Source: Intrasporangiaceae bacterium URHB0013 (GTDB taxonomy: Bacteria; Actinomycetota; Actinomycetes; Actinomycetales; Dermatophilaceae). Taken from it: a stretch of 64,000 nucleotides of DNA. The stretch spans positions 62,001 through 126,000 of the forward strand of contig JIBA01000013.1 in the NCBI GenBank assembly GCA_000620545.1. The letters run 5' to 3'. Position numbers and translations under genes: made by a program. The notes below the pieces were generated by a model, which was not told where the DNA came from, ran no database searches, and saw nothing but the letters and a program-made list of their open reading frames with translations. This document shows, one piece after another, positions 1 to 64,000 of the stretch (within the stretch, counting starts at the first letter, position 1; each line of letters begins with the position of its first letter).

Positions 1-141
1 CTTGTCGTCGTCGCCGCGCAGCTCGGTTCGTTGCAGGACTGGGTGCTCTGGACCGCGGCCGGCCTCGTCTTCGCCCTGCGCCTGCTCGCCGTCCACCTCG
101 ACCTCAACGCCCCGACTCCGTTGCGCTCCAGCCCGACCTGA
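1..141 (+). CDS. C-terminal end of a probable trimeric intracellular cation (TRIC) channel-type membrane protein
   Basis: Only the last 46 codons are present; the gene enters from the left edge in frame 1 and stops with TGA at 139-141. The visible part contains one hydrophobic helix (DWVLWTAAGLVFALRLLAVH) followed by a short polar tail with LDLNAPTP. A final helix ending in an arginine-leucine-rich stretch and a DLNAP-like tail is typical of actinobacterial TRIC/YadS-like (UPF0126) channel proteins. With so little sequence the family call is tentative. It is followed 62 bp downstream by ferrochelatase on the same strand. Confidence 0.5.
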   Translation, partial: LVVVAAQLGSLQDWVLWTAAGLVFALRLLAVHLDLNAPTPLRSSPT

Positions 142-203
142 CCGCGGTCGGCCCACCCACCCCCGGTACGCCCCGATCCTGCTCACCCACCGATGGCGGA
201 GAC

Positions 204-1388
204 ATGACACCAGACGCAGCACCGACGCCCGAGCCGACCCAGCCCCCAGCGGGCGTCGGGGAGACCGCACCCGAGCCGGCGGCGGACGCAGCGGCCGGAT
301 CGTCGGCGCTCGCACCGTACGACGCCGTGATCCTCCTCGGCTTCGGCGGGCCGGAGGGCCCCGAGGAGGTGATGCCCTTCCTGCGCCGGGTCACGGCCGG
401 CCGGGGCATCCCGGACCAGCGGCTCGAGGCCGTCGCCGAGCACTACCACCACTTCGGAGGCCGCAGCCCCATCAACGACCAGAACCGGGCCCTCATCGCC
501 GCCCTGCGTGCGGAGCTCGACGTCCGCGGCATCGAGACCCCGATCGTCTGGGGCAACCGCAACAGCGAGCCCTTCATCGACGAGGCGTTGCGCGAGAGCC
601 ATGCCGCCGGGCACCGCAGGGTCGTGGCGCTGACGACGAGCGCCTACTCGTCCTACTCGTCCTGCCGCCAGTACCGCGAGAACCTCGCGGACGCCGCCGC
701 CACCGTGGCGGAGGAGGGCGTCGAGCTGCAGATCGACAAGGTGTCGCAGTACGCCGCCCGGCCCGGATTCGCCGAGTCCAACGCCGGGGTGCTCGTGCGT
801 TCGCTGCGTGCGCTCGACGGGGCTCCCGACTCGGAGATCGCCCTGCTCTTCGTGACCCACTCCATCCCCGTCGCCATGGACGACACCTCGGGGCCGGGTG
901 ACGGTGAGGGCAACCTCTACCAGCGTCAGCACCTGGCGCTCGCCTCCCACCTCACCGAGGAGGCGAACCGGGTCCTGGGCCGGGATCTCACGGGTGAGCT
1001 CGTCTTCTGCTCGCGCTCCGGGCCGCCGACCCAGCCGTGGCTCGAGCCCGACGTCAACGACCGCATGCGCGAGCTCGCCGCTGCGGGCGTCCGCACTGTG
1101 GTGACTGCCCCCATCGGGTTCGTCAGCGACCACATGGAGGTCGTCTACGACCTCGACACCGAAGCACAGGAGACCGCCGACGAGCTCGGGATCACGCACG
1201 TGCGGGTCCCGACCGTCGGCACCGACGCCGTCTTCGTGCGCGACCTCGTCGATGCCCTGCTCGAGCGCGCGGCCGAGGCCCGCGGCGAGGAGGTGCCGCA
1301 GTTCGAGCGCCGGATGCCCTCGGTGTGCGCCCCCGGCTGTTGCCCGAACCTGCGCCAGGCCCGACCGGCCCTGTGCGGCAGCGACTGA
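204..1388 (+). CDS. hemH: Ferrochelatase, probably coproporphyrin III ferrochelatase (CpfC type)
   Basis: Inserts ferrous iron into the porphyrin ring late in haem synthesis; in actinobacteria the substrate is normally coproporphyrin III. The protein is 394 aa: about 37 Ala/Pro-rich residues, then the ferrochelatase fold beginning AVILLGFGGPEGPEEV, with the SPINDQN loop near 90 and LFVTHSIP carrying the expected active-site histidine. The C-terminus has a CAPGCCP cluster and one more Cys, and there is a Cys in VFCSRSG, matching the [2Fe-2S] ligands known in actinobacterial ferrochelatases. ATG 204 lies after CGGAGAC. The next gene starts 11 bp downstream, suggesting co-transcription. hemE, cgoX and chdC elsewhere in this window complete the coproporphyrin-type pathway. 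Confidence 0.93.
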   Translation: MTPDAAPTPEPTQPPAGVGETAPEPAADAAAGSSALAPYDAVILLGFGGPEGPEEVMPFLRRVTAGRGIPDQRLEAVAEHYHHFGGRSPINDQNRALIAALRAELDVRGIETPIVWGNRNSEPFIDEALRESHAAGHRRVVALTTSAYSSYSSCRQYRENLADAAATVAEEGVELQIDKVSQYAARPGFAESNAGVLVRSLRALDGAPDSEIALLFVTHSIPVAMDDTSGPGDGEGNLYQRQHLALASHLTEEANRVLGRDLTGELVFCSRSGPPTQPWLEPDVNDRMRELAAAGVRTVVTAPIGFVSDHMEVVYDLDTEAQETADELGITHVRVPTVGTDAVFVRDLVDALLERAAEARGEEVPQFERRMPSVCAPGCCPNLRQARPALCGSD

Positions 1389-1399
1389 GAGGTGCCGCG

Positions 1400-2284
1400 A
1401 TGACCCCACGCTCCCTGCCAGCGCTGCCCGACGGCGTCACGGTCGAGGAGCTCGAGCGCCTCTGCATCGAGCTCGCATCCGAGGCCGCGCGCTTCATCCG
1501 AGAGGAGCGCCCGCCGCGGATGGGCGTCGCCGCGACGAAGTCGACGGAGACCGACGTCGTGACCGTCATGGACCAGCGATCCGAGGAGCTGCTGCACCGC
1601 CTCATCCGGCAGTCCCGCCCCGACGACGGCATCCTCGGCGAGGAAGGGGCCGACGTCACCGGTACCTCCGGACTGACGTGGGTCGTCGACCCGATCGACG
1701 GCACCGTCAACTACCTCTACGAGATTCCGGCGTATGCCGTCTCCGTGGCCGTCGTCGTCGGTGACACGCGGTCCCAGGGCGGCTGGACCCCGGTTGCCGG
1801 GGCGGTCGCCGACCCGTGCCGGCGTCTGGTGCACCACGCCGGCCGTGGCTCGGGTGCGTGGACCAGTCCGGAGGACCCTGCTGAGGGTGTTGAGCCCACC
1901 CGGCTCTCGGTCTCGGCCGAGGAGCGTCTCGCCCGCACGCTGCTTGCGACCGGCTTCGGCTACGCCCCTGACGTCCGCGCCCGGCAGGCCGAGGTCCTCC
2001 TCCGGGTCCTGCCCCTCGTCCGCGACATCCGGCGCATCGGCAGCGCGGCGCTCGACCTCGTGCGGGTGGCCGACGGATCCGTCGACGCGTATGCCGAGAC
2101 GGGGCTCAACGCCTGGGACCTGGCGGCCGGCTGGCTCGTCGTCGAGGAGGCCGGAGGCGTCGTCCTCGGTGCCGGGGAAGGGCCGGGGTCCGCGCCGGGC
2201 ACGGCGCTCACCGTCGCCGCGGGACCTGCGCTCGTCCATCAGGTGCGCACGCTCTTCGTCGGTCCGGACGGCGTCACCGGCTGA
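1400..2284 (+). CDS. Inositol monophosphatase family protein
   Basis: A 294-aa Mg2+-dependent phosphatase of the IMPase/FBPase superfamily, probably dephosphorylating inositol phosphate or another sugar phosphate such as histidinol phosphate. The metal-site motifs are all visible: GEE at 80-82, DPIDGT at 97-102 and the C-terminal NAWD motif ending at D240. ATG 1400 was chosen because GAGGTG precedes it and it sits just behind the ferrochelatase stop; an in-frame open stretch further upstream runs through hemH and is not coding. The exact substrate cannot be told from sequence. A strong hairpin terminator follows. Confidence 0.88.
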   Translation: MTPRSLPALPDGVTVEELERLCIELASEAARFIREERPPRMGVAATKSTETDVVTVMDQRSEELLHRLIRQSRPDDGILGEEGADVTGTSGLTWVVDPIDGTVNYLYEIPAYAVSVAVVVGDTRSQGGWTPVAGAVADPCRRLVHHAGRGSGAWTSPEDPAEGVEPTRLSVSAEERLARTLLATGFGYAPDVRARQAEVLLRVLPLVRDIRRIGSAALDLVRVADGSVDAYAETGLNAWDLAAGWLVVEEAGGVVLGAGEGPGSAPGTALTVAAGPALVHQVRTLFVGPDGVTG

Positions 2285-2322
2285 CCGGGCACCGGCACAC
2301 CGGGCAGCACACACACCACGAA

Positions 2323-2351
2323 CGCCCCACCCGGCCGTGCCGGGTGGGGCG
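2323..2351 (+). terminator. Rho-independent-type hairpin after the IMPase gene
   Basis: A perfect 13-bp inverted repeat (CGCCCCACCCGGC / GCCGGGTGGGGCG) with a 3-nt loop lies 39 bp after the IMPase stop. No long T-tract follows, as is usual at this GC content. It lies between convergent genes and could also stop transcripts of the small minus-strand gene. Confidence 0.8.
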
Positions 2352-2418
2352 CCTGTCCGTACTGGGGCAGCGGGCGGCATACGCCCTCTGGTTGCTGTGC
2401 GTGACGCTGGGACGCTGC

Positions 2419-2604
2419 TCAGGCCGCTCGGAACGGCTCGAGCTCGGGGACGCGGATGCCGTTCTCGGCGGCGAGGCGGGCAAAGGACTCCAGCTCGCCG
2501 GTGTGAACCTGCATGCGATAGACGTCACCCGCCTGCCGCGCCTCCGCGAGGTCGCCCAGCGCGTCGTTGACACGTTGCCTGATCTGGTCGACGAACTCGG
2601 TCAT
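2419..2604 (-). CDS. Small conserved hypothetical protein (61 aa)
   Basis: Encodes a hydrophilic 61-residue protein starting MTEFVDQIRQ and ending ELEPFRAA, predicted mostly helical with acidic and basic residues alternating (EARQAGDVYRMQVHTGELES). A good ribosome-binding site, GGAGG with 8 nt spacing, precedes the ATG at 2604, which favours a real gene. Similar short proteins of unknown role are frequent in Micrococcales. No signal peptide or membrane segment. The function is unknown; it might be a small DNA- or protein-binding helical bundle, but nothing here shows that. Confidence 0.6.
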   Translation of the reverse strand: MTEFVDQIRQRVNDALGDLAEARQAGDVYRMQVHTGELESFARLAAENGIRVPELEPFRAA

Positions 2605-2953
2605 GGGTGCCACCTCCGGGCCTGGGTTGTCGTCGGTCGAGTCCGGCGACCCTACCGTGCCGTCGGACCACCAATGTGCACCCGGCTTGGTCGGTGGACG
2701 GCATGGCGCAGGGGAACAGTTGGTGCGAAAAGGACAGGAGCCGGCGATGCCACCGGGGTCCCGTCTCAGGCCTTGGCTCGCGCAACGTGACAACGCGGTG
2801 GGGATCGGGCACCATACGCGCACGCAGACATGTTCCGTGGCCGTCGCCGACGTTGTCGACCGTGTGTGTTCCCCCGGGAACAAGCATGAGCCCATGAGCG
2901 TTCTCCGCGTCACACACCGCAAGGCGCAGCACGAGTAGAAGCGAGACAACGAG
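2605..2953. other. Intergenic region between two divergent small genes
   Basis: This 349-bp gap should carry the promoters of the 61-aa gene and of the DUF4193 gene. I see no tRNA, clear terminator or operator. A 63-codon plus-strand frame, 2747-2938, begins with ATG 6 nt after ACAGGAG and ends with MSVLRVTHRKAQHE just before the DUF4193 gene; it could be a small or leader ORF, but its composition is not convincingly protein-like, so I do not call it as a gene. Confidence 0.4.
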
Positions 2954-3253
2954 ATGGCAACCGATTACGACGCGCCACGCAAGACTGACGACGATCTGAG
3001 CGAAGACTCCATCGAGGAGCTGAAGTCCCGTCGGGTCGACAAGACCTCGTCCAGTGTGGACGTCGACGAGACCGAGCAGGCCGAGGGCTTCGAGCTCCCC
3101 GGCGCCGACCTCTCCGGTGAGGAGCTGTCGGTCCGTGTCCTGCCCAAGCAGGCCGACGAGTTCACCTGTGGGCGTTGTTTCCTCGTCCACCACCGCAGCC
3201 AGCTCGCCAAGGAGAGCAACGGCATGATGATCTGCACGGAGTGCGCAGCCTGA
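2954..3253 (+). CDS. DUF4193 family zinc-ribbon-like protein
   Basis: A 99-aa acidic protein of the actinobacterial DUF4193 family. The N-terminal two thirds are charged and probably flexible; the C-terminus has a four-cysteine zinc-ribbon pattern, C72-x2-C75 and C94-x2-C97 (CGRC and CTEC). The family is very widely kept in actinobacteria and is usually next to dut and DUF3710 genes, as here. Its biochemical role is not established; the ribbon suggests nucleic-acid or protein binding. ATG 2954 follows GCGAGACAACGAG, a weak purine-rich ribosome-binding site. Confidence 0.85.
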
Positions 3254-3306
3254 GCGCATCCGTCACCGGGCAGCAGCGCGGCCAGGAGCAAGTAGGGTCG
3301 GTCCTC

Positions 3307-3804
3307 GTGACCGACCCTTGTGCTGTCCCGGTCAGGAGGCTCGACCCCGACCTGCCGCTGCCCGGCTATGCCCACGCGGGCGACGCCGGCGCCGACCTCT
3401 GCTCCCGGGTCGAGGTGACCGTCGCGCCCGGGGAGCGCGTCCTGGTCCCCACGGGCGTCGCGCTGGCCCTGCCGGCCGGCCACGCCGGCTTCGTGCACCC
3501 GCGCTCCGGTCTCGCGGCCCGCCACGGCATCTCCATCGTCAACGCCCCCGGGACTGTCGACGAGGGGTACCGGGGGGAGATCCTCGTCAACCTCGTGAAC
3601 CTCGACCGCAGCGAGCCGTTCACGGTCCGCCGGGGCGACCGGATCGCCCAGCTGGTCGTCCAGCGGGTCGAGCGGGTGCGGTTCGTCGAGGTCGATTCGC
3701 TCGACGAGACCAGTCGGGGGGACACTGGACACGGATCCACCGGTGGGTTCGGTCCCGTGGGCGCCGCCCCGCCGAGAGCGGGGGAGACGTCCTCCGGGGC
3801 GTGA
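3307..3804 (+). CDS. dut: dUTP diphosphatase (dUTPase)
   Basis: Hydrolyses dUTP to dUMP and pyrophosphate, keeping uracil out of DNA and supplying dUMP for thymidylate synthesis. The 165-aa protein shows the five trimeric-dUTPase motifs in order: [33 protein letters not shown] and a C-terminal Gly-rich GSTGGFG arm. GTG 3307 gives the normal N-terminus ([19 protein letters not shown]); a TAGGGT hexamer lies 8 nt upstream, so the message may be nearly leaderless. A tail of about 20 residues follows motif 5. Neighbours on both sides are the usual actinobacterial DUF4193 and DUF3710 genes. Confidence 0.93.
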
Positions 3805-3907
3805 TCATCGGATACGGTTCGCCGGGCGCTGCGTCAGCGCCGCGACGACCACCTCTCCGGCCGGGCAGGACGCCCGCCGGGCAGCAGGACTCTAAGGACG
3901 GAATGAC

Positions 3908-4675
3908 GTGGGACTCTTCAGCCGGGGCAAGTCGAAGGACCGCCCGGACACCGGTGCCGTGGAAGCGGAGCTGAGCGACGAGCTCGACCAGGACCGGCGG
4001 GACGAGACGGACGAGATCGCCGACGAGTCGGACGCCGACATCTCGGCAGCCACGGCCCGCCCGCTCGATCGCAGCGAGGTCGAGGACGACACCGACTACC
4101 TCAACCTCGGCGCCATCTGGCTGCGTGGGCAGCAGGGCATGGAGCTGCGCCTCGAGGTCAACGAGCAGGAGCAGCAGATCACGGGCGTGACCGCCGTCAT
4201 CGGTGAGTCGGCCGTGCAGCTGCAGGCCTTCGCGGCGCCACGCACCGAGGGCGTGTGGATCGACATCCGCAACGAGATCGCCGCCAGCATCGTCGATGCC
4301 GGTGGCACGGCCGAGGTCCTCACCGGCGAGTTCGGCGAAGAGCTCTTGACGCGGATGCCGCAGGCCGGCCCCGACGGCCGGACCGTCTTCATGCCGGCCC
4401 GTTTCGTCGGCGTCGACGGACCCCGCTGGTTCCTCCGCGCCGTCGTCTCGGGGCGGGCCGCGATCGAGCCCGCCGCCGCGGAGGCGGTCCACGAGGTCAT
4501 CCGCACGACGGTCATCGACCGGGGCGAGGAGGCCATGCCGCCGCGCGAGCTGCTCCCGTTGCGCCTGCCCGAGGCGCAGGGGGCGGACCAGGCAGAGGCC
4601 GACGATCCCGGCGCAGCCGGTGGACCCGACCTCAACCCGTTCGAGCGGGGCCCCGAGATCACCGAGGTTCGTTGA
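3908..4675 (+). CDS. DUF3710 family protein
   Basis: A 255-aa soluble protein of the DUF3710 family. It begins MGLFSRGK, continues through about 55 very acidic residues, then the conserved domain with a DYLNLGAIWL motif and a WIDIRNEI...GGTAEVLTGEFGEEL region. GTG 3908 is preceded by AAGGACGGA at a good distance. The family is restricted to actinobacteria and is linked to dut and an OB-fold gene; no biochemical activity is known to me. No membrane helix or signal peptide is seen. Confidence 0.85.
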   Translation: MGLFSRGKSKDRPDTGAVEAELSDELDQDRRDETDEIADESDADISAATARPLDRSEVEDDTDYLNLGAIWLRGQQGMELRLEVNEQEQQITGVTAVIGESAVQLQAFAAPRTEGVWIDIRNEIAASIVDAGGTAEVLTGEFGEELLTRMPQAGPDGRTVFMPARFVGVDGPRWFLRAVVSGRAAIEPAAAEAVHEVIRTTVIDRGEEAMPPRELLPLRLPEAQGADQAEADDPGAAGGPDLNPFERGPEITEVR

Positions 4676-4742
4676 TGTCGGGCCCGTGTCCCGCCTCGTG
4701 CCCCACCGGGGCGCGCCCGTGAGCACGGGGCACCCCGGCGCC

Positions 4743-5111
4743 ATGCGTCGGCTCGCCGACCGCCTGACCCGCTCGTCGCACGAGATCGAGGCCGCCGAGC
4801 TGCGGCGCGAGTCCTCGGACATCGTCGGCGTCGTCCACATCGGCGAGGCGCCCCAGCGGACCAAGGTCACCGTGTGTGGCGACGTCCGCTCCGTGACCCT
4901 GCGGCCGCGGGAGGAGACCCCGGCACTCGACGTGGAGGTGTGGGACGGCACCGAGTCCCTGCACCTCGTCTGGCTGGGTCGCCGCCGCATCGCCGGCATC
5001 GTCCCGGGTGTCAAGATCCAGGCCACGGGCCGCATCACCACCCGCCGAAAGGTCATGACGATGTTCAACCCGGCCTACGAGATCATCGGCAGGGCGCACC
5101 CCCATGGCTGA
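4743..5111 (+). CDS. OB-fold nucleic-acid-binding protein
   Basis: A small protein of 122 aa from ATG 4743 (130 aa if the in-frame GTG at 4719 is used; neither has a strong ribosome-binding site). It has an OB-fold of the tRNA-anticodon type: strands around VVHIGEAPQRTKVTVCGDVRSVTL, LDVEVWDGTESLHLVWLGRR and IQATGRITTRRK, ending NPAYEIIG. Such proteins follow DUF3710 in many actinobacteria and probably bind single-stranded nucleic acid; the target is unknown. Its stop overlaps the start of the next gene, so the two are translationally coupled. Confidence 0.75.
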   Translation: MRRLADRLTRSSHEIEAAELRRESSDIVGVVHIGEAPQRTKVTVCGDVRSVTLRPREETPALDVEVWDGTESLHLVWLGRRRIAGIVPGVKIQATGRITTRRKVMTMFNPAYEIIGRAHPHG

Positions 5112-5832
5112 GCGCGACCGCGACACCGCTGCACCGGGCTCGGGGGAGCGCGAAGGGCTCGTCCGCTCCGAGGCGGACCTTCGCCGCTACGACACCGTCG
5201 AGGAGCTGCTGCGCGACAAGCTGTCCGAGGCTCTCGGTGGCTGGCGTGGTGCGGTCGAGTCGGCCGTCCCCACCCTCGCGTTCGCCCTCGTGTGGGCGCG
5301 CACGGAGAACCTTCGCACCTCCCTGGTCGTGGCCGGCGTGCTCGTCGGCGTCCTCCTCGTCGTGCGGCTCGTGCAACGGCAGAACCCCCGCTTCATCGCG
5401 TATGCCGCAGCCGGAGTGGGCATCTCGGCCTTCTTCGCGCTGCGCTCGGGTCGGGCCGAGGACGCCTTCCTGCCGGGCATGCTGCAGAACGCCGCGATGA
5501 TGGTGCTCCTGCTCGTGACGAACCTGACGCGGTGGCCGCTCTTCGGCTTCGTCGTCGGCGTGGCCGAGCCGGAGGCCTTCGCGGAGAACCCCACGTGGTG
5601 GCGTCGCCACTCCGGCATCGTCACCGTCGCGGCGCGTCTCGCGTGGGTGCTCATCGCCCTCAACGTCGTGCGGCTCGCGATCATGGTCCCGCTCTACCTG
5701 GGCGAGCAGGTCGCCGCCCTGGGCGTGGCCAAGGTGGTCCTCGGCTGGCCGGCCTACCTGCTCGCCATCACGGCGATGGGCGCGATCCTGCTCCGCGGCC
5801 GGACCCCGATCGACCCCGCCCGCCTCGCCTGA
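5104..5832 (+). CDS. DUF3159 family integral membrane protein
   Basis: A 242-aa protein of the actinobacterial DUF3159 family. About 40 hydrophilic N-terminal residues precede roughly six membrane helices, starting near AVESAVPTLAFALVW and ending near WPAYLLAITAMGAILL. A conserved TRWPLFGFVVG motif lies near the middle. ATG 5104 overlaps the stop of the OB-fold gene by 8 bp. The family neighbours trkA-type genes in actinobacteria, as here, which hints at ion or osmotic homeostasis, but no activity is known. Confidence 0.83.
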   Translation: MAERDRDTAAPGSGEREGLVRSEADLRRYDTVEELLRDKLSEALGGWRGAVESAVPTLAFALVWARTENLRTSLVVAGVLVGVLLVVRLVQRQNPRFIAYAAAGVGISAFFALRSGRAEDAFLPGMLQNAAMMVLLLVTNLTRWPLFGFVVGVAEPEAFAENPTWWRRHSGIVTVAARLAWVLIALNVVRLAIMVPLYLGEQVAALGVAKVVLGWPAYLLAITAMGAILLRGRTPIDPARLA

Positions 5833-5839
5833 CCACGTT

Positions 5840-5937
5840 TCGCGCGCTCCTACGCTGAGCGCGCGATACGTACGCGACGCGCGCGAAATCTCACGCGCCC
5901 GGAACCTGGTTCGCGCGCTCGCGTCATGAGCGCGCGA
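5840..5937. repeat. Two inverted copies of the TCGCGCGCTC-N7-GAGCGCGCGA hairpin
   Basis: Two 27-bp hairpins sit at 5840-5866 (loop CTACGCT) and 5911-5937 (loop GCGTCAT), separated by GC-rich sequence that contains GCGCGAAATCTCACGCGCCCGG, close to the linker of the larger arrays at 39 kb and 45 kb but more degenerate. They lie 8 bp after the DUF3159 stop between two convergent genes and would work as a bidirectional terminator. See the arrays at 38997-39250 and 45608-45840. Confidence 0.8.
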
Positions 5938-6023
5938 GACGGGGGCCGGTGGGGGGCCCGTGGGCGGCGGGTGGAGTACGCGGCGGGCCACCTGTCTGCG
6001 GCCGGGTGGAGTATGCGGCGGGA

Positions 6024-6710
6024 TCAGTTGTCGTGGGTGGCGTGGTGGCGCTCGTCCGGGGCCACGAGGTCCTGGAGGCGGTCCTCCTGCTCCGTCGTCG
6101 TGATGAAGAGCAGCTCGTCCCCGGCTTCCATCGCGTCGTCAGGCGTGGGCGCCAACGGGCGCTCCTCACGGATGATCGCGACGAGCACCGTGTCGGTGGG
6201 CCAGTCGACGTCACCGACGCGGCGCCCGGCGAACGGGCTGCCGTCGGGCAGCGTGATCTCGACCATCGAGGCCCGGCCCTGCTGGAACTCGAAGATCCGC
6301 ACGAGGTCGCCGATGCTCACGGCCTCCTCGATGAGCGCCGTCATGAGGCGCGGCGTCGACACCGCGACGTCGACGCCCCAGGACTCGTCGAACATCCACT
6401 CGTTCTTCGGGTTGTTGACGCGGGCGACGGTGCGCGGCACGCCGAACTCGGTCTTGGCCAGGAGCGAGAGCACGAGGTTGGCCTTGTCGTCACCGGTGGC
6501 AGCGACGCAGACGTCGGACTCCTCGAGCCGAGCCTCCTCGAGGGCGGCGAGCTCGCACGCGTCGGCGAGCAGCCACGACGCCTCGGGCACGCGCGAGGCC
6601 TGGACGTCGTCGGCGTCCTTGTCGATGAGCAGCACCTGGTGGCCGTTGCCGAGCAGCTCACGGGCGATGGAGCGGCCGACGCTTCCGGCTCCGGCGATGA
6701 CGACGCGCAT
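6024..6710 (-). CDS. trkA: TrkA-family NAD-binding (RCK) potassium-channel regulator, second of a pair
   Basis: A 228-aa RCK protein that gates potassium transporters in response to nucleotide binding. It begins MRVVIAGAGSVG (GxGxxG at 7-12) with D29 closing the second strand of the Rossmann fold, the pattern for NAD(H) or ATP binding. A TrkA_C domain occupies about 135-215 (VRIFEFQQGRASMVEI, DELLFITT). The ATG at 6710 has AGGAG about 10 nt upstream. It follows the other RCK gene with a 22-bp gap. Equivalent pairs in actinobacteria are known as CeoB/CeoC. Confidence 0.88.
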   Translation of the reverse strand: MRVVIAGAGSVGRSIARELLGNGHQVLLIDKDADDVQASRVPEASWLLADACELAALEEARLEESDVCVAATGDDKANLVLSLLAKTEFGVPRTVARVNNPKNEWMFDESWGVDVAVSTPRLMTALIEEAVSIGDLVRIFEFQQGRASMVEITLPDGSPFAGRRVGDVDWPTDTVLVAIIREERPLAPTPDDAMEAGDELLFITTTEQEDRLQDLVAPDERHHATHDN

Positions 6711-6732
6711 GGGGTTTCTTCTCCTGTGCCGG

Positions 6733-7395
6733 TCAGTGGGCGGCCGGGGCCTGGTCGCAGAGCCGCTCGACGCGAGCGAGGTCGTCGCGCGGGACGGTGA
6801 GGTGCACGAGGTCGCCCTGCTGGACGACCATGTCGGCCCGGGGGAGGGTGCCCTCCCCGAGACGGGTGACGTAGGCGACACGGGCGCCGGTCTGGTCCTC
6901 GAGGTCGGTGAAGTGCCGGCCGACCCAGGCCTCGGCGAGCGGCACCTCGGCGATGACGATCTTGCCGCTGGGGTCGGTGAGCTCCGGCACCGCGCCCTGC
7001 GGGAGCAGCCGTTGGATCATCTGGTCGGACGTCCAGCGAACCGTCGCAACCGTCGGGATGCCGAGACGCTGGTAGACCATCGCGCGCTGCGGGTCGTAGA
7101 TGCGGGCGGCGACGTGCTCGACGCCGAACGTCTCGCGGGCCACGCGGGCCGCGAGGATGTTGGAGTTGTCACCGCTGCTCACCGCCGCGAACGCGTACGC
7201 GTCCCGGATGCCGGCGGCGATGAGGGTGTCGCGGTCGAAGCCGATGCCCGTGACCGTCTGCCCCTCGAAGGAGGTGCCCAGCCGGCGGAACGCGGAGGCG
7301 TCCGCGTCGATGATGGCGACGTCGTGGCCGTTGCGGCCCAGCGTGCGGGCGAGGGTCGAGCCGACGCGGCCGCATCCCATGATGACGAAGTGCAC
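6733..7395 (-). CDS. trkA: TrkA-family NAD-binding (RCK) potassium-channel regulator, first of a pair
   Basis: A 220-aa RCK protein with N-terminal GCGRVG (7-12) and D30 for nucleotide binding, a central SSGDNSN motif, and a TrkA_C domain with KIVIAEVPLAEAWVGR and QQGDLVHLTVP. GTG 7395 is chosen because it gives the standard HFVIMGCGRVG start; no strong ribosome-binding site is visible. It is divergent from the KimA-like permease gene and cotranscribed with a second RCK gene. No TrkH/KtrB channel gene is in the window, so the permease across the intergenic region is the natural partner (inference). Confidence 0.88.
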   Translation of the reverse strand: MHFVIMGCGRVGSTLARTLGRNGHDVAIIDADASAFRRLGTSFEGQTVTGIGFDRDTLIAAGIRDAYAFAAVSSGDNSNILAARVARETFGVEHVAARIYDPQRAMVYQRLGIPTVATVRWTSDQMIQRLLPQGAVPELTDPSGKIVIAEVPLAEAWVGRHFTDLEDQTGARVAYVTRLGEGTLPRADMVVQQGDLVHLTVPRDDLARVERLCDQAPAAH

Positions 7396-7540
7396 GGACG
7401 CGACGCTACACCGTGCCGCGGCCGCCCACCCCGCAGGCCGCGCAAGGCTGCACAGCCCGTGAAACGCCCGGGACGGCATACGTTCTCGGCGCCGTGTCCG
7501 CGCCCTCACGAGCAGGTCAGTGAAGGGGGGCGATTCGTCA

Positions 7541-7546
7541 TACAGT
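7541..7546 (+). promoter_or_regulatory. -10 hexamer TACAGT of a leaderless promoter
   Basis: TACAGT ends 6 nt before GTG 7553, so transcription would begin at or very near the start codon. This decides the start in favour of 7553 over the upstream in-frame GTG 7520. Confidence 0.5.
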
Positions 7547-7552
7547 GGCGTC

Positions 7553-9562
7553 GTGCCCGGTACCGGTTCGCTGTTCAAGCGCCTCCTCCTCGGTCGCGCG
7601 ATGCGCAGCGACAAGCTCGGCGACACCCTCCTGCCCAAGCGGCTCGCCCTGCCGATCTTCGCGAGCGACGCGCTCTCGTCCGTGGCCTACGCCCCCGACG
7701 AGATCCTGCTCATGCTGGGTCTTGCCGGAGGGGCGTTCGTCGCGACGCACAGCTGGCAGGTCACCATCGCGGTCGTCCTCGTCATGGTCGTCGTGGTGGC
7801 GTCGTACCGGCAGAACGTCCACGCCTACCCCTCGGGCGGCGGCGACTACGAGGTCGCGACGGTCAACCTCGGCCCCCGGGCCGGGCTCACCGTCGCCAGT
7901 GCCCTGCTCGTCGACTACGTGCTCACCGTCGCGGTGTCGATCTCGTCCGGCGTGCAGAACGCATCGACCGTGCTCTCCTTTGTGCGCGGCCACGAGGTCG
8001 TCGTCGCGGTGGCCCTGATCGCTTTCCTCACGGCCATGAACCTGCGAGGGGTCCGTGAGTCGGGCAAGGCCTTCGCCGTCCCGGTGTACGCCTTCATGCT
8101 GGCCATCATCGGCATGGGCATCTACGGCTTCGTCCAGCACTTCACGGGCACCCTGACCCCGGCCGAGAGCGCGGGCCTGACGCTCGAGCCGGAGGAGGGC
8201 CAGGGCCTCACCGGGCTGGCGGCCGCCTTCCTGCTGCTGCGAGCCTTCTCATCCGGTTGTGCGGCCCTGACCGGCGTCGAGGCCATCTCGAACGGCGTGC
8301 CGGCGTTCAAGAAGCCGAAGAGCACCAACGCCGCAACGACCCTGCTGCTCATGGGGACGCTCTCGGTCGTCATGCTCGGGTCGATCATCGCGCTCAGCCA
8401 GTGGACCGGCGTCAAGATCGCCGACGACCCGAGCACGCAGCTGCTGCGCGACGGGCAGCCGGTCGGTGATTCCTACATCCAGCACACGGCCATCGGCCAG
8501 CTCGCCGAGTCGGTGTTCGCGAACTTCCCGATCGGCGTCGTCTTCGTCTCGATTGTGACCGGCCTCATCCTCGTCCTGGCCGCCAACACCGCGTTCAACG
8601 GCTTCCCGGTGCTCGGCTCGATCCTCGCCCGCGACGGCTACCTGCCGCGCCAGATGCACACGCGTGGCGACCGTCTCGCCTTCAGCAACGGCATCCTCAT
8701 CCTCGCCGGCGCCGCCATGGTCCTCGTCATCGTGTTCAAGGCCGAGGTGACCGCGCTGATCCAGCTCTACATCGTCGGCGTGTTCGTCTCCTTCACCACC
8801 TCGCAGATCGGCATGGTGCGGCACTGGTCGCGCCACCTCAGGCTCGAGCGCAACGCCAAGGAGCGCGCGCGGATGCAGCGCTCCCGCGTCATCAACGCGG
8901 TCGGCGCGGCCATGTCGGGAACGGTGCTCGTCGTCGTCCTCCTGACGAAGTTCCAGGCGGGCGCGAAGTACGCCATCCTCGCGATGGTCGTCCTCTTCGC
9001 CCTCATGCTCGGGATCAAGAAGCACTACACCCGCGTGCGTGACGAGCTCGCCATCGACTGGGACGTCGAGCGGCCGATGCTGCCGAGCCACGTGCACGCG
9101 ATCGTCTGCATCTCCAAGGTGCACAAGCCGACGATGCGCGCGCTGGCGTACGCCCGGGCGAGCCGGCCCTCCTACCTCGAGGCCGTCACGGTCGACGTCG
9201 ACCCGGACGAGACGCAGGCGCTGCTCGACGAGTGGGACAAGCGTGACATCCCGGTACCGCTCAAGGTCCTCTCCTCGCCCTACCGCCAGATCACCAAACC
9301 GATCCTCGACTACGTCCGGTCGATCCGCAGTGGCAACCCGCGCGACATCGTCACCGTCTACCTGCCGGAGTACGTCCTCGGAAAGTGGTGGGAGCAGGTG
9401 CTGCACAACCAGAGCGCCCTGCGCCTCAAGGCCCGCCTGCTGTTCACCCCGGGCGTCATGGTCGTCAGCGTGCCGTGGCAGCTCCAGTCTTCCGAGGGAG
9501 CCGAACGCGACTGGATCGACGAGCCGCCGGTCAGCGGGTCCGTGCGAGGTGGTGGGCTGTGA
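7553..9562 (+). CDS. APC-superfamily permease, KimA-like potassium transporter
   Basis: A 669-aa transporter with about twelve membrane helices and a C-terminal cytosolic domain of some 170 residues. The N-terminal FKRLLLGR and FASDALSSVAYAPDEILL motifs match the KimA/YdaO branch of the APC superfamily (proton-coupled potassium uptake in Bacillus), which has the same length and tail. Two RCK/TrkA proteins are encoded divergently 157 bp away, which fits potassium transport better than amino-acid uptake. GTG 7553 is preferred because of the TACAGT hexamer; GTG 7520 would add 11 residues. Its stop overlaps the next gene. Confidence 0.8.
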   Translation: MPGTGSLFKRLLLGRAMRSDKLGDTLLPKRLALPIFASDALSSVAYAPDEILLMLGLAGGAFVATHSWQVTIAVVLVMVVVVASYRQNVHAYPSGGGDYEVATVNLGPRAGLTVASALLVDYVLTVAVSISSGVQNASTVLSFVRGHEVVVAVALIAFLTAMNLRGVRESGKAFAVPVYAFMLAIIGMGIYGFVQHFTGTLTPAESAGLTLEPEEGQGLTGLAAAFLLLRAFSSGCAALTGVEAISNGVPAFKKPKSTNAATTLLLMGTLSVVMLGSIIALSQWTGVKIADDPSTQLLRDGQPVGDSYIQHTAIGQLAESVFANFPIGVVFVSIVTGLILVLAANTAFNGFPVLGSILARDGYLPRQMHTRGDRLAFSNGILILAGAAMVLVIVFKAEVTALIQLYIVGVFVSFTTSQIGMVRHWSRHLRLERNAKERARMQRSRVINAVGAAMSGTVLVVVLLTKFQAGAKYAILAMVVLFALMLGIKKHYTRVRDELAIDWDVERPMLPSHVHAIVCISKVHKPTMRALAYARASRPSYLEAVTVDVDPDETQALLDEWDKRDIPVPLKVLSSPYRQITKPILDYVRSIRSGNPRDIVTVYLPEYVLGKWWEQVLHNQSALRLKARLLFTPGVMVVSVPWQLQSSEGAERDWIDEPPVSGSVRGGGL

Positions 9563-10830
9563 GCGGCCGCCAGACCCGCGAGCGAGCCGCCGGCGGCGAG
9601 TCGCTCGTCGGCCAGGAGTGGACCGTGGCGGTCGGCCCCGTCGCCCACGGTGGTCACTGCGTGGCCCGGCACGAGGGCCAGGTCGTCTTCGTACGGCACA
9701 CGCTGCCCGGTGAGCGCGTCGTCGCCCGCGTCACCGAGGGACGCGTCGGTGACAGCTTCGTGCGCGCTGACGCCATCGAGGTGCTGGAGGCGGCCCCCGG
9801 CCGCGTCGTGGCCCCGTGCCCGTATGCCGCCCCCGGCCGGTGTGGTGGCTGCGACTTCCAGCACGCGACCCTCGACACGCAGCGGGAGCTCAAGTCAGCG
9901 GTCGTCCGCGAGCAGTTCTCCCGACTCGCGGGTCTCGAGGTCGACGTCGAGGTCCAGCCGGTCCCCGGTGCCGAAGATGGACTGCGCTGGCGCACCCGCG
10001 TCGAGTTCGCCCTCGACGGGGCCGGACGTGCCGGACTGCGCGTCCACCGGTCGCGCCAGGTCGTGCCCGTCGAGGACTGCCTCATCGCAACCCACGCGGT
10101 CATCGACTCCGGCGTCCTCGACACCGAGTGGCCCGACCTCGACTCGGTCGACGTCGTCGACGCCGCGCACCCCGCCGAGCCGGTGCTCGTCCCGTTGCCT
10201 GCACCCGAGGGTGGGGACGGTGGCCTCGTTGGCGAGCTCGTCCACGACGGGGACTGGGAGGGCGAGTACGTCGTCGCTGCTCGGGGCTTCTGGCAGGTGC
10301 ACCCGGGCGCGGCATCCACCTTCCTGTCCCGCGTGACGGCGCTGCTCGGCGCGGAGCCGGGGGACCGCGTGCTCGACCTCTTCGCCGGGTCTGGCCTGTT
10401 CACCATGCGCCTCGGGGAGCTCGTCGCTCCCGACGGTTTCGTCCTCGGCGTCGAGGGCGACAGGCGGGCCGTCGAGAACGGCGCGGTCAACACCGAGCAC
10501 CTCGACAACGTCGAGTGGCGCGCCAACCGCGTCGACCGTGAGCTGCGCTCACTCGTCGGCCAGGACGTCCGCGCCGACCTGGCCGTCCTCGACCCGCCCC
10601 GCACCGGTGCCGGCAAGGACGTCATGGGCCTGCTCGCGCAGATGGGGCCGCGACGGGTCGTCTACGTCGCGTGCGACCCGGCTGCGCTGGCCCGAGACGT
10701 CAAGGCGGCGGCGGCGCTCGGCTACGACCTCGTCTCGCTCGAGGCCTGGGACGCCTTCCCGATGACTCACCACGTCGAGTGCATCGCCGTCCTGGAGCCG
10801 CGAAGCGAGTCCACGCGCCCTCCAGCCTGA
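9559..10830 (+). CDS. Class I SAM-dependent 5-methyluridine RNA methyltransferase (TrmA/RlmD family)
   Basis: Methylates C5 of a uridine in tRNA or 23S rRNA. The 423-aa protein has a TRAM RNA-binding domain (about 18-75), an iron-sulfur motif with C87, C95 and C98 (CGGC) plus a later Cys in VEDCLI, and a Rossmann methyltransferase domain with VLDLFAGSGLFT. The catalytic nucleophile C372 is in VACDPAALARD and the base E407 in THHVEC. GTG 9559 overlaps the permease stop (GTGA). Which RNA site is modified cannot be decided from sequence. Confidence 0.88.
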   Translation: MSGRQTRERAAGGESLVGQEWTVAVGPVAHGGHCVARHEGQVVFVRHTLPGERVVARVTEGRVGDSFVRADAIEVLEAAPGRVVAPCPYAAPGRCGGCDFQHATLDTQRELKSAVVREQFSRLAGLEVDVEVQPVPGAEDGLRWRTRVEFALDGAGRAGLRVHRSRQVVPVEDCLIATHAVIDSGVLDTEWPDLDSVDVVDAAHPAEPVLVPLPAPEGGDGGLVGELVHDGDWEGEYVVAARGFWQVHPGAASTFLSRVTALLGAEPGDRVLDLFAGSGLFTMRLGELVAPDGFVLGVEGDRRAVENGAVNTEHLDNVEWRANRVDRELRSLVGQDVRADLAVLDPPRTGAGKDVMGLLAQMGPRRVVYVACDPAALARDVKAAAALGYDLVSLEAWDAFPMTHHVECIAVLEPRSESTRPPA

Positions 10831-10920
10831 AGGTCGGGCGGTCCGAGCCCCTCGGCCATCCTCCTCGGGGCCAGCGCAGCGGCTCGCCGTGCGTGGCCCT
10901 CGCTCACCGGCGAGCGCAGG

Positions 10921-11388
10921 TCAGGAGCGCAGCTCCATGCGGTGCTCAGGGGGCTCCTCGGCGGGCCAACCATCGGGGATTCCGGTGTCGACGAATCCTG
11001 CCCGTTCGTACGCCTTGCGCGCGCGGGTGTTGTCGCTACGAACCATCAGGTAGGTCTTCCTGCCCTGACCCGTCGCCCAGTCCGCCAATGCGTCGATGAG
11101 CCGGCCGGCGACACCCGTGCCCCGGGCAGCCGGAGCCACCCACATCGAGATGAGCTCGACCCACGCGTCACCGACAGGTTGTCCGCTGACGACACCGAGG
11201 ACCGCCGTTCCCTCGTGCGCCAGCAGCGTCAGGGGAACCTGGGTCAGGCGGGACTGCCAGCGCTCGGCCGGGGCATCGACCCAGTCGGCATGTCGCGAAC
11301 CGAAGGCGGCAGGAGCCTCGGACAGCGAAGCCAGCCGCACCGCCCGGAACCGCTCCCAGTCGGCGGGTCCGATCTGCGAGATGTCCAC
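10921..11388 (-). CDS. GNAT-family N-acetyltransferase
   Basis: A 155-aa acetyl-CoA-dependent acetyltransferase. The GNAT core is clear: ELISMWVAPAARGTGVAGRLI (motif A, R/QxxGxG/A) near 80-100 followed by YLMVRSDNTRARKAYERAGF (motif B). The substrate is unknown. GTG 11388 lies 6 nt after a TAGGTT hexamer. It is convergent with the methyltransferase gene, with an 89-bp gap in which I see no clear terminator. Confidence 0.85.
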   Translation of the reverse strand: MDISQIGPADWERFRAVRLASLSEAPAAFGSRHADWVDAPAERWQSRLTQVPLTLLAHEGTAVLGVVSGQPVGDAWVELISMWVAPAARGTGVAGRLIDALADWATGQGRKTYLMVRSDNTRARKAYERAGFVDTGIPDGWPAEEPPEHRMELRS

Positions 11389-11394
11389 CTGGCG

Positions 11395-11400
11395 AACCTA
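11395..11400 (-). promoter_or_regulatory. -10 hexamer TAGGTT of a leaderless promoter
   Basis: On the minus strand TAGGTT ends 6 nt before GTG 11388 of the GNAT gene; no Shine-Dalgarno sequence is present there. Confidence 0.45.
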
Positions 11401-11580
11401 CAAGAGGCACGGCCGCGCCGGACGCCGAAACCGTCAGGGGGCCTGGTCAGTGCCTGCCCGCCTGAGTCGCTCTCGACGGCGACACGACGAACCGCCGGGC
11501 AGCCGAACGCGTCGGCCGGCGCACCTGGCCCGATGGGTCTGCCCACGCGCGTGGGCGGCCGCCACGACACCATGGGGGGC

Positions 11581-12006
11581 ATGTCGTTCAGCTATCCCGT
11601 CGCCGTGAAGTTCTCCGAGATCGACCTCGCGGGTGTCGTGTTCAACTCCCACTACCTGACGTGGTGCGAGGACGCGAAGATGGCGTTCCTCGACCACCTC
11701 GGCTACGGGCCCTACCGCTTCGCCGACGAGCACCGGCTCGCGCTCGTGCGTCACGCCGAGATCGACTGGACCGCAAGCCTCAAGCCACTCGACCATGCGG
11801 ACATCCGCGTCGTCGTCGACCGGATCGGCACCTCGTCGTTCACCCTTCGCCATGAGATCTGGCGCCGAGGTGAGCACCCGCTGCTCACCGCCACCTGCGT
11901 CATCACGTACGTGTGGTTCGACACCGAGGCTGGAGCGAAGACCGACCTCGACCCGCACTTCCGGCTGGCACTCAGCGACGCCCAGGCGGGAAACCGGCGA
12001 GCCTGA
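11581..12006 (+). CDS. Acyl-CoA thioesterase, hotdog fold (4-hydroxybenzoyl-CoA thioesterase type)
   Basis: A 141-aa hotdog-fold thioesterase. The signature EIDLAGVVFNSHYLTWCEDA contains D15, equivalent to the catalytic aspartate of the 4HBT family, and the rest follows the family (IDWTASLKPLDHADIRVVV, FTLRHEIW, TCVITYVWFD). It would hydrolyse an acyl-CoA in the cytoplasm; the substrate is unknown. ATG 11581 and the upstream ATG 11572 are both possible; I prefer 11581 because a CACCAT hexamer lies 7 nt upstream. Confidence 0.85.
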   Translation: MSFSYPVAVKFSEIDLAGVVFNSHYLTWCEDAKMAFLDHLGYGPYRFADEHRLALVRHAEIDWTASLKPLDHADIRVVVDRIGTSSFTLRHEIWRRGEHPLLTATCVITYVWFDTEAGAKTDLDPHFRLALSDAQAGNRRA

Positions 12007-12099
12007 CCCCGAGCGGCACGGTGACCACCGTCGAGCACCAGCCGGTCAGGGGGCGACAACAGCCCGAGCGGGGGGAAGGATGGACGGGGTAGGGGTGGA

Positions 12100-12129
12100 C
12101 TGACAAGGACGCACGCGTGTGGTTAGATA
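12100..12129 (+). promoter_or_regulatory. Probable acnA promoter
   Basis: CTGACA at 12100-12105 and TAGATA at 12124-12129, spaced 18 bp, are the best -35/-10 pair upstream of the aconitase gene. The predicted start, near 12135, would fall inside the 18-bp palindrome, so a bound protein would block initiation. Confidence 0.45.
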
Positions 12130-12147
12130 TATCTTGACGTCAAGATA
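12130..12147. promoter_or_regulatory. Perfect 18-bp palindromic operator in front of acnA
   Basis: TATCTTGACGTCAAGATA is its own reverse complement at all 18 positions, and lies 43 bp before the aconitase start codon in one of the few AT-rich patches of the window. Size and perfect dyad symmetry are those of MarR/UrtR-type operators; in Streptomyces the MarR-family regulator TamR controls aconitase. That this is such a site is inference; no regulator gene is adjacent. Confidence 0.7.
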
Positions 12148-12189
12148 AATCGAGCACCGTGACATCAGAGTTGCTGGAAGGAGCCCGTC

Positions 12190-14994
<2,805 letters not shown>

Positions 14995-15009
14995 CCCGTA
15001 CCGCCCGAG

Positions 15010-15046
15010 GGGCCCCGTATGCCGCTCCGCGCGGTGTACGGGGCCC
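15010..15046 (+). terminator. Hairpin terminator after acnA
   Basis: GGGCCCCGTA (15010-15019) pairs perfectly with TACGGGGCCC (15037-15046), and a second short stem (GCCGC/GCGGT) extends the hairpin inward. It starts 16 bp after the aconitase stop. Confidence 0.75.
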
Positions 15047-15232
15047 GTTGCCGTCACCGCGTGGACGCCACGCGCGGTGGCGGCCGTATGCCGGCGGTCG
15101 GGTGAGGCGGCCCTGCGGCCGAGCGCACGGTCGAGGACGCGGTCGAGGACGCGGTCGAGCGCGTGGGCAGGACGGGTGCGGCGCGGGCAGGTCGGGCGGG
15201 GACCCGGCGGCGCGGTATACGCACGCGGGTGG

Positions 15233-15238
15233 CATGCT
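15233..15238 (+). promoter_or_regulatory. -10 hexamer CATGCT of a leaderless promoter
   Basis: CATGCT ends 6 nt before GTG 15245 of the first C39-like peptidase gene; no ribosome-binding site is present. Confidence 0.4.
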
Positions 15239-15244
15239 CGTCGC

Positions 15245-16396
15245 GTGACCGAGCGACACGCGATCCTGACCGCCTGGGACACCGGTTTCGAGTGGTCCCC
15301 GGCGCCCGACGTCGACTATGCGGACGTCCACGTCGACGGGGCCGCCCAGGCGACCTACCGGGCACGGGTCTGGGAGTCGCCGGTCGTCGAGTCGCCCTTC
15401 GCGGCAACAGAGCTCATCCCGTCGTGGAACGCCCGCACGCCGCCCGGCACGTGGCTGCACGTCGAGGGTCGGGTGGCCGATGCGTCCGGCTGGACGCCGT
15501 GGTTCACGTTCGCCCGGTGGGCCGAGGACGACCCGGCGGGAGAGTCGCCGATCACCCGGACGACGGTGCGTGACCAGGAGCTCGACGCCGGCCGCGTCTC
15601 GACCGACACCTGGCTCTCGGCACCGGGTCGGGGCGTCGACCGGTGGCAGCTGCGCGTGAGCGCCCTGGCAGTCCCCGACGACGAGATCGCTTGGCCCACA
15701 GTCTCGCTCGTCGCGGGCGTTGCCTCACGATTCGCGATCACGCCAGATGAGCCGACGAGTGTGCCGGGTGTCGGCCGAGGCCGTGAGATCCCGGTCCCGC
15801 CGCACTCGCAGCGCCTGCACGTCGACTCCTTCCCCGAGTGGGACAACGGCGGCCAGTCGTGGTGCTCGCCGACGTCGACGACGATGCTCCTAGAGCACTG
15901 GGGGCTCGCCCCCGGGCGCGAGGAGGCGGCGTGGGTCGGCCACGACAGCGACCCCGAGGTCGTGCACGGGGTCCGACGTGTCTTCGACCGCTCCTACCGT
16001 GGGGCGGGCAACTGGGCGTTCAACACGGCCTACGCCGGCGCGCGAGGACTGCGGGCCTACGTGACCCGTCTGCGCGACCTGACGGAGGCTGAGGCGTTCG
16101 TGGCCGCGGGCGTGCCGCTCGTCGTGTCGGTCAGCTTCCGTGAGCACGAGCTCGACGGGGCCGGCTACGCCACGAACGGTCACCTGCTGACGGTGGTCGG
16201 CTTCACCGCCGAGGGAGACGTCGTGTCCAACGACCCGAACTCGCACCGCCTCCCCAGCAACGACGAGGTGCGTACCGTCTACCGCCGCGACCAGTTCGAG
16301 CGGGTCTGGCTGGGTGCCAACGGCGGCCTCGCGTACGTCATGCACCCGCTGGACGTGGCCCTGCCACCGCCACCCGCCGAGCCCAACTGGCGGTGA
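15245..16396 (+). CDS. C39-like cysteine peptidase, copy without signal peptide
   Basis: A 383-aa protein with an N-terminal beta-rich region (about 1-175) and a C-terminal papain-like Peptidase_C39_2 domain. Likely catalytic residues are C207 in SWCSPTST, H313 in ATNGHLLTVVGF and N329/D330 in VSNDPNSH. It begins VTERHAILTAWDTG with no signal peptide or Tat motif, so it is predicted to stay in the cytoplasm. The next gene encodes a homologue with the same domain order but with a Tat signal; the pair arose by tandem duplication. Both end PPAEPNW or APAEANW, indicating conserved C-termini. Substrate unknown. Confidence 0.82.
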   Translation: MTERHAILTAWDTGFEWSPAPDVDYADVHVDGAAQATYRARVWESPVVESPFAATELIPSWNARTPPGTWLHVEGRVADASGWTPWFTFARWAEDDPAGESPITRTTVRDQELDAGRVSTDTWLSAPGRGVDRWQLRVSALAVPDDEIAWPTVSLVAGVASRFAITPDEPTSVPGVGRGREIPVPPHSQRLHVDSFPEWDNGGQSWCSPTSTTMLLEHWGLAPGREEAAWVGHDSDPEVVHGVRRVFDRSYRGAGNWAFNTAYAGARGLRAYVTRLRDLTEAEAFVAAGVPLVVSVSFREHELDGAGYATNGHLLTVVGFTAEGDVVSNDPNSHRLPSNDEVRTVYRRDQFERVWLGANGGLAYVMHPLDVALPPPPAEPNWR

Positions 16397-16546
16397 CGCG
16401 CCCTCACCCGCGGAGCCGACACTGGCGGTGACACGTCATTTTCCTGCGAGGGTTGTCCTCATCGCGAGAATTTCCGCCTCGAAGCCCCCGCGGAGCACAT
16501 GCCGGGTGTTGACTGGCCGCGCGATCCCCCTCCCGGAAGGTGTGCC

Positions 16547-17839
16547 ATGCCCAGTCGCTCGACCGTCTCAGCCTCTCCGTTCCAGCCCAGCCGTCGCTCC
16601 CTGCTGGCCACCGCAGCCGCCGGGGCAGCCCTCGTCGGCGTCACCGGAGCGCCGCGGTCCCGAGCCGCAGAGGCGAAGAAGCCGGCCGCTGACCGCCACG
16701 TCTCCTACACCTCATGGAGTGGCAGCCAGCTCGTCTTCGGCCCGTTCGACCGCACCGTCGACTACACGGACCCTCACGCCACGACCGCCACCCCCGTCAC
16801 GTATGAGGTCGCGACCTGGACCTCTCCCGTCGTCGCCCCGGGCTTCGGGCTGACCGAGCTCGTCGCCTCGTGGAACGCCAGCACGCCCGGCCACTCGTGG
16901 GTCGAGGTGCGGGTGCGCGGGACGAGTGCGGGCACCGCGACGAAGGACTACGTGCTCGGCCGGTGGGCGGACCGCGACCCCGCCGACGGCGGCGGCATCC
17001 ACCGCACCTCGCTGGCAGGCCAGGGTGACGCCGTGGCCACGGTCCTCACCGACACCCTCGCGACCCGCACCGGGTTCACGTTGACCGACTGGCAGCTCGA
17101 GGTCCGGCTCATGCGTCCGCAGGGGAGCACCGACACCCCGACCGTGTCGGTCGTGGGGGCCATGGCGTCCGCACTGCCCGAGGCGAAGAAGGTGCCGCGC
17201 AGCCCCAACGGACCCGCCTGTGGCACGACGCTCGACGTGCCCACCTACTCGCAGGAGGTCCACGTCGGCCACTACCCGCAGTGGGACAACGGCGGTGAGG
17301 CCTGGTGCTCGCCCACCTCGACGTCCATGGTGGTCGACTACTGGGGCACCGGGCCCTCGGCGGCCGAGACCGCATGGGTCGACCCGCCGGTCGACGCCCA
17401 GGTCGACTTCACGGCCCGCAACGTCTTCGACTACACCTACGACGGGGCCGGGAACTGGCCGTTCAACACCGCGTACGCCGCGACGCGCGGCGACCTGCGC
17501 GGGTTCGTCACCCGGCTGCGCAGCCTGACCGAGGCCGAGGCGTTCATCGCAGCCGGCATCCCCCTCGTCGTGTCGGTGTCGTTCAAGAAGGGCGAGCTCA
17601 AGGGCGCGGGCTACGGCACGAACGGCCACCTCATGGTCGTCGTCGGCTTCACGGCCACGGGTGACGTCGTCTGCAACGACCCCGCGTCGCACCTCGTCGC
17701 GAGCAACGACCAGGTCCGGGTCGTCTACGACCGGGCGCAGTTCGAGAACGTCTGGGTGCCGCACAGCGGAGGCATCGTCTACGTCATCCGTCCCGCGGGC
17801 CACGCCCTGCCGCAAGCCCCCGCCGAGGCCAACTGGTGA
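16547..17839 (+). CDS. C39-like cysteine peptidase with Tat signal peptide
   Basis: A 430-aa paralogue of the preceding gene product. A twin-arginine signal, SRRSLLATAAAGAALVG, lies at about 17-33 with a probable cleavage after RSRAAEA, so the folded protein is exported. The mature part has the same beta-rich region followed by the C39-like domain with C254 (AWCSPTST), H361 (GTNGHLMVVVGF) and N377/D378 (VCNDPASH). ATG 16547 has GGAAGG 6 nt upstream. It is probably a secreted peptidase or amidase acting at the cell surface. A 150-bp gap separates it from its twin, and a terminator follows. Confidence 0.85.
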   Translation: MPSRSTVSASPFQPSRRSLLATAAAGAALVGVTGAPRSRAAEAKKPAADRHVSYTSWSGSQLVFGPFDRTVDYTDPHATTATPVTYEVATWTSPVVAPGFGLTELVASWNASTPGHSWVEVRVRGTSAGTATKDYVLGRWADRDPADGGGIHRTSLAGQGDAVATVLTDTLATRTGFTLTDWQLEVRLMRPQGSTDTPTVSVVGAMASALPEAKKVPRSPNGPACGTTLDVPTYSQEVHVGHYPQWDNGGEAWCSPTSTSMVVDYWGTGPSAAETAWVDPPVDAQVDFTARNVFDYTYDGAGNWPFNTAYAATRGDLRGFVTRLRSLTEAEAFIAAGIPLVVSVSFKKGELKGAGYGTNGHLMVVVGFTATGDVVCNDPASHLVASNDQVRVVYDRAQFENVWVPHSGGIVYVIRPAGHALPQAPAEANW

Positions 17840-17888
17840 CGGACCCGCGCGGTCCGCGCGGACGGCAGGGCCCAGCCGACGAGTGACG

Positions 17889-17924
17889 GCGCGCCCTCGA
17901 CGGGGACACCGTCGAGGGGCGCGC
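17889..17924. terminator. Bidirectional hairpin terminator
   Basis: GCGCGCCCTCGAC (17889-17901) pairs with GTCGAGGGGCGCGC (17911-17924) with one bulged G and a 9-nt loop. It lies between the convergent C39 peptidase and VOC genes. Confidence 0.75.
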
Positions 17925-17967
17925 GTCCGCGCCGGCGTGTCTGCGCCGAGGTGTCCCCGAGGGTGCG

Positions 17968-18741
17968 TCAGCGACCGAGCCCGGAGCGCGGGTCGCGGTC
18001 GGTGATGCAGTAGCGGGCCCCGGCCGGGTCGCGCAGCGTCGTCCACCCGCCACCGTGGTCGGCCACGACGGTCGCCCCGAGTCCCCGGTGTCTCGCGACC
18101 TCGGTGGGTCGGTCGTCGCAGGCGAGGTCCAAGGGACCCGCGACCGGCCCCTCCGCGGGCTCGCCGAGGCGCTGGAGCAGCAGGCGGATCGGGATGCCGT
18201 CGGGGCGCACGAGGTGCCGGAACTCGGGCCTGCTCACCGAGCCGCGCAGGCGCCAGCCGGTCAGCGCGCCCCAGAACGTGCACTCGAGCTCATAGCCGTC
18301 GGCGGGGATGTCGAGGCAGACCTGGTCGACGACGCTCTCGTGCGCCTGCGGCCACCGGGTCGGCCACGGACGCTGGCTGAGCACCTCGTGCACGAAGCAG
18401 AAGACGAAGCCGCCGGGGGAGCGGAGCACGACGTAGCCGTGCTCCGACCGGTGGACGGCCTCGGCGCCGAGGGACTCGCCGCGGGCCGCCGACTCCGCGA
18501 CCGAGGTGACGTGGAGGTCGAGGTGGACACTCGGGCCGGTGACCTTGCCGTCACCGGTGCCCGTGCGCTGGATCTTGAGGTACGGATCACCGACAGGCGG
18601 GAGCAGCGTCGTGAACTCCGCGTCGTCCCCGCGAGGCGGCGACACGGCATACCCCGTCACTGCCGACCAGAAGTGGGTACCCGTGGCCAACAGGTCCGGC
18701 GGGAGGTCGAGGAAGGCCGTCACCCAGCTGACCGTCGTCAT
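17968..18741 (-). CDS. VOC (glyoxalase/dioxygenase fold) family protein, two-domain
   Basis: A 257-aa protein with two tandem VOC modules (about 1-125 and 135-250), each with the beta-alpha-beta-beta-beta pattern; typical strands are VHLDLHVTSVAES, YVVLRSPGGFVFCFV and WTTLRDPAGARYCIT. VOC proteins bind a metal or small ligand and include glyoxalases, dioxygenases and antibiotic-resistance proteins; this one resembles the uncharacterised glyoxalase-like group. The ATG at 18741 is divergent from the next gene, 31 bp away. No substrate can be assigned. Confidence 0.8.
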   Translation of the reverse strand: MTTVSWVTAFLDLPPDLLATGTHFWSAVTGYAVSPPRGDDAEFTTLLPPVGDPYLKIQRTGTGDGKVTGPSVHLDLHVTSVAESAARGESLGAEAVHRSEHGYVVLRSPGGFVFCFVHEVLSQRPWPTRWPQAHESVVDQVCLDIPADGYELECTFWGALTGWRLRGSVSRPEFRHLVRPDGIPIRLLLQRLGEPAEGPVAGPLDLACDDRPTEVARHRGLGATVVADHGGGWTTLRDPAGARYCITDRDPRSGLGR

Positions 18742-18760
18742 GGACCGAGACTAGGCGAGG

Positions 18761-18766
18761 CAGACT
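18761..18766 (+). promoter_or_regulatory. -10 hexamer CAGACT of a leaderless promoter
   Basis: CAGACT ends 6 nt before ATG 18773 of the unknown 127-aa protein gene. Confidence 0.4.
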
Positions 18767-18772
18767 GGGAGC

Positions 18773-19156
18773 ATGCCGACCCCGACCTCGTCCGCGCACA
18801 CCCCACCCGGGTGGCCGCCGGGCGTCCCGCCGGCTCACACCACCGGGTGGGAGGAGCGCGCCGTGCTGTGGCTCCTCGACCAGTGCCCCCCGGACTACCG
18901 GGCGTATGCCGGGTGGCGGCGTCACCCCATCGCGCTCGCCTGGCTGGCCGGGCGCCACCTCGACGGCCAGGTCGTCGCCATGCGGGACGCGTGGCGCGAG
19001 GCACGGGTGGCCATCGGGCCGCACGTCCCGGCAGAGGCGCTCACCGAGATCCTCGGGCAGATCGAGGCCGAGGGGATCCGCCTGCTCGCCGCGTCGCGCT
19101 CGGCGCGGCTGCTCCACGAGGCCCTTCAGGGCAAGGTCTTCGCGCCGCGCCTCTGA
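18773..19156 (+). CDS. Conserved hypothetical protein (127 aa)
   Basis: Not recognised. After a Pro-rich N-terminus (about 22 residues) the protein is predicted to be all helical: ERAVLWLLDQCPPDYRAYAGWRRHPIALAWLAGRHL, then VVAMRDAWREAR and ALTEILGQIEAEGIRLL. No signal peptide, membrane helix or metal motif. A hexamer in leaderless-promoter position supports the start. It lies between a VOC gene and dxs and shares no obvious function with either. Confidence 0.65.
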   Translation: MPTPTSSAHTPPGWPPGVPPAHTTGWEERAVLWLLDQCPPDYRAYAGWRRHPIALAWLAGRHLDGQVVAMRDAWREARVAIGPHVPAEALTEILGQIEAEGIRLLAASRSARLLHEALQGKVFAPRL

Positions 19157-19242
19157 CGGTGGACGGGAGGTGGTGTGAAGGTCGTGTGTGAAGGCCGACA
19201 CCGGCCCGCACGCACCGTTGGGAGCGCCCGGGCGTCGACCCG

Positions 19243-19248
19243 TAGACT
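19243..19248 (+). promoter_or_regulatory. Probable -10 element of the dxs promoter
   Basis: TAGACT lies about 50 bp before GTG 19298. A TTGGGA at 19218-19223 could be its -35, but the 19-bp spacing is longer than ideal. Confidence 0.4.
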
Positions 19249-19297
19249 CGACCGACCCACCCGAGTGGGTCGACGACCACCGAGAGGACGAGGCAGC

Positions 19298-21163
19298 GTG
19301 GCCCTGCTGGAGACGATCACGAGCCCGGCGGCGCTCCAGGCGCTGCCCGCGACCGAGCTGCCGGCGCTGGCGGAGGAGATCCGCACCTTCCTCGTCACCG
19401 AGGTGTCCAAGACCGGCGGCCACCTCGGCCCGAACCTCGGGGTCGTCGAGCTGACGATCGCGCTGCACCGGGTCTTCGCGTCTCCTCGCGACACCATCGT
19501 CTTCGACACGGGGCACCAGGCGTACGTGCACAAGCTGCTGACCGGGCGGCACGACTTCAGCAAGCTGAAGAAGAAGGGCGGCCTGTCCGGCTACCCGAGC
19601 CGCGTCGAGTCCGAGCACGACGTGGTGGAGAACTCACACGCCTCGACCGCGCTGTCGTGGGCCGACGGCATCGCCAAGGGTCGTCGCCTGAGCGGCGAGC
19701 CGGACCGGCACACGGTCGCCGTCATCGGGGACGGCGCCCTCACCGGCGGCATGGCGTGGGAGGCGATCAACAACATCGCCGTCGACAAGACGCTGCCGCT
19801 CGTCATCGTCGTCAACGACAACGAGCGCTCCTACGCCCCGACGATCGGCGGCCTCGCCGACCACCTCGCGACGCTGCGCACCACTCGCGGCTACGAGCGG
19901 TTCCTCGACTGGGGCAAGCGCTCGCTCGCACGGACGCCCGTCGTCGGTGGCGCCATGTTCGAGACGCTGCACGGCGTCAAGAAGGGGATCAAGGACATCG
20001 TCGCGCCCCAGGGCATGTTCGAGGACCTGGGGCTGAAGTACCTCGGCCCGTTCGACGGCCACGACGAGCAGGCGCTCGAGCGGGCGCTGCGCAAGGCGAA
20101 GGACTTCGGCGGCCCGGTCATCGTCCACGTCATCACCCAGAAGGGCCGGGGCTACCAGCCGGCCATCGACGACGAGGCCGACCAGTTCCACGGCGTCGGC
20201 AAGTTCAACCCCGAGACGGGGCTGCCGTTCGAGGTCTCCGGACGCATCTGGACCGATGAGTTCAACGACGAGATGGTGGCGATCGGGCGTGAGCGACCCG
20301 ACGTCGTCGCCCTGACCGCCGCGATGCTCATCCCGGTCGGCCTCGACGGCTTCGCGGCGGCTCACCCCGACCGCGTCTTCGACGTCGGCATCGCCGAGCA
20401 GCACGCCGTCACGATGGCGTCCGGGCTCGCCTACTCCGGCCTGCACCCCGTCGTCGCCGTCTACGCGACGTTCCTCAACCGGGCCTTCGACCAGCTGCTG
20501 ATGGACTGCGCCCTCCACCGGGCCGGCGTCACCGTCATCCTCGACCGCGCCGGTGTCACCGGCAGCGACGGCGCTTCGCACAACGGCATGTGGGACATGA
20601 CGCTCACGTCCATCGTGCCCGGACTGCGCCTGGCCGCACCCCGTGACGGCGAGCAGGTCCGCAAGCAGTTGCGTGAGGCCATCGACGTCTCCGACGGCCC
20701 CACCGTCATCCGCTTCCCCAAGGGTGACGTCGCCGACCCGTTGACGGCCGTGCGCTCGATCGGCGACGTCGACGTGCTCTTCGAGAACGCCGGCGACGAC
20801 GTCGACCTGCTCGTCGTCGGGGTCGGCGCCTTCGCCGGTCTCGCCATCGACGCCGGCGAGAAGATCGCAGCGCACGGACGCTCCGTCCGCGTCGTCGACC
20901 CGCGCTGGGTGCTTCCCGTCAGCGACGACGTCGTCGCCCTCGCCCGCCGTGCGGGGGCCGTGGCCGTCGTCGAGGACAACCTCGTCAGCGGTGGCGTCGG
21001 GGCTGCCGTGACGTGGGCTCTGCGCGAGGCCGACGTCGACGTGCCGGTGCACACGTACGGCCTCCCGAAGCGCTTCCTCGACCACGCGTCGCGCGGCCAG
21101 ATCCTCGAGGAGCTCGGCCTGACCGGGGACCAGGTCGTCGCGGACCTCGAGCCCCGCCTGTAG
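19298..21163 (+). CDS. dxs: 1-deoxy-D-xylulose-5-phosphate synthase
   Basis: Thiamine-diphosphate enzyme that condenses pyruvate and glyceraldehyde-3-phosphate, the first step of the MEP isoprenoid pathway. The 621-aa protein is of normal length. The ThDP/Mg motif starts [16 protein letters not shown], the FDTGHQAY and KGRGYQPA segments are typical, and the catalytic glutamate is in [10 protein letters not shown]. The transketolase C-terminal domain ends the protein. GTG 19298 has GAGAGGACGAGG upstream and gives the standard N-terminus. No clear terminator follows before the ABC operon, 162 bp downstream. Confidence 0.96.
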
Positions 21164-21325
21164 TTCTCCTCGACGTGGTCGCGAGACACATGCCTACGCC
21201 GCCTTTGTGGTCTCCTGCCCCACCGTCAGCCGTCGGGGGCTGAACTACGTTCGCCGAAACGGTTGGGCGTCAACGGATCTCGTTGCGGCAAAGGCGCGAG
21301 CGCCCGCCAGAGGTGGAGGACAACG

Positions 21326-22546
21326 GTGTCCAAGCGGTGGAGTCTCGCGCTCGCGAGCGCCATGATCACGCTGTCGGTCACGGCTTGCGGGTCTCCCGGC
21401 CAGCCGGGTGCCCCGGCGGCCGGCAACGGCACGGAGGCGGCCGCCGGCGGTGCCGGAGCCCCCTACAAGGTGGGCCTCGTCTACTCCAAGTCGGGACCCC
21501 TTGCCAGCTACGGCGAGCAGTACCGTCAGGGCCTGACGGCCGGCATCGACTACGCCACCAAGGGGACCGGCGCCGTGGCGGGACACCCGATCCAGATCAC
21601 GGAGCAGGACGACGCGGGCGACCCGGCCAAGGCCGTCGCCTCCGCGACCGACCTCATCGGCCAGGGCAACACGATCCTCGCCGGGTCGACGTCGAGCGGT
21701 GTGGCCCTGCAGATGGCGCCTCTCGCCAAGGACAACAAGGTGCTCTTCATCTCCGGCCCGGCGGCCGCCGACGCCGTGACCGGCGCGAACCGCTACACGT
21801 TCCGCTCGGGCCGCCAGACCTTCCAGGACGTCGCGACGGCAGGGAGCATCCTCGGCGACGTCAAGGGCAAGAAGGTCACGGTGCTCGCGCAGGACAGCGC
21901 ATTCGGCAAGGCCAACATCGCCGCGGTGACCGCGGTCCTCGGCGCGAAGGGCGCGACCGTCGGTGCCGTCGAGGTGCCCTCGGCGGCGACCGACCTGACT
22001 CCGTTCGCGACGAAGGTCAAGGGCGCTGCGCCCGACCTGCTGTTCGTCGCCTGGGCCGGTGCCAACGCCACGGCGATGTGGACGACACTCGGCCAGCAGG
22101 GCGTCTTCGACTCGACGAAGGTCGTCACCGGCCTCGACATCAAGGCGACGCATGCGCTCTTCGGTGAGGTCGCGACGAAGATCAACTTCCTCTCGCACTT
22201 CTTCGAGGGCGCGGCCGACAACCCTGCCTACCAGGCGCTCGACGCGGGCCTGAAGAAGCAGGGTGCCACCGTCGACCTCTTCACGACCGACGGCTTCGTC
22301 GCAGGCCAGATGATCGTCCACGCCCTGGAGGCAGGCGCCGGTGACGTCGACAAGATGGTCACCTCGCTCGAGGGATGGACGTTCGACGGTCCCAAGGGCT
22401 CGCTCGAGATCCGGGCGGAGGACCACGCGCTGCTCCAGCCGATGTTCACGGCGACCCTCGCCAAGGACGGCAGCAACGTCCTCCCGAAGCTCGTCGACAC
22501 GCTCGACGCTGCCACCGTCGCGCCGCCCGTCACTCCCTTCAAGTGA
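21326..22546 (+). CDS. Branched-chain amino acid-type ABC transporter substrate-binding lipoprotein
   Basis: A 406-aa periplasmic-binding-protein-like receptor of the LivJ/Peripla_BP_6 class. The N-terminal lipoprotein signal ends in the lipobox VTAC with lipidated C21, followed by a Gly/Ala-rich linker. The mature domain begins YKVGLVYSKSGPLASYG, the usual start of this fold. GTG 21326 is chosen because GGAGG sits 6 nt upstream. It is the first gene of a six-gene operon (receptor, two ATPases, two permeases, hydrolase). The ligand is not necessarily an amino acid; receptors of this class also bind urea, aromatic acids and other carboxylates. Confidence 0.9.
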   Translation: MSKRWSLALASAMITLSVTACGSPGQPGAPAAGNGTEAAAGGAGAPYKVGLVYSKSGPLASYGEQYRQGLTAGIDYATKGTGAVAGHPIQITEQDDAGDPAKAVASATDLIGQGNTILAGSTSSGVALQMAPLAKDNKVLFISGPAAADAVTGANRYTFRSGRQTFQDVATAGSILGDVKGKKVTVLAQDSAFGKANIAAVTAVLGAKGATVGAVEVPSAATDLTPFATKVKGAAPDLLFVAWAGANATAMWTTLGQQGVFDSTKVVTGLDIKATHALFGEVATKINFLSHFFEGAADNPAYQALDAGLKKQGATVDLFTTDGFVAGQMIVHALEAGAGDVDKMVTSLEGWTFDGPKGSLEIRAEDHALLQPMFTATLAKDGSNVLPKLVDTLDAATVAPPVTPFK

Positions 22547-22562
22547 TCGGACAGTTCCCGAC

Positions 22563-23297
22563 GTGATCAGCGCAGAGGCGGTGGGCTGGAAGGTCGGCGG
22601 CGCCCAGATCCTCGACGACGTCACCCTGACCGTGGGGGCCGGTGAGCTGCTCGGCATCATCGGCCCCAACGGCGCGGGCAAGTCGTCGTTCGTCAACATC
22701 CTCAGTGGGGTGACCAAGCCATCCAGTGGCCGGATCACCCTGCAGGACAAGGACGTCACGGGAGTCAGCGCCACCCGGCGCGCCCGGATGGGACTGGCCC
22801 GGTCCTTCCAGACCTCCGCCCTCTTCGACGGTCTCACAGCGGGGGAGAACGTCCGGCTCGCCGTGCAGGCGGCCGGCACCGCGGCCTTCTCGCCCTTCCG
22901 GGCCGCGGGTTCGGCGTCGTCAGGAGTCATCGAGTCCCTCCTGACCCGTGTGCGTATGCCGGGTCGCGCACAGACGCTCGCGCGTGACCTCTCCCACGGC
23001 GACCGTCGCAAGCTCGAGCTCGCGATGGCTCTCGCGTCCGAGCCTGCCGTGCTGCTCCTGGACGAGCCGATGGCGGGAGTGTCCGCGGAGGACGTGGAAG
23101 GCCTGACCGAGATCATCGGCGAGGTCCGTGACTCGGGTGTCGCGGTGGCGATGGTCGAGCACCACATGCACGTCGTGCTCGGCCTCGCCGACCGCGTCGC
23201 CGTCCTGCACCACGGGCAGCTGCTCGCCGTCGGTGCGCCGACCGAGGTGACCAGCGACGCGCGGGTTCAGCAGGCCTACCTGGGAGAAGCACTGTGA
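22563..23297 (+). CDS. ABC transporter ATP-binding protein, LivG type
   Basis: A 244-aa ATPase of the high-affinity branched-chain (HAAT) class. Walker A is GPNGAGKSS at 34-42 and Walker B is AVLLLDEP. The signature is LSHGDRRKLE, the LivG-type variant of LSGGQ. GTG 22563 gives VISAEAVGWKVGG; it begins 16 bp after the receptor stop. Its stop overlaps the start of the second ATPase by 4 bp. Confidence 0.9.
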   Translation: MISAEAVGWKVGGAQILDDVTLTVGAGELLGIIGPNGAGKSSFVNILSGVTKPSSGRITLQDKDVTGVSATRRARMGLARSFQTSALFDGLTAGENVRLAVQAAGTAAFSPFRAAGSASSGVIESLLTRVRMPGRAQTLARDLSHGDRRKLELAMALASEPAVLLLDEPMAGVSAEDVEGLTEIIGEVRDSGVAVAMVEHHMHVVLGLADRVAVLHHGQLLAVGAPTEVTSDARVQQAYLGEAL

Positions 23298-24055
23298 CCG
23301 AGGAGAACCCGTCGACCCGAGCCGACGCGCCGGAACCGCCCGGGCCGCCGGTGCTGACCCTCCATGACGTCCATGTGCGCTACGGAGGGTCGCACATCCT
23401 CCAAGGGGTGTCCTTCGACGTGCCCGCCACCGGCGTGACCGCCCTCCTGGGCCGCAACGGCGTGGGCAAGACGACGACCCTCAGGTCGATCATGGGGCTG
23501 GCGCCACGGACCGGACGGATCCTGTTGCAGGGCAATGAGATCCAGGCCCAGCGCACGGCGCGGATCGTGCGTGGCGGCATCGGCTACGTCCCGGAGGATC
23601 GGGAGGTCTTCGGTGGCCTCACCGTCGACGAGAACCTCCGGCTGGTCGATCCCGACCACGGAGTCGACGCTCCCGTGGTCGCACGGCTCTTCCCCGACCT
23701 CGTGACCCGTAGGGGACAGCGTGCCGGCACGCTGTCGGGCGGGCAGCAGCAGATGGTCTCGCTGGCCAGGGTCCTGCTGCGCGAGAACGCCCTCCTGCTC
23801 ATCGACGAGCCGACGAAGGGGCTCGCGCCCAAGCTCGTCACCGAGGTCGCCGACGTGCTCGCCGAGGTGGCGCTCACCACGCCGATCCTGCTCGTCGAGC
23901 AGAACCTCCCCCTCGTGCGGCGCATCGCGGACCGCGTGGTCGTCCTGGACGCGGGGGTGGTCGTGCACCGCGGCGCCGCAGCCGACCTCGTGGGCGATGC
24001 CGACCTGACGCGTGAGCTGCTCGGGGTCTCGATGCGACGGGAGGGCGCGGCATGA
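23294..24055 (+). CDS. ABC transporter ATP-binding protein, LivF type
   Basis: A 253-aa ATPase partner of the preceding protein. About 20 residues precede the ABC domain; Walker A is GRNGVGKTT, the signature is LSGGQQQMV and Walker B is ALLLIDEP, followed by the LivF-typical TKGLAPKL. The GTG at 23294 overlaps the LivG-type stop and its own stop overlaps the LivH-type start (ATGA), so subunit ratio is probably set by translational coupling. Confidence 0.9.
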   Translation: MTEENPSTRADAPEPPGPPVLTLHDVHVRYGGSHILQGVSFDVPATGVTALLGRNGVGKTTTLRSIMGLAPRTGRILLQGNEIQAQRTARIVRGGIGYVPEDREVFGGLTVDENLRLVDPDHGVDAPVVARLFPDLVTRRGQRAGTLSGGQQQMVSLARVLLRENALLLIDEPTKGLAPKLVTEVADVLAEVALTTPILLVEQNLPLVRRIADRVVVLDAGVVVHRGAAADLVGDADLTRELLGVSMRREGAA

Positions 24056-24936
24056 GCGACCTCGTCCTGCTCCTCGTCACCGGCGTCGGGCTCGGTGCGC
24101 TCTACTTCATCGCAGCGAGCGGCCTCAGCCTCATCTACGGGCTCATGGGGGTGCTCAACTTCGCCCACGGCGTCTTCATGACGGCCGGAGCGTACGCCGC
24201 CTGGCTGACCATGGGAGCCCTGCCCGGGACGTGGCCCATGGCGGGCCGCCTCGTCATCGGGGTCCTCGTGGCCGTTGCGGTCGGTGCCGTGGTCGGGCTG
24301 GTCGTCGAGGTCCTGCTCATCCGGCCGCTCTACCGCCACCACATCCAGCAGGTTCTCGTCACCGTCGGCCTGTCCCTCGCGGGCGTCGCTGCCGCACAGG
24401 GGATCTGGGGTGCCGATCCGCGGTCCGTCGACAAGCCGGCCTGGATGAGCGGGACGACCGAACTCCTCGGTGCACGGCTTCCGAACGACCGCTTCGTCTA
24501 CCTGCTCGTCGCTCTCGGGCTCTTCGCCGGGCTCCTCGCCCTGCTGCATCTCACGCGGCTCGGCCTCGTGATCCGGGCCGGCGTCGAGAACCGGACGATG
24601 GTCGAGGCCCTCGGCATCGACGTCCACCGGACCTTCACCGTGGTCTTCGCCCTCGGCGGCGCCGCGGCCGGTCTCGCCGGCGTGCTTCACTCGCAGTACG
24701 CCGGAGCCGTGTCACCCGCACAGGGAGGCTCCCTGCTTATCTTCGCCTTCATCGTCGTCGTCATCGGCGGCATGGGCTCGCTCACGGGCACCGCTGTCGC
24801 CGCCGTCGTCGTCGGACTCGTCCAGCAGCTCGCCAACTACTACGCGGCGAGCGGTGTCGGCGACCTGTCGGTCGTGCTTCTCCTCGCGCTGGTGCTCCTG
24901 CTCCGACCGACCTCCCTGAAGGGAGCGACGGCATGA
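24052..24936 (+). CDS. ABC transporter permease, LivH type
   Basis: A 294-aa inner-membrane permease with about eight helices. Family motifs visible are ASGLSLIYGLMGVLNFAHG near the N-terminus, the cytoplasmic coupling loop GLVIRAGVENRTMVEALGI, and GGMGSLTGTAVAAVVVG. It overlaps both neighbours by 4 bp. It forms the heteromeric channel with the LivM-type protein that follows. Confidence 0.9.
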   Translation: MSDLVLLLVTGVGLGALYFIAASGLSLIYGLMGVLNFAHGVFMTAGAYAAWLTMGALPGTWPMAGRLVIGVLVAVAVGAVVGLVVEVLLIRPLYRHHIQQVLVTVGLSLAGVAAAQGIWGADPRSVDKPAWMSGTTELLGARLPNDRFVYLLVALGLFAGLLALLHLTRLGLVIRAGVENRTMVEALGIDVHRTFTVVFALGGAAAGLAGVLHSQYAGAVSPAQGGSLLIFAFIVVVIGGMGSLTGTAVAAVVVGLVQQLANYYAASGVGDLSVVLLLALVLLLRPTSLKGATA

Positions 24937-26078
24937 CGTCGCCCACGGACCACCTCGCGCACACGCATACGCCCTCGGTGACGGACGCCGACGGCGACCT
25001 CGCGACCGCGGCGCGGACGGCCCCGGGCCAGGAGCGCCGCCCCCGCGGTCGACGACTGCTCCGGGCCTTGCCTGCCGTCATCGGGCTGGCCGTGCTCGCC
25101 TACCTGCCCTACCTCCCTGTCGAGCTGCCGGGCGTCCTCCCGGGGCGGGTCAACGCGCCGGGCTCGATGCAGCTGCTCGCGACGTGCCTCGTCATCGGCG
25201 GCATCGCCCTGAGCTACGACGTCCTCTTCGGGCGCACGGGGCTGCTCAGCTTCGGCCATGCCCTCTTCGTCGCTGCCGGCAGCTACCTGCTGACGATCTC
25301 GCTCTCCACGTGGGCGCTGCCGCTGCCGCTCGCAGTGCTCGTGGCGCTCGTCCTGTCCACGGCGCTCGCCCTCGTCGTCGGCGGGATCGCCCTGCGGGTC
25401 GGCGGCATCGCGTTCGCGATGGTGACCCTGGCGTTCGCGCAGGCCGCCTCGATCATCGTCATGCGCAACCCCGGTGGTGTGACCGGCGGCGAGGAGGGAC
25501 GACCGCTCGACCGGGACGCGGTGCCGGACCTGCTGGTCGGTGTGGCCAACGCGCCCTACCGCTACTGGCTGGCGCTGGCCTTCCTCGTGCTCGCCTGGGT
25601 CGTCGTCACCCTCCTCGTGCGGTCTCGCGCCGGTCACGCGATGGCGGCGGTCCGAGAGAACGAGCAGCGTGCGGCGGTCCTCGGCTTCGGGACCTACCGC
25701 GTCAAGCTCCTCGCCGTCGTCGTCGGGTCGTTCCTCGGAGCCCTGGGCGGCGTCGTCCACGCCCTCGTGCTCGGCGGCTCGAACCCGCACCTGACCACCT
25801 CCGAGTTCACGCTCTCGCTTCTCGTCATGGTGGTGCTCGGCGGCGCGGGCCACCGGTGGGGCGCCGTCATCGGCGGGGTGCTCTACACCTACGCCGACGC
25901 CCGGCTCGTCGAGGTGAGCAACGCCGCGTGGCTGGAGAACCTGCCGGACGTCGTAGGTCAGGTCCTGTCGCAGCCGCTCTTCATCCTGGGCAGCTTCTTC
26001 GTCGTCGTGGTCTACTTCGCTCCGTCGGGCCTGACCGGGCTGGGCGGCAGACTGATCAGGAGGTCAGGGACTCGATGA
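24933..26078 (+). CDS. ABC transporter permease, LivM type
   Basis: A 381-aa permease. A hydrophilic N-terminal stretch of about 45 residues precedes the first helix (ALPAVIGLAVLAYLPYL). The typical LivM motifs are YDVLFGRTGLLSFGHALFVAAG, GHAMAAVRENEQRAAVLGF (coupling loop) and VLGGAGHRWGAVIGG. ATG 24933, with GAAGGGAG upstream, overlaps the LivH-type stop. The stop in turn overlaps the hydrolase start. Confidence 0.9.
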   Translation: MTSPTDHLAHTHTPSVTDADGDLATAARTAPGQERRPRGRRLLRALPAVIGLAVLAYLPYLPVELPGVLPGRVNAPGSMQLLATCLVIGGIALSYDVLFGRTGLLSFGHALFVAAGSYLLTISLSTWALPLPLAVLVALVLSTALALVVGGIALRVGGIAFAMVTLAFAQAASIIVMRNPGGVTGGEEGRPLDRDAVPDLLVGVANAPYRYWLALAFLVLAWVVVTLLVRSRAGHAMAAVRENEQRAAVLGFGTYRVKLLAVVVGSFLGALGGVVHALVLGGSNPHLTTSEFTLSLLVMVVLGGAGHRWGAVIGGVLYTYADARLVEVSNAAWLENLPDVVGQVLSQPLFILGSFFVVVVYFAPSGLTGLGGRLIRRSGTR

Positions 26079-27004
26079 GCTCCACACCGTCCGCCTTCGT
26101 CATCGAGCTGCCCGAGGGAAGCCTCGCCATCCACGACCTCAGCAGCGGCACGCCGGCCGCCGACGCGCCGGTCGTGCTCGCCGTCCATGGCATCACGGCC
26201 AACGGGCTCTCGTGGCGCCGCGTCGCCGACGAGATCGGTCATCGACACGGTCCCGGAGCCGTCCGCTTCCTCGCGCCCGACCTGCGTGGACGCGGAGACA
26301 GCCGCGACGTCCCCGGCCCCTACGGGCTCGCCGCGCACGTCGACGACCTCACCTCCATCGCGACGGCCTTCGCCTCCGCGCCGCTGCTCGTCGGGCACTC
26401 GATGGGCGCCTTCATCGCGGCTCTCGCTGCAGCCCGTCATCCGGACCGCTTTCCCTCCACGGTGCTCGTCGACGGCGGCCTGGCCTTTCCCGTGCCCGAC
26501 GACCTCGACATCGACGCCGCGCTCCAGTCGGTCATCGGGCCGGCCATGGACCGGCTGTCGATGCGCTTCGCCGACCCCGCGGCATACCTCGACTTCTGGG
26601 CGGGCCACCCCGCGCTCGGACCGCTGCTCGACGGGCCCGGCGGCGACGCCGCCCGCGCCTACATCGGGCACGACCTCGTGCAGGACCCAGCGGACGCCCG
26701 ATGGCGCAGCACCTGCGTGCTCGAGGCGGTGCGGGCCGATGGGGCCGACGTCATGGCCGACCGCGAGACCCATGCCGGGCTGCGCACCGCCGTGCGGCAG
26801 GGCGTCCGGGCCGAGCTCGTCTGGGCCGAGCGCGGCCTGCTGGACGAACCGCAGGGGCTCTACGACGAGTCGCGGCTGGCGGCGCTCCAGCTGCCCGATG
26901 GCGTCCGGACGACCCGGGTCGACGCGAACCACTACGACGTCATCCTGGGCGACCGCGGCGTCACTGCCGTCGTCGACGCGGTCGACCGGCTGCTCACGGC
27001 CTGA
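26075..27004 (+). CDS. Alpha/beta-hydrolase co-expressed with the ABC transporter
   Basis: A 309-aa alpha/beta-hydrolase. The oxyanion motif HGITANG, the nucleophile elbow GHSMG with S109 and the C-terminal ANHYDV histidine form the expected catalytic set; DLRGRGDS is the usual cap-proximal motif. AGGAGG precedes ATG 26075, which overlaps the LivM-type stop (ATGA). Tight coupling to a transporter implies that it hydrolyses the imported solute or a derivative of it (ester, lactone or amide). Divergent neighbours suggest hydroxybutyrate metabolism, but this is inference. Confidence 0.85.
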   Translation: MSSTPSAFVIELPEGSLAIHDLSSGTPAADAPVVLAVHGITANGLSWRRVADEIGHRHGPGAVRFLAPDLRGRGDSRDVPGPYGLAAHVDDLTSIATAFASAPLLVGHSMGAFIAALAAARHPDRFPSTVLVDGGLAFPVPDDLDIDAALQSVIGPAMDRLSMRFADPAAYLDFWAGHPALGPLLDGPGGDAARAYIGHDLVQDPADARWRSTCVLEAVRADGADVMADRETHAGLRTAVRQGVRAELVWAERGLLDEPQGLYDESRLAALQLPDGVRTTRVDANHYDVILGDRGVTAVVDAVDRLLTA

Positions 27005-27064
27005 GCGCCGCCGGGCAGCCGTCCGAAGCCGCCGGCCCTGCCCGTCGGTGACGTCCGGGTGCCT

Positions 27065-28966
27065 TCAGGCCGGGGCCTGGAGCGAGCGCAGGCGCAGCGC
27101 GATCTGCAGCTCGAGCGCGTGGTCGGGATGCTGCCACGACTCGCCGAGCAGCGCCGCGATGCGCTCGAGGCGCTGTGACACGGTGTTGACGTGGACGTGG
27201 AGGGCGCCCGCCGCGTGCCGCGGGCTGCCGCCCGCCGCGAAGTAGGCAGCCAGCGTGCCGACGAGGTCGGTGCCGCGCCGGTCGTCGTAGTCGACGACGG
27301 GACCGAGGAGCTTGCGGACGTACTCGTCGACGTCGGGCGCCGAGCCCACGATGAGTCCGGCGAAGCCGAGCTGGGTCGCCGCCGCGCCCTTGCCCCGGTG
27401 GCCGAGCGCAATGAGGGCGCCCACCGTGCGGTGCCCTTCCTCATGCGCCTCGCTGATCCCGTCGACGTCGTGCAGCGGACCCACGCCGGCCACCGTGACG
27501 CACGTGCGCTTGCCGATGCGGGCGGCCGTGGCTCGGGCGAGCCCGTCGGGGTCGGTGCCCGGCACCAGGGCGATGACGTCGCCGTCGTGGGAGCCGACGA
27601 GCGAGGCCTCGCCGGTGGCGGCGCTCGCCGAGATGAGCAGGGCCCGGTGGCCGGTCGGCTCGTCGCCGCGGAGCACGAGCAGGCAGAAGGGCTTCTGGGG
27701 GTCGAAGCCGACGGTGCGGGCGAGGGTCAGGCGCTCCTCGCGCGAGCCCCGCGCGCTGACGAGGTCGCTGACGAGCCGGTTGCGCGCGGACTGCCGGGCG
27801 TCGGCGGCCTGGCGCTCGAAGAGCAGGACGAGGGCGGTCACGACACCGGCACGCTCGACCGTGCGCTGGTCCGAGTCGCTGAGGGTGGGTCCGCCGACAT
27901 AGATGGTGCCGAGCCGCTCGCGTGCCGCGGTCACGGCGACGGCGTAGACGCCGTCGCGCTCGACGAGCCGTCCGGCGCCGAGGCCCGGGAGGGCGGCGAG
28001 GGCGGCGAAGGGGTCGCCGCCGGAGGCGTCGTGCTCCGGGGCAGGCCCGGACGCGCTGTTCCGGTGCCCGTTCTCGTCGACGAGCACTGCCCATCCGCCG
28101 AGGAGCTCGGCCAGCGCGTGCGTGATGTCGTCGACCCCGCCGCCACCGAGCACGAGGGAGGCGAAGCGGTCGTGCGCGGCAGCCGCCTTCTCCACGCCCG
28201 CGGCATACTGCCGGACCGTCTCGTGAGCATCGGAGAGAGCCGCCAGGGCGTGCTCCGCGTCGGCGAGGGCGCGCGTCTGCACGAGGGTGAGCGCCGCCAG
28301 GGTGGCGAGGTTGCCGAGGAGGCCGACCTCCTCGCGGGTGAACGGGCGCGACGAGCGGTTGGCCGCGAAGAGCACGCCGACGAAGTGGCTCTCGACGATG
28401 AGCGGCGTGCCGCAGATCGCGATGATGCCCTCCTCGCCGACGGCGCCGTCGATCGCCGACGTGTGCCGGAAGCGCTCGTCAGCCCAGTAGTCAGCGGTCC
28501 AGTACGGCTTGTGCGTCGAGGCGACGAGCCCACCGAGACCCGCGCCGAGCGCCAGGCGCACCGACTGGAACGCGGCCGAGACGGAGCCGTCAGTGGCACG
28601 CATGAACGTGTCGCCGGCCTCGGGGTCGTAGAGCGTGAGGTAGGCGAGATCGGTGCCGACCAGTCGCCGGGCTCGCCGCACGATCGCGTCGAGGACGGAG
28701 CCCGGGTCGCTCTCGGTGGCGAGCTCGCGGGCCGTGTCGAGCAGAGCCGCGAGGCCGGCCTCCCGGTGCTGGTGCACCTCGCGGGCACTCGCGATCCGCA
28801 GTGCCAGGTCCCGGGCCGGGGCCGGCGCGTCGGCAGCGGCGATCTCGGCGACGGGGGCGTCGGCAGCCAGCAGCTCGAGCAGGCCGATCACCTGGTCGGC
28901 CTGCTCGTCCGGCGCGACACCGCCCGCCCGCTCGGCGGGGGACTGCGGGTCGGTACGGGTGGGCAC
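27065..28966 (-). CDS. GAF-domain PucR-family transcriptional regulator
   Basis: A 633-aa regulator. A GAF sensor domain lies at about 80-230 (RRLVGTDLAYLTLYDPEAGDTF, GIIAICGTPLIVESHFVGVLF), then a second sensory region, and a C-terminal PucR-type helix-turn-helix (AAGGSPRHAAGALHVHVNTV, about 565-600) ending LELQIALRLRS. Such proteins activate nearby catabolic operons in response to a small ligand. It is convergent with the ABC operon (60-bp gap) and follows the 3-hydroxybutyrate dehydrogenase gene on its own strand. GTG 28966 is supported by a TAGGAT hexamer 6 nt upstream. Confidence 0.87.
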   Translation of the reverse strand: MPTRTDPQSPAERAGGVAPDEQADQVIGLLELLAADAPVAEIAAADAPAPARDLALRIASAREVHQHREAGLAALLDTARELATESDPGSVLDAIVRRARRLVGTDLAYLTLYDPEAGDTFMRATDGSVSAAFQSVRLALGAGLGGLVASTHKPYWTADYWADERFRHTSAIDGAVGEEGIIAICGTPLIVESHFVGVLFAANRSSRPFTREEVGLLGNLATLAALTLVQTRALADAEHALAALSDAHETVRQYAAGVEKAAAAHDRFASLVLGGGGVDDITHALAELLGGWAVLVDENGHRNSASGPAPEHDASGGDPFAALAALPGLGAGRLVERDGVYAVAVTAARERLGTIYVGGPTLSDSDQRTVERAGVVTALVLLFERQAADARQSARNRLVSDLVSARGSREERLTLARTVGFDPQKPFCLLVLRGDEPTGHRALLISASAATGEASLVGSHDGDVIALVPGTDPDGLARATAARIGKRTCVTVAGVGPLHDVDGISEAHEEGHRTVGALIALGHRGKGAAATQLGFAGLIVGSAPDVDEYVRKLLGPVVDYDDRRGTDLVGTLAAYFAAGGSPRHAAGALHVHVNTVSQRLERIAALLGESWQHPDHALELQIALRLRSLQAPA

Positions 28967-28972
28967 GGGCAG

Positions 28973-28978
28973 ATCCTA
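28973..28978 (-). promoter_or_regulatory. -10 hexamer TAGGAT of a leaderless promoter
   Basis: TAGGAT on the minus strand ends 6 nt before GTG 28966 of the PucR-family gene. This implies the regulator has its own promoter and is not only read from bdhA. Confidence 0.5.
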
Positions 28979-29014
28979 GGCGGGTGGGGTCTTGATCGGG
29001 GTGCGGCGGGGTGC

Positions 29015-29836
29015 TCAGTGCGCCGTCCAGCCACCGTCCATCGAGAAGGACGTGCCGCTGATCGAGCCCGATGCCGGGCCGCACAGGAAGAGGGTCAGCG
29101 CCGCGACCTCGTCGGGCTCGACGAGTCGCTTGACGGCCACGGGCGCGAGCATGACCTTCTCGACGACCTCGGACTCGGGGATGCCGTGGGTACGGGCCTG
29201 GTCGGCGATCTGCTTCTCGACGAGGGGTGTCCGCACGTAGGCGGGGTTGATGCACGTCGAGGTGACGCCGCGCGGGGCGCCTTCGAGGGCGACCACCTTG
29301 GAGAGACCTTCGAGCCCGTGCTTGGCCGTGACGTAGGCCGACTTGAACGCGCTCGCGCGCAGACCATGGACGCTCGAGATGTTGACGACGCGGCCCCAGC
29401 CTCGGTCGTACATGTGCGGCAGGCTCTGCCGGATCAGCCGGAACGGCGAGACGAGCATGAGGTCGAGGATGAGGTCGAAGCGGTCGAGCGGGAAGTCCTC
29501 GACAGGGCTCACGTGCTGGATGCCGGCGTTGTTGACGAGGATGTCGACCTCGGTCGGCAAGTCGGTCAGCCGGTCGAGGTCGGCGAGGTCGGCCGCGATG
29601 GTCCCGATGCCGGACCCCTCGGCCAGGACGGCGAGGCCCTCCTCGTCGCGGTCCACGGCATGGACCTTCGCACCGGCCGCCGCGAGAGCCCGTGCGACGC
29701 TCGCCCCGATGCCGCTGGCGGCGCCGGTGACGAGGGCCGTGCGACCCGTCAGGTCGATGGGTTCGTTGACCGCCCGGGAGCCGCGCTGGAGGCGGTCCGG
29801 GGCGTCGTCGCGTGCGTCGGTGGGGGCGTCGGCCAT
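29015..29836 (-). CDS. bdhA: 3-hydroxybutyrate dehydrogenase (SDR family)
   Basis: Oxidises 3-hydroxybutyrate to acetoacetate with NAD. The 273-aa protein has the SDR cofactor motif TGAASGIG, NNAGIQHVSPVEDFP, catalytic S...Y-x3-K (ISSVHG, YVTAKHG) and the segments LEGLSKVVALE, YVRTPLVEKQI and C-terminal GGWTAH that mark 3-hydroxybutyrate dehydrogenases. ATG 29836 gives a polar extension of about 25 residues, but a TAGTCT hexamer 6 nt upstream supports this start. It precedes the PucR-family regulator and faces the ABC-hydrolase operon, so the locus may handle hydroxybutyrate or its oligomers. Confidence 0.9.
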   Translation of the reverse strand: MADAPTDARDDAPDRLQRGSRAVNEPIDLTGRTALVTGAASGIGASVARALAAAGAKVHAVDRDEEGLAVLAEGSGIGTIAADLADLDRLTDLPTEVDILVNNAGIQHVSPVEDFPLDRFDLILDLMLVSPFRLIRQSLPHMYDRGWGRVVNISSVHGLRASAFKSAYVTAKHGLEGLSKVVALEGAPRGVTSTCINPAYVRTPLVEKQIADQARTHGIPESEVVEKVMLAPVAVKRLVEPDEVAALTLFLCGPASGSISGTSFSMDGGWTAH

Positions 29837-29842
29837 GCCGGA

Positions 29843-29848
29843 AGACTA
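29843..29848 (-). promoter_or_regulatory. -10 hexamer TAGTCT of a leaderless promoter
   Basis: TAGTCT on the minus strand ends 6 nt before ATG 29836 of the 3-hydroxybutyrate dehydrogenase gene. Confidence 0.5.
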
Positions 29849-30034
29849 GGGAGGCTCGTCACCGCCCCCAGTGTGGTCGCACGACACAAACCGGCCCGAT
29901 CGGTGTCGAGCCCCACATGCACGTTCTCTCGAAGGAGGCGACCGCCCCACTGGCGTTCGCGGAGCAGCGCGCCCATCGTCCCGGGGGAGCCGCGGCCCCG
30001 CCCGTCTCCGCGGGGAGGTCGTCGGCGTGGAGAC

Positions 30035-31063
30035 CTAGAGGAGTCCGGCCTGAGTCATGAGCTGCATGACCTTGGGGCCGTTGAGGGTGAACGGGTCGAT
30101 CTTCGGTGACTGGAGCGACTCGAGGGGTGGGAGTGCGGGGTCCGACGCGACGCCCTTGCCCACGGCATACTCCTTGGAGTCGGTCGTGCCGAGAACCTTC
30201 TGACCATCGGGGCTCGTGACGTAGGCGAGGAACTTCTGGGCGTCCGCAGCCTTCTTGCTGCTCTTGAGGACGCCCCCGCCGGAGAGGCTGACGAACGCGC
30301 CCGGGTCGCCGTTCTTGAAGTAGTGCAGCTTCGTGTTGCCGCTGCTCTCCTTGTCGAGACCCTGGTCGCGGTACCAGTAGTAGTGGTAGATGACGCCCAT
30401 CGGCGACTGGCCGGCGTTGACGGCCTTCATCGTCGCGATGTTGTTCTGGTAGATCTTCGCGCCGGACTCGAGGGCGGTCAGCCACTGCGACGTCTGCTGC
30501 TCTCCCTGTGTGGCGAGGACGGCCGATACGATGGCCTGGAAGTCGGCGCCACCGGCGGCGACCCCCCACTTCCCGGCGAACTCCGGCTTGGCCAGGTCCA
30601 TGAGCGAGCCGGGCAGCTGCGCTTCGGAGATGAGCGTCGGGTTGTAGACGAGCACGGTGGAGCGTGCGGCGATCCCGACCCACTCCTTCGTGGACGGGAC
30701 GTACAGCGGGTCGACCTGCGCCAGCGTGGCGGCCTCGACGGGTGCGAGCAGGCCGCCGTTCTGGACCGTCGTCATGGCGGGGGAGTTCTCGGTGAGGAAG
30801 ACGTCGGCGGGCGAGCTCGCGCCCTCCTGGACGATCTGGGCGCCCATCGAGGAGTCGTTGCCGTAGCGGATCTGGACCTGGACCCCGCTCCTGTCCTGGA
30901 ACTCCTTCGCCCACTCCTCGGTGAGGTCCTTGTGCTGCGCCGAGTAGATCGTCAGCTTCCCGGCGTCGAGCGTGCCGGTGGCCTCGAGGCTGCTGCCGCA
31001 GGCTGCCAGGGCGGCGACGGCGACAGCGGTCAAGGCGGCGAGAAGGGAAAGGCGGCGAGGCAC
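30035..31063 (-). CDS. Ferric-iron ABC transporter substrate-binding lipoprotein (FbpA/FutA-like)
   Basis: A 342-aa class II binding protein. The lipoprotein signal VPRRLSLLAALTAVAVAA ends in a lipobox with C22. The mature domain begins LTIYSAQHKDLTEEW, as in ferric-binding proteins, and YHYYWYRD carries the tyrosine pair Y228/Y229 that binds Fe3+ in FbpA. GTG 31063 has AGGAG 6 nt upstream. Two IdeR/DtxR-like boxes lie in its leader, so iron repression is expected. No permease or ATPase genes are beside it; the transport partners must be elsewhere. Confidence 0.88.
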   Translation of the reverse strand: MPRRLSLLAALTAVAVAALAACGSSLEATGTLDAGKLTIYSAQHKDLTEEWAKEFQDRSGVQVQIRYGNDSSMGAQIVQEGASSPADVFLTENSPAMTTVQNGGLLAPVEAATLAQVDPLYVPSTKEWVGIAARSTVLVYNPTLISEAQLPGSLMDLAKPEFAGKWGVAAGGADFQAIVSAVLATQGEQQTSQWLTALESGAKIYQNNIATMKAVNAGQSPMGVIYHYYWYRDQGLDKESSGNTKLHYFKNGDPGAFVSLSGGGVLKSSKKAADAQKFLAYVTSPDGQKVLGTTDSKEYAVGKGVASDPALPPLESLQSPKIDPFTLNGPKVMQLMTQAGLL

Positions 31064-31107
31064 CGGGGCTCCTGGGGTCGGTCTCGTGTCGGACGTCGGG
31101 CAGCGCC

Positions 31108-31126
31108 TTAGGAAAGGCTTGCCTAC
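31108..31126. promoter_or_regulatory. Weaker IdeR/DtxR-like box
   Basis: TTAGGAAAGGCTTGCCTAC matches about 13 of 19 positions of the DtxR/IdeR consensus, with both conserved half-site cores (TTAGG, GCCTA). It lies 45 bp before the lipoprotein start, inside its predicted leader, and may be a second repressor site. Confidence 0.5.
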
Positions 31127-31182
31127 GTCCGCGCAGACTAGCCGACGTCCGGGCCCGCCCCCAATCCCACGCTTCATTTGCG

Positions 31183-31201
31183 TTAGGTGTGCCTAACCTT
31201 A
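31183..31201. promoter_or_regulatory. IdeR/DtxR-like iron box shared by two divergent genes
   Basis: TTAGGTGTGCCTAACCTTA matches 16 of 19 positions of the DtxR/IdeR consensus (TTAGGTTAGCCTAACCTAA). TAACCT inside it can serve as -10 for the plus-strand synthetase gene, and TAAGGT on the other strand for the lipoprotein gene, so a bound repressor would silence both when iron is plentiful. Confidence 0.82.
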
Positions 31202-31213
31202 TTGACTGGGCCC

Positions 31214-33829
31214 GTGACCGTGCCCGTCCTCCGCCGTCCGCTCGCCTCTGGCCTCCCGTGGGTGTCCGGGCTGCGCGCGCACGCGGAGCGCCCCGCGCTC
31301 GTCACGGCCCGGTCCACGACGACGTATGCCGACCTCGCCGACCGCGTCGAGTCGCTGGCATCGCGACTGGCCGGCCCGCGCCGTCTCGTCCTGGTCGAGG
31401 GTGGGGCGACGCCCGACACCGTCGTCGCCTACCTCGCCGCCCTCGGGGCAGGACATGTCGTGCTGCTCGCGGCGTCGGGAGCCGGCGGTGCCGCGCCTCG
31501 GCTCCAGGCGGACTACGACCCCGACATCGTGCTGGGTGCCGAGGGGTCGGTCGAGGTGCTGCGCGAGCAGTCGGCTCATGACCTGCACCCCGACCTCGCG
31601 CTGCTGCTCAGCACGAGCGGGTCGACCGGCTCCGCGAAGCTCGTGCGGCTCTCGTGGGCCAACCTCGCGGCCAACGCCGAGCAGATCGCCGGATACCTCG
31701 ACATCCGCGAAGACGACTGTGCGGCAATGACCTTGCCGTTGACCTACTGCTATGGGCTCTCGGTCCTCAACACGCACCTTGCCGCCGGCGCATCGGTGCT
31801 GCTCACCGACCTGTCGGTCGTCGACGAGTGCTTCTGGGACCTCTTCCGGGAGGCCGGGGCGACGACGTTCCCGGCGGTGCCCCACACGTTCGAGCTGCTG
31901 GAGCGCAGCGGCTTCGCGCAGCGCGACCTGCCGCGGCTGCGCTACGTCACCCAGGCCGGGGGGCGGATGAGCGCCGAGCGCGTGAGCCGCTGGGCCGCGA
32001 CCGGACGTGAGCGGGGCTGGGATCTCTACGTGATGTACGGCCAGTGCGAGGCCACCGCGCGCATGGCCTGGCTACCACCGCACCTCGCCCTGGAGCACCC
32101 GGGCGCCGTCGGCTTGCCGGTACCCGGGGCCTCGATCGACATCGAGGAAGGCGAGATCGTCTACCGGGGCCCGAACGTCATGCTCGGCTATGCCGAGAGG
32201 CCCGCGGACCTCGCCCTGGGTCGCACGACGACCGAGCTGCGCACGGGCGACCTGGGCCGGATCACCGATGGCGGTCTCCTGCAGGTCGTGGGTCGCCGGG
32301 CGCGCTTCGTCAAGGTCCTGGGTCACCGGGTCGACCTCGACGCGCTCGAGGAGCGGCTGCGCGGCGAGGGCCACGACGTGCGCTGTGCCGGTCGCGACGG
32401 ACTGGTCGTCGTGGTGGTCGGTGACTGCGGCCCGCCGGTCGACGTGGTGCGGCGCGCGGCCCTCCGTGCCTGCGGCGTCCCGCGGGACGCGCTGCGGGCA
32501 CTCGTCGTCGACGAGCACCTCGTGCTCGGCTCGGGCAAGCCCGACTACCCCGCGATGCTGCGGCTGGCGGACGATGCGCCCGCGGAGAACGCCGACGCCT
32601 CGACCGGCGGGGAGGCGGGCGTCGCGAGGCTCTACGCGACGCTGCTGCACCGCCGCCACGTTGCGGACGACGCCTCCTTCGTGTCGCTCGGCGGCGACTC
32701 GCTGTCGTACGTCGAGGTGTCCATCCGGCTCGAGGAGCTGCTGGGTCGGCTGCCCGCGGGCTGGCACGTCATGCCGGTCGCCGAGCTCGAGACGCTGCGC
32801 CGCGACGGCGCTTCCCCGACGGGGGCTCCCGCTGCACCGGCTGGCCGGTGGCGCTCGATGGAGTCCGGGATCTGGCTTCGCTCGCTGGCCATCATCCTCA
32901 TCGTCGGCACCCACGCGGGCCTCTTCTCCCTGCAGGGCACGGCGAACGCGCTTCTCGTCATCGCCGGCTACCAGCTCGTCCGGTTCCAGCTGGGCGTGTC
33001 GGGTCGAGCCGCCCGGGTCGCGCGCATCACCCGCGCCGCCGCACGCATTGCGGTACCGGCGCTCGCCGTCATCGTCCCGGCCCACGTGCTCGGCGGCTAC
33101 TACGAGACCCGGAACCTCTTCCTCGCCAACTGGGTGTTCGGCGAGGAACGGCTGGGCCAGCCTTGGCGGTTCTGGTTCATCGAAGCCCTCGTGCTGGGCC
33201 TCGTCCTCACCGCCTGCCTCAACGCCTGGCGCAGGGGTCACCGACTCGAGCAGCGATACCCGTTCGCCTTCCCGCTCACCTTGACCCTGCTCGCCTTCGT
33301 GCTGCTACGCCTGCCGCTGCTGCCGCTCCCGGTGCCCCGCATGCACGGCTCCGCACTCGTCGTGCTCCACCTCTTCCTGCTGGGCTGGACCCTGGCCCGG
33401 GTGAGCACTCCGCGGCAGCGGCGCTGGATGACGGTGGTGGCGGTCGTCCTCATCGGGACCTTCTCCTTCAACCCCGCGCGGGACGGGCTCACGCTCGCCT
33501 TCGTGCTCGTCCTGCTGTGGCTGCCCGTGACGAGGGTGCCCGCGGTGCTCGTCCCGGCTGCCAAGGTGCTCGCCTCGGCCTCCCTGTTCATCTACGTCAT
33601 CCACTGGCAGGCCCTGGAGGTCCTCTGGGGCCGGCCGGTCCCCGCGTTCGTCGCGTCGATGGCGCTGGGACTCGCGTACTGGTGGGTGTGGACCCGCGTG
33701 GTCGAGCCCGTCACCGCAGCGCGGCTGGCGCGGCGCCGCGATGCACGGGGTCGGCACGGTGATCAGATGTCGCGGAAGACCTCGATGGTCGCGCCAAGAG
33801 CGTTGAGGCGCTCGGCGAGGTCCTCGTAG
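31214..33829 (+). CDS. Adenylation - carrier - membrane acyltransferase three-domain fusion, probably iron-regulated
   Basis: A protein of about 871 aa with three units. (1) AMP-forming adenylation domain, about 15-455, with the phosphate loop STSGSTGSAKL (from 133), MYGQCEATARM, TGDLGRITDGGLLQVVGRR and the catalytic lysine in GSGKPDY. (2) A carrier domain, about 470-535, with phosphopantetheine-site serine S496 in LGGDSL. (3) About ten membrane helices, about 550-840, resembling acyltransferase-3 proteins (SLAIILIVGTHAG, RFWFIEALVLG, LFIYVIHWQAL). It should activate an acid, load it on the carrier and pass it to an acceptor in or across the membrane, a logic like DltA-DltC-DltB. GTG 31214 is used because the iron box at 31183-31201 overlaps the alternative start at 31187. 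The 3' end overlaps murA by 67 bp. Confidence 0.8.
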   Translation: MTVPVLRRPLASGLPWVSGLRAHAERPALVTARSTTTYADLADRVESLASRLAGPRRLVLVEGGATPDTVVAYLAALGAGHVVLLAASGAGGAAPRLQADYDPDIVLGAEGSVEVLREQSAHDLHPDLALLLSTSGSTGSAKLVRLSWANLAANAEQIAGYLDIREDDCAAMTLPLTYCYGLSVLNTHLAAGASVLLTDLSVVDECFWDLFREAGATTFPAVPHTFELLERSGFAQRDLPRLRYVTQAGGRMSAERVSRWAATGRERGWDLYVMYGQCEATARMAWLPPHLALEHPGAVGLPVPGASIDIEEGEIVYRGPNVMLGYAERPADLALGRTTTELRTGDLGRITDGGLLQVVGRRARFVKVLGHRVDLDALEERLRGEGHDVRCAGRDGLVVVVVGDCGPPVDVVRRAALRACGVPRDALRALVVDEHLVLGSGKPDYPAMLRLADDAPAENADASTGGEAGVARLYATLLHRRHVADDASFVSLGGDSLSYVEVSIRLEELLGRLPAGWHVMPVAELETLRRDGASPTGAPAAPAGRWRSMESGIWLRSLAIILIVGTHAGLFSLQGTANALLVIAGYQLVRFQLGVSGRAARVARITRAAARIAVPALAVIVPAHVLGGYYETRNLFLANWVFGEERLGQPWRFWFIEALVLGLVLTACLNAWRRGHRLEQRYPFAFPLTLTLLAFVLLRLPLLPLPVPRMHGSALVVLHLFLLGWTLARVSTPRQRRWMTVVAVVLIGTFSFNPARDGLTLAFVLVLLWLPVTRVPAVLVPAAKVLASASLFIYVIHWQALEVLWGRPVPAFVASMALGLAYWWVWTRVVEPVTAARLARRRDARGRHGDQMSRKTSMVAPRALRRSARSS

Positions 33830-35292
33830 CCGCGGTTGATGACGTAGACGTTGCGCAGCACCGACGTGCCGGGCGCGGCCAGCATCGCGAGCAGCACGAC
33901 GACGCCCGGCCGCAGGGCGGGCGGGCACACGACCTCGGCCGCACGCCAGCGGGTCGGGCCCTCGAGGATGACCCGGTGGGGGTCGAGCAGCTGCACCTTG
34001 GCGCCGACCTTCGTGAGCTCGGTCAGGTAGATCGCGCGGTTCTCGTAGACCCAGTCGTGGATCATCGTGCTGCCCTCGGCGACGGCTCCGATGAGCGCGA
34101 AGAACGGCAGGTTGTCGATGTTGAGGCCGGGGAACGGCATCGGGTGGATCTTGTCGGCCGGGGCGTGCAGGGGACCGGGGATCGTCGTGAGGTCCACGAG
34201 CCGCGTCTTGCCGTTGGCCGACGTGTACTCCGACGTGAGGTTGTACTTCATCCCCATGCCGTCGAGGGTGGCGAGCTCGATCTCGATGAACTCGATCGGG
34301 ACGCGCCGGATGGTGATGGCGCTGTTGGTGACGACCGCTGCCGCGATGAGGCTCATCGCCTCGATGGGGTCCTCGCTCGGGGCGTACTCCACGTCGACGT
34401 CGATCTCGGCGACGCCGTGAACCGTGAGGGTGGTCGTGCCGATGCCCTCGATGCGCACGCCCAGCTTCTCGAGGAAGAAGCAGAGGTCCTGGACCATGTA
34501 GTTGGGGCTCGCGTTGCGGATGACCGTCGTGCCGGCGTGACGCGCGGCTGCCAGAAGGACGTTCTCGGTGACGGTGTCACCGCGCTCGGTGAGCACGATG
34601 GCCCGTTCGGGGTTGACCGTCCGGTCGGAGCGCGCCTCGTAGAACCCATGAGTTGCGGTGACCTCGAGGCCGAACGCTCGCAGCGCGGCGAGGTGGGGCT
34701 CGACGGTGCGGGTGCCGAGGTCGCAGCCACCGGCATACGGCAGCTGGAAGGCCTCGTGCTCGTGCAGCAGGGGGCCGAGGAACATGATGACGGTACGCGT
34801 ACGGCGCGCGGCCGCGACGTCGATGTCGGCGAGGTTGAGCACGGCCGGGGGCAGGATCTCGAGGTCGTTGCTGTCGGGCAGCCACCGCGTCCTGACGCCG
34901 ATCGAGGCCAGTACCTCGAGGATGCGGTTGACCTCCTCGATGCGGGCCAGGCTGCGCAGCGTGGTGCGGCCGCGGTTGAGCAGGGCGGCGCAGAGCAGTG
35001 CCACCGCGGCGTTCTTGGAGGTCTTGACGTCGATCGAGCCGGTCAGCTTCTGACCGCCGACGATGCGCAGGTGCTGGGGGCCGGAGTGGCCGACGGAGAC
35101 GAACTCGGAGTCGAGGGCGTCACCGATCTTCGCGAGCATGTCGAGGCTGAGGTTCTGCTTGCCCTGCTCGATGCGGGTGACCGCGCCCTGGGAGGTCCCG
35201 AGCTGCTCCGCGAGGTCTGACTGGGTCATCCCCTTGTGGCGTCGAGCGTCGCGGATGAGTCCGCCGATCCGGGTGAGGTAGGTCTGAGGCAC
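33763..35292 (-). CDS. murA: UDP-N-acetylglucosamine 1-carboxyvinyltransferase-like enzyme fused to an N-terminal XRE helix-turn-helix
   Basis: A 509-aa fusion. Residues 6-65 are an XRE/Cro-type DNA-binding domain (MTQSDLAEQLGTSQGAVTRIEQGKQNLS). Residues 75-509 are an EPSP/MurA-fold enoylpyruvyl transferase with SKNAA (92-96) and the catalytic cysteine C190 in AGGCDLGTR. The pocket motifs differ somewhat from housekeeping MurA, so this may be a paralogue rather than the main cell-wall enzyme. GTG 35292 has no good ribosome-binding site; a perfect 18-bp palindrome lies 12 bp upstream and is the obvious target for its own HTH. Its 3' end overlaps the convergent synthetase gene. Confidence 0.85.
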   Translation of the reverse strand: MPQTYLTRIGGLIRDARRHKGMTQSDLAEQLGTSQGAVTRIEQGKQNLSLDMLAKIGDALDSEFVSVGHSGPQHLRIVGGQKLTGSIDVKTSKNAAVALLCAALLNRGRTTLRSLARIEEVNRILEVLASIGVRTRWLPDSNDLEILPPAVLNLADIDVAAARRTRTVIMFLGPLLHEHEAFQLPYAGGCDLGTRTVEPHLAALRAFGLEVTATHGFYEARSDRTVNPERAIVLTERGDTVTENVLLAAARHAGTTVIRNASPNYMVQDLCFFLEKLGVRIEGIGTTTLTVHGVAEIDVDVEYAPSEDPIEAMSLIAAAVVTNSAITIRRVPIEFIEIELATLDGMGMKYNLTSEYTSANGKTRLVDLTTIPGPLHAPADKIHPMPFPGLNIDNLPFFALIGAVAEGSTMIHDWVYENRAIYLTELTKVGAKVQLLDPHRVILEGPTRWRAAEVVCPPALRPGVVVLLAMLAAPGTSVLRNVYVINRGYEDLAERLNALGATIEVFRDI

Positions 35293-35303
35293 GACGTCGA
35301 GGC

Positions 35304-35321
35304 TAACTCATATATGAGTTA
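35304..35321. promoter_or_regulatory. Perfect 18-bp palindrome upstream of HTH-murA
   Basis: TAACTCATATATGAGTTA equals its own reverse complement. It is strikingly AT-rich for this sequence and contains TATATG/TATGAG, usable as the -10 of the murA promoter. A protein bound here would block transcription; autoregulation by the enzyme's own XRE domain is the simplest model (inference). Confidence 0.72.
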
Positions 35322-35456
35322 TGGCAAATCAGCCACGCCCGTGCAGGCCACGAACCAGGACGTGCCCGATCGTGGCCTGCACGGAAGCGGTCGTGTGCCG
35401 CGTGCCGACCGGTGGAGCCGTGACCCGGCCTCACGTGCGGGCGCGGCGACGCTCCG

Positions 35457-37592
35457 TCACCGGCGGGCGTTGGCGACGCCGACAGGCAGGAACCGGGAGC
35501 CGGTCACGGCCTCGGCCACTCCGGTGCGGTCGAGGAGCGGGGTGATGCCACCGTTCCAGAACTGGAACCCCGCACCGGTGATCATCGCGAGGTCGATGTC
35601 CATCGGCGCCTGGGCGACGCCCTCGTCGAGCATCCGGCGCGCCTCGTCGGCGAGCACGGTGAGCACCCGCTCGCGCACCTGGGCGAGGTCGAGAACGACC
35701 GGCTCGACCGGCCTCTCGATCAGCTCGGCGACCTCGGGGTCGAGGACCGGACGGCCCGAGCTGAGGTCGTAGAAGCCGCGCTTGCCGGCCGCGACGATCC
35801 GCTGGAGCGTCGGCGAGGCGTAGAAGCGGTCGGGGAAGGCCTGCACCAGCGTCTCGCCGTTGTGCAGCGCGATGGCCGGACCGACGAGCCCGATGAGGAC
35901 GAACGGCGGCATCGGCGCGAGACCGGCGAAGGCGCGGTCGACGACCTCGATCGGCGTGCCCTCGTCGAGGATCTTCGCTGCCTCGCCCATGAAGCGGCCG
36001 AGGAGACGGTTGACGATGAACGAGGGCCGGTCGGCCGCGCGGATGCACGTCTTCCTCAGGGCCTTGCCGACGGCGAAGGCCGTCGCGAGGGTGGCGTCAT
36101 CGGTGTGCTCGCCCGGGATGATCTCGAGCAGCGGCATGACGGCCACGGGGTTGAAGAAGTGGAAGCCGACGACGCGCTCCGGGTGCGAGAGCTTCGAGGC
36201 CATCTCGGCGATCGACAGGCTCGAGGTGTTGGTGGCGAGCACGCACTCGGGCGAGACGACGGCCTCGACCTCGGCGAAGACCTGCTGCTTGACCGACATC
36301 TCCTCGAAGACCGCCTCGATGACGAAGTCGGCGTCGGCGAAGCCGTCCTTGCTCGTCGACCCGGTGACGAGGGCCCGGTAGCGGTTGAGCCGGTCGGGGC
36401 CCAGGCGTCCCTTGCCCGCGAGCTTGTCGAGCTCGGCGTGGACGTAGCCGACGCCCTTGGCGACGCGCTCGTCGTCGATGTCGGTCAGCACGACCGGCAC
36501 CTGCAGGCGCTGGATGAAGAGCAGCGCGAGCTGGCTCGCCATGAGCCCCGCCCCGACGATGCCGACCTTGGTGACGGGACGCGCGAGCGCCTTGTCCGGG
36601 GCACCGGCCGGGCGCTTGGCACGCTTCTGCACGAGGTCGAAGGCGTAGAGGCCGGCGCGCAGCTCGTCGCTCATGAGCAGATCGGCGAGCACCTCGTCCT
36701 CGGCGGCGAAGCCCTCCTCGCGGGTCGCGGTGCGCGCCGCGGCGAGCAGGTCGAGGGCGGCATACGGGCTCCTCGCCTGGCGACCGGTCTTGACGTCGGC
36801 GAGGCCCTTCGCCTTGGCGATGGCGGTGCTCCACGCCGTCTCGTCACGGTCGACCTCGGCACGCTCGACGGTGACCTCACCCGACAGGACTCGGGCCGCC
36901 CACGCGACGGACTCCTCGAGGAAGTCGGCGGGCTCGAGGAGGACGTCCGCCATGCCGAGGCGGTACGCGTCGACGCCCTTCAGCATGCGGTTCTGGCTCA
37001 GCGGGTTGTCGATGACGACCGTGATCGCCTTCTCGACACCGATGAGGTTGGGCAGCATCCAGCAACCGCCCCACCCGGGGACCAGTCCGAGGAAGACCTC
37101 GGGCAGCGCGACGGCTGGGACACCGGCGCTCATGGTGCGGTAGGTCGCGGACAGTGCCAGCTCGACGCCCCCGCCCATGGCCGCGCCGTTGACGAAGGCG
37201 AAGGTCGGGACCGGCAGGTCGGAGAAGGCCGCGTATGCCGTGTGGCCGGCCCGGGCGATCGCGAGCGCCTGCTCGCGCGATCCGATGAACGGCACACCCG
37301 ACAGGTCGGCGCCGACGGCGAAGACGAACGGCTTGCCGGTGACGGCGACGGCGACGATCTCGCCGGCCTCGGCACGCTCACGCAGGTGGGCCACGGTGGC
37401 CGTGAGCCCGGCGATCGACTGCGGGCCGAACGTGTTGGGCCTCGTGTGGTCGAAGCCGTTGTCGAGGGTGACGAGCGCGAGCGTGCCTGCCCCTGCGGGG
37501 AGGGCGATGTCCTGGACGGGCGTGCGTGTCACGACCTCGGTCGCGAACTCGGAAGCGGCGGTGGGCTTCTCGGTGGTCGTGGCGGCGCTCAC
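35457..37592 (-). CDS. fadB: Fatty-acid oxidation complex alpha subunit (enoyl-CoA hydratase / 3-hydroxyacyl-CoA dehydrogenase)
   Basis: A 711-aa bifunctional beta-oxidation enzyme. The N-terminal crotonase domain (about 25-215) has FAVGADLSGVPF and GAAMGGGVELALS. The dehydrogenase domain begins VGIVGAGLMASQLAL (about 325) with DTDI-like DIDDERVAKG, NTSSLSIAEMA and HFFNPVAVMPLLEI (catalytic His), then C-terminal dimer domains. GTG 37592 overlaps the thiolase stop (GTGA), so both subunits are coupled. A decayed fragment of its 5' end lies at 45531-45604. Confidence 0.93.
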   Translation of the reverse strand: MSAATTTEKPTAASEFATEVVTRTPVQDIALPAGAGTLALVTLDNGFDHTRPNTFGPQSIAGLTATVAHLRERAEAGEIVAVAVTGKPFVFAVGADLSGVPFIGSREQALAIARAGHTAYAAFSDLPVPTFAFVNGAAMGGGVELALSATYRTMSAGVPAVALPEVFLGLVPGWGGCWMLPNLIGVEKAITVVIDNPLSQNRMLKGVDAYRLGMADVLLEPADFLEESVAWAARVLSGEVTVERAEVDRDETAWSTAIAKAKGLADVKTGRQARSPYAALDLLAAARTATREEGFAAEDEVLADLLMSDELRAGLYAFDLVQKRAKRPAGAPDKALARPVTKVGIVGAGLMASQLALLFIQRLQVPVVLTDIDDERVAKGVGYVHAELDKLAGKGRLGPDRLNRYRALVTGSTSKDGFADADFVIEAVFEEMSVKQQVFAEVEAVVSPECVLATNTSSLSIAEMASKLSHPERVVGFHFFNPVAVMPLLEIIPGEHTDDATLATAFAVGKALRKTCIRAADRPSFIVNRLLGRFMGEAAKILDEGTPIEVVDRAFAGLAPMPPFVLIGLVGPAIALHNGETLVQAFPDRFYASPTLQRIVAAGKRGFYDLSSGRPVLDPEVAELIERPVEPVVLDLAQVRERVLTVLADEARRMLDEGVAQAPMDIDLAMITGAGFQFWNGGITPLLDRTGVAEAVTGSRFLPVGVANARR

Positions 37593-38836
37593 TGGGCGAT
37601 CTCCTGGGTGGCGGGGGACGGGGCGTCGACGCTCGTGGCGTAGTCGGCGTGGTGCGGGTTCTCCCAGATGACGGCGCCGCCCATGCCGATGCCGATGCAC
37701 ATGGCGGTCAGGCCGTAGCGGACCTCGGGGTGCTCCTCGAACTGGCGGGAGAGCTGGGTCATGAGGCGCACGCCGGAGCTCGCGAGCGGGTGACCGGTGG
37801 CGATGGCCCCGCCGTACTCGTTGACGCGCGGGTCGTCGTCGGCGATGCCGAAGTGGTCGAGGAAGGCGAGCACCTGCACGGCGAAGGCCTCGTTGAGCTC
37901 GAAGAGGCCGATGTCCTCGATGCGCAGCCCGGCCTTGGCGAGTGCCTTCTCGGTGGCGGGGACCGGGCCGACTCCCATCACCTCGGGCTCGACGCCGACG
38001 AACGAGAACGACACGAGGCGCATCCGGACCGGCAGGCCCAGGTCGGCCGCTGCCTGCTCGGAGGCGAGCAGGCAGGCGGTCGCGCCGTCGTTGAGGCCAG
38101 CGGCATTGCCCGCGGTGACGTTGCCGTGCGCGCGGAAGGGCGTCTTGAGCAGGCCGAGGTCGTCGACGGTCGTGCCGGGTCGCGGCGGCTCGTCGGCGGT
38201 GGCGAGGCCCCAGCCGTGCTCGGCGTGCCGCGTCGCGACGGTGACGAGGTCGCGCTGGATCTTACCGTCGGCATACGCCCGCTCCAGCTTGTCCTGGCTG
38301 CCGACGGCGAAGACGTCGGAGCGCTGCTTGGTCAGGTGCGGGAAGCGGTCGTGGAGGTTCTCGGCGGTCTTGCCCATGACGAGCGCGTCGGGGTCGACGA
38401 TCTTCTCGGCGACGATGCGCGGGTTGGGGTCGACGCCCTCGCCCATGGGATGGCGGCCCATGTGCTCGACACCGCCGGCGATGGCGACGTCGTAGGCGCC
38501 GAAGGCGATCGAGCTGGCGGTGGTGGTCACGGCGGTCATCGCGCCGGCGCACATGCGGTCGATCGAGTAGCCGGGTGTCGTGTGGGGCAGCCCCGAGAGG
38601 AGGGCGGCCGTGCGGCCCAGGGTGAGCCCCTGGTCGCCGATCTGGGTGGTCGCCGCGATCGCGACCTCCTCGACCTTGTGCTTCGGCAGGTTCGGGTTGC
38701 GGTGCAGCAGCTCGCGGATGCACCGGATGACGAGGTCGTCGGCACGGGTCTCGGCATACATGCCCTTGTCGCCGGCCTTGCCGAACGGCGTGCGGACGCC
38801 GTCGACGAAGACGACCTCGTTGAGTGCGCGGGGCAC
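37589..38836 (-). CDS. fadA: Acetyl-CoA C-acyltransferase (thiolase), beta subunit of the fatty-acid oxidation complex
   Basis: A 415-aa thiolase that cleaves 3-ketoacyl-CoA to acetyl-CoA and a shortened acyl-CoA. The nucleophilic Cys is in DRMCAGAMTAV, the His in ATGHPLASSG and the second Cys in AMCIGIGMGGA. Start GTG 38836 (VPRALNEVVFVDGVRTPFG) has AGGAGG at ideal spacing; upstream in-frame codons look non-coding. It is the first gene of the fadAB operon. A 427-bp region containing a repeat array lies upstream. Confidence 0.94.
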   Translation of the reverse strand: MPRALNEVVFVDGVRTPFGKAGDKGMYAETRADDLVIRCIRELLHRNPNLPKHKVEEVAIAATTQIGDQGLTLGRTAALLSGLPHTTPGYSIDRMCAGAMTAVTTTASSIAFGAYDVAIAGGVEHMGRHPMGEGVDPNPRIVAEKIVDPDALVMGKTAENLHDRFPHLTKQRSDVFAVGSQDKLERAYADGKIQRDLVTVATRHAEHGWGLATADEPPRPGTTVDDLGLLKTPFRAHGNVTAGNAAGLNDGATACLLASEQAAADLGLPVRMRLVSFSFVGVEPEVMGVGPVPATEKALAKAGLRIEDIGLFELNEAFAVQVLAFLDHFGIADDDPRVNEYGGAIATGHPLASSGVRLMTQLSRQFEEHPEVRYGLTAMCIGIGMGGAVIWENPHHADYATSVDAPSPATQEIAQ

Positions 38837-38996
38837 GGTGCCTCCTGGTGGGTCGTGGGTGATCGCTGGACCAGCGGTCGATGGGCCGGCCGCGACGCCG
38901 CGCGACCTCCTTGATCCTACTTCCCGGTAACTTCGGGGCAACGGGGCCGAGGGTGAGCCTCCTCACCCGAGCGCAGATTTTGCCGCCGGGCGGGTG

Positions 38997-39250
38997 CGAC
39001 ATCTCCCGCGCTTCGGTCCGGATCGCGCGCTCGCAGCAGGAGCGCGCGAAACCTGCACCTGGCGCGCGACATCTCCCGCGCTTAGGACCGGATCGCGCGC
39101 TCACAGCAGGAGCGCGCGAAACCTGCATCGGGCGCGCGGGACCTGCATCGGGACGGCGGGACCTGCATCGGGCGCGCGAAACCTGCACCGGGCGCGCGAC
39201 ATCTCCCGCGCTTCGCTCCTGGACCGCGCGCTCGCAGCAGGAGCGCGCGA
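38997..39250. repeat. 70-bp tandem repeat array, three hairpin units
   Basis: Three copies of the 27-bp hairpin (T/C)CGCGCGCTC-N7-GAGCGCGCGA lie at 39023-39049, 39093-39119 and 39224-39250; the loop is GCAGCAG or ACAGCAG. Units 1 and 2 are 70 bp apart with the linker CATCTCCCGCGCTT; between units 2 and 3 a shorter motif has expanded. The array is directly downstream of the RNase D gene and is a strong candidate for transcript termination or mRNA 3' protection. Confidence 0.85.
39121..39200. repeat. Four tandem 20-bp subrepeats inside the array
   Basis: Four consecutive 20-bp units begin at 39121, 39141, 39161 and 39181, each starting ACCTGCA followed by T or C, then CGGG and a GC-rich tail. 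They derive from the linker segment that follows each hairpin and show local slippage expansion. Confidence 0.85.
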
Positions 39251-39263
39251 AACGGGGGGTCGG

Positions 39264-40550
39264 TCAGGTGGGTGGGTTCTCGCTGCATGCGAGCGAGATG
39301 AGCGGCGCGGTGATCGTCGTCTGCCACCGCCGGGCGCCCATGGCCGCGAGTGCCTCGGCCACCTCGGTGGTCGAGGGTGCTGCGGGGCCTTCCCAGAGGA
39401 ACCGGCGCAGCAGGTCGGGGGTCAGCAGGTTCTCGACCGGCACGGCCAGCTCGTCGGAGATCGCACCGAGCAGCTCCCGTGCGCGTGCCAGACGTGCCGC
39501 GGCGACCGGGTCCCGGTCGGCCCACGCCTTGGGCGGCGGCGGCCCGCTCGGCGGCAGGGCCAGGACGGGCAGGTCGGACTCGGGCAGCTGGAGCGCCCGC
39601 GCGACGACCTCGATGATCGCCTCCTGGTGGCGGCGCACCGAGCGGGCGAGCCGCGGCTCGGCGGAGCCCACCGTGCGCGGCGGCTTCGTCGCGCGCTGGT
39701 TGGCGATCGCGATCTCGCTGATCGCGGCGTCCGGCAGCACCCGCCCGGGCGAGGTGTCGCGCTGCTGGGCCGCGGCATCCCGCCACAGCCACAGCTCACG
39801 GACGATGGCCAGACCGCGACGGCCCCGCACCTTGTGCATCCCGGACGTGCGCCGCCACGGGTCGACGCGGGCCTCGGGGCCGGTGAACTTGAGCAGGTGC
39901 TCGAACTCCTCCGCCGCCCACCCGGCCTTGCCCTGCGAGGTGAGCTCGGCGCCCACCGCGTCCCGCAGGTCGACGAGCACCTCGACGTCGAGGGCGGCAT
40001 ACCGCAGCCACGGCTCGGGCAACGGTCGCACCGACCAGTCGACCGCCGAGTGCTCCTTGGCCAGCTGGAGACCGAGGTAGTGCTCGACCATGGCACCCAG
40101 TCCGACGCGGGGCAGGCCCGCTAGTCGGCCGCCGAGCTCGGTGTCGAAGAGCGACGTGGGGTGCAGACCGACCTCGGCAAGGCACGGAAGGTCCTGGGTG
40201 GCCGCGTGCAGGATCCACTCGGCGTCGCCGATGGCCTCACCGACGGGGGAGAGGTCGGGGCAGGCGATGGGGTCGATGAGCCACGTCCCGGAGCCCTCGC
40301 GCCGGATCTGCACGAGGTAGGCGCGCTGGCCGTAGCGATAGCCCGACGCCCGCTCAGCGTCGATGCCGACCGGCCCGGTGCCGGCGCCGATGGCCTCCGC
40401 GGCCCGCATCAGGGTGCGCTCGTCGACGACGACGTCGGGCACGCCGTCACGCGGGTGGGTCAGTGGAACGAGGTCGGGGACGAGGTCTGGTGCGAGGTCG
40501 GCGGCGGTGTCGTCGAGGTCGGCGGTGGGCTCGTTCGGCTCTGCCGTCAC
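39264..40550 (-). CDS. rnd: Ribonuclease D-like 3'-5' exonuclease with HRDC domain
   Basis: A 428-aa DEDD-type exonuclease of RNA 3' ends. The exonuclease domain (about 35-205) has GIDAERASGYRYGQRAYLVQ (D and E metal ligands), ILHAATQDLPCL and YAALDVEVL. An HRDC domain follows (about 215-295, WLWRDAAAQQRDTSPGRVLPDAAI). The N-terminal 25 residues are acidic. GTG 40550 overlaps the DUF3000 stop, an arrangement often seen in actinobacteria, and both genes are transcribed away from hemE. Confidence 0.88.
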   Translation of the reverse strand: MTAEPNEPTADLDDTAADLAPDLVPDLVPLTHPRDGVPDVVVDERTLMRAAEAIGAGTGPVGIDAERASGYRYGQRAYLVQIRREGSGTWLIDPIACPDLSPVGEAIGDAEWILHAATQDLPCLAEVGLHPTSLFDTELGGRLAGLPRVGLGAMVEHYLGLQLAKEHSAVDWSVRPLPEPWLRYAALDVEVLVDLRDAVGAELTSQGKAGWAAEEFEHLLKFTGPEARVDPWRRTSGMHKVRGRRGLAIVRELWLWRDAAAQQRDTSPGRVLPDAAISEIAIANQRATKPPRTVGSAEPRLARSVRRHQEAIIEVVARALQLPESDLPVLALPPSGPPPPKAWADRDPVAAARLARARELLGAISDELAVPVENLLTPDLLRRFLWEGPAAPSTTEVAEALAAMGARRWQTTITAPLISLACSENPPT

Positions 40551-41131
40551 CGTCGCTGCCCCGGCAGGGGGACGACGCCGTCGGGCAGCGGCGGGATGCC
40601 GGCGATGGTGCACAGCATGTCGGCCCAGGCGCGCAGGTGGTCCGTGGCGTCTCCGCCCACCGGTGTCCACGAGGCGCGGATCTCCATCTCGACGCTCGCC
40701 TCGCGGTCGGCGAGACCCGCGAAGCTCTCGCTGACCACACGGGTCACCGTGCCGGCCTCGGCGGTCCACCCGAGGTTGCGGTTCGTCAGGGAGTCGGTGA
40801 GCCACGACCACCCGACGGCACCGAGCATCGGGTCACCGGCGAGCTCGGGCTCGAGCTCGGCCCGCGCGAACGTGACGATGCGCCACTGGCCGTCCCACGT
40901 GTCAGGCGCCGCAGGGTCGTGCAACAGCACGAACCGACCGGTCGCGAGGTCGTCGTCCGGGTCCGCGACGTCGATGACGTCGGCCGTCAGCGCTGCGGCG
41001 TAGGGCGCGATGCGGGTCGGCGCCGGCACCTCGGTCAGACGCACCTCGGAGCGCAGACGGACGTCCCGCAGGGCGTCCAGCGTCCTTGCGAAGACCGCGC
41101 CGTGGTTGCCCGGCAACGTTCGGGTGTGCAC
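40547..41131 (-). CDS. DUF3000 family protein
   Basis: A 194-aa soluble protein of the actinobacterial DUF3000 family. Recognisable segments are EVRLTEVPAPTRIAPYAAAL, GRFVLLHDPAAPDTWDGQWRIV and the C-terminal RAWADMLCTIAGIPPLPDGV. Function unknown; the usual neighbours are RNase D downstream and hemE divergent, exactly as here. GTG 41131 is supported by TACGCT 6 nt upstream. Its last codons overlap the RNase D start by 4 bp. Confidence 0.83.
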   Translation of the reverse strand: MHTRTLPGNHGAVFARTLDALRDVRLRSEVRLTEVPAPTRIAPYAAALTADVIDVADPDDDLATGRFVLLHDPAAPDTWDGQWRIVTFARAELEPELAGDPMLGAVGWSWLTDSLTNRNLGWTAEAGTVTRVVSESFAGLADREASVEMEIRASWTPVGGDATDHLRAWADMLCTIAGIPPLPDGVVPLPGQRR

Positions 41132-41137
41132 CAGATG

Positions 41138-41143
41138 AGCGTA
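41138..41143 (-). promoter_or_regulatory. -10 hexamer TACGCT of a leaderless promoter
   Basis: TACGCT on the minus strand ends 6 nt before GTG 41131 of the DUF3000-rnd operon. It also overlaps a GTATGCC heptamer copy (41141-41147). Confidence 0.5.
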
Positions 41144-41213
41144 TGCCGGACTCGGTCGATCTGTCCTCAGGGCGCGCCGGATGCGCGTGGCGAGGGAGCG
41201 CCCGCCTGCGTGG

Positions 41214-41219
41214 CAGGAT
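41214..41219 (+). promoter_or_regulatory. -10 hexamer CAGGAT of a leaderless promoter
   Basis: CAGGAT ends 6 nt before GTG 41226 of hemE, and no Shine-Dalgarno sequence is visible. Confidence 0.45.
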
Positions 41220-41225
41220 TGTCCG

Positions 41226-42278
41226 GTGCCGACCACAGCCCCGCCAGACACCCGCCACAGCGACCTCGTCCGCGCTGCGCGCCGCGAGTCGGTGACCCGG
41301 ACGCCGGTGTGGTTCATGCGCCAGGCCGGGCGTTCGCTGCCGGAGTACCGCGCCGTCCGCGAGGGCATCCCCATGCTCGAGTCGTGCATGCGTCCCGACC
41401 TCGTCACCGAGATCACGCTGCAGCCCGTGCGCCGCCACGGCGTCGACGCCGCCATCTTCTTCAGTGACATCGTCGTGCCGCTCAAGGCCATCGGCGTCGA
41501 CCTCGACATCGTCCCCGGCGTCGGGCCCGTCATGGCCCACCCGATCCGCACCGTGGCCGATCTCGACCAGCTCGTCCCGCTGACCGCCGAGCACGTCCCC
41601 TTCGTCACCGAGGCCGTGAGCCAGCTCGTGCGCGAGCTCGGCGACACGCCGCTGATCGGCTTCGCCGGCGCACCCTTCACCCTCGCGTCCTACCTCGTCG
41701 AGGGCGGTCCCTCGAAAAACCACGAGAAGACCAAGGCGCTGATGCACGGCGACCCCGGGCTGTGGGATGCGTTGTGCGCGAGGCTGGCCCAGATCTCGGG
41801 GGAGTTCCTCCGCGTCCAGGCCCAAGCCGGGGCCAGCGCCGTCCAGCTGTTCGACTCGTGGGCCGGTGCGCTGTCGCGCGCCGACTACGCCTCGCGGGCG
41901 ATGCCGCACTCCGCGGTCGCGCTGGCGGCCGTCGAGGACCTCGACGTGCCGCGGATCCACTTCGGAGTGGGCACCGGTGAGCTGCTGCGCCTCATGGGTG
42001 AGGCGGGCGCCGAGGTCGTCGGCGTCGACTACCGCGTGTCGCTGACCGACGCCGCGGAGCGGCTCGGGCCCACGTATGCCGTCCAGGGCAACCTCGATCC
42101 CGCGCTGCTCTTCGCGCCGTGGGAGGTCCTCGAGCGGCGCGTGCGCGAGATCGTGGAAGAGGGACGCCGCGCGCCTGGCCACATCTTCAACCTCGGTCAT
42201 GGTGTGCTGCCCACCGTGGACCCCGACGTGCTGACCCGGGTCACCGCGCTCGTCCACGAGTGCTCGAGCCGCCGATGA
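41226..42278 (+). CDS. hemE: Uroporphyrinogen decarboxylase
   Basis: Removes four carboxyl groups from uroporphyrinogen III to give coproporphyrinogen III. The 350-aa protein has the two signature regions [16 protein letters not shown] and [17 protein letters not shown], the catalytic aspartate in [13 protein letters not shown], and the C-terminal [14 protein letters not shown] 41226 is supported by the upstream hexamer. Its stop overlaps the murJ start (ATGA). With cgoX and chdC further along and hemH at the left end, it belongs to the coproporphyrin-dependent route. Confidence 0.95.
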
Positions 42279-43960
42279 CGACGGCGGCACCGTCCGTTGC
42301 TCGCTCCAGCCTCACGATGCTCGGTGGGTCTGTCGCGTCGCGCGTGCTCGGCATCCTGCGCAACGCCCTCATCACCGCCATCATCGGGGCGACGTTCGCC
42401 GGCGACGCCTTCTCGCTCGCGAACACCCTGCCCAACGTGCTGTACGTCCTCGCCGCAGGCGGCATCCTCAACGCGGTGCTGATCCCGTCCCTCGCGCGCG
42501 CCATGAAGCTCGAGGACGGCGGTCAGGAGTTCACCGACCGCGTCATCACGCTCGCGCTCGCCGCCATGGCGGCCATCACGGTCCTGGTCATGGCGGGCGC
42601 CGCGGGGTTCGTCTGGCTGCTCGCCCGCAACTCGTCACCGCAGTTCAAGGACCTCGCGCTCGCCTTCTCGCTGATCTGCCTGCCGCAGATCTTCTTCTAC
42701 GGCCTCTTCGCGCTGCTCGGCCAGATCCTCAATGCACGAGGGCGGTTCGGTGCCTTCGCCTGGGCGCCGTTCCTCGCCAACATCGTCGCGGTCGCCGGCC
42801 TCCTCCTCTTTCTCGTGATCTTCCCGCAGCCGCACCTCGCCGGTCCGGACGGCAACCCCCGCCCGCGTGATCCGTCCGAGTGGACCGGACCGATGATCTG
42901 GCTCTTCGCCGGCTCGGCGACGCTGTCGGTCATGGTCCAGGCGCTCTCGCTCGTGCCCGCCCTGCGCCGCACGGGGTTCCGCTACCGGCCGCGCTGGGGC
43001 CTGCGCGGCGTCGGTCTGGGCGGGGTCAGCCGGCTGGCCGTCTGGGCCTTCGGCGGACTCGCGATCTCCCAGCTCGGCTTCTTCATCAGCCAGAGCGTCC
43101 TCAACAACGCGACGTCGGAGGCCTCGGTCCTCGGTCTCGAGGGCGAGGTGCGCGGCCCGGCTGCCTACGGCATCGCCTTCACCCTCTTCATGCTGCCGCA
43201 CGCGTTCGTGACGACGTCGATCATCACGGCGCTCTTCCCGCGGTTCTCCGCCTCAGCGGCCTCCGGGGACACGGCCGGCCTGCGTCGGGACTTCCGCACC
43301 GGACTGACGACGCCCCTCGTCGCCAACGTGCCGATCATGGTGGCGGTCATCGTGCTCGCGCACCCGATCGTCTCCTTGCTCTACCCCGGCATCGACGACC
43401 GGTCCGTCGACGTGGCCGCCAGCGTGCTCGTGATCATGATCCTGGGCCTCGTGCCGTTCGGTCTCGACCTGCTCTGCTACCGCATGTTCTTCGCCCTCGA
43501 GCACGGGAGGCCGACGGTCGTCATGCAGGTGCTGCTCACCGGCACCAGTGCCCTCGCCGGCGTCGTGACGCTCTTCATCAACCCGATCTGGGCCATCGCG
43601 GTCATGGCGATGGGCCAGACCGTGGGCAACGTCGCGAGCTCTGCCGGCGGGCTCTACCTGCTGCGGAAGCGCACCGGCAGCCTCGGTCTCATGGGGGCCG
43701 TCGTCACGGCATCGCGGGTCGGGGTCGCCGCGGCCGTCGCCGGAGTCGTCGCCTGGGGCGTCACCCTCGTCCTCGACCCCATCACGAGCGCGGCCGTCGA
43801 CGGCTCGTCCTCGATCCTCAAGCAGATGTTCGCCAGCGCTCTCGAGATCGGCCTGGTCGGTGTCGTCTTCGGTGTCATCTACCTGGGCATCGCGCACGCG
43901 CTGCACGTGCGCGAGATCCGTCAGGTGGCAGACATGGTCCGCCGACGGCTCCGCCGCTGA
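42275..43960 (+). CDS. murJ: MurJ-like integral membrane flippase (MviN family)
   Basis: A 561-aa MOP-superfamily protein with about 14 helices, related to the lipid II flippase MurJ. Family features are [33 protein letters not shown] near the N-terminus, [22 protein letters not shown] and [15 protein letters not shown]. Actinobacteria often have more than one MviN-type gene, and the housekeeping copy normally lies near the origin and carries a kinase-like tail; this shorter copy, coupled to hemE, may therefore be a paralogue with another lipid-linked substrate (inference). Confidence 0.83.
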
Positions 43961-43980
43961 CCCAGCCCCCGCCGGCGGTC

Positions 43981-44161
43981 GTCCGCCCGCGTGGGAGCCA
44001 TCGTCGGCCTCGCGCCGTGGTGACGCATGGTGAGCCGTGGACCGCTGGCCCGGTCGGCGACGGTCGTCCGCCCAGCGCCGTTGGGAGCCGTCGTCGGCCT
44101 GGCGCGTGGTGACGCATGGTGAGCCGTGGTCCGCTGGCCCGGTCGGCGGCGCTTGTCCGCC
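43981..44161. repeat. Two tandem copies of an 85-89 bp repeat
   Basis: A block starting GTCCGCC (43981) recurs from 44066, with a third GTCCGCC at 44155. The most conserved core, GTGACGCATGGTGAGCCGTGG, minus its last base, is identical at 44020 and 44109, 89 bp apart. The repeat fills the gap between the ends of murJ and the DUF4349 gene and may help end both convergent transcripts. Confidence 0.75.
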
Positions 44162-44185
44162 TCGAGCCGTCGGCGCCTCAGGACG

Positions 44186-45352
44186 TCAGTCGCCCGGCGT
44201 TCGCGGCCCGGGTGTGGCCGACGTGGATGCGGCCGAGGCGGGTGCTCCGGCAGGCTGCGGTGCGGGGCCCGTGCCCGCGCCACCAGCCGCTGGGGAGGTC
44301 GCGGACGGCATACCCGCTGTGTGGCGGCGCCACAGCCGCAGACCGAGGAGGGTGAGCGGCACGAGGAGGACGAGCCAGGGCAGCAGCGCCGCGAGCCCGG
44401 TGAGGATGACGGTGAGCGAGCCGAGGAGGCTCTCCCACGCGGTGCGCAGCCCGCCGCCGAACCCGCCCCGGGTCTCCACGGGGGTCGTCGCGTCGGTCCA
44501 GAGCGTGACGGTGACGTCGCTCATCGTGGTCATCGCGTCGAGCTGCGCCAGGCGCTGCGTCAGCGAGTCGAGGTCGGCCTGACGACGGCTCAGCTCGCTC
44601 TCGAGGGTGATGACCTGCTGGAGGTCCGTCGTCTTGGCCAGCAGGGCACGCACGCGGTCGATGCCGTCACGCATCGGCTGGATGCGGGCCTTCGTGTCGA
44701 CGTAGGTGTCGGTGACGTCCTCTGACTGCGACGAGCGGTAGGACACCGACCCGATCTTCGACAGCTGGGTCAGCACGTCGTCGAGGGCCTTGGCGGGGAC
44801 GCTGAGCACCATCCGGGCCTCGTCCACGCCGACGCTCGGCAGGGACGAGCCCGACTCGAGGCGAGGGTCGACCCCGCCCGGACCAGCGGGACCGCCCGTG
44901 GGGTCGACCGAGGTGACGACGTTCTCGGACGTCACCTGGCCGCCTGCATCGGTCGCGACGACCCGGGCGCGCGCCGCGGAGCCGCTGAGGTCGGTGACCT
45001 TGATCCCGAGCCAGGCGCTGCGCGCGATCTTCGACTCGATGACCGCCACCGTGCCCGCCGGCCCCGTCCCGGTCGCCGCGCCGGTGTCAGCGGCCGGGGC
45101 CTTCACGCCCGCGTCGGCGTCTGGCAGGGGAGTCACCTCGGTGCCGGCCAGGCCCCTTCCGCTGGTGGTGCCAGCCGACTCCCCGGCTGAGGCACCGGCG
45201 GAGGAGCTCGACGACGATGCGCCACGGAGGGCGCTGAGACCCAAGGGGATCGAGAGCCCGAGCACCGCCACGACCACGGCCAGCACGGTGAGAAGGCGGC
45301 GTCGGGCGGGAGGCAGTGACGCGAGGTGCGGCAGGTGGGGCGTGGTGGTCAT
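44186..45352 (-). CDS. DUF4349 family membrane-anchored protein
   Basis: A 388-aa protein. After a short cytoplasmic segment a membrane helix (LLTVLAVVVAVLGLSIPLGL) leads to a Ser/Gly-rich linker and an extracytoplasmic DUF4349 domain (about 115-310). That domain includes VTDTYVDTKARI and a coiled-coil with ELSRRQADLDSLTQRLAQLD. A second helix (LTGLAALLPWLVLLVPLTLL) near 330 is followed by a Pro/Ala-rich tail. The ATG at 45352 has AAAGG upstream. The family is found in many bacteria without known function; it probably acts as an envelope scaffold or sensor. Confidence 0.82.
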   Translation of the reverse strand: MTTTPHLPHLASLPPARRRLLTVLAVVVAVLGLSIPLGLSALRGASSSSSSAGASAGESAGTTSGRGLAGTEVTPLPDADAGVKAPAADTGAATGTGPAGTVAVIESKIARSAWLGIKVTDLSGSAARARVVATDAGGQVTSENVVTSVDPTGGPAGPGGVDPRLESGSSLPSVGVDEARMVLSVPAKALDDVLTQLSKIGSVSYRSSQSEDVTDTYVDTKARIQPMRDGIDRVRALLAKTTDLQQVITLESELSRRQADLDSLTQRLAQLDAMTTMSDVTVTLWTDATTPVETRGGFGGGLRTAWESLLGSLTVILTGLAALLPWLVLLVPLTLLGLRLWRRHTAGMPSATSPAAGGAGTGPAPQPAGAPASAASTSATPGPRTPGD

Positions 45353-45530
45353 GGCGAACCTTTCGACGGGTCGCCTCCGTGCGGTGCCGGGTGGTGGTGC
45401 TGTGCAGCGCGCGACGTGGGTGGCGACGTCCTTTGTCACCAGAGACACCCGACAGGATCCGATCGTTGCGGTGCGCCTCCGATCGCGCCCGTGCTGCGTC
45501 GGTACGTCCGCACGTCCGCACGTCCTGGCG

Positions 45531-45604
45531 TGTGGTCAAAGCCGTTGTCGAGGGTGACGGGCGCGAGCGTGCCTGCGTCCCCGGGCCGGGCGATGTCCGG
45601 CACG
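45531..45604 (-). pseudogene. Relic of the 5' part of fadB
   Basis: By eye about 64 of 74 positions match 37445-37518 inside fadB, without gaps and in the same orientation. The minus-strand translation GTLAPVTLDNGFDHT matches GTLALVTLDNGFDHT of FadB, preceded by DIARPGDA versus DIALPAGA. Nothing of the rest of fadB is present. It is a decayed partial duplication directly attached to the repeat array. Confidence 0.7.
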
Positions 45605-45607
45605 TTC

Positions 45608-45840
45608 GATCCGGATCGCGCGCTCGCAGCAGGAGCGCGCGAAACCTGCACCGGGCGCGCGACATGTCCCGCGCTTTCGGTCCGGATCGCGCGCTCGCAG
45701 CAGGAGCGCGCGAAACCTGCGCCGGGCGCGCGACAGGTCCCGCGCTTCGGTCCGGATCGCGCGCTCGCAGCAGGAGCGCGCGAAACCTGCGCCGCGCGCG
45801 CGACATATCCCGCGCTTCGGTCCGGATCGCGCGCTCTGCT
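45608..45840. repeat. 70-bp tandem repeat array, three and a half units
   Basis: The hairpin TCGCGCGCTC-GCAGCAG-GAGCGCGCGA occurs at 45616-45642, 45687-45713 and 45757-45783, with only the left arm at 45827-45836. Spacing is 71, 70 and 70 bp. Each hairpin is followed by AACCTGC and a GC-rich linker ending TCCCGCGCTT(T)CGGTCCGG. Units are nearly identical to those at 39 kb and read in the same direction. Confidence 0.9.
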
Positions 45841-45908
45841 CGTCGGATCTGCCCTACGCCCGTTTCCCGCCCGTTCACGCGCCCGTTCGGCTGCCGTTCG
45901 TCGTCGGG

Positions 45909-46679
45909 TCAGCCCCGCTCGCGGGCGGGGTCGGGCCCGGGACGGCTGTCCGCACCTTGCCTCTCTGCCTCCGTCACACCTGGTGCGCCCTCCTCATCGA
46001 CCTGAGCCCCGCGCTCGTGCCGCGCCTGCCGCCTCAGTCGCCCTCTGCGCACCCGCCGCACGATGAGCCACCCCACGAGGCCCGCCACGACGAGCGCCAC
46101 GACCCAGTCCAGGACCGACGAGTACCGGTCGACGAGCTCGTAGCGGGACCCGAGGACCCAGCCGAGTCCGATGAGCAGGCCGTTCCACAGCGCGCTGCCC
46201 GCGATCGTGAACACGCTGAACCGCGCCAACGGCATGTGGACCGCGCCGGCGGGGAGGGAGACGAGGCTGCGAACGCCGGGGACGAGCCGGCCGAGGAAGA
46301 CGGACCGACGGCCGTGGTCGGTGAACCACTCCGTCGCGCGCTCGAAGTCGTGGCGGTCGACGAGTGGCAGCCGCGCCATGACTGCGATGGCCCGCTCCTG
46401 TCCGAGCCGGGCGGCCAACAGGTAGAGGGACAGCGCACCGAGGTAGGAGCCGAGCGTGCTCGTGAGGAGGAGCAGCCCGAGGTTGAGCTGGCCCTGTCGG
46501 GCGATGAAGCCCGACAGCGGGAGCACGACCTCGCTCGGGATCGGAGGGACCACGGTCTCCAGGAACGTCAGGGCCCCGACTCCCCACTCGCCGAGGGCCT
46601 CGATGACGCGGTATGCGACACCGACGAGTCCGGAGAGCTCCGCAGGAGGCTGTGTGGCGAGCGGCGCGGCAGTACTCAT
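45909..46679 (-). CDS. DedA family membrane protein
   Basis: A 256-aa protein of the DedA/VTT superfamily, linked in other bacteria to undecaprenyl-phosphate or phospholipid flipping. Features are TFLETVVPPIPSEVVLPLSGF, GSYLGALSLYLLAARLG and FLGRLVPGVRSLVSLPAG with conserved Arg and Pro residues, and five or so helices. The C-terminus after 215 is a charged tail. ATG 46679 is divergent from cgoX, 69 bp away. Its 3' end faces the repeat array. Confidence 0.87.
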   Translation of the reverse strand: MSTAAPLATQPPAELSGLVGVAYRVIEALGEWGVGALTFLETVVPPIPSEVVLPLSGFIARQGQLNLGLLLLTSTLGSYLGALSLYLLAARLGQERAIAVMARLPLVDRHDFERATEWFTDHGRRSVFLGRLVPGVRSLVSLPAGAVHMPLARFSVFTIAGSALWNGLLIGLGWVLGSRYELVDRYSSVLDWVVALVVAGLVGWLIVRRVRRGRLRRQARHERGAQVDEEGAPGVTEAERQGADSRPGPDPARERG

Positions 46680-46748
46680 GGGCTCCACATTCCCCCAGCG
46701 GCCGGGCCTCGGACACGGCGCGGGGGGAGGGGATGGGAGAGTGACGCC

Positions 46749-48128
46749 ATGGGCAGGACGGTCGCGGTCATCGGCGGTGGCATCAGCGGACTGGCGGCGG
46801 CGTGGGAGCTGGGTCGCTCGGGCGCCGACCTCTCCGTGACGGTCCTCGAGGGCACCGACCGCGTCGGCGGAAAGCTGCGGCTGGCGGATGTGGACGGTGC
46901 GCGCATCGACGTCGGGGCCGAGTCGGTCCTGGCCCGTCGCCCTGAGGCGCTCACCCTCATCGAACAGCTCGGTGTCGAGCGCCTGACCACACACCCGGGA
47001 CCTGCCGGTGCCTCGATCGTGTCGCGGGGCGGGCGCTGGCCCATGCCGCGCGGCACCCTCATGGGCGTTCCGTCCGATCCCGAGTCGGTCCGCGGGTTGC
47101 TCACCGACGAGGAGGTGGAGCGGCTGGCCCACGAGAAGGTCGAGGGCCCCGTCGTCGGAGACGTCTCCGTGGGCGACCTCGTGGATGCCCGCCTGGGTCG
47201 GGCCGTGACCGACCGGCTCGTCGAGCCTCTCCTCGCAGGCGTCTACGCCGGGCATGCCCGCGACATCTCCGCGGAGCAGGCCGTCCCCGTCCTCGCGGCC
47301 GCTGCACACGACGGCCGGCCGCTCCTCGAGGTCGCCCGTGCCGCTGCGGAGGCCGGGGCGAAGGGGGTCACGGCCGGTCGCCCGGTCTTCGCCTCGCTCG
47401 TCGGCGGCCTCGGGACGTTGCCAGAGGTGCTCGAGCGCGCACTGGCCGCTGCCGGTGTGGAGGTGCGCAAGAGCGTCGTGGCCCGCGGGCTACGTCGAGA
47501 CGGGGACGGCTGGGTCGTGTCGACGGGCCCGACGACCCACGTCGTCGAGGAGCGCTTCGACGCCGTCGTCGTCGCGGTTCCCGCAGCTCCGACCTCGCGC
47601 CTGCTGCGTCACGTCGCACCCGCGGCGGCCGCGGCGCTGGCGTCCATCGAGTACGCGTCGATGGCGATCGTGACGTTCGCGCTGGAGGGCCCGGTGCCGG
47701 AGGTCATGGACAGCAGCGGCTTCCTCGTCCCGCCGACCGAGTCGCTGACGATCAAGGCATCGACCTTCAGCTCGGTCAAGTGGCCATGGCTGGCCGCCGC
47801 CCACCCCGGCCGCACCTTTCTCCGGGCCTCGGTCGGCCGGCATCGGGAGGAGTCCTCGCTCCAGCGGCCCGACGACGAGCTCGTCGACGTGGCCCTCACC
47901 GACCTCCGCACGGTGCTCGGGCCCGACCTGCCCGACCCCGCTGACGTGCACGTGCAGCGCTGGGGTGGGGGACTGCCGCAGTATGCCGTCGGGCACCGCT
48001 CAAGGCTGGCGCCCACCCGTGGGCTGCCACCCGGTCTCGCGCTGTGCGGGGCGGCATACGACGGCGTGGGGATCCCTGCGTGCATCGCGTCCGGACGTGC
48101 CGCTGCCCGGTCCGTCCTGACCCGCTGA
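46749..48128 (+). CDS. cgoX: Coproporphyrinogen III oxidase / protoporphyrinogen oxidase, FAD-dependent (HemY/CgoX type)
   Basis: A 459-aa flavoprotein that oxidises coproporphyrinogen III to coproporphyrin III in the actinobacterial route. The FAD dinucleotide motif [15 protein letters not shown] starts at 6, followed by [12 protein letters not shown]; the C-terminal FAD segment is [21 protein letters not shown]. Length is normal. ATG 46749 is preceded by GAGAGT in leaderless position (weak). The chdC gene follows 34 bp downstream, so substrate would pass to the ferrochelatase and then to ChdC. Confidence 0.92.
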
Positions 48129-48150
48129 CGTTTCCACGTGGGCCGCTTGG

Positions 48151-48156
48151 GATGAT
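48151..48156 (+). promoter_or_regulatory. -10 hexamer GATGAT of a leaderless promoter
   Basis: GATGAT ends 6 nt before ATG 48163 of chdC, within the 34-bp gap after cgoX; chdC may thus have its own promoter besides read-through. Confidence 0.4.
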
Positions 48157-48162
48157 GGGCCC

Positions 48163-48864
48163 ATGAGCGAGCGCCTGACCCCGGCCCAGATGCGGGAGAT
48201 CAACGACAGCATCCGTTACTGCATGTGGTCGGTGTTCAGCACCGTCACCCCCATCGGCGAGGACCGGGCCACGGTCACGGCAGAGCTCGAGACCTTCCTC
48301 GACGAGATCGCCGGCGAGGGCGTCGTCGTCCGCGGACTCTACGACGTCGCGGGCCTACGCGGCGACGCGGACTTCATGGTCTGGTGGCACGCCGAGACGA
48401 TCGAGCAGCTCCAGTCGGCCTACCACCGGCTGCTGCGCACCGAGCTCGGCTCGCACCTCGAGCCGGTCTGGAGCAACGCGGCGCTGCACCGACCTGCGGA
48501 GTTCAACAAGAGCCACGTGCCGGCCTTCATGGCCGACGAGGTCGCCCGCAAGTACGTCTGTGTCTACCCCTTCGTCCGTTCCTACGAGTGGTACCTCCTC
48601 GAGGACGGTGAGCGCCGCGACCTGCTGCGCGAGCACGGGCAGATGGCGCGGGACTTCCCCGACGTGCGTGCCAACACCATCGCCTCCTTCGCGCTCGGGG
48701 ACTACGAGTGGCTGCTGGCCTTCGAGGCGGACGAGCTCCATCGGATCGTCGACCTGATGCGCGAGCTCCGCGCGTCCCGCGCCCGCATGCACGTGCGCGA
48801 GGAGATCCCCTTCTTCACGGGGCCGAAGGTCGAGCCCGCGGAGCTCGTCGCCAACCTGCGCTGA
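48163..48864 (+). CDS. chdC: Coproheme decarboxylase (ChdC/HemQ, chlorite-dismutase family)
   Basis: Converts coproheme to protoheme using hydrogen peroxide, the last step of the coproporphyrin-dependent pathway. The 233-aa protein has proximal heme ligand H158 in [12 protein letters not shown] and the catalytic tyrosine Y135 in [11 protein letters not shown], the arrangement typical of actinobacterial ChdC. It follows cgoX. No oxygen-evolving-chlorite-dismutase distal Arg context is seen, so the decarboxylase role is preferred. Confidence 0.94.
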
Positions 48865-48935
48865 CCGCAGCGCGGCGCAGGCGCACGCCATCCAGGCCCG
48901 GCGGCAGGCGCACGCCGGCGCCCGCGGTCGGGGTC

Positions 48936-49328
48936 TCAGTCGTCGAGCGTCCTGGCGAGGATCGCGATGACCGGGATGAGCAGGAACGCCAGCCACGAGC
49001 GGGTCAGGAAGAACGCTCCGATCGCGATGAACGGCGAGAGGCTGACGAGCGTACGCGCCACCTTGCCCTGAGCCGTCGGACGCGACATCGCGCGGGACGC
49101 ACGGGGGCGCGACAGCGTGGACGCAGCGGCGGTCAGCGTCGGACGCGGCTCGGGAAGGTCGACGAAGAGCGAGGTCAGGTCCCGTCGCACGACCGCGTCG
49201 GCGGCCCGGCCGCGTCGGTCCTCGTACTCGTTCGCATCGAGGCGCCCGGCGGCATGGTGCTCCGCGAGCGCGGCCAGGGCCTCGTCCCGTTCGGCGCTGC
49301 CGATGCGGATGTCGCCGTCGTCGACCAT
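48936..49328 (-). CDS. DUF1707 (SHOCT-like) membrane protein
   Basis: A 130-aa protein. The N-terminal DUF1707 module (IRIGSAERDEALAALAEHH...GRLDANEYEDR, ending FVDLPEP) occupies 7-60; a basic linker follows, and two hydrophobic stretches (LSPFIAIGAFFLT, WLAFLLIPVIAILA) anchor the C-terminus in the membrane. Such proteins are widespread in actinobacteria with no known activity. ATG 49328 has TAGATT 6 nt upstream. It is convergent with chdC. Confidence 0.83.
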   Translation of the reverse strand: MVDDGDIRIGSAERDEALAALAEHHAAGRLDANEYEDRRGRAADAVVRRDLTSLFVDLPEPRPTLTAAASTLSRPRASRAMSRPTAQGKVARTLVSLSPFIAIGAFFLTRSWLAFLLIPVIAILARTLDD

Positions 49329-49334
49329 GCTACG

Positions 49335-49340
49335 AATCTA
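49335..49340 (-). promoter_or_regulatory. -10 hexamer TAGATT of a leaderless promoter
   Basis: TAGATT on the minus strand ends 6 nt before ATG 49328 of the DUF1707 gene; it lies only 37 bp from the msrB stop. Confidence 0.5.
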
Positions 49341-49377
49341 GGCGAAGCGCCCCGGCCACCGCACGCGGGTCACGAGG

Positions 49378-49824
49378 TCACTCCTGCGCCGACGGTCCCT
49401 CGTCGGGCTGCAGCCGCAACGAGATCGAGTTGATGCAGTAGCGCTGGTCGGTCGGGGTGTCGTAGCCCTCGCCCTCGAAGACGTGTCCGAGGTGCGAACC
49501 GCAGTTGGCGCAGCGCACCTCGACGCGCTTCATCCCGAAGGCCCGGTCCTCGATGTACTCGACGGTGTCGCCGGCGAGCGGCGAGTAGAACGACGGCCAC
49601 CCACAGTGCGACTCGAACTTCGTGTCGCTGCGGAACAGCTCGGTGCCGCAGGCGCGGCATGAGTAGACGCCCTGCGTCTTCGTGTCGGTGTACTCGCCGC
49701 GGAAGGCCGGTTCGGTGCCGGCCTGGCGCAGGACCTTGTACTCGGCGGGCGTCAGGGCTGCGCGCCACTCCTCGTCGGTGCGCTGGACGGCATACGGCTT
49801 GTCGGAGGTGCTGTGGTGGCTCAT
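49378..49824 (-). CDS. msrB: Peptide-methionine (R)-S-oxide reductase
   Basis: Repairs methionine-R-sulfoxide in proteins. The 148-aa enzyme has the zinc-binding cysteines in CRAC and CANC, the substrate motif CGWPSFY and the catalytic cysteine in RYCINSISL. It begins MSHHSTSDKPYAVQRTDEEW at ATG 49824 with CAGGAC upstream. Standard single-domain MsrB, cytoplasmic. It is preceded by short tandem repeats and the terminator of the VWA gene. Confidence 0.94.
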   Translation of the reverse strand: MSHHSTSDKPYAVQRTDEEWRAALTPAEYKVLRQAGTEPAFRGEYTDTKTQGVYSCRACGTELFRSDTKFESHCGWPSFYSPLAGDTVEYIEDRAFGMKRVEVRCANCGSHLGHVFEGEGYDTPTDQRYCINSISLRLQPDEGPSAQE

Positions 49825-49910
49825 GTCCTGAGCAACGCCGGGTCGCCCGGCTTTGTGCCCGTCCGGAGCCCTGGCCTCACGACGATGCCTGACGCGGCCC
49901 CGGCGGGGGG

Positions 49911-49948
49911 AGACCACGAGAGACCACGAGAGACCACGAGACCACGAG
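49911..49948. repeat. 10-bp tandem repeat AGACCACGAG
   Basis: Three exact copies of AGACCACGAG (49911-49940) are followed by a partial ACCACGAG that runs into the left arm of the VWA-gene terminator. It looks like slippage from the terminator's arm. Confidence 0.8.
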
Positions 49949-49975
49949 GGCCCCGGGGTGACCGGGGCCCTCGTG
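49943..49975 (-). terminator. Hairpin terminator of the VWA-protein gene
   Basis: CACGAGGGCCCCGG pairs perfectly with CCGGGGCCCTCGTG (14 bp) round a 5-nt loop. It lies 51 bp after the VWA-protein stop in the direction of transcription, upstream of msrB. Confidence 0.85.
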
Positions 49976-50026
49976 CCGCACGGCCCGATGAGCGGTGGGC
50001 CGGGCATGGTCATCGTCGGGTCGGCG

Positions 50027-51355
50027 TCACTTCTGCTTCGGCGGGACGGTGCACGAGGCGGTGGCCGAGTTGCCGGCCGCGTCGGTGGCCGTCAGCGTGG
50101 CGTCACCCTTGAAGGTGAAGTGCCAGTCGACGGCTCCCAGGAACGGGACGACGGTGGAGGCGGCCGTCCCGGGTGCCTGCGTCAGCTTGACGAAGGTGCC
50201 GGGCGCGTACGGCCCGAAGGTCGTGCCCGTCCCGGTGTCGGTGATGGAGACAGCGACACCGGGGAGGTTGTCGGCGGCGACCATCTGGAAGAGTCCCGCG
50301 TTGCGCCACCCACCGGGCGTGTGACCCGTGGGGTTGACCCCCGGTCCGCACGACACGGTCGGTGGGGTCACGTCGTTGACCCGGATGCTCACGGTCTGGA
50401 CGAACTCCGGTCCGGCCTCGGCACCATTGACCAGGAACGTCGTCGTGCAGGTCAGCGTCGAGCCCTGGGGCGCCGCAGCCGCGACGGTGATCGCCTCGTC
50501 GAGGACGACGTCGCCGCCACTGGTGACGGTCTGGGGCAGTGACGGCGTGAGGGCGATCGACAGGCCGGCGTCGCACGACACGGCGGCGGTGACCTCGGCC
50601 GGCAGGTTGCCCAGCCCGGCGAGGATCGTGCTGGCGACGTTGCCCGGCGTCACGCTCGGGAAGAACGTGCCCGACGTGGCACCAGCGATGCGTTGTGCCT
50701 GTCCCGTGGCGTTGAGGCCGTCGGCCCCACCGGACGCGACATTGATGGCGATGACCTGTGCGCCGACGCCCGTGAGGGAGGCCGTCGCGTCCGCCTCGCT
50801 GTGCCCGCCGCTCGGGTCGTGACCGCTCGCGTCGCCGAACCAGACGACGATGCGCGAGGAGTCGGGTCGGAACGAGATGGCCTCGCCACCGGTCCCGACC
50901 TGCCACAGCGCGTTGAGCTGACCCTCCGGGGTGTCCCCGCCCCCGGAGGCGACCAGGCTGTCGATGGCCGTCTGTGCGGTGGCCCCGCTACCCGTGAGGT
51001 CGGTCTCGAGCTGGAAGAATTCCGCGCCGTCTCCTTCGTCCTTGTACGAGGCGATGGCGAACTGGGCCTGCGGCTGGGCGGACTGGACCGTGGTGACGAT
51101 CGAGCCCATCTCCGACTTCACGTTGGCGATGGCCGAGCCCATGCTGCCCGTCTCGTCGACGACGAGGACGATGTCGGGCTTGGGCGGGATCTCCGGTGTG
51201 CTGACGGTCTTGGTGACGTGGACGGTGTCGCCCGGGTTGACGGACGCGTCGTAGGTGGACGGGCTGACGCCGGCCCCCATGGCGAGGGCGGGCGTGGCGA
51301 CGAGCGCCCCGGCCGCCGCGATGCTGAGTGCGCTGCGGCGCATGGTGGTGAACAC
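50027..51355 (-). CDS. Secreted von Willebrand factor A-domain protein
   Basis: A 442-aa exported protein. A signal peptide (RRSALSIAAAGALVATPALA, cleavage near 25-30) precedes a VWA domain at about 58-250 whose metal site begins DETGSMGS (D67, S71, S74). The C-terminal half carries beta-sandwich-like repeats with Cys pairs, including VTPPTVSCGPGVNPTGHTPGGW and a closing ATDAAGNSATASCTV segment. There is no LPXTG motif or membrane anchor, so it is probably released or bound non-covalently. GTG 51355 has GGGGA 6 nt upstream; ATG 51343 is an alternative. Probably adhesion or protein-protein interaction. Confidence 0.82.
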   Translation of the reverse strand: MFTTMRRSALSIAAAGALVATPALAMGAGVSPSTYDASVNPGDTVHVTKTVSTPEIPPKPDIVLVVDETGSMGSAIANVKSEMGSIVTTVQSAQPQAQFAIASYKDEGDGAEFFQLETDLTGSGATAQTAIDSLVASGGGDTPEGQLNALWQVGTGGEAISFRPDSSRIVVWFGDASGHDPSGGHSEADATASLTGVGAQVIAINVASGGADGLNATGQAQRIAGATSGTFFPSVTPGNVASTILAGLGNLPAEVTAAVSCDAGLSIALTPSLPQTVTSGGDVVLDEAITVAAAAPQGSTLTCTTTFLVNGAEAGPEFVQTVSIRVNDVTPPTVSCGPGVNPTGHTPGGWRNAGLFQMVAADNLPGVAVSITDTGTGTTFGPYAPGTFVKLTQAPGTAASTVVPFLGAVDWHFTFKGDATLTATDAAGNSATASCTVPPKQK

Positions 51356-51635
51356 GGATGTCCCCTTTCGTGGGAACGAGACGGTGGGAAACGGCGCGCG
51401 GAGCAGGCTCCTCGCACCCCGAGACAGCCGGGTGGTGACTGACCCCGAACGGGCACCCCTCGACCGCGACCGGCCCGCGGGCGGGCCGAGGAACGATCGA
51501 GGTGTGCGGCTCGCCGCCCGTGGATCCCCGAGGCTCCCGCAGGACGGTGTCCGGGACGTCCGGTTTTGATACGCATGGTCCTGGTCGGACGTGTCCTCGC
51601 GGCATGCCCTCCCGCGCCGCGTCGCGGTCGTTTGC

Positions 51636-51641
51636 CACGAT
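51636..51641 (+). promoter_or_regulatory. -10 hexamer CACGAT of a leaderless promoter
   Basis: CACGAT ends 6 nt before GTG 51648 of the alpha/beta-hydrolase gene. Confidence 0.4.
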
Positions 51642-51647
51642 GGGCCC

Positions 51648-52817
51648 GTGCAGGTGCGCCGTCTCGTCTCGCGTCCGGTGCTCGTGGCTGCGGCCGCCGG
51701 CACCGGTTCCGTGCTCGGCGCCGCCAGCGGGTCGGTTGCCGCCGCCGCCTACTTCGCCCGCAGGGTCATCACCCCCGACGAGCTGCAGCCCGACGACGTC
51801 GAGATCCTGCGCCACGACGGCGACACGGTCACCTTCGCCGTCGCGCCCGATCCGGTCGTCCCGGGTCGCTACGGCGTCTGGCTCGACGGGGGAGCGGGCC
51901 ATGCGCGGATCGGCGACATCGTGGATGCGGACGCGGCCTCGGTGACGCGCCGGCTCATCGCCGTCGACCGCGGGCTCGTCGAGGTGGGGACCGCCCGGTG
52001 GAACCAGTACTACTACTGGGACCGCCCGTCCGTCAGCCTGGGCCTGCCCGACGAGGACGTCGCCATCCTGTCCGACGTCGGGTCCCTGCCGGGCTGGGTG
52101 GTGCGTCCGAAGGGTGGGAACGCGGGATCGGACTGGGCCGTGCTCGTGCACGGCCGCGGCGCACGCAAGGAGGAGACGCTCCGAGCGGTGCCCGTGCTGC
52201 GGAAGGCGGGGTGGACGAGTCTCGTCACCGCCTACCGCAACGACCGCGATGCCCCGCGCGGGCCGGACGGGCGCTACAACCTCGGGCTGTCGGAGTGGCG
52301 TGACGTCGAGGCGGCCATGGGGTATGCCGTGTCGCACGGTGCGCGGCGGATCCTCCTTCTCGGGTGGTCGATGGGCGGCGCCATCGTGCTGCAGGCGCTC
52401 GACCGGTCACCGCTGTCGGACTACGTCGTCGGCGTGGCGCTCGACTCCCCGGTCATCGACTGGGGAGTCGTGCTGCGCCACCACGGACGGCTGCACAACG
52501 TGCCCGGTCCGCTCGTGCGAGTCGCGACCGACCTCATGGGCTCGCGTCGCACGCGGCGCCTCGTCGGGGTGCGCGAGCCGATCGACGTGGCACGCACCGA
52601 CTGGGTAGCCCGCGCCGACGAGCTGCGCCACCCGATGCTCGTCATCGCGTCGGACGGCGACGACTTCGTGCCGATCGGACCAGCCGTGGCGCTGGCGGGA
52701 CGCCGTCCCGACCTCGTCCGCTTCGAGCGCTGGGACACCGCGCGGCACTGCCGCGAGTGGAACCACGACCCGGGCCGTTGGGAGCGCGTCCTGCGCGAGT
52801 TCGTCGAGAGCCGTTGA
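51648..52817 (+). CDS. Alpha/beta-hydrolase, membrane-anchored
   Basis: A 389-aa hydrolase. An N-terminal hydrophobic Ala/Gly-rich segment (PVLVAAAAGTGSVLGAASGS) probably acts as a membrane anchor or signal. The catalytic domain starts near 150 (WAVLVHGRGARKEE) and has the nucleophile S241 in GWSMGG, an acid in VIASDGDDFVP and a C-terminal H in TARHCREW. Similar to dipeptidyl-peptidase-like or acyl-transferase-type serine hydrolases of actinobacteria; the substrate is unknown. GTG 51648 is supported by the leaderless hexamer. Confidence 0.82.
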   Translation: MQVRRLVSRPVLVAAAAGTGSVLGAASGSVAAAAYFARRVITPDELQPDDVEILRHDGDTVTFAVAPDPVVPGRYGVWLDGGAGHARIGDIVDADAASVTRRLIAVDRGLVEVGTARWNQYYYWDRPSVSLGLPDEDVAILSDVGSLPGWVVRPKGGNAGSDWAVLVHGRGARKEETLRAVPVLRKAGWTSLVTAYRNDRDAPRGPDGRYNLGLSEWRDVEAAMGYAVSHGARRILLLGWSMGGAIVLQALDRSPLSDYVVGVALDSPVIDWGVVLRHHGRLHNVPGPLVRVATDLMGSRRTRRLVGVREPIDVARTDWVARADELRHPMLVIASDGDDFVPIGPAVALAGRRPDLVRFERWDTARHCREWNHDPGRWERVLREFVESR

Positions 52818-52901
52818 GCGCCCACCGTCACGCGCAGGTCGGAGTCAGAGGGACGCCGCCGGGCGGCAGCGACGTACGTCAGCACCGAGCGGCCCCGCCG
52901 A

Positions 52902-52953
52902 AGGTCAACGTCGGAGGTCAACGTCGGATGTCAACGTCGGAGGTCAACGTCGG
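52902..52953. repeat. 13-bp tandem repeat, four copies
   Basis: Four copies of A(G/T)GTCAACGTCGG lie head to tail at 52902, 52915, 52928 and 52941; a fifth, degraded copy (TGGTCAGCGGCGG, 52954-52966) includes the stop codon of the pyrimidine reductase gene. The array therefore grew out of the gene's 3' end. Confidence 0.85.
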
Positions 52954-52956
52954 TGG

Positions 52957-53700
52957 TCAGCGGCGGACGAACCAGCGGCCCATCAGGGTGGCATCCTGCT
53001 CGACGAGCACCTCGAGGTCGAGGTCCACGGGCGTGCCGTCGGCGCCGACGGGACGTGGGTGCTCGCCGCCCACGACCCAGGGCGCGATGGTGAAGCAGAG
53101 CTCGTCGAGCTGCCCGGCCGCGAGGAAGGAGCCCAGGAGGCTCGGGCCGCCCTCGGTCAGCACGTGGTCCCATCCCCGGCCGTGCAGGGCCTCGACCAGC
53201 GCCTTCACGTCCACCTCGTCGTCGCCACAGACCAGCACGTTCTCCGCGCCCAGGTCACGCCGTGCGTCGTCGAGCCCAGCGGCGGCGGCTGGCACCGCCA
53301 TCAGCGCCCGACCGTCTCGGCAGCCTCGCAGGGTCGAGGGGACCTCCCCGCGGTTGCTCACGGCGACGAGGGGCAGGGTGTCCGGGAGGCCGTGGTCGCG
53401 GCGCAGGGGGACGAGTGGATCGGCCACGGACAGAGGGGGATAGCCCTCCGTACGGACCGTGCCGGCGCCGACCACGACGACGTGGCTGAGGGCCCGCAGG
53501 ACCTCGAAGACGACGTGGTCGGCCTCGTTGTTGATCGAACCCGAGCGCCCGTCCGCGCCCGTCGCGGCCCCATCGAGGCTCGTCACCATGTTGCACCGCG
53601 CCCACTGTGCCTGCGGAGCGGCGTACGCGGTGAAGAGTCCAGCAGCGTCGAGGTCGGACAGGGCGGGCAGTCCGGAGCGGCCGGACACGAGCAGGCGCAT
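52957..53700 (-). CDS. Pyrimidine reductase (RibD C-terminal / dihydrofolate-reductase fold)
   Basis: A 247-aa NADPH-dependent reductase of the RibD_C family, probably reducing 5-amino-6-ribosylaminouracil phosphate in riboflavin synthesis or a related compound. Features are CNMVTSLDGAATGADGRSGSINN, VVVVGAGTVRTEGYPP and the C-terminal VLTEGGPSLLGSFLAAGQLDELC. ATG 53700 has GATACT 6 nt upstream. No deaminase domain is fused, and no other rib genes are near, so the physiological substrate is uncertain. Confidence 0.85.
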   Translation of the reverse strand: MRLLVSGRSGLPALSDLDAAGLFTAYAAPQAQWARCNMVTSLDGAATGADGRSGSINNEADHVVFEVLRALSHVVVVGAGTVRTEGYPPLSVADPLVPLRRDHGLPDTLPLVAVSNRGEVPSTLRGCRDGRALMAVPAAAAGLDDARRDLGAENVLVCGDDEVDVKALVEALHGRGWDHVLTEGGPSLLGSFLAAGQLDELCFTIAPWVVGGEHPRPVGADGTPVDLDLEVLVEQDATLMGRWFVRR

Positions 53701-53706
53701 GCGGTC

Positions 53707-53712
53707 AGTATC
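53707..53712 (-). promoter_or_regulatory. -10 hexamer GATACT of a leaderless promoter
   Basis: GATACT on the minus strand ends 6 nt before ATG 53700 of the pyrimidine reductase gene. Confidence 0.45.
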
Positions 53713-53777
53713 CGTGAGCGCGCGGGACGCGGGGGGATCGGTGCGCTCGCATCCCGTCGCGTCGCTCCACCGTCGGG

Positions 53778-53783
53778 CAGGAT
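53778..53783 (+). promoter_or_regulatory. -10 hexamer CAGGAT of a leaderless promoter
   Basis: CAGGAT ends 7 nt before ATG 53791, supporting that start over the in-frame ATG 53782, which overlaps the hexamer itself. Confidence 0.4.
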
Positions 53784-53790
53784 GACGCCC

Positions 53791-54750
53791 ATGGGCAAGG
53801 GCAAGAAGTCGGGCAAGAAGTCGGGCAAGAAGTTCAGCAAGAAGGAGGCCAAGGAGCTCAAGCAGCGGGCGGCCGAGGACGAGGCGGTCGCCGCGCAGGA
53901 GGAGGCCGCCGTCGACGAGATCAAGGACGTGGCGGGCGCCCTGCGCGTCGGCGAGGGGTTCGTCCTTGCCGACGTCGAGACCTCCGGCACCCCCGGCTTC
54001 ACCGGCGACAAGCTCGCGGGCAAGGCGGCGCTCAAGGCCTGCGAAGAAGAGCTCACCGACCTGCTCGAGCGGCTCTTCGCCGAGTCGACGGCGGGCATCA
54101 ACCGGTCTCTCCTGCTCGTCGTGCAGGGCATGGACACCTCGGGCAAGGGCGGCATCATGCGCCACGTCATCTCGGTGAACCCCCAGGGAGTCAAGGCGAC
54201 CGGGTTCAAGGCCCCAACGAAGGAGGAGCTCTCCCACGACTTCCTCTGGCGCATCCGCAAGGCACTGCCCGGCGCCGGTCAACTCGGGGTCTTCGACAGG
54301 TCGCACTACGAGGACGTCCTCATCGTCCGGGTCCACGACCTCGTCCCCGAGTCCGTGTGGTCCGCCCGGTACGACCAGATCAACGACTTCGAGCGAGAGG
54401 TCACGGAGGCGGGCACGACCGTCATCAAGGTGATGACGCACATCTCCAAGGACGAGCAGAAGTCGCGCCTCATGGAGCGTCTCGACCGTCCGGACAAGTA
54501 CTACAAGTACCACCCGGGCGACGTCGACGAGCGGCTGCACTGGGACGCCTACATGGAGGCCTACCAGGCAGTCCTGGACAAGACCTCGACGGCCGAGGCG
54601 CCCTGGTACGTGGTTCCCGCCGACCACAAGTGGTACGCCCGGCTCGCGGTCCAGCAGCTGCTGCTCGAGGCGCTGCGCGGCCTCAACCTCCAGTGGCCGC
54701 TGGCCGACTTCGACGTCGAGGCCGAGAAGGAGCGGCTCGCCACGAGCTGA
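53791..54750 (+). CDS. ppk2: Polyphosphate kinase 2 family protein
   Basis: A 319-aa PPK2-type kinase that transfers phosphate between polyphosphate and nucleotides. Walker A is GMDTSGKGG at about 113-121 and Walker B FDRSHYEDV from 168; the lid motifs ISKDEQKSRLMERLD and KYYKYHPGDVDER are typical of one-domain PPK2 enzymes, which mostly phosphorylate AMP or ADP. An unusual N-terminus has three GKKSGKK-like lysine-rich repeats (KGKKSGKKSGKKFSKKEAK), possibly binding polyphosphate or nucleic acid. Confidence 0.9.
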   Translation: MGKGKKSGKKSGKKFSKKEAKELKQRAAEDEAVAAQEEAAVDEIKDVAGALRVGEGFVLADVETSGTPGFTGDKLAGKAALKACEEELTDLLERLFAESTAGINRSLLLVVQGMDTSGKGGIMRHVISVNPQGVKATGFKAPTKEELSHDFLWRIRKALPGAGQLGVFDRSHYEDVLIVRVHDLVPESVWSARYDQINDFEREVTEAGTTVIKVMTHISKDEQKSRLMERLDRPDKYYKYHPGDVDERLHWDAYMEAYQAVLDKTSTAEAPWYVVPADHKWYARLAVQQLLLEALRGLNLQWPLADFDVEAEKERLATS

Positions 54751-54838
54751 CCGCGGGGTCCCCCGTCGGGCGCTCATCGGAGGCTCGTCGGGCGAGAACG
54801 ACTACCGCGCAACGAGGCTCGTAGGGGCCGCCGTGTCG

Positions 54839-56479
54839 TCAGCCGGCGCGGTCGATGACCACCGAGGCTGCGCCGGCGAGGTCCACGTCGAGCGACCCGA
54901 AGGTGTGGCCGCGACGGCCCGCGATGCGGCTCGCGACGAAAGCGTCGGCTACGGGGCTGGGGGAGTGCTGGACGAGCAGGGCCGCCTGGAGGGCAAGTGC
55001 GAGTCGCTCGACGAGGGCACGCGCACCGAACGCCGCTTCCGCTGACGTGGGGTCGAGCGAGCGCGCCTCCGCCAGAGCGGAGTCCACGTATGCGTCGAGC
55101 TCGGTGCTGCGGCCTCGGACCTCGTGCACCTCCTTGGTCAGGGCCTCGAGGGTGGTGGGCTCGCGCGTCACGGCGCGCATGACGTCCAGCGCGTTGACGT
55201 TGCCCGACCCCTCCCAGATCGAGTTGAGGGGCGCCTCGCGGTAGAGACGCGCCAGACCGTTCTCCTCGACGTAGCCGTTTCCCCCCAGGCACTCGAGTGC
55301 CTCGGCCACCAGAGGGGCCGTGCGCTTGCACACCCAGAACTTGCCGAGCGCCACCCCCAGACGCGCGAGCTCGGTCTCACCGGCGTCGACGGCATGGGCC
55401 AGCCTGAGGCCGAGGACGGTCGCGGCCTCGGCCTCGAGGGCGAGGTCGGCCAGCACGTTGCGCATCAAGGGCTGGTCCGCGAGCAGCGCACCGAAGGCCT
55501 CCCGGCGGCGGGCGTGGTGGAGCGCGCGCGAGAGGGCGTCACGCATCGTCGCCGTCGAACCGAGGATGCAGTCCAGCCGGGTGGCGCCCACCATGTCGAT
55601 GATGGTGCGCACACCACGGCCCTCGAGGCCGAGCCGGCTGCCCCACGTCCCGTCGAGCTCGACCTCGGCCGAGGCGTTCGAGTGGTTGCCGAGCTTGTCC
55701 TTGAGTCGCTGCAGGGCAAAGGCGTTGCGCGTGCCGTCGTCGAGTGCACGCGGTACGACGAAGCAGGTCAGACCGCCCCGCGCCTGGGCCAGGACGAGGA
55801 AGACGTCGCTCATCGGAGCCGAACAGAACCACTTGTGGCCCGTGAGGCGGTAGGTCTCGCCCGGCAGCGGTCCGCCCGGGGTGGCGACAGCACGCGTCGT
55901 GTTGGTGCGCACGTCCGAGCCACCCTGCTTCTCGGTCATGCCCATCCCCGAGATCGCCCCGGCCTTCTGCGTCACGGGGCGAATGCCGACGTCATAGCTC
56001 CGGCTCGCCAGCGCCGGAAGCCACCGGGCACCGAGCGCGGCGTCGTGCCGCAGGGCCGAGCCGGCGGCATACGTCATCGAGACGGGGCAGCCGTGGCCGG
56101 CCTCGACACGCGACCAGAGGAGGAAGCCGGCGGCGCGACGGACGTGGGCGCCGGAGCCGGTGGGTGCCGTCCACGGCCCGGCCGTGAGGCCGGCTCCCAC
56201 GGCCTGGGTCATGAGCCAGTGCCACGAGGGATGGAACTCGACCTCGTCGACCCGGTGACCGCGGGCGTCGTGGGTGCGCAGGACCGGCACGTGCGAGTCG
56301 GCGAGCCGGCCGTGCTCCTGCGCCTCCTCCGTGCCGGCGAGGGCGCCGAGCGGGGCGAGGTCCGCGGCCGCTGCGGAACCGGCCCAGCGGTCCACGGACT
56401 CCCTCAAGGCGACGTCGTCCGCGAGGAAGTCGCCACCGACGAAGGGCGGCACCTGGTTGGTCACCTCGTGTGTGCTCAC
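54839..56479 (-). CDS. AidB-like acyl-CoA dehydrogenase
   Basis: A 546-aa flavoprotein of the AidB branch. It starts STHEVTNQVPPFVGGDFLADD, the NQVPP motif being characteristic of AidB. GMGMTEKQGGSDVRTNTT is the FAD-binding middle segment, and LECLGGNGYVEENGLARLYREAPLNSIWEGSGN is typical of the C-terminal domain (given here only in part: IWEGSGNVNALDV). AidB in E. coli belongs to the response to alkylating agents and binds DNA; actinobacterial members may oxidise isovaleryl- or other acyl-CoA. GTG 56479 lies 7 nt after TAGTCT. Confidence 0.85.
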   Translation of the reverse strand: MSTHEVTNQVPPFVGGDFLADDVALRESVDRWAGSAAAADLAPLGALAGTEEAQEHGRLADSHVPVLRTHDARGHRVDEVEFHPSWHWLMTQAVGAGLTAGPWTAPTGSGAHVRRAAGFLLWSRVEAGHGCPVSMTYAAGSALRHDAALGARWLPALASRSYDVGIRPVTQKAGAISGMGMTEKQGGSDVRTNTTRAVATPGGPLPGETYRLTGHKWFCSAPMSDVFLVLAQARGGLTCFVVPRALDDGTRNAFALQRLKDKLGNHSNASAEVELDGTWGSRLGLEGRGVRTIIDMVGATRLDCILGSTATMRDALSRALHHARRREAFGALLADQPLMRNVLADLALEAEAATVLGLRLAHAVDAGETELARLGVALGKFWVCKRTAPLVAEALECLGGNGYVEENGLARLYREAPLNSIWEGSGNVNALDVMRAVTREPTTLEALTKEVHEVRGRSTELDAYVDSALAEARSLDPTSAEAAFGARALVERLALALQAALLVQHSPSPVADAFVASRIAGRRGHTFGSLDVDLAGAASVVIDRAG

Positions 56480-56486
56480 CCCGCCG

Positions 56487-56492
56487 AGACTA
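56487..56492 (-). promoter_or_regulatory. -10 hexamer TAGTCT of a leaderless promoter
   Basis: TAGTCT on the minus strand ends 7 nt before GTG 56479 of the AidB-like gene. Confidence 0.45.
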
Positions 56493-56582
56493 GGCCGCCG
56501 GCATCCTCCACCTCATGCCGGAGGCGTGTCGTGCGGGTCACGCGTGACGCACGTCGTCGTGCCGCCGTTAGCCTCGGAGGTG

Positions 56583-57740
56583 ATGGGTGTGAGGACGAGG
56601 ACGCGGGCAGTGCTGGAGCGGGTGCCATGGGGCCTCCCGCTCGCACGGCTGACCCGGGAGACCGTGCGGGTGTGCCTGCGCTACCGCGTGACCGGCCTTG
56701 CCGCAGAGGGCGCCTTCTTCATGCTGCTCAGCCTCCCGCCGCTCGTCCTCGGACTCTTCGGCGGCCTCGGCTTCGTGGGTGGGTGGATCGGGTCGAACAC
56801 CGTCGACGGGATCGTGTCCGCCATCGAGCAGTACGCCTCGCGCTTCCTCTCGGAGTCGAGCATCCAGCAGCTGCTCCTGCCGACCATCAACGACGTCCTG
56901 CGTGGCGGACGCGTCGAGATCCTCTCGGTCGGCTTCATCCTGGCCCTCTGGTCCGGGTCGCGAGCGCTCAACGTCTTCGTCGACACCGTCTCGATCATGT
57001 ACGGGCAGAACGGCGCCCGCGGCATCGTGCACATGCGAGCCTTCAGCCTGCTGCTCTACACCTTGGGCGTGCTCGCCGCCATCCTCATCCTGCCCCTCAT
57101 GCTTCTCGGCCCGGGACTGCTGGCGTCCTGGCTGCCCGACGGCGCCGCCACCGTGACCAGGGCGCTCTACTGGCCGGCGCTGGCCGTCTTCAGCGTGATG
57201 CTCCTCGCGACGCTGTACCACGTGTCCACACCGCAGCGCAGTCCCTGGCGCCGCGACCTGCCGGGCGCCCTCCTGGCCATCGCGATCTGGACGGGTGCGT
57301 CCTACGTCGTGCGGGTCTCATTGGAGGCGTCGATGGGGGGCTCGTCCATCTACGGGCCGCTGAGCACCCCGATCGTCCTGCTCGTCTGGCTCTATGCCCT
57401 CGCCATCGCCATCCTCATCGGTGCGGGGCTCAACGCCGGGGTGCGCACGTTGTGGCCCGTCGAGCTGCACGAGGGTGCCGATGTGCGCCTGGTGCACTGG
57501 GCGAGGGAGGGGGCCGGTGGGCTGCTGGGCCGCGCGGACACCGACACGACAGGCGCAGACGGTGCCACGTTCGAGCCGGGCGACGATGTCGAGCCGGCGC
57601 AGGAGCAGTCCCGACGCCGACGCGAGCAGCAGTTCGAGCGCACTGTCCAACGGGCCTCGCACCCAGCCTCCGACAGCGGCTCCGAAGGGGGTTCGAACGC
57701 CGAGACGGACGCGTCCACGGGGACGTCCCGACGGGCCTGA
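56583..57740 (+). CDS. YihY/BrkB family inner-membrane protein
   Basis: A 385-aa protein with about six helices (AAEGAFFMLLSLPPLVLGLFGG to LLVWLYALAIAILIGAGLNAG) and the family motifs LWSGSRALNVFVDTV and SIYGPLSTPIVLLVWLY. The C-terminal 100 residues are hydrophilic and Ser/Arg/Glu-rich. The family was once called ribonuclease BN in error; its role is unsettled, perhaps transport. Both GGAGG and TAGCCT lie just before ATG 56583. Confidence 0.87.
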   Translation: MGVRTRTRAVLERVPWGLPLARLTRETVRVCLRYRVTGLAAEGAFFMLLSLPPLVLGLFGGLGFVGGWIGSNTVDGIVSAIEQYASRFLSESSIQQLLLPTINDVLRGGRVEILSVGFILALWSGSRALNVFVDTVSIMYGQNGARGIVHMRAFSLLLYTLGVLAAILILPLMLLGPGLLASWLPDGAATVTRALYWPALAVFSVMLLATLYHVSTPQRSPWRRDLPGALLAIAIWTGASYVVRVSLEASMGGSSIYGPLSTPIVLLVWLYALAIAILIGAGLNAGVRTLWPVELHEGADVRLVHWAREGAGGLLGRADTDTTGADGATFEPGDDVEPAQEQSRRRREQQFERTVQRASHPASDSGSEGGSNAETDASTGTSRRA

Positions 57741-57783
57741 CCAGGGCTCCGGAGCCGGTTTGGTATCTCGTGGACCGATCGGC

Positions 57784-57789
57784 TACTGT
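57784..57789 (+). promoter_or_regulatory. Probable -10 element of the tRNA operon
   Basis: TACTGT lies 41 bp before the mature tRNA-Gly. It is the only good -10 in the 90-bp gap after the BrkB gene; a clear -35 is not seen at 17 bp. Confidence 0.5.
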
Positions 57790-57830
57790 CTACCAAGCAC
57801 CGAGCGGGGAAGTTACACCGCTGGTGTTCC

Positions 57831-57903
57831 GCGGACGTAGCTCAGTTGGTAGAGCGCAACCTTGCCAAGGTTGAGGTCGCCGGTTCGAGCCCGGTCGTCC
57901 GCT
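57831..57903 (+). tRNA. tRNA-Gly (GCC anticodon)
   Basis: Full cloverleaf: acceptor GCGGACG/CGTCCGC, D stem GCTC/GAGC, anticodon stem CAACC/GGTTG with loop TTGCCAA (anticodon GCC), variable AGGTC, T stem GCCGG/CCGGT with TTCGAGC loop, discriminator T. The 3' CCA is not encoded. First of three tRNA genes. Confidence 0.97.
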
Positions 57904-57931
57904 CGGAGGCAAAGATCCACTTGCCTTGCAC

Positions 57932-58002
57932 GGTGGAGTGGCCGAGAGGCGAGGCAGCGGCCTGCAAAGCCGCGTACACGGGTTCAAATCCCGTCTCCAC
58001 CT
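57932..58002 (+). tRNA. tRNA-Cys (GCA anticodon)
   Basis: Acceptor GGTGGAG/CTCCACC, anticodon stem GCGGC/GCCGC with loop CTGCAAA (anticodon GCA), T stem and loop GGGTT-CAAATCC, discriminator T, no encoded CCA. It starts 28 bp after tRNA-Gly. Confidence 0.97.
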
Positions 58003-58037
58003 CGGTGAGACACCACAGCAGTACGAGCAGCACCCAC

Positions 58038-58112
58038 GGGCGATTGGCGCAGCGGTAGCGCGCTTCCTTGACACGGAAGAGGTCACTGGTTCAAACCCAG
58101 TATCGCCCACCA
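58038..58112 (+). tRNA. tRNA-Val (GAC anticodon)
   Basis: Acceptor GGGCGAT/ATCGCCC, D stem GCGC/GCGC, anticodon stem CTTCC/GGAAG with loop TTGACAC (anticodon GAC), T stem ACTGG/CCAGT, discriminator A, CCA encoded (58110-58112). Last gene of the tRNA operon. Confidence 0.97.
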
Positions 58113-58114
58113 GG

Positions 58115-58162
58115 ACGAGACAGCCCCTGACCAGCGGAGACGCGGGTCAGGGGCTGTCTCGT
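58115..58162 (+). terminator. Strong hairpin terminator after the tRNA genes
   Basis: ACGAGACAGCCCCTGACC (58115-58132) pairs perfectly over 18 bp with the arm ending at 58162; the loop is 12 nt. It begins two bases after the CCA of tRNA-Val and is followed by TCG. It ends the tRNA transcript. Confidence 0.92.
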
Positions 58163-58281
58163 TCGTCGGCGCCCCCAGGGCGGCCCGCGCAGACCCAGCC
58201 CTGAAGGTCATGTAGGACCGTGAGTCGTCTTGCCAGCCCGAACGCGTGCGGCACCATCACCGCTGGTGACATGGTCGTTGT

Positions 58282-58824
58282 ATGCCAGCTGCTGTGCCTC
58301 CCGGCGATATCACGACCACCGACCTTCTCCGCTGGATGTTCGACCGTCTCAATGAGCACGACATCACGAGCCTGCGCCAGCTCTGGACCGGCTCGACCGT
58401 CGAGTACTTCCCGGACGCTACGTGCCGCGGCGGTGATGAGGTGGCCGCCTACTTCGCGGACAAGTTCACCGCAATCGAAGACTTCCATCTCGAAGTGCTG
58501 GCTGTCGCCGAGTCGGGCGACGACGCGTTCGTTCACTGGCGGATGACGGGACGCCACATTGGCCTGCTGCTCGGGATCACAGGCACCGGCAAGGAGATCG
58601 AGCTCGACGGGATCGACCACTTCGTCCTGCGTGACGGCAAGGTCGGCACCAACACCGTCGTCTTCGATCAGATGACGTTCGCACGCCAAGTGGGCCTGTT
58701 GCCGCCGGACGGGTCGGTGGCAGACAAGGCACTCAAGGGCGCGTTCAACGCCAAGACCAGAGTCGCTACGTTTGCGCGCCGCCGTCTTGGGCACTCCACC
58801 GCCTCGCCAACGCTGCCAGGCTGA
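58282..58824 (+). CDS. SnoaL-like (NTF2-fold) protein
   Basis: A 180-aa protein. The cone-shaped NTF2/SnoaL fold occupies about 12-140: LLRWMFDRLNEHDITSLRQL, a turn with YFPDATCRGGDEVAAYFADK, then strands FHLEVLAVAESGDDAFVHW and HFVLRDGKVGTNTVVFDQ. Such proteins are ester cyclases, isomerases or stress-related binding proteins; no catalytic assignment is possible. A helix of about 40 basic residues closes the protein. Its last 59 bp overlap the convergent DJ-1/PfpI gene. Confidence 0.78.
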   Translation: MPAAVPPGDITTTDLLRWMFDRLNEHDITSLRQLWTGSTVEYFPDATCRGGDEVAAYFADKFTAIEDFHLEVLAVAESGDDAFVHWRMTGRHIGLLLGITGTGKEIELDGIDHFVLRDGKVGTNTVVFDQMTFARQVGLLPPDGSVADKALKGAFNAKTRVATFARRRLGHSTASPTLPG

Positions 58825-59494
58825 CCCCGGCCAGGGCGACGGTCGACGGCTTCGGGGACCACCGAGTCGCTGCTGTGACGAGGTCCGGCGGGCTGCTGCG
58901 CTGGGGGTCTGAGCGCGAAGCCGGGTGTGAGGTCGTCTCGGCGAGCGTTCCGGCGGCGAAGGCATCGAGCATGGCGGGTACGAACGCCGCCATGTCCTGA
59001 GGTCCCCTGCTGGTGGTGAGGTTGCCCTCGCGTACCACCTCTTGGTCGAGCCACGTCGCCCCGGCGTTCACCACGTCGTCCCTGATGCCCGCCCAGGACG
59101 TGACGGTGCGGCCCTGGAGGACCCCGGCCGACGCGAGCACCCACGGCCCGTGGCACAGCGTGACAACCGGCTTGCCGCTCTCGACGAACTCAGCCACCAG
59201 CGCGCGCGCCGGTGCCGACTGGCGGAGCAGGTCCGGGTTGATGAAACCGCCGGGAACCAGGAGGCCGTCGTAGTCGTCCGCGCCCGCCTGGTCGACGGTC
59301 GTGTCAACCCGCACGCGGGTGGCCGGCAGGTTCAGGTTCAGGCCACGGATACGTCCTTTCCGCAGCGACACCACGTCGACCTTCGCGCCCGCCGCCCGCA
59401 GAGCGCGCAGGGGCACGGTCAGCTCGACCTTCTCGAATCCGTCCGCAGCGAGAACCGCGATCCGGCGGCCCTTGAGGGTGCGCCTGCTGAACAT
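58766..59494 (-). CDS. DJ-1/PfpI family protein
   Basis: A 242-aa protein of the DJ-1/PfpI glutamine-amidotransferase-like superfamily, with the nucleophile elbow VTLCHGPW (C114) and the early glutamate E24 in FEKVEL. Related proteins act as deglycases, chaperones or general-stress proteins. ATG 59494 is used because AGGAGG sits at ideal distance. The normal domain ends near 190; the extra 50 residues (from SRSDPQRSS) form a tail with VALAGVSLAALAR that overlaps the SnoaL-like gene, so the stop of one gene may have been lost. Confidence 0.83.
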   Translation of the reverse strand: MFSRRTLKGRRIAVLAADGFEKVELTVPLRALRAAGAKVDVVSLRKGRIRGLNLNLPATRVRVDTTVDQAGADDYDGLLVPGGFINPDLLRQSAPARALVAEFVESGKPVVTLCHGPWVLASAGVLQGRTVTSWAGIRDDVVNAGATWLDQEVVREGNLTTSRGPQDMAAFVPAMLDAFAAGTLAETTSHPASRSDPQRSSPPDLVTAATRWSPKPSTVALAGVSLAALARRWSAQDGGAQT

Positions 59495-59722
59495 GTCCAC
59501 CTCCTGGGTTTTGTCGACACGCGTACCCGCGCCCGGGCATCTGACACGCAGTTGCGCGAGCCGCCTTTGCGCTCTATCGACGTGCCCGTGTCCCCATAGC
59601 CCGCCGACTCGTATAGGGCGTTCTGCCGATAGCGCTGCCCCTCGACACGAGGTTCGATGGGAGGTCCGGAGTTCTTCGAGCCGCCGGGTCGCGTCGGCGA
59701 CACGGCACAGGGAGGGGAGACG

Positions 59723-59776
59723 ATGAACCAGTGCACCTCGGCCATCTGCGGCAGGGCCGCAGGCCCACGGCCATGA
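59723..59776 (+). CDS. Possible leader ORF before the DUF2254 gene
   Basis: An ATG with AGGGAGGGGAGACG directly upstream starts a 17-codon frame, MNQCTSAICGRAAGPRP, whose TGA overlaps the DUF2254 start (ATGA). The ribosome-binding site is better than that of DUF2254 itself, which suggests translational coupling or a short regulatory peptide with two cysteines. Confidence 0.3.
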   Translation: MNQCTSAICGRAAGPRP

Positions 59777-61125
59777 GCATGCTGAGGATCCAGCGCTTCG
59801 TCCGCTCGAGCCTGTGGCTGGTGCCGATCGGCTGCCTCATCGCGGGCGCCGTCCTCGGCGTCGGAACGATCGCGCTGGACCGGCTGACGGGGTACGAGCT
59901 CGTTCCGCCCAGCCTCACCGGGACGCCGTCGGACGCCCAGACGATCCTGTCCTCCTTCGCCACCGCCCTGGTGTCGCTGACGACCCTCGTTCTGACGGTC
60001 ACCTTGGTCGCGGTCCAGTTGGCGATGGGTCAGTTCTCGCCCCGCATCGTGGGAGCCCTGCTCGCCGACCGGTGGAGCCAGCTGGCGATCGGGTTGTTCG
60101 GTGCGAGCTTCCTGGTCGTGGTGTTGACCCTCCGTGAGATCCGCGGCTCCGACACCGGGACGGTGCCCGGAGCGTCGATGGTGCTGTGCTACGTCCTGAT
60201 GTTCGCCAGCATCGTCGTTCTGATCCTCTTCGTGCACCACGCCGGCCAGGGCCTGCGCGTCGCCGGACTGATCGACCTCGTCGGCGACCGCAGCCGCGAG
60301 TTCATCGTCCGCGAGCACGGAGAGCTGCCCGTGGTCACCGGCGGCACGGGCGAGATCGTCGCCGACCAGCCGGGCAACGTGGTCCGCGTCGACCGCCTCG
60401 CCCTTGTCGCCGCCGCCCGACAGGCGGACTGCGTCCTCGAGCTGGTCCCCGTCATGGGCGACTTCGTGGTCGGCGGTGCACCTCTGTTCCGAGTCCACCC
60501 GAGCACCCGGTCGACGGCCACCGCGGACAGGGATGCTGCCGGCCGGCTCCGGGCCAGCGACGTCACCCGGCACGTCCTGCTCGGGCCCGAGCGGGTCCAC
60601 ACCGAGGACCTCGCCTATGGCTTCCGCAAGCTGGTCGACATCGCCGTCCGGTCGATCGCGCAGCCATTCAACGACCCCACGACGACGGTCCAGGCGCTGC
60701 ACCGGCTGCACGACCTGTTGCGCCAGATCGCCGCTCGCCCCCTGCCAGGCGGTGAGCACCGTGACGAGGACGGGGTGATCCGCCTCGTCGAGCGGACCGT
60801 GAGCTGGGACGGCTACGTGAGGCTGGCCTTCGACGAGGTCCGCCTGGCCGGGGCGTCGGAGCCGCAGGTGACCAGGAAGATGTGCGCCGCCCTGGCCGAC
60901 CTCAAGTCCGTCGCACCGCCCGATCGACAAGAGCCGCTGGACCGCCAACTCCGGCTGCTCAACGCCGCCGTCCGCCGCTCGCACGAGGACGAGGAGGACG
61001 TCGTCGCGGCGCTCATGCCGGACACCGAGGGCATCGGGTCGGGTGCCGACGTCACAGCCGCACCTCGCCCCACTCGGATCCCGAACCGCGCTGAGGCAAC
61101 CGAACGCCAGCCCGCCCACGGATGA
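59773..61125 (+). CDS. DUF2254 family membrane protein
   Basis: A 450-aa predicted membrane protein. Four helices lie in the N-terminal 165 residues (LWLVPIGCLIAGAVLGVGTIAL, TALVSLTTLVLTVTLVAVQLA, LAIGLFGASFLVVVLTL, SMVLCYVLMFASIVVLILF), with the family motif AMGQFSPRIV after the second; the rest is cytosolic. Function unknown. ATG 59773 is preferred, coupled to the leader frame; an in-frame GTG at 59731 would add 14 residues. No related genes are adjacent. Confidence 0.83.
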   Translation: MSMLRIQRFVRSSLWLVPIGCLIAGAVLGVGTIALDRLTGYELVPPSLTGTPSDAQTILSSFATALVSLTTLVLTVTLVAVQLAMGQFSPRIVGALLADRWSQLAIGLFGASFLVVVLTLREIRGSDTGTVPGASMVLCYVLMFASIVVLILFVHHAGQGLRVAGLIDLVGDRSREFIVREHGELPVVTGGTGEIVADQPGNVVRVDRLALVAAARQADCVLELVPVMGDFVVGGAPLFRVHPSTRSTATADRDAAGRLRASDVTRHVLLGPERVHTEDLAYGFRKLVDIAVRSIAQPFNDPTTTVQALHRLHDLLRQIAARPLPGGEHRDEDGVIRLVERTVSWDGYVRLAFDEVRLAGASEPQVTRKMCAALADLKSVAPPDRQEPLDRQLRLLNAAVRRSHEDEEDVVAALMPDTEGIGSGADVTAAPRPTRIPNRAEATERQPAHG

Positions 61126-61386
61126 TCCAGCCGGACAACTCTCCCTCCCGACCCGGACGTCAGCCCGCCGGGTCCTGACGGCGTCTGGCAGCGCCGTTGA
61201 GCAAGCCACTGAGCGCAGCGAGACCGGCGGCGGGTCGGCTGTGGGGGACAGGCTCACCATCGCGGACATCCAACCTGCCCGAGCCGTGGCGGCGGCATCC
61301 GCCGATCGCGGCAGTGAGCACCTCAGCGCTGCAGAGAGGGAGCCGAGGACGTTTCCAGACGTCGCGGCGAGACGGTGCGCTGTGCC

Positions 61387-61719
61387 TTACACCTCCAGAA
61401 GAGGGCGGATCTCGACCGTGGGCATCCGGATGTGGCGGGCAGCTTCAACCGCGTCTTGGAGGGAGGGCATCTCGATGATGTAGATGCCGTTGACCAGTTC
61501 GGTCGTCTCGACGAACGGACCGTCGCTGGCTATGCCTGACCGTAGGGTGACCGCGTGCTCGGGCCGTTGGAGCGGTTCGACGGCGAGGACTTCGCCGAGC
61601 GCGCGAACCGCGGCAAGGAACTCGGCATGTCCGCGGAAGAACTCTTCTCGCTCTGCCTCACCTGCGGCGTCCCAGCGGTTGAAGTGGTCCTCCTGCGCCA
61701 GCACCACGAGAAACTTCAC
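61387..61719 (-). CDS. YCII-related domain protein
   Basis: A 110-aa ferredoxin-like-fold protein of the YCII family: KFLVVLAQEDHFNRWDAAG at the start, a central helix EEFFRGHAEFLAAVRALGEV, then GPFVETTELVNGIYIIEMPSLQDAVEAARHIRM. These proteins are often seen with ECF sigma factors, but none is present here. GTG 61719 has AAAAGG upstream; an ATG at 61761 with GGAG would add 14 residues and cannot be excluded. Confidence 0.78.
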   Translation of the reverse strand: MKFLVVLAQEDHFNRWDAAGEAEREEFFRGHAEFLAAVRALGEVLAVEPLQRPEHAVTLRSGIASDGPFVETTELVNGIYIIEMPSLQDAVEAARHIRMPTVEIRPLLEV

Positions 61720-62178
61720 AGCGTCACCTTTTCGGGCTGTCTCTTCGTTGACCGGCATCATTGCTTCTCCGCTCCTATCGAGTGCCAAAGGGGCAGCCAC
61801 ACCGGAGAACTGGGCGGCCGCATCACTATGACGAACTGGCTGGCCCGGAATCGACACATTGGCGGCGCGTCGACGTGTAGGCCAGCGACGTCATCCCACC
61901 GCTGGCCTGCAATTGTCCACCTCATGAGGCGGCTGGTGGCCGGGGCCGTTGTGGTCGCCGCGGCAGCGGTATCGCGGCGGGACCCTCATCAGCCCATTCG
62001 CACATCGGCACGGGCACTCGGAGAGCGGGCACGAGCGGAAGGAGCGGTCCGATGTCGCGACGCGTCGCCCCTGGGCATCGTCTAGGCACCTGACTCTGTA
62101 CTCCTGGCTCTTCGCCCCGCGGCGGCAAGCGTCACCAAAGTGGGACACATCCAGTAGGGCCGGCGGCGTCGTGCCGCG
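61720..62178. other. Gene-poor region
   Basis: About 460 bp (420 bp if the YCII gene starts at 61761) with no protein I can support. A 53-codon plus-strand frame from ATG 61924 (MRRLVAGAVVVAAAAV) has no ribosome-binding site of note. No repeats or tRNA seen. Confidence 0.5.
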
Positions 62179-63186
62179 TCATCGGCGTACTCGCGGACAG
62201 GGCGGTACGTAGCAACCCTCCCGTTCTGCCTGGACAGCAGCCAGAGTCCTCGTCGGCACCTCGAGCTTGTGCAGGATGTGCTCCACGTGGGCGGCCACGG
62301 TCCGGGGGGCGACGGTGAGTCGCGTCGCGATCTGCTGGTTCGAGCGTCCTTCCACGATGAGCCCCAGCACCTCCATCTCGCGCGGCGTAAGGCCACGGCA
62401 CTCCGCATCAGGTGCCAGCAGGACCGTGCCGAGCACGAAAGCCGGTGCGTCGGTTGCAGCGAGGACGGTGATTCGCACGTGATCGGCAAGGTCGGGTGCG
62501 TCCTGCGACGGCCACATGAACGACCGGTAGACCTGTCCGGCCAACAGCGTCTGCCGGGCGATGCCCAGGACCAGCGAGTCGACGAGCGACGGGTGGTTCT
62601 CAAGTCCCGGAAGCGGATAGGTGCTGCCGTCGCGGAGTAGGACGGCGCCCGCCGTTGCACCGCGCACGAGGCGCGCGGTCGCGAGCAGCGAACGCAGGGG
62701 CGACACTGCTCGAGCGATGAGCGGAGCGAGCTGCCCGATACTGTCACGTAGGCGACCGGACGGTGGCTCTGTGCTCGAGTACAGCAGGCTGAGCATGCCG
62801 AGGTACGGGCCCCCGGGCTCGATGAGTGGCACTGCCAGACCATCGCGGAAGCCGGCCGGGATCAGGCACTCCGCCCACGTGGGCAGCCCCTCTACGGGAA
62901 CCGGCAGCTCCGTCACGGCGATGGGTGGCCGGTCCTGGTTGAGCTCGGCCAGCTGGATCTCCCGCGCCACCGTCGGACGGTCCAGGTACTCGAGGACGGG
63001 TCGTTCGAGCCCTGTGCTTCCGACGGTCGCGTAGACGTTCGACTCGGGGTCGGCCAGGCTCAGCCAGATGGCATCGACGGCCAGCCAACCGTCCAGGCTT
63101 TCCACGAGGCCGCGTGTCCGTTCCAGCAGTGGAACCGTGGAGGCGGCGATGTCGACGATCTCGGCGACGACCTCATCGTTCTGCAC
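62179..63186 (-). CDS. LuxR-family transcriptional regulator with GAF-like sensor domain
   Basis: A 335-aa regulator. The N-terminal 240 residues resemble a GAF sensor (WLAVDAIWLSLADPESNVYA, GLAVPLIEPGGPYLGMLSLLY). The C-terminus has a LuxR/GerE helix-turn-helix with LTPREMEVLGLIVEGRSNQQIA and VAPRTVAAHVEHILHKL. GTG 63186 (QNDEVV follows) has GGAGGAGACCCA at good spacing; the longer in-frame opening to 63318 looks non-coding. It lies beside an MFS nitrate-type transporter gene and may regulate it, which is inference. Confidence 0.84.
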   Translation of the reverse strand: MQNDEVVAEIVDIAASTVPLLERTRGLVESLDGWLAVDAIWLSLADPESNVYATVGSTGLERPVLEYLDRPTVAREIQLAELNQDRPPIAVTELPVPVEGLPTWAECLIPAGFRDGLAVPLIEPGGPYLGMLSLLYSSTEPPSGRLRDSIGQLAPLIARAVSPLRSLLATARLVRGATAGAVLLRDGSTYPLPGLENHPSLVDSLVLGIARQTLLAGQVYRSFMWPSQDAPDLADHVRITVLAATDAPAFVLGTVLLAPDAECRGLTPREMEVLGLIVEGRSNQQIATRLTVAPRTVAAHVEHILHKLEVPTRTLAAVQAEREGCYVPPCPRVRR

Positions 63187-63605
63187 TGGGTCTCCTCCAG
63201 CGACTCGTAGCCTGAAGCGACGCGAGGACCGAACGATCGCAGGCGCAGGCTTGTGAGGGGCCGGAGACGTTCGCTTACCGAGGAACACGCCTTTCGTACC
63301 CAAGGAGGCGACGGCCAAGCCACTTGGCCCAGTTGCCCGCCGTGGGCGGACCGTACAGCAACTTCAAGCCGTGACCTGGGCATGGCATCTGGGCTTGACC
63401 GTCCCGTGGACAATCAGCGCCGAACGCGTGGCGGATTCTCCGAGTCGGTGCACGCAGGCCCGAGGTCACCCGTGCCATCCACCTGGACAGCCCCGTCTCC
63501 GACCGTCGACGCGGCGCGACCCTCGGTCGGAGGGTGGGGCGGCGAGGTTGGGTTCCGGGGGAGCGGGCTGCGACCTCGCTGCCGAGCGCCCCCCTACACA
63601 CAGGC
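63187..63605. other. Intergenic region
   Basis: This 419-bp gap contains the upstream region of the LuxR-family gene and the 3' side of the transporter gene. I see no clear gene, hairpin or palindrome; short frames in it have no start context. Confidence 0.5.
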
Positions 63606-64000
63606 TCACACCGTGGCGGCCGCCGTTCGAGTCTGCTTGTCGCGGGCGTCCTTGACGCCGACGAGCGCGAACACCAGGGCGGCAACCGCCACGAGGCAGA
63701 GCAGCATCAAACCGAAGCCGTAGTGGTCGAAGATCTTGCCGTAGGTCGCCCCGAGCACGAGCGGCGGGAAGTACCCGCCGAGGCCGCCGGCCGCACCGAC
63801 GAGTCCCGTCACGCTGCCGACCCGCTCCGGGGGCGCGAGGCGCGCCACCCACGCGAAGACACCGCCCGTCCCGAGCCCGAGGAAGAACGCGATGGCGACG
63901 AACGCCGCGCCGGCGGGCACCTCGAGCGGCGGCTCGAACGCAAGGACGGCCGCGAGCACGGCGGTGCCGGCCATCGAGACGCCGACGACGGCGCGCGGGC
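63606..64000 (-). CDS. MFS transporter, nitrate/nitrite (NarK) type, 5' end outside the window
   Basis: The C-terminal 131 residues of a major-facilitator protein; the frame is open to the right edge, so the beginning is missing. FFLGLGTGGVFAWVARLAPPERVGSVTGLVGAAGGLGGYFPPLVLG contains the second nitrate-signature Gly-rich helix of NarK proteins (seen as LVGAAGGLGGYFPPLV). Two more helices follow and the tail is DKQTRTAAATV. Oxalate/formate-type antiporters are less likely. Confidence 0.8.
   Translation of the reverse strand, partial: PRAVVGVSMAGTAVLAAVLAFEPPLEVPAGAAFVAIAFFLGLGTGGVFAWVARLAPPERVGSVTGLVGAAGGLGGYFPPLVLGATYGKIFDHYGFGLMLLCLVAVAALVFALVGVKDARDKQTRTAAATV

Follow-up and report, generated by a model that had tools for sequence, protein, structure and literature searches.

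D-Alanylation of teichoic acid by the Dlt system (DltA-DltC-DltB-DltD) depends on an adenylation enzyme, a carrier thioester and a membrane acyltransferase, which moves the group to the outside. The epsilon-poly-lysine and delta-poly-ornithine synthetases (Pls and PosA) carry an adenylation-thiolation (A-T) module and a membrane part in one chain, activate amino acids, and possess tandem condensation-like domains between the helices. To our knowledge, the supply of ferric iron to FbpABC-type transporters in soil Actinobacteria is not settled, and we know of no enzyme of the kind described below as a part of FbpABC systems. Literature searches for such a system gave no described example among the matches listed, in agreement with the earlier note, which knew of none with this order and regulation.

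The locus lies in a 64,000-nucleotide stretch of DNA from Intrasporangiaceae bacterium URHB0013 (the window). Its features are as follows.

31214..33829, plus strand: A-T-AT3 fusion protein of 871 aa with a GTG start (ORF calling, Pfam, full-length homologues)
31256..32578, plus strand: AMP-forming adenylation domain, residues about 15-455, with the A10 Lys442 (Pfam, alignments)
32621..32806, plus strand: carrier (thiolation) domain, residues about 470-531 (PP-binding)
32699-32701, plus strand: codon of the phosphopantetheine Ser496 in LGGDSL, conserved in 70/70 homologues
32855..33721, plus strand: membrane domain of the AT3/TmAT-like acyltransferase type, modelled with ten long helices (residues 548-836)
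within 32855..33721, plus strand: key residues of the membrane domain, Arg556, His567, Gly585, Arg601, Gly724 and Tyr794
30035..31177, minus strand: predicted FbpA-like ferric-iron binding lipoprotein (SBP), divergent from the fusion; SBP_bac_6, 72.9 bits
31183..31201, no strand: DtxR/IdeR-type iron box 1, adjoining the fusion start; 16/19 to TTAGGTTAGGCTAACCTAA
31108..31126, no strand: second iron box, closer to the SBP start; 14/19

In the ORF list of the window, the longest frame of the fusion (31187-33829, plus strand, 880 aa) opens at the first GTG. Since 31187 falls within the iron box, the GTG at 31214 is favored as the start. The features expected of an NRPS A-T module were all found: the adenylation motifs, the Lys of A10 and the Ser of the carrier. 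Pfam matched AMP-binding at 142.8 bits (cut-off 29.9) and PP-binding at 21.2 bits (cut-off 20.8) in the 871-aa protein, and gave no match to condensation, reductase or thioesterase domains up to E 10. Thus, the single reading frame, the AMP-forming domain with its A10 lysine and the carrier with LGGDSL, all claimed in the earlier note, were confirmed. In Pls and PosA, as in the fusion, the A-T module comes first and the membrane part after it on a single chain; in contrast, they use amino acids and have condensation-like domains, none of which was detected in the fusion by Pfam. The AlphaFold model of the full-length fusion had a pTM of 0.50, so that the model does not fix how the domains face one another.

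The fusion family was found in 46 of the 296 sampled genomes of the class and also on plasmids of Rhizobium, Sinorhizobium and Leisingera, where and elsewhere its members are usually annotated merely as "AMP-binding protein". All 46 class-level matches lie in one open frame; 44 were called as whole fusions, and the other two are in frame with the A part. Three plasmid copies (R. bangladeshense NZ_CP071620.1, Rhizobium sp. NXC14 and Leisingera sp. NJS201) are in two pieces, which we take as probable local breaks. On the 46 single-frame matches, a frameshift or split artefact was rejected for the family; the three plasmid copies speak against this rejection. In a set of 23 homologues, Pfam at E <= 0.01 detected AMP-binding in 23, PP-binding in 22 and Acyl_transf_3 in 22. 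The neighborhood counts given below cover 70 of 77 loci, because the gene caller dropped seven (L063, L071, L073, L075, L122, L127 and L133), in all of which a matching frame was found; L053 and L129 are identical, so that one locus is counted twice among the 70.

In the alignment, Lys442 and Ser496 are kept in all 70 homologues. The position equivalent to Asp235, the amino-group ligand, was placed two residues apart by two alignments, at residue 179 (C in 55, V in 9 and S in 6 of 70) or at Gly181 (70/70), and no acidic residue occurs at either position in the 70 homologues. The solved adenylation enzymes nearest by sequence are the oxalate-CoA ligase 5ie0 and VinN 3wvn. The fusion shares the adenylation fold and motifs with VinN-type and acyl-ACP adenylation enzymes, and its Arg283 aligns with VinN Arg331, which is proposed there to bind the second carboxylate of the substrate. 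Because split relatives of the fusion have the same Arg, Arg283 is no proof of a polycarboxylate substrate, and we retain it as a weak hint. Unlike VinN-type enzymes, the fusion lacks Asp230 and is joined to a carrier and a membrane acyltransferase. In one locus, the neighbor of the fusion is a PPTase-like gene, which scored 25.7 bits against a cut-off of 27; as such genes occurred in only two loci (one with the fusion, one with an own-genome fbpABC), a PPTase was ruled out as a constant partner.

The membrane part had been said to resemble acyltransferase-3, with about ten helices. The AlphaFold model of this domain shows ten long helices (pLDDT 89.1), as proposed. The resemblance holds at the level of the family and the fold, whereas the window protein itself stays below the Pfam cut-off: PF01757 (Acyl_transf_3, cut-off 31) scored 18.3 bits, or 22.2 bits when the C-terminus was scanned alone. 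Among sibling proteins, the score was 41.0 (L053), 27.2 (L060) and 16.2 bits (L160), and L062 gave no match at E <= 0.001. The structure comparison matched HGSNAT with Z 13.8 (rmsd 4.6, 256 residues aligned), barely above the value of about 13 below which a match may reflect a common arrangement of helical bundles, followed by GWT1 (Z 9.2) and an unrelated row (Z 5.1). These matches came only from the VIA second look; plain Foldseek gave none at E <= 0.001. No MBOAT (DltB-type) family was matched by Pfam in the 871-aa fusion up to E 10, and an MBOAT identity was rejected.

Several residues of the AT3/TmAT family (OafB, OatA and HGSNAT) are shared. The TMH1 Arg556 and His567 are each kept in 70/70 homologues with a spacing of 11, the same spacing as between the essential R14 and H25 of OafB in the accessible part of PMC9833829. 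Gly724 of TMH6 is kept in 70/70, and in the TMH9 SxxxY motif Tyr794 is kept in 70/70 and Ser790 in 68/70. The first Arg of the TMH3 RxxR motif is present in 62/70 and the second in 20/70. In the TMH2 FxxxxG motif, Gly585 is kept in 70/70, yet the Phe place is occupied by Leu (65) or Met (5). In a comparison with five ordinary AT3 domains of one and the same genome, 23/23 fusions have Leu at this place, whereas 5/5 ordinary domains have Phe, and the second RxxR Arg is missing in 15/23 fusions (50/70 overall). Owing to the replaced TMH2 Phe, we call the membrane domain a divergent branch, not a standard AT3. By family-level profile and fold, it is a divergent AT3/TmAT; it differs from other members also in bringing its own adenylation and carrier domains. 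The departures at the TMH2 Phe and the second TMH3 Arg would fit a carrier-bound donor.

Like the Dlt system, the fusion combines an adenylation enzyme, a carrier thioester and a membrane acyltransferase. In contrast to Dlt, it is one polypeptide instead of three, its membrane part is AT3/TmAT and not MBOAT, it has no Asp235-type ligand, and it is accompanied by iron boxes and an FbpABC partner. In its predicted working, the fusion is Dlt-like, but it is not a Dlt system.

Divergent from the fusion, the SBP gene likely starts at GTG 31063 (342 aa), immediately ahead of a signal peptide and lipobox. The SBP contains the motif HYYWYRD; Tyr228-Tyr229 is present in 53/53 SBPs and Cys at the lipobox position in 46/53. 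The window SBP clusters with SBPs of fbpABC operons. At L053, the permease matched BPD_transp_1 (84.6 bits) and the ATPase matched ABC_tran (112.4 bits) and TOBE_2 (46.1 bits). With a Tyr-Tyr SBP, a BPD_transp permease and an ABC-TOBE_2 ATPase, the neighbors resemble FbpABC/SfuABC, and we predict from these signatures that the set is an FbpABC-like ferric-iron transporter.

SBP, permease and ATPase genes were found within five genes of the fusion in 48/70 loci (one locus counted twice). When the loci are clustered at 70% identity, 27/45 clusters show the linkage, and the genes occur on either flank of the fusion and in several orientations. This linkage is new in this analysis. No fbp gene was found near the fusion in 18/70 loci. 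In 13/13 tested genomes from these 18 loci (one MAG and four plasmids being left out), a relative of the permease was present elsewhere, versus 3/20 fusion-less genomes, the latter being those listed among 250 non-matching class genomes and clumped by genus. Among eight proteobacterial loci inspected, one had clear iron ABC genes adjacent (Pararhizobium, an alphaproteobacterium, in a different gene order) and one had an SBP and ATPase nearby; in six, no iron ABC genes occurred in the stretch shown, for which the gene table is incomplete. Record annotation of the dropped loci places an iron SBP, permease and ATPase next to the fusion in L071 (Rhodococcus) and an SBP and ATPase nearby in L075 (Phyllobacterium), and shows no such genes in the stretch shown for L073 and L133. 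In five named plasmids, the transporter is annotated as an iron ABC transporter. Among the neighbor clusters inspected (ten representatives scanned with Pfam, the remainder judged by eye), no second biosynthetic gene recurred with the pair, so that the acid would have to come from general metabolism. The Nocardioides neighbors (acyl-CoA carboxylase-like, TetR and FAD oxidoreductase) were set aside as genus synteny.

The iron box noted earlier was found again, and the second box was added. The short palindrome TTAGGNNNNCCTAANC is matched exactly at 31183-31198; this pattern alone is weak, since 32/100 shuffles equalled the match count at two mismatches. With the 19-bp consensus, the mean number of boxes at 14/19 or more was 0 over 30 Markov resamplings of the window. 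A box of at least 13/19 precedes 50/53 SBP units and 43/70 fusion units, versus 21/532 control units, and 37/45 of the fusions that head their own unit. In the four proteobacterial copies scanned, no DtxR-type box was found. From these upstream boxes, we infer that DtxR/IdeR probably controls both the fusion and the SBP.

Based on these results, we propose with moderate confidence that the fusion is an iron-starvation enzyme, which would pass a non-amino carboxylic acid through its carrier and the AT3 domain to an extracytoplasmic acceptor and thereby aid the handover of Fe(III) to FbpA. The carboxylic acid activated by the adenylation domain would lack an alpha-amino group, might have a second carboxylate, and would be loaded on the phosphopantetheine of Ser496. 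The AT3 pore, normally used for acyl-CoA, would admit the carrier arm, and the acyl group would be handed over on the outer side to a glycan or lipid of the wall or membrane, or to a small exported molecule. Ligands of the acylated acceptor could then hold Fe(III) at the cell for the FbpA lipoprotein, which would deliver it to FbpBC for import. Iron-loaded DtxR/IdeR would turn off both fusion and transporter. The acid, the acceptor and the role in iron capture are what we infer. Of the earlier interpretation, the architecture and the iron link are supported, the iron link going further than the note through the FbpABC linkage and the boxes across the family, and the functional part is consistent with the data. 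Two findings that would have refuted it were not obtained: the C-terminal part matches an acyltransferase profile at family level, and the homologues are not generally split. More tentatively, the carrier-fed AT3 enzyme might covalently attach an iron-binding acyl ligand to the cell's own surface or to an exported anchor. Fe(III) would then be retained at the cell and go straight to FbpABC, in a mode of iron acquisition that would be new and would amount to a siderophore fixed to the wall.

With a small amine or alcohol as the acceptor, the same chemistry could instead yield a diffusible, siderophore-like carboxylate chelator whose iron enters via FbpABC. Carboxylate siderophores exist, and a single enzyme sharing its neighborhood and iron boxes with an iron transporter would suit this rather unlikely alternative; however, the clusters of recurrent neighbors that were inspected showed no biosynthetic or export gene of the chelator type. 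The accessible part of PMC3534580 describes FbpABC as aiding the use of some xenosiderophores but also as carrying free ferric ions, and in the accessible literature known AT3 acceptors are mainly surface glycans. A further alternative is a low-iron remodelling of the envelope, in which the fusion alters surface charge or permeability and has only regulation and neighborhood in common with FbpABC. In the available portions of the sources, AT3 proteins mostly decorate envelope polymers (PMC9558356), and an Acinetobacter acyltransferase is reported to promote low-iron fitness via pili and ATP and to affect pathogenesis independently of the metal content of the cell (PMC13345540). The 18/70 loci without fbp neighbors point the same way and count against our main reading. 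However, the linkage recurs irrespective of orientation and is clear in one locus of another phylum; together with the co-occurrence, this argues for a shared pathway beyond shared regulation, and we consider envelope remodelling improbable. A non-iron cargo (phosphonate, sugar phosphate or polyamine), with the fusion serving that pathway, would find support in a resemblance of the SBP to binding proteins of the phosphonate type, for which NCBIfam gave 71 bits, far under the cut-off of 392.75. We consider this reading very improbable, since the Tyr-Tyr motif (53/53), the boxes ahead of 50/53 SBP units and the five plasmid annotations indicate iron.

If the acyl-transfer enzyme is tied to FbpABC as in our preferred reading, this iron-boxed protein might be the component still lacking in the picture of how these transporters receive ferric iron. 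Furthermore, the fusion would make it testable whether an AT3 protein can use a carrier protein instead of acyl-CoA.

The fusion gene and the two boxes ahead of it are as follows.

31214-33829, plus strand: A-T-AT3 fusion of 871 aa
31108-31126: DtxR/IdeR-type box, consensus match
31183-31201: DtxR/IdeR-type box, consensus match

The adenylation-carrier-membrane order claimed in the earlier note was found in this single frame: AMP-binding and PP-binding domains precede a C-terminal part with ten long helices. The GTG start at 31214 is clear of the iron box, and that of the longest frame, at 31187, sits inside it. Against Acyl_transf_3 the C-terminus scored 18.3 bits (22.2 when scanned alone), below the cut-off of 31. 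The Nocardioides homologue L053 reached 41.0 bits, and 22 of 23 homologues were found at E <= 0.01. Thus the resemblance to acyltransferase-3, also proposed in that note, holds in the homologues, although the window protein itself stays under the cut-off. Convergent with the fusion is a gene (33763-35292, minus strand) for a MurA-like member of the EPSP-synthase family that carries an XRE-type helix-turn-helix at its N-terminus; in locus L058 a relative is found two genes away from the fusion.

The AlphaFold model of the membrane domain (23 homologous sequences) had a pLDDT of 89.1 and a pTM of 0.88. The full-length model had values of 84.5 and 0.50, so the placement of the domains relative to each other is uncertain. 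With VIA-align, the top match to the membrane model was HGSNAT (8vlg; Z 13.8, rmsd 4.6, 256 aligned), followed by GWT1 (Z 9.2); the next, an unrelated secretion protein, reached only 5.1. Plain Foldseek with this model gave no match at E <= 0.001. The TmAT hallmarks described in the parts covered of PMC12423673 and PMC9833829 were scored on 70 fusions. Arg556 and His567 (TMH1), Gly585 (TMH2), Gly724 (TMH6) and Tyr794 (TMH9) were each present in 70/70, and Ser790 (TMH9) in 68. The TMH2 Phe position was Leu in 65 and Met in 5; the first and second TMH3 Arg were found in 62 and 20 fusions, respectively. In the own genome, five ordinary AT3 domains retain this Phe and both Arg. According to the part of PMC12423673 covered, most of the conserved TmAT residues touch the donor acyl-CoA at its adenosine and pantothenic portion. 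Such residues are partly lost here, as would fit a donor attached to the protein's own carrier.

By sequence, the solved structures closest to the A domain are oxalate-CoA ligase (5ie0) and VinN (3wvn). No acidic residue was placed at the Asp235 position under either of two alignments; thus, as judged from the sequence, a typical alpha-amino acid is an unlikely substrate. Arg283 (70/70 fusions) aligned with VinN Arg331, the numbering offset being derived from the A-domain/VinN alignment. In the portions covered of PMC7756342 and PMC12186527, Arg331 is given as a proposed ligand of the alpha-carboxylate. However, this Arg also occurs in the A domains of split relatives at a Deinococcus and a Rhizobium beringeri locus, which weakens a strong reading of Arg283 as a carboxylate ligand. 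The Deinococcus locus has glycosyltransferases and, close by, an annotated acyl carrier protein gene. The R. beringeri locus (L156:1-8356) has fhuB and a TonB-dependent siderophore receptor next to it, and a small hypothetical protein adjoins its A-domain relative. The carrier gene and the small protein fit the loading of a carrier, not CoA. Transketolase halves and an LpxA-like acyltransferase also accompany the R. beringeri relative.

A full or nearly full-length homologue was present in at least 13 of 58 relatives, own genome included; the others had, among the matches listed, apparently generic AMP-binding proteins. At class level, 46 of 296 genomes matched at E <= 1e-15, one copy apiece. 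The earlier note had asked whether homologues are always split by a frameshift; all 46 are single open frames (845-1293 aa), and two-piece copies occur on three plasmids. Gene calling gave whole fusions for 44, and the remaining two were checked separately. Named plasmid matches include Rhodococcus, Mycolicibacterium, Arthrobacter, Rhizobium, Sinorhizobium and Leisingera, and among named chromosomal records an uncultured Intrasporangium MAG comes nearest (60%). On one Rhizobium plasmid (L076:8040-17831), the genes after the fusion encode an AAA ATPase and YcaO-like and TfuA-like proteins. At four actinobacterial plasmid loci (L071, L073, L130, L133), the fusion has genes for cadmium or cation transport and for signal peptidase II beside it, and three of the four also have TlpA/CcdA genes.

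Gene calling in 77 loci gave the fusion gene in 70, the caller having dropped seven. The SBP, permease and ATPase of an FbpABC-like transporter all lay within five genes of the fusion in 48 of the 70 loci, two of the three in 2, none in 18, and the SBP alone in 2 (the window, and L043 at the end of its contig). The full set was present in 27 of 45 clusters at 70% identity. On the same strand it is upstream of the fusion in 22 loci and downstream in 7; it is divergent in 7 (and one more with an extra ATPase) and convergent downstream in 8, with further variants elsewhere. Because side and orientation vary, common synteny alone does not explain the linkage. The whole own genome holds two SBP relatives, from which we estimate a chance SBP-fusion neighbourhood at about half a percent per genome. 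It also has a second, separate complete fbpABC with an iron-box-like site, 2.7 kb from an Sfp-like PPTase (contig C13, L070:14382-15065, minus strand); a relative of this PPTase adjoins the fusion in L062. A permease relative was found in 13/13 tested genomes with the fusion but without local fbp genes (two weak, E 1.6e-38 and 1.7e-29) and in 3 of 20 genomes lacking the fusion, a set clumped by genus.

Among eight proteobacterial loci, that of the alphaproteobacterium Pararhizobium is the only clear case of an iron-transporter neighbour: the fusion is divergent from ATPase, Fe(3+) SBP and iron permease genes in a different order. An SBP and an ATPase lie nearby in Phyllobacterium, their kind unstated in the annotation. 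No iron transporter genes were seen in the stretch displayed at six of the eight. In proteobacterial loci L074, L131 and L160 the fusion has a MerR-type regulator nearby, together with either a glutaredoxin or a MauE/DoxX-type protein. Among all loci, nine (L107, L140, L141, L143, L147, L148, L150, L151, L153) have both a ZnuA-type binding protein and a Fur-family regulator no more than seven genes away from the fusion.

The iron box that the earlier note placed ahead of the fusion was recovered at 31183-31201, with a second at 31108-31126; these are the only sites in the 64 kb with at least 14 matches. The region from 250 bp upstream plus 30 bp was scanned for the best match to a presumed 19-bp DtxR/IdeR consensus. 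Scores of at least 13 were obtained for 50/53 SBP units, 43/70 fusion units and 21/532 control units. Fusions heading their own unit reached 13 in 37 of 45 cases, and three of the eight misses are proteobacterial.

All 53 SBPs keep a Tyr-Tyr pair (Tyr228-Tyr229, numbered from the 342-aa start at 31063), and 46 have Cys in the lipobox position. The H. influenzae FbpA ligands include Tyr195 (PMC3534580, part covered). Thus, Fe(III) binding by the SBP is likely from its sequence.

In the parts covered, research on the AT3 fold lists fusions of AT3 with SGNH and with alanine-racemase, a review gives SGNH as the commonest partner, and a Streptomyces DmdR1 regulon study makes no mention of such a fusion. 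An Acinetobacter acyltransferase helps in low iron via pili regulation, according to part of a preprint (PMC13345540). Among the papers listed by literature searches in a collection with few subscription papers and without bioRxiv, none joined this architecture with iron uptake.

Beside the domains, conserved catalytic residues, predicted fold, transporter linkage and boxes observed, we propose that the A domain would activate an acid, probably not a typical amino acid, and load the carrier. The AT3 domain would take the acyl group from the carrier-bound donor and pass it to an external acceptor. Expression would depend on iron, and the system would capture iron for FbpA. The iron-linked fusion would thus work like Dlt, with a divergent AT3 as its own acyltransferase. 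The interpretation in the earlier note is supported in part, its acyl transfer and iron-dependent expression being predictions. The product may instead be a diffusible chelator, which we consider less likely than a cell-bound acylated acceptor. Carrier-fed AT3 acylation of an outside acceptor under iron starvation, serving Fe(III) hand-over to FbpA, stands in our judgment slightly above even chances, its support being slightly reduced by the six proteobacterial loci without visible iron genes, and the rival readings gaining marginally. The fusion belongs to a real, conserved, iron-linked and presumably acyl-transferring system, a likely partner of FbpABC, that is undescribed as far as our searches show.
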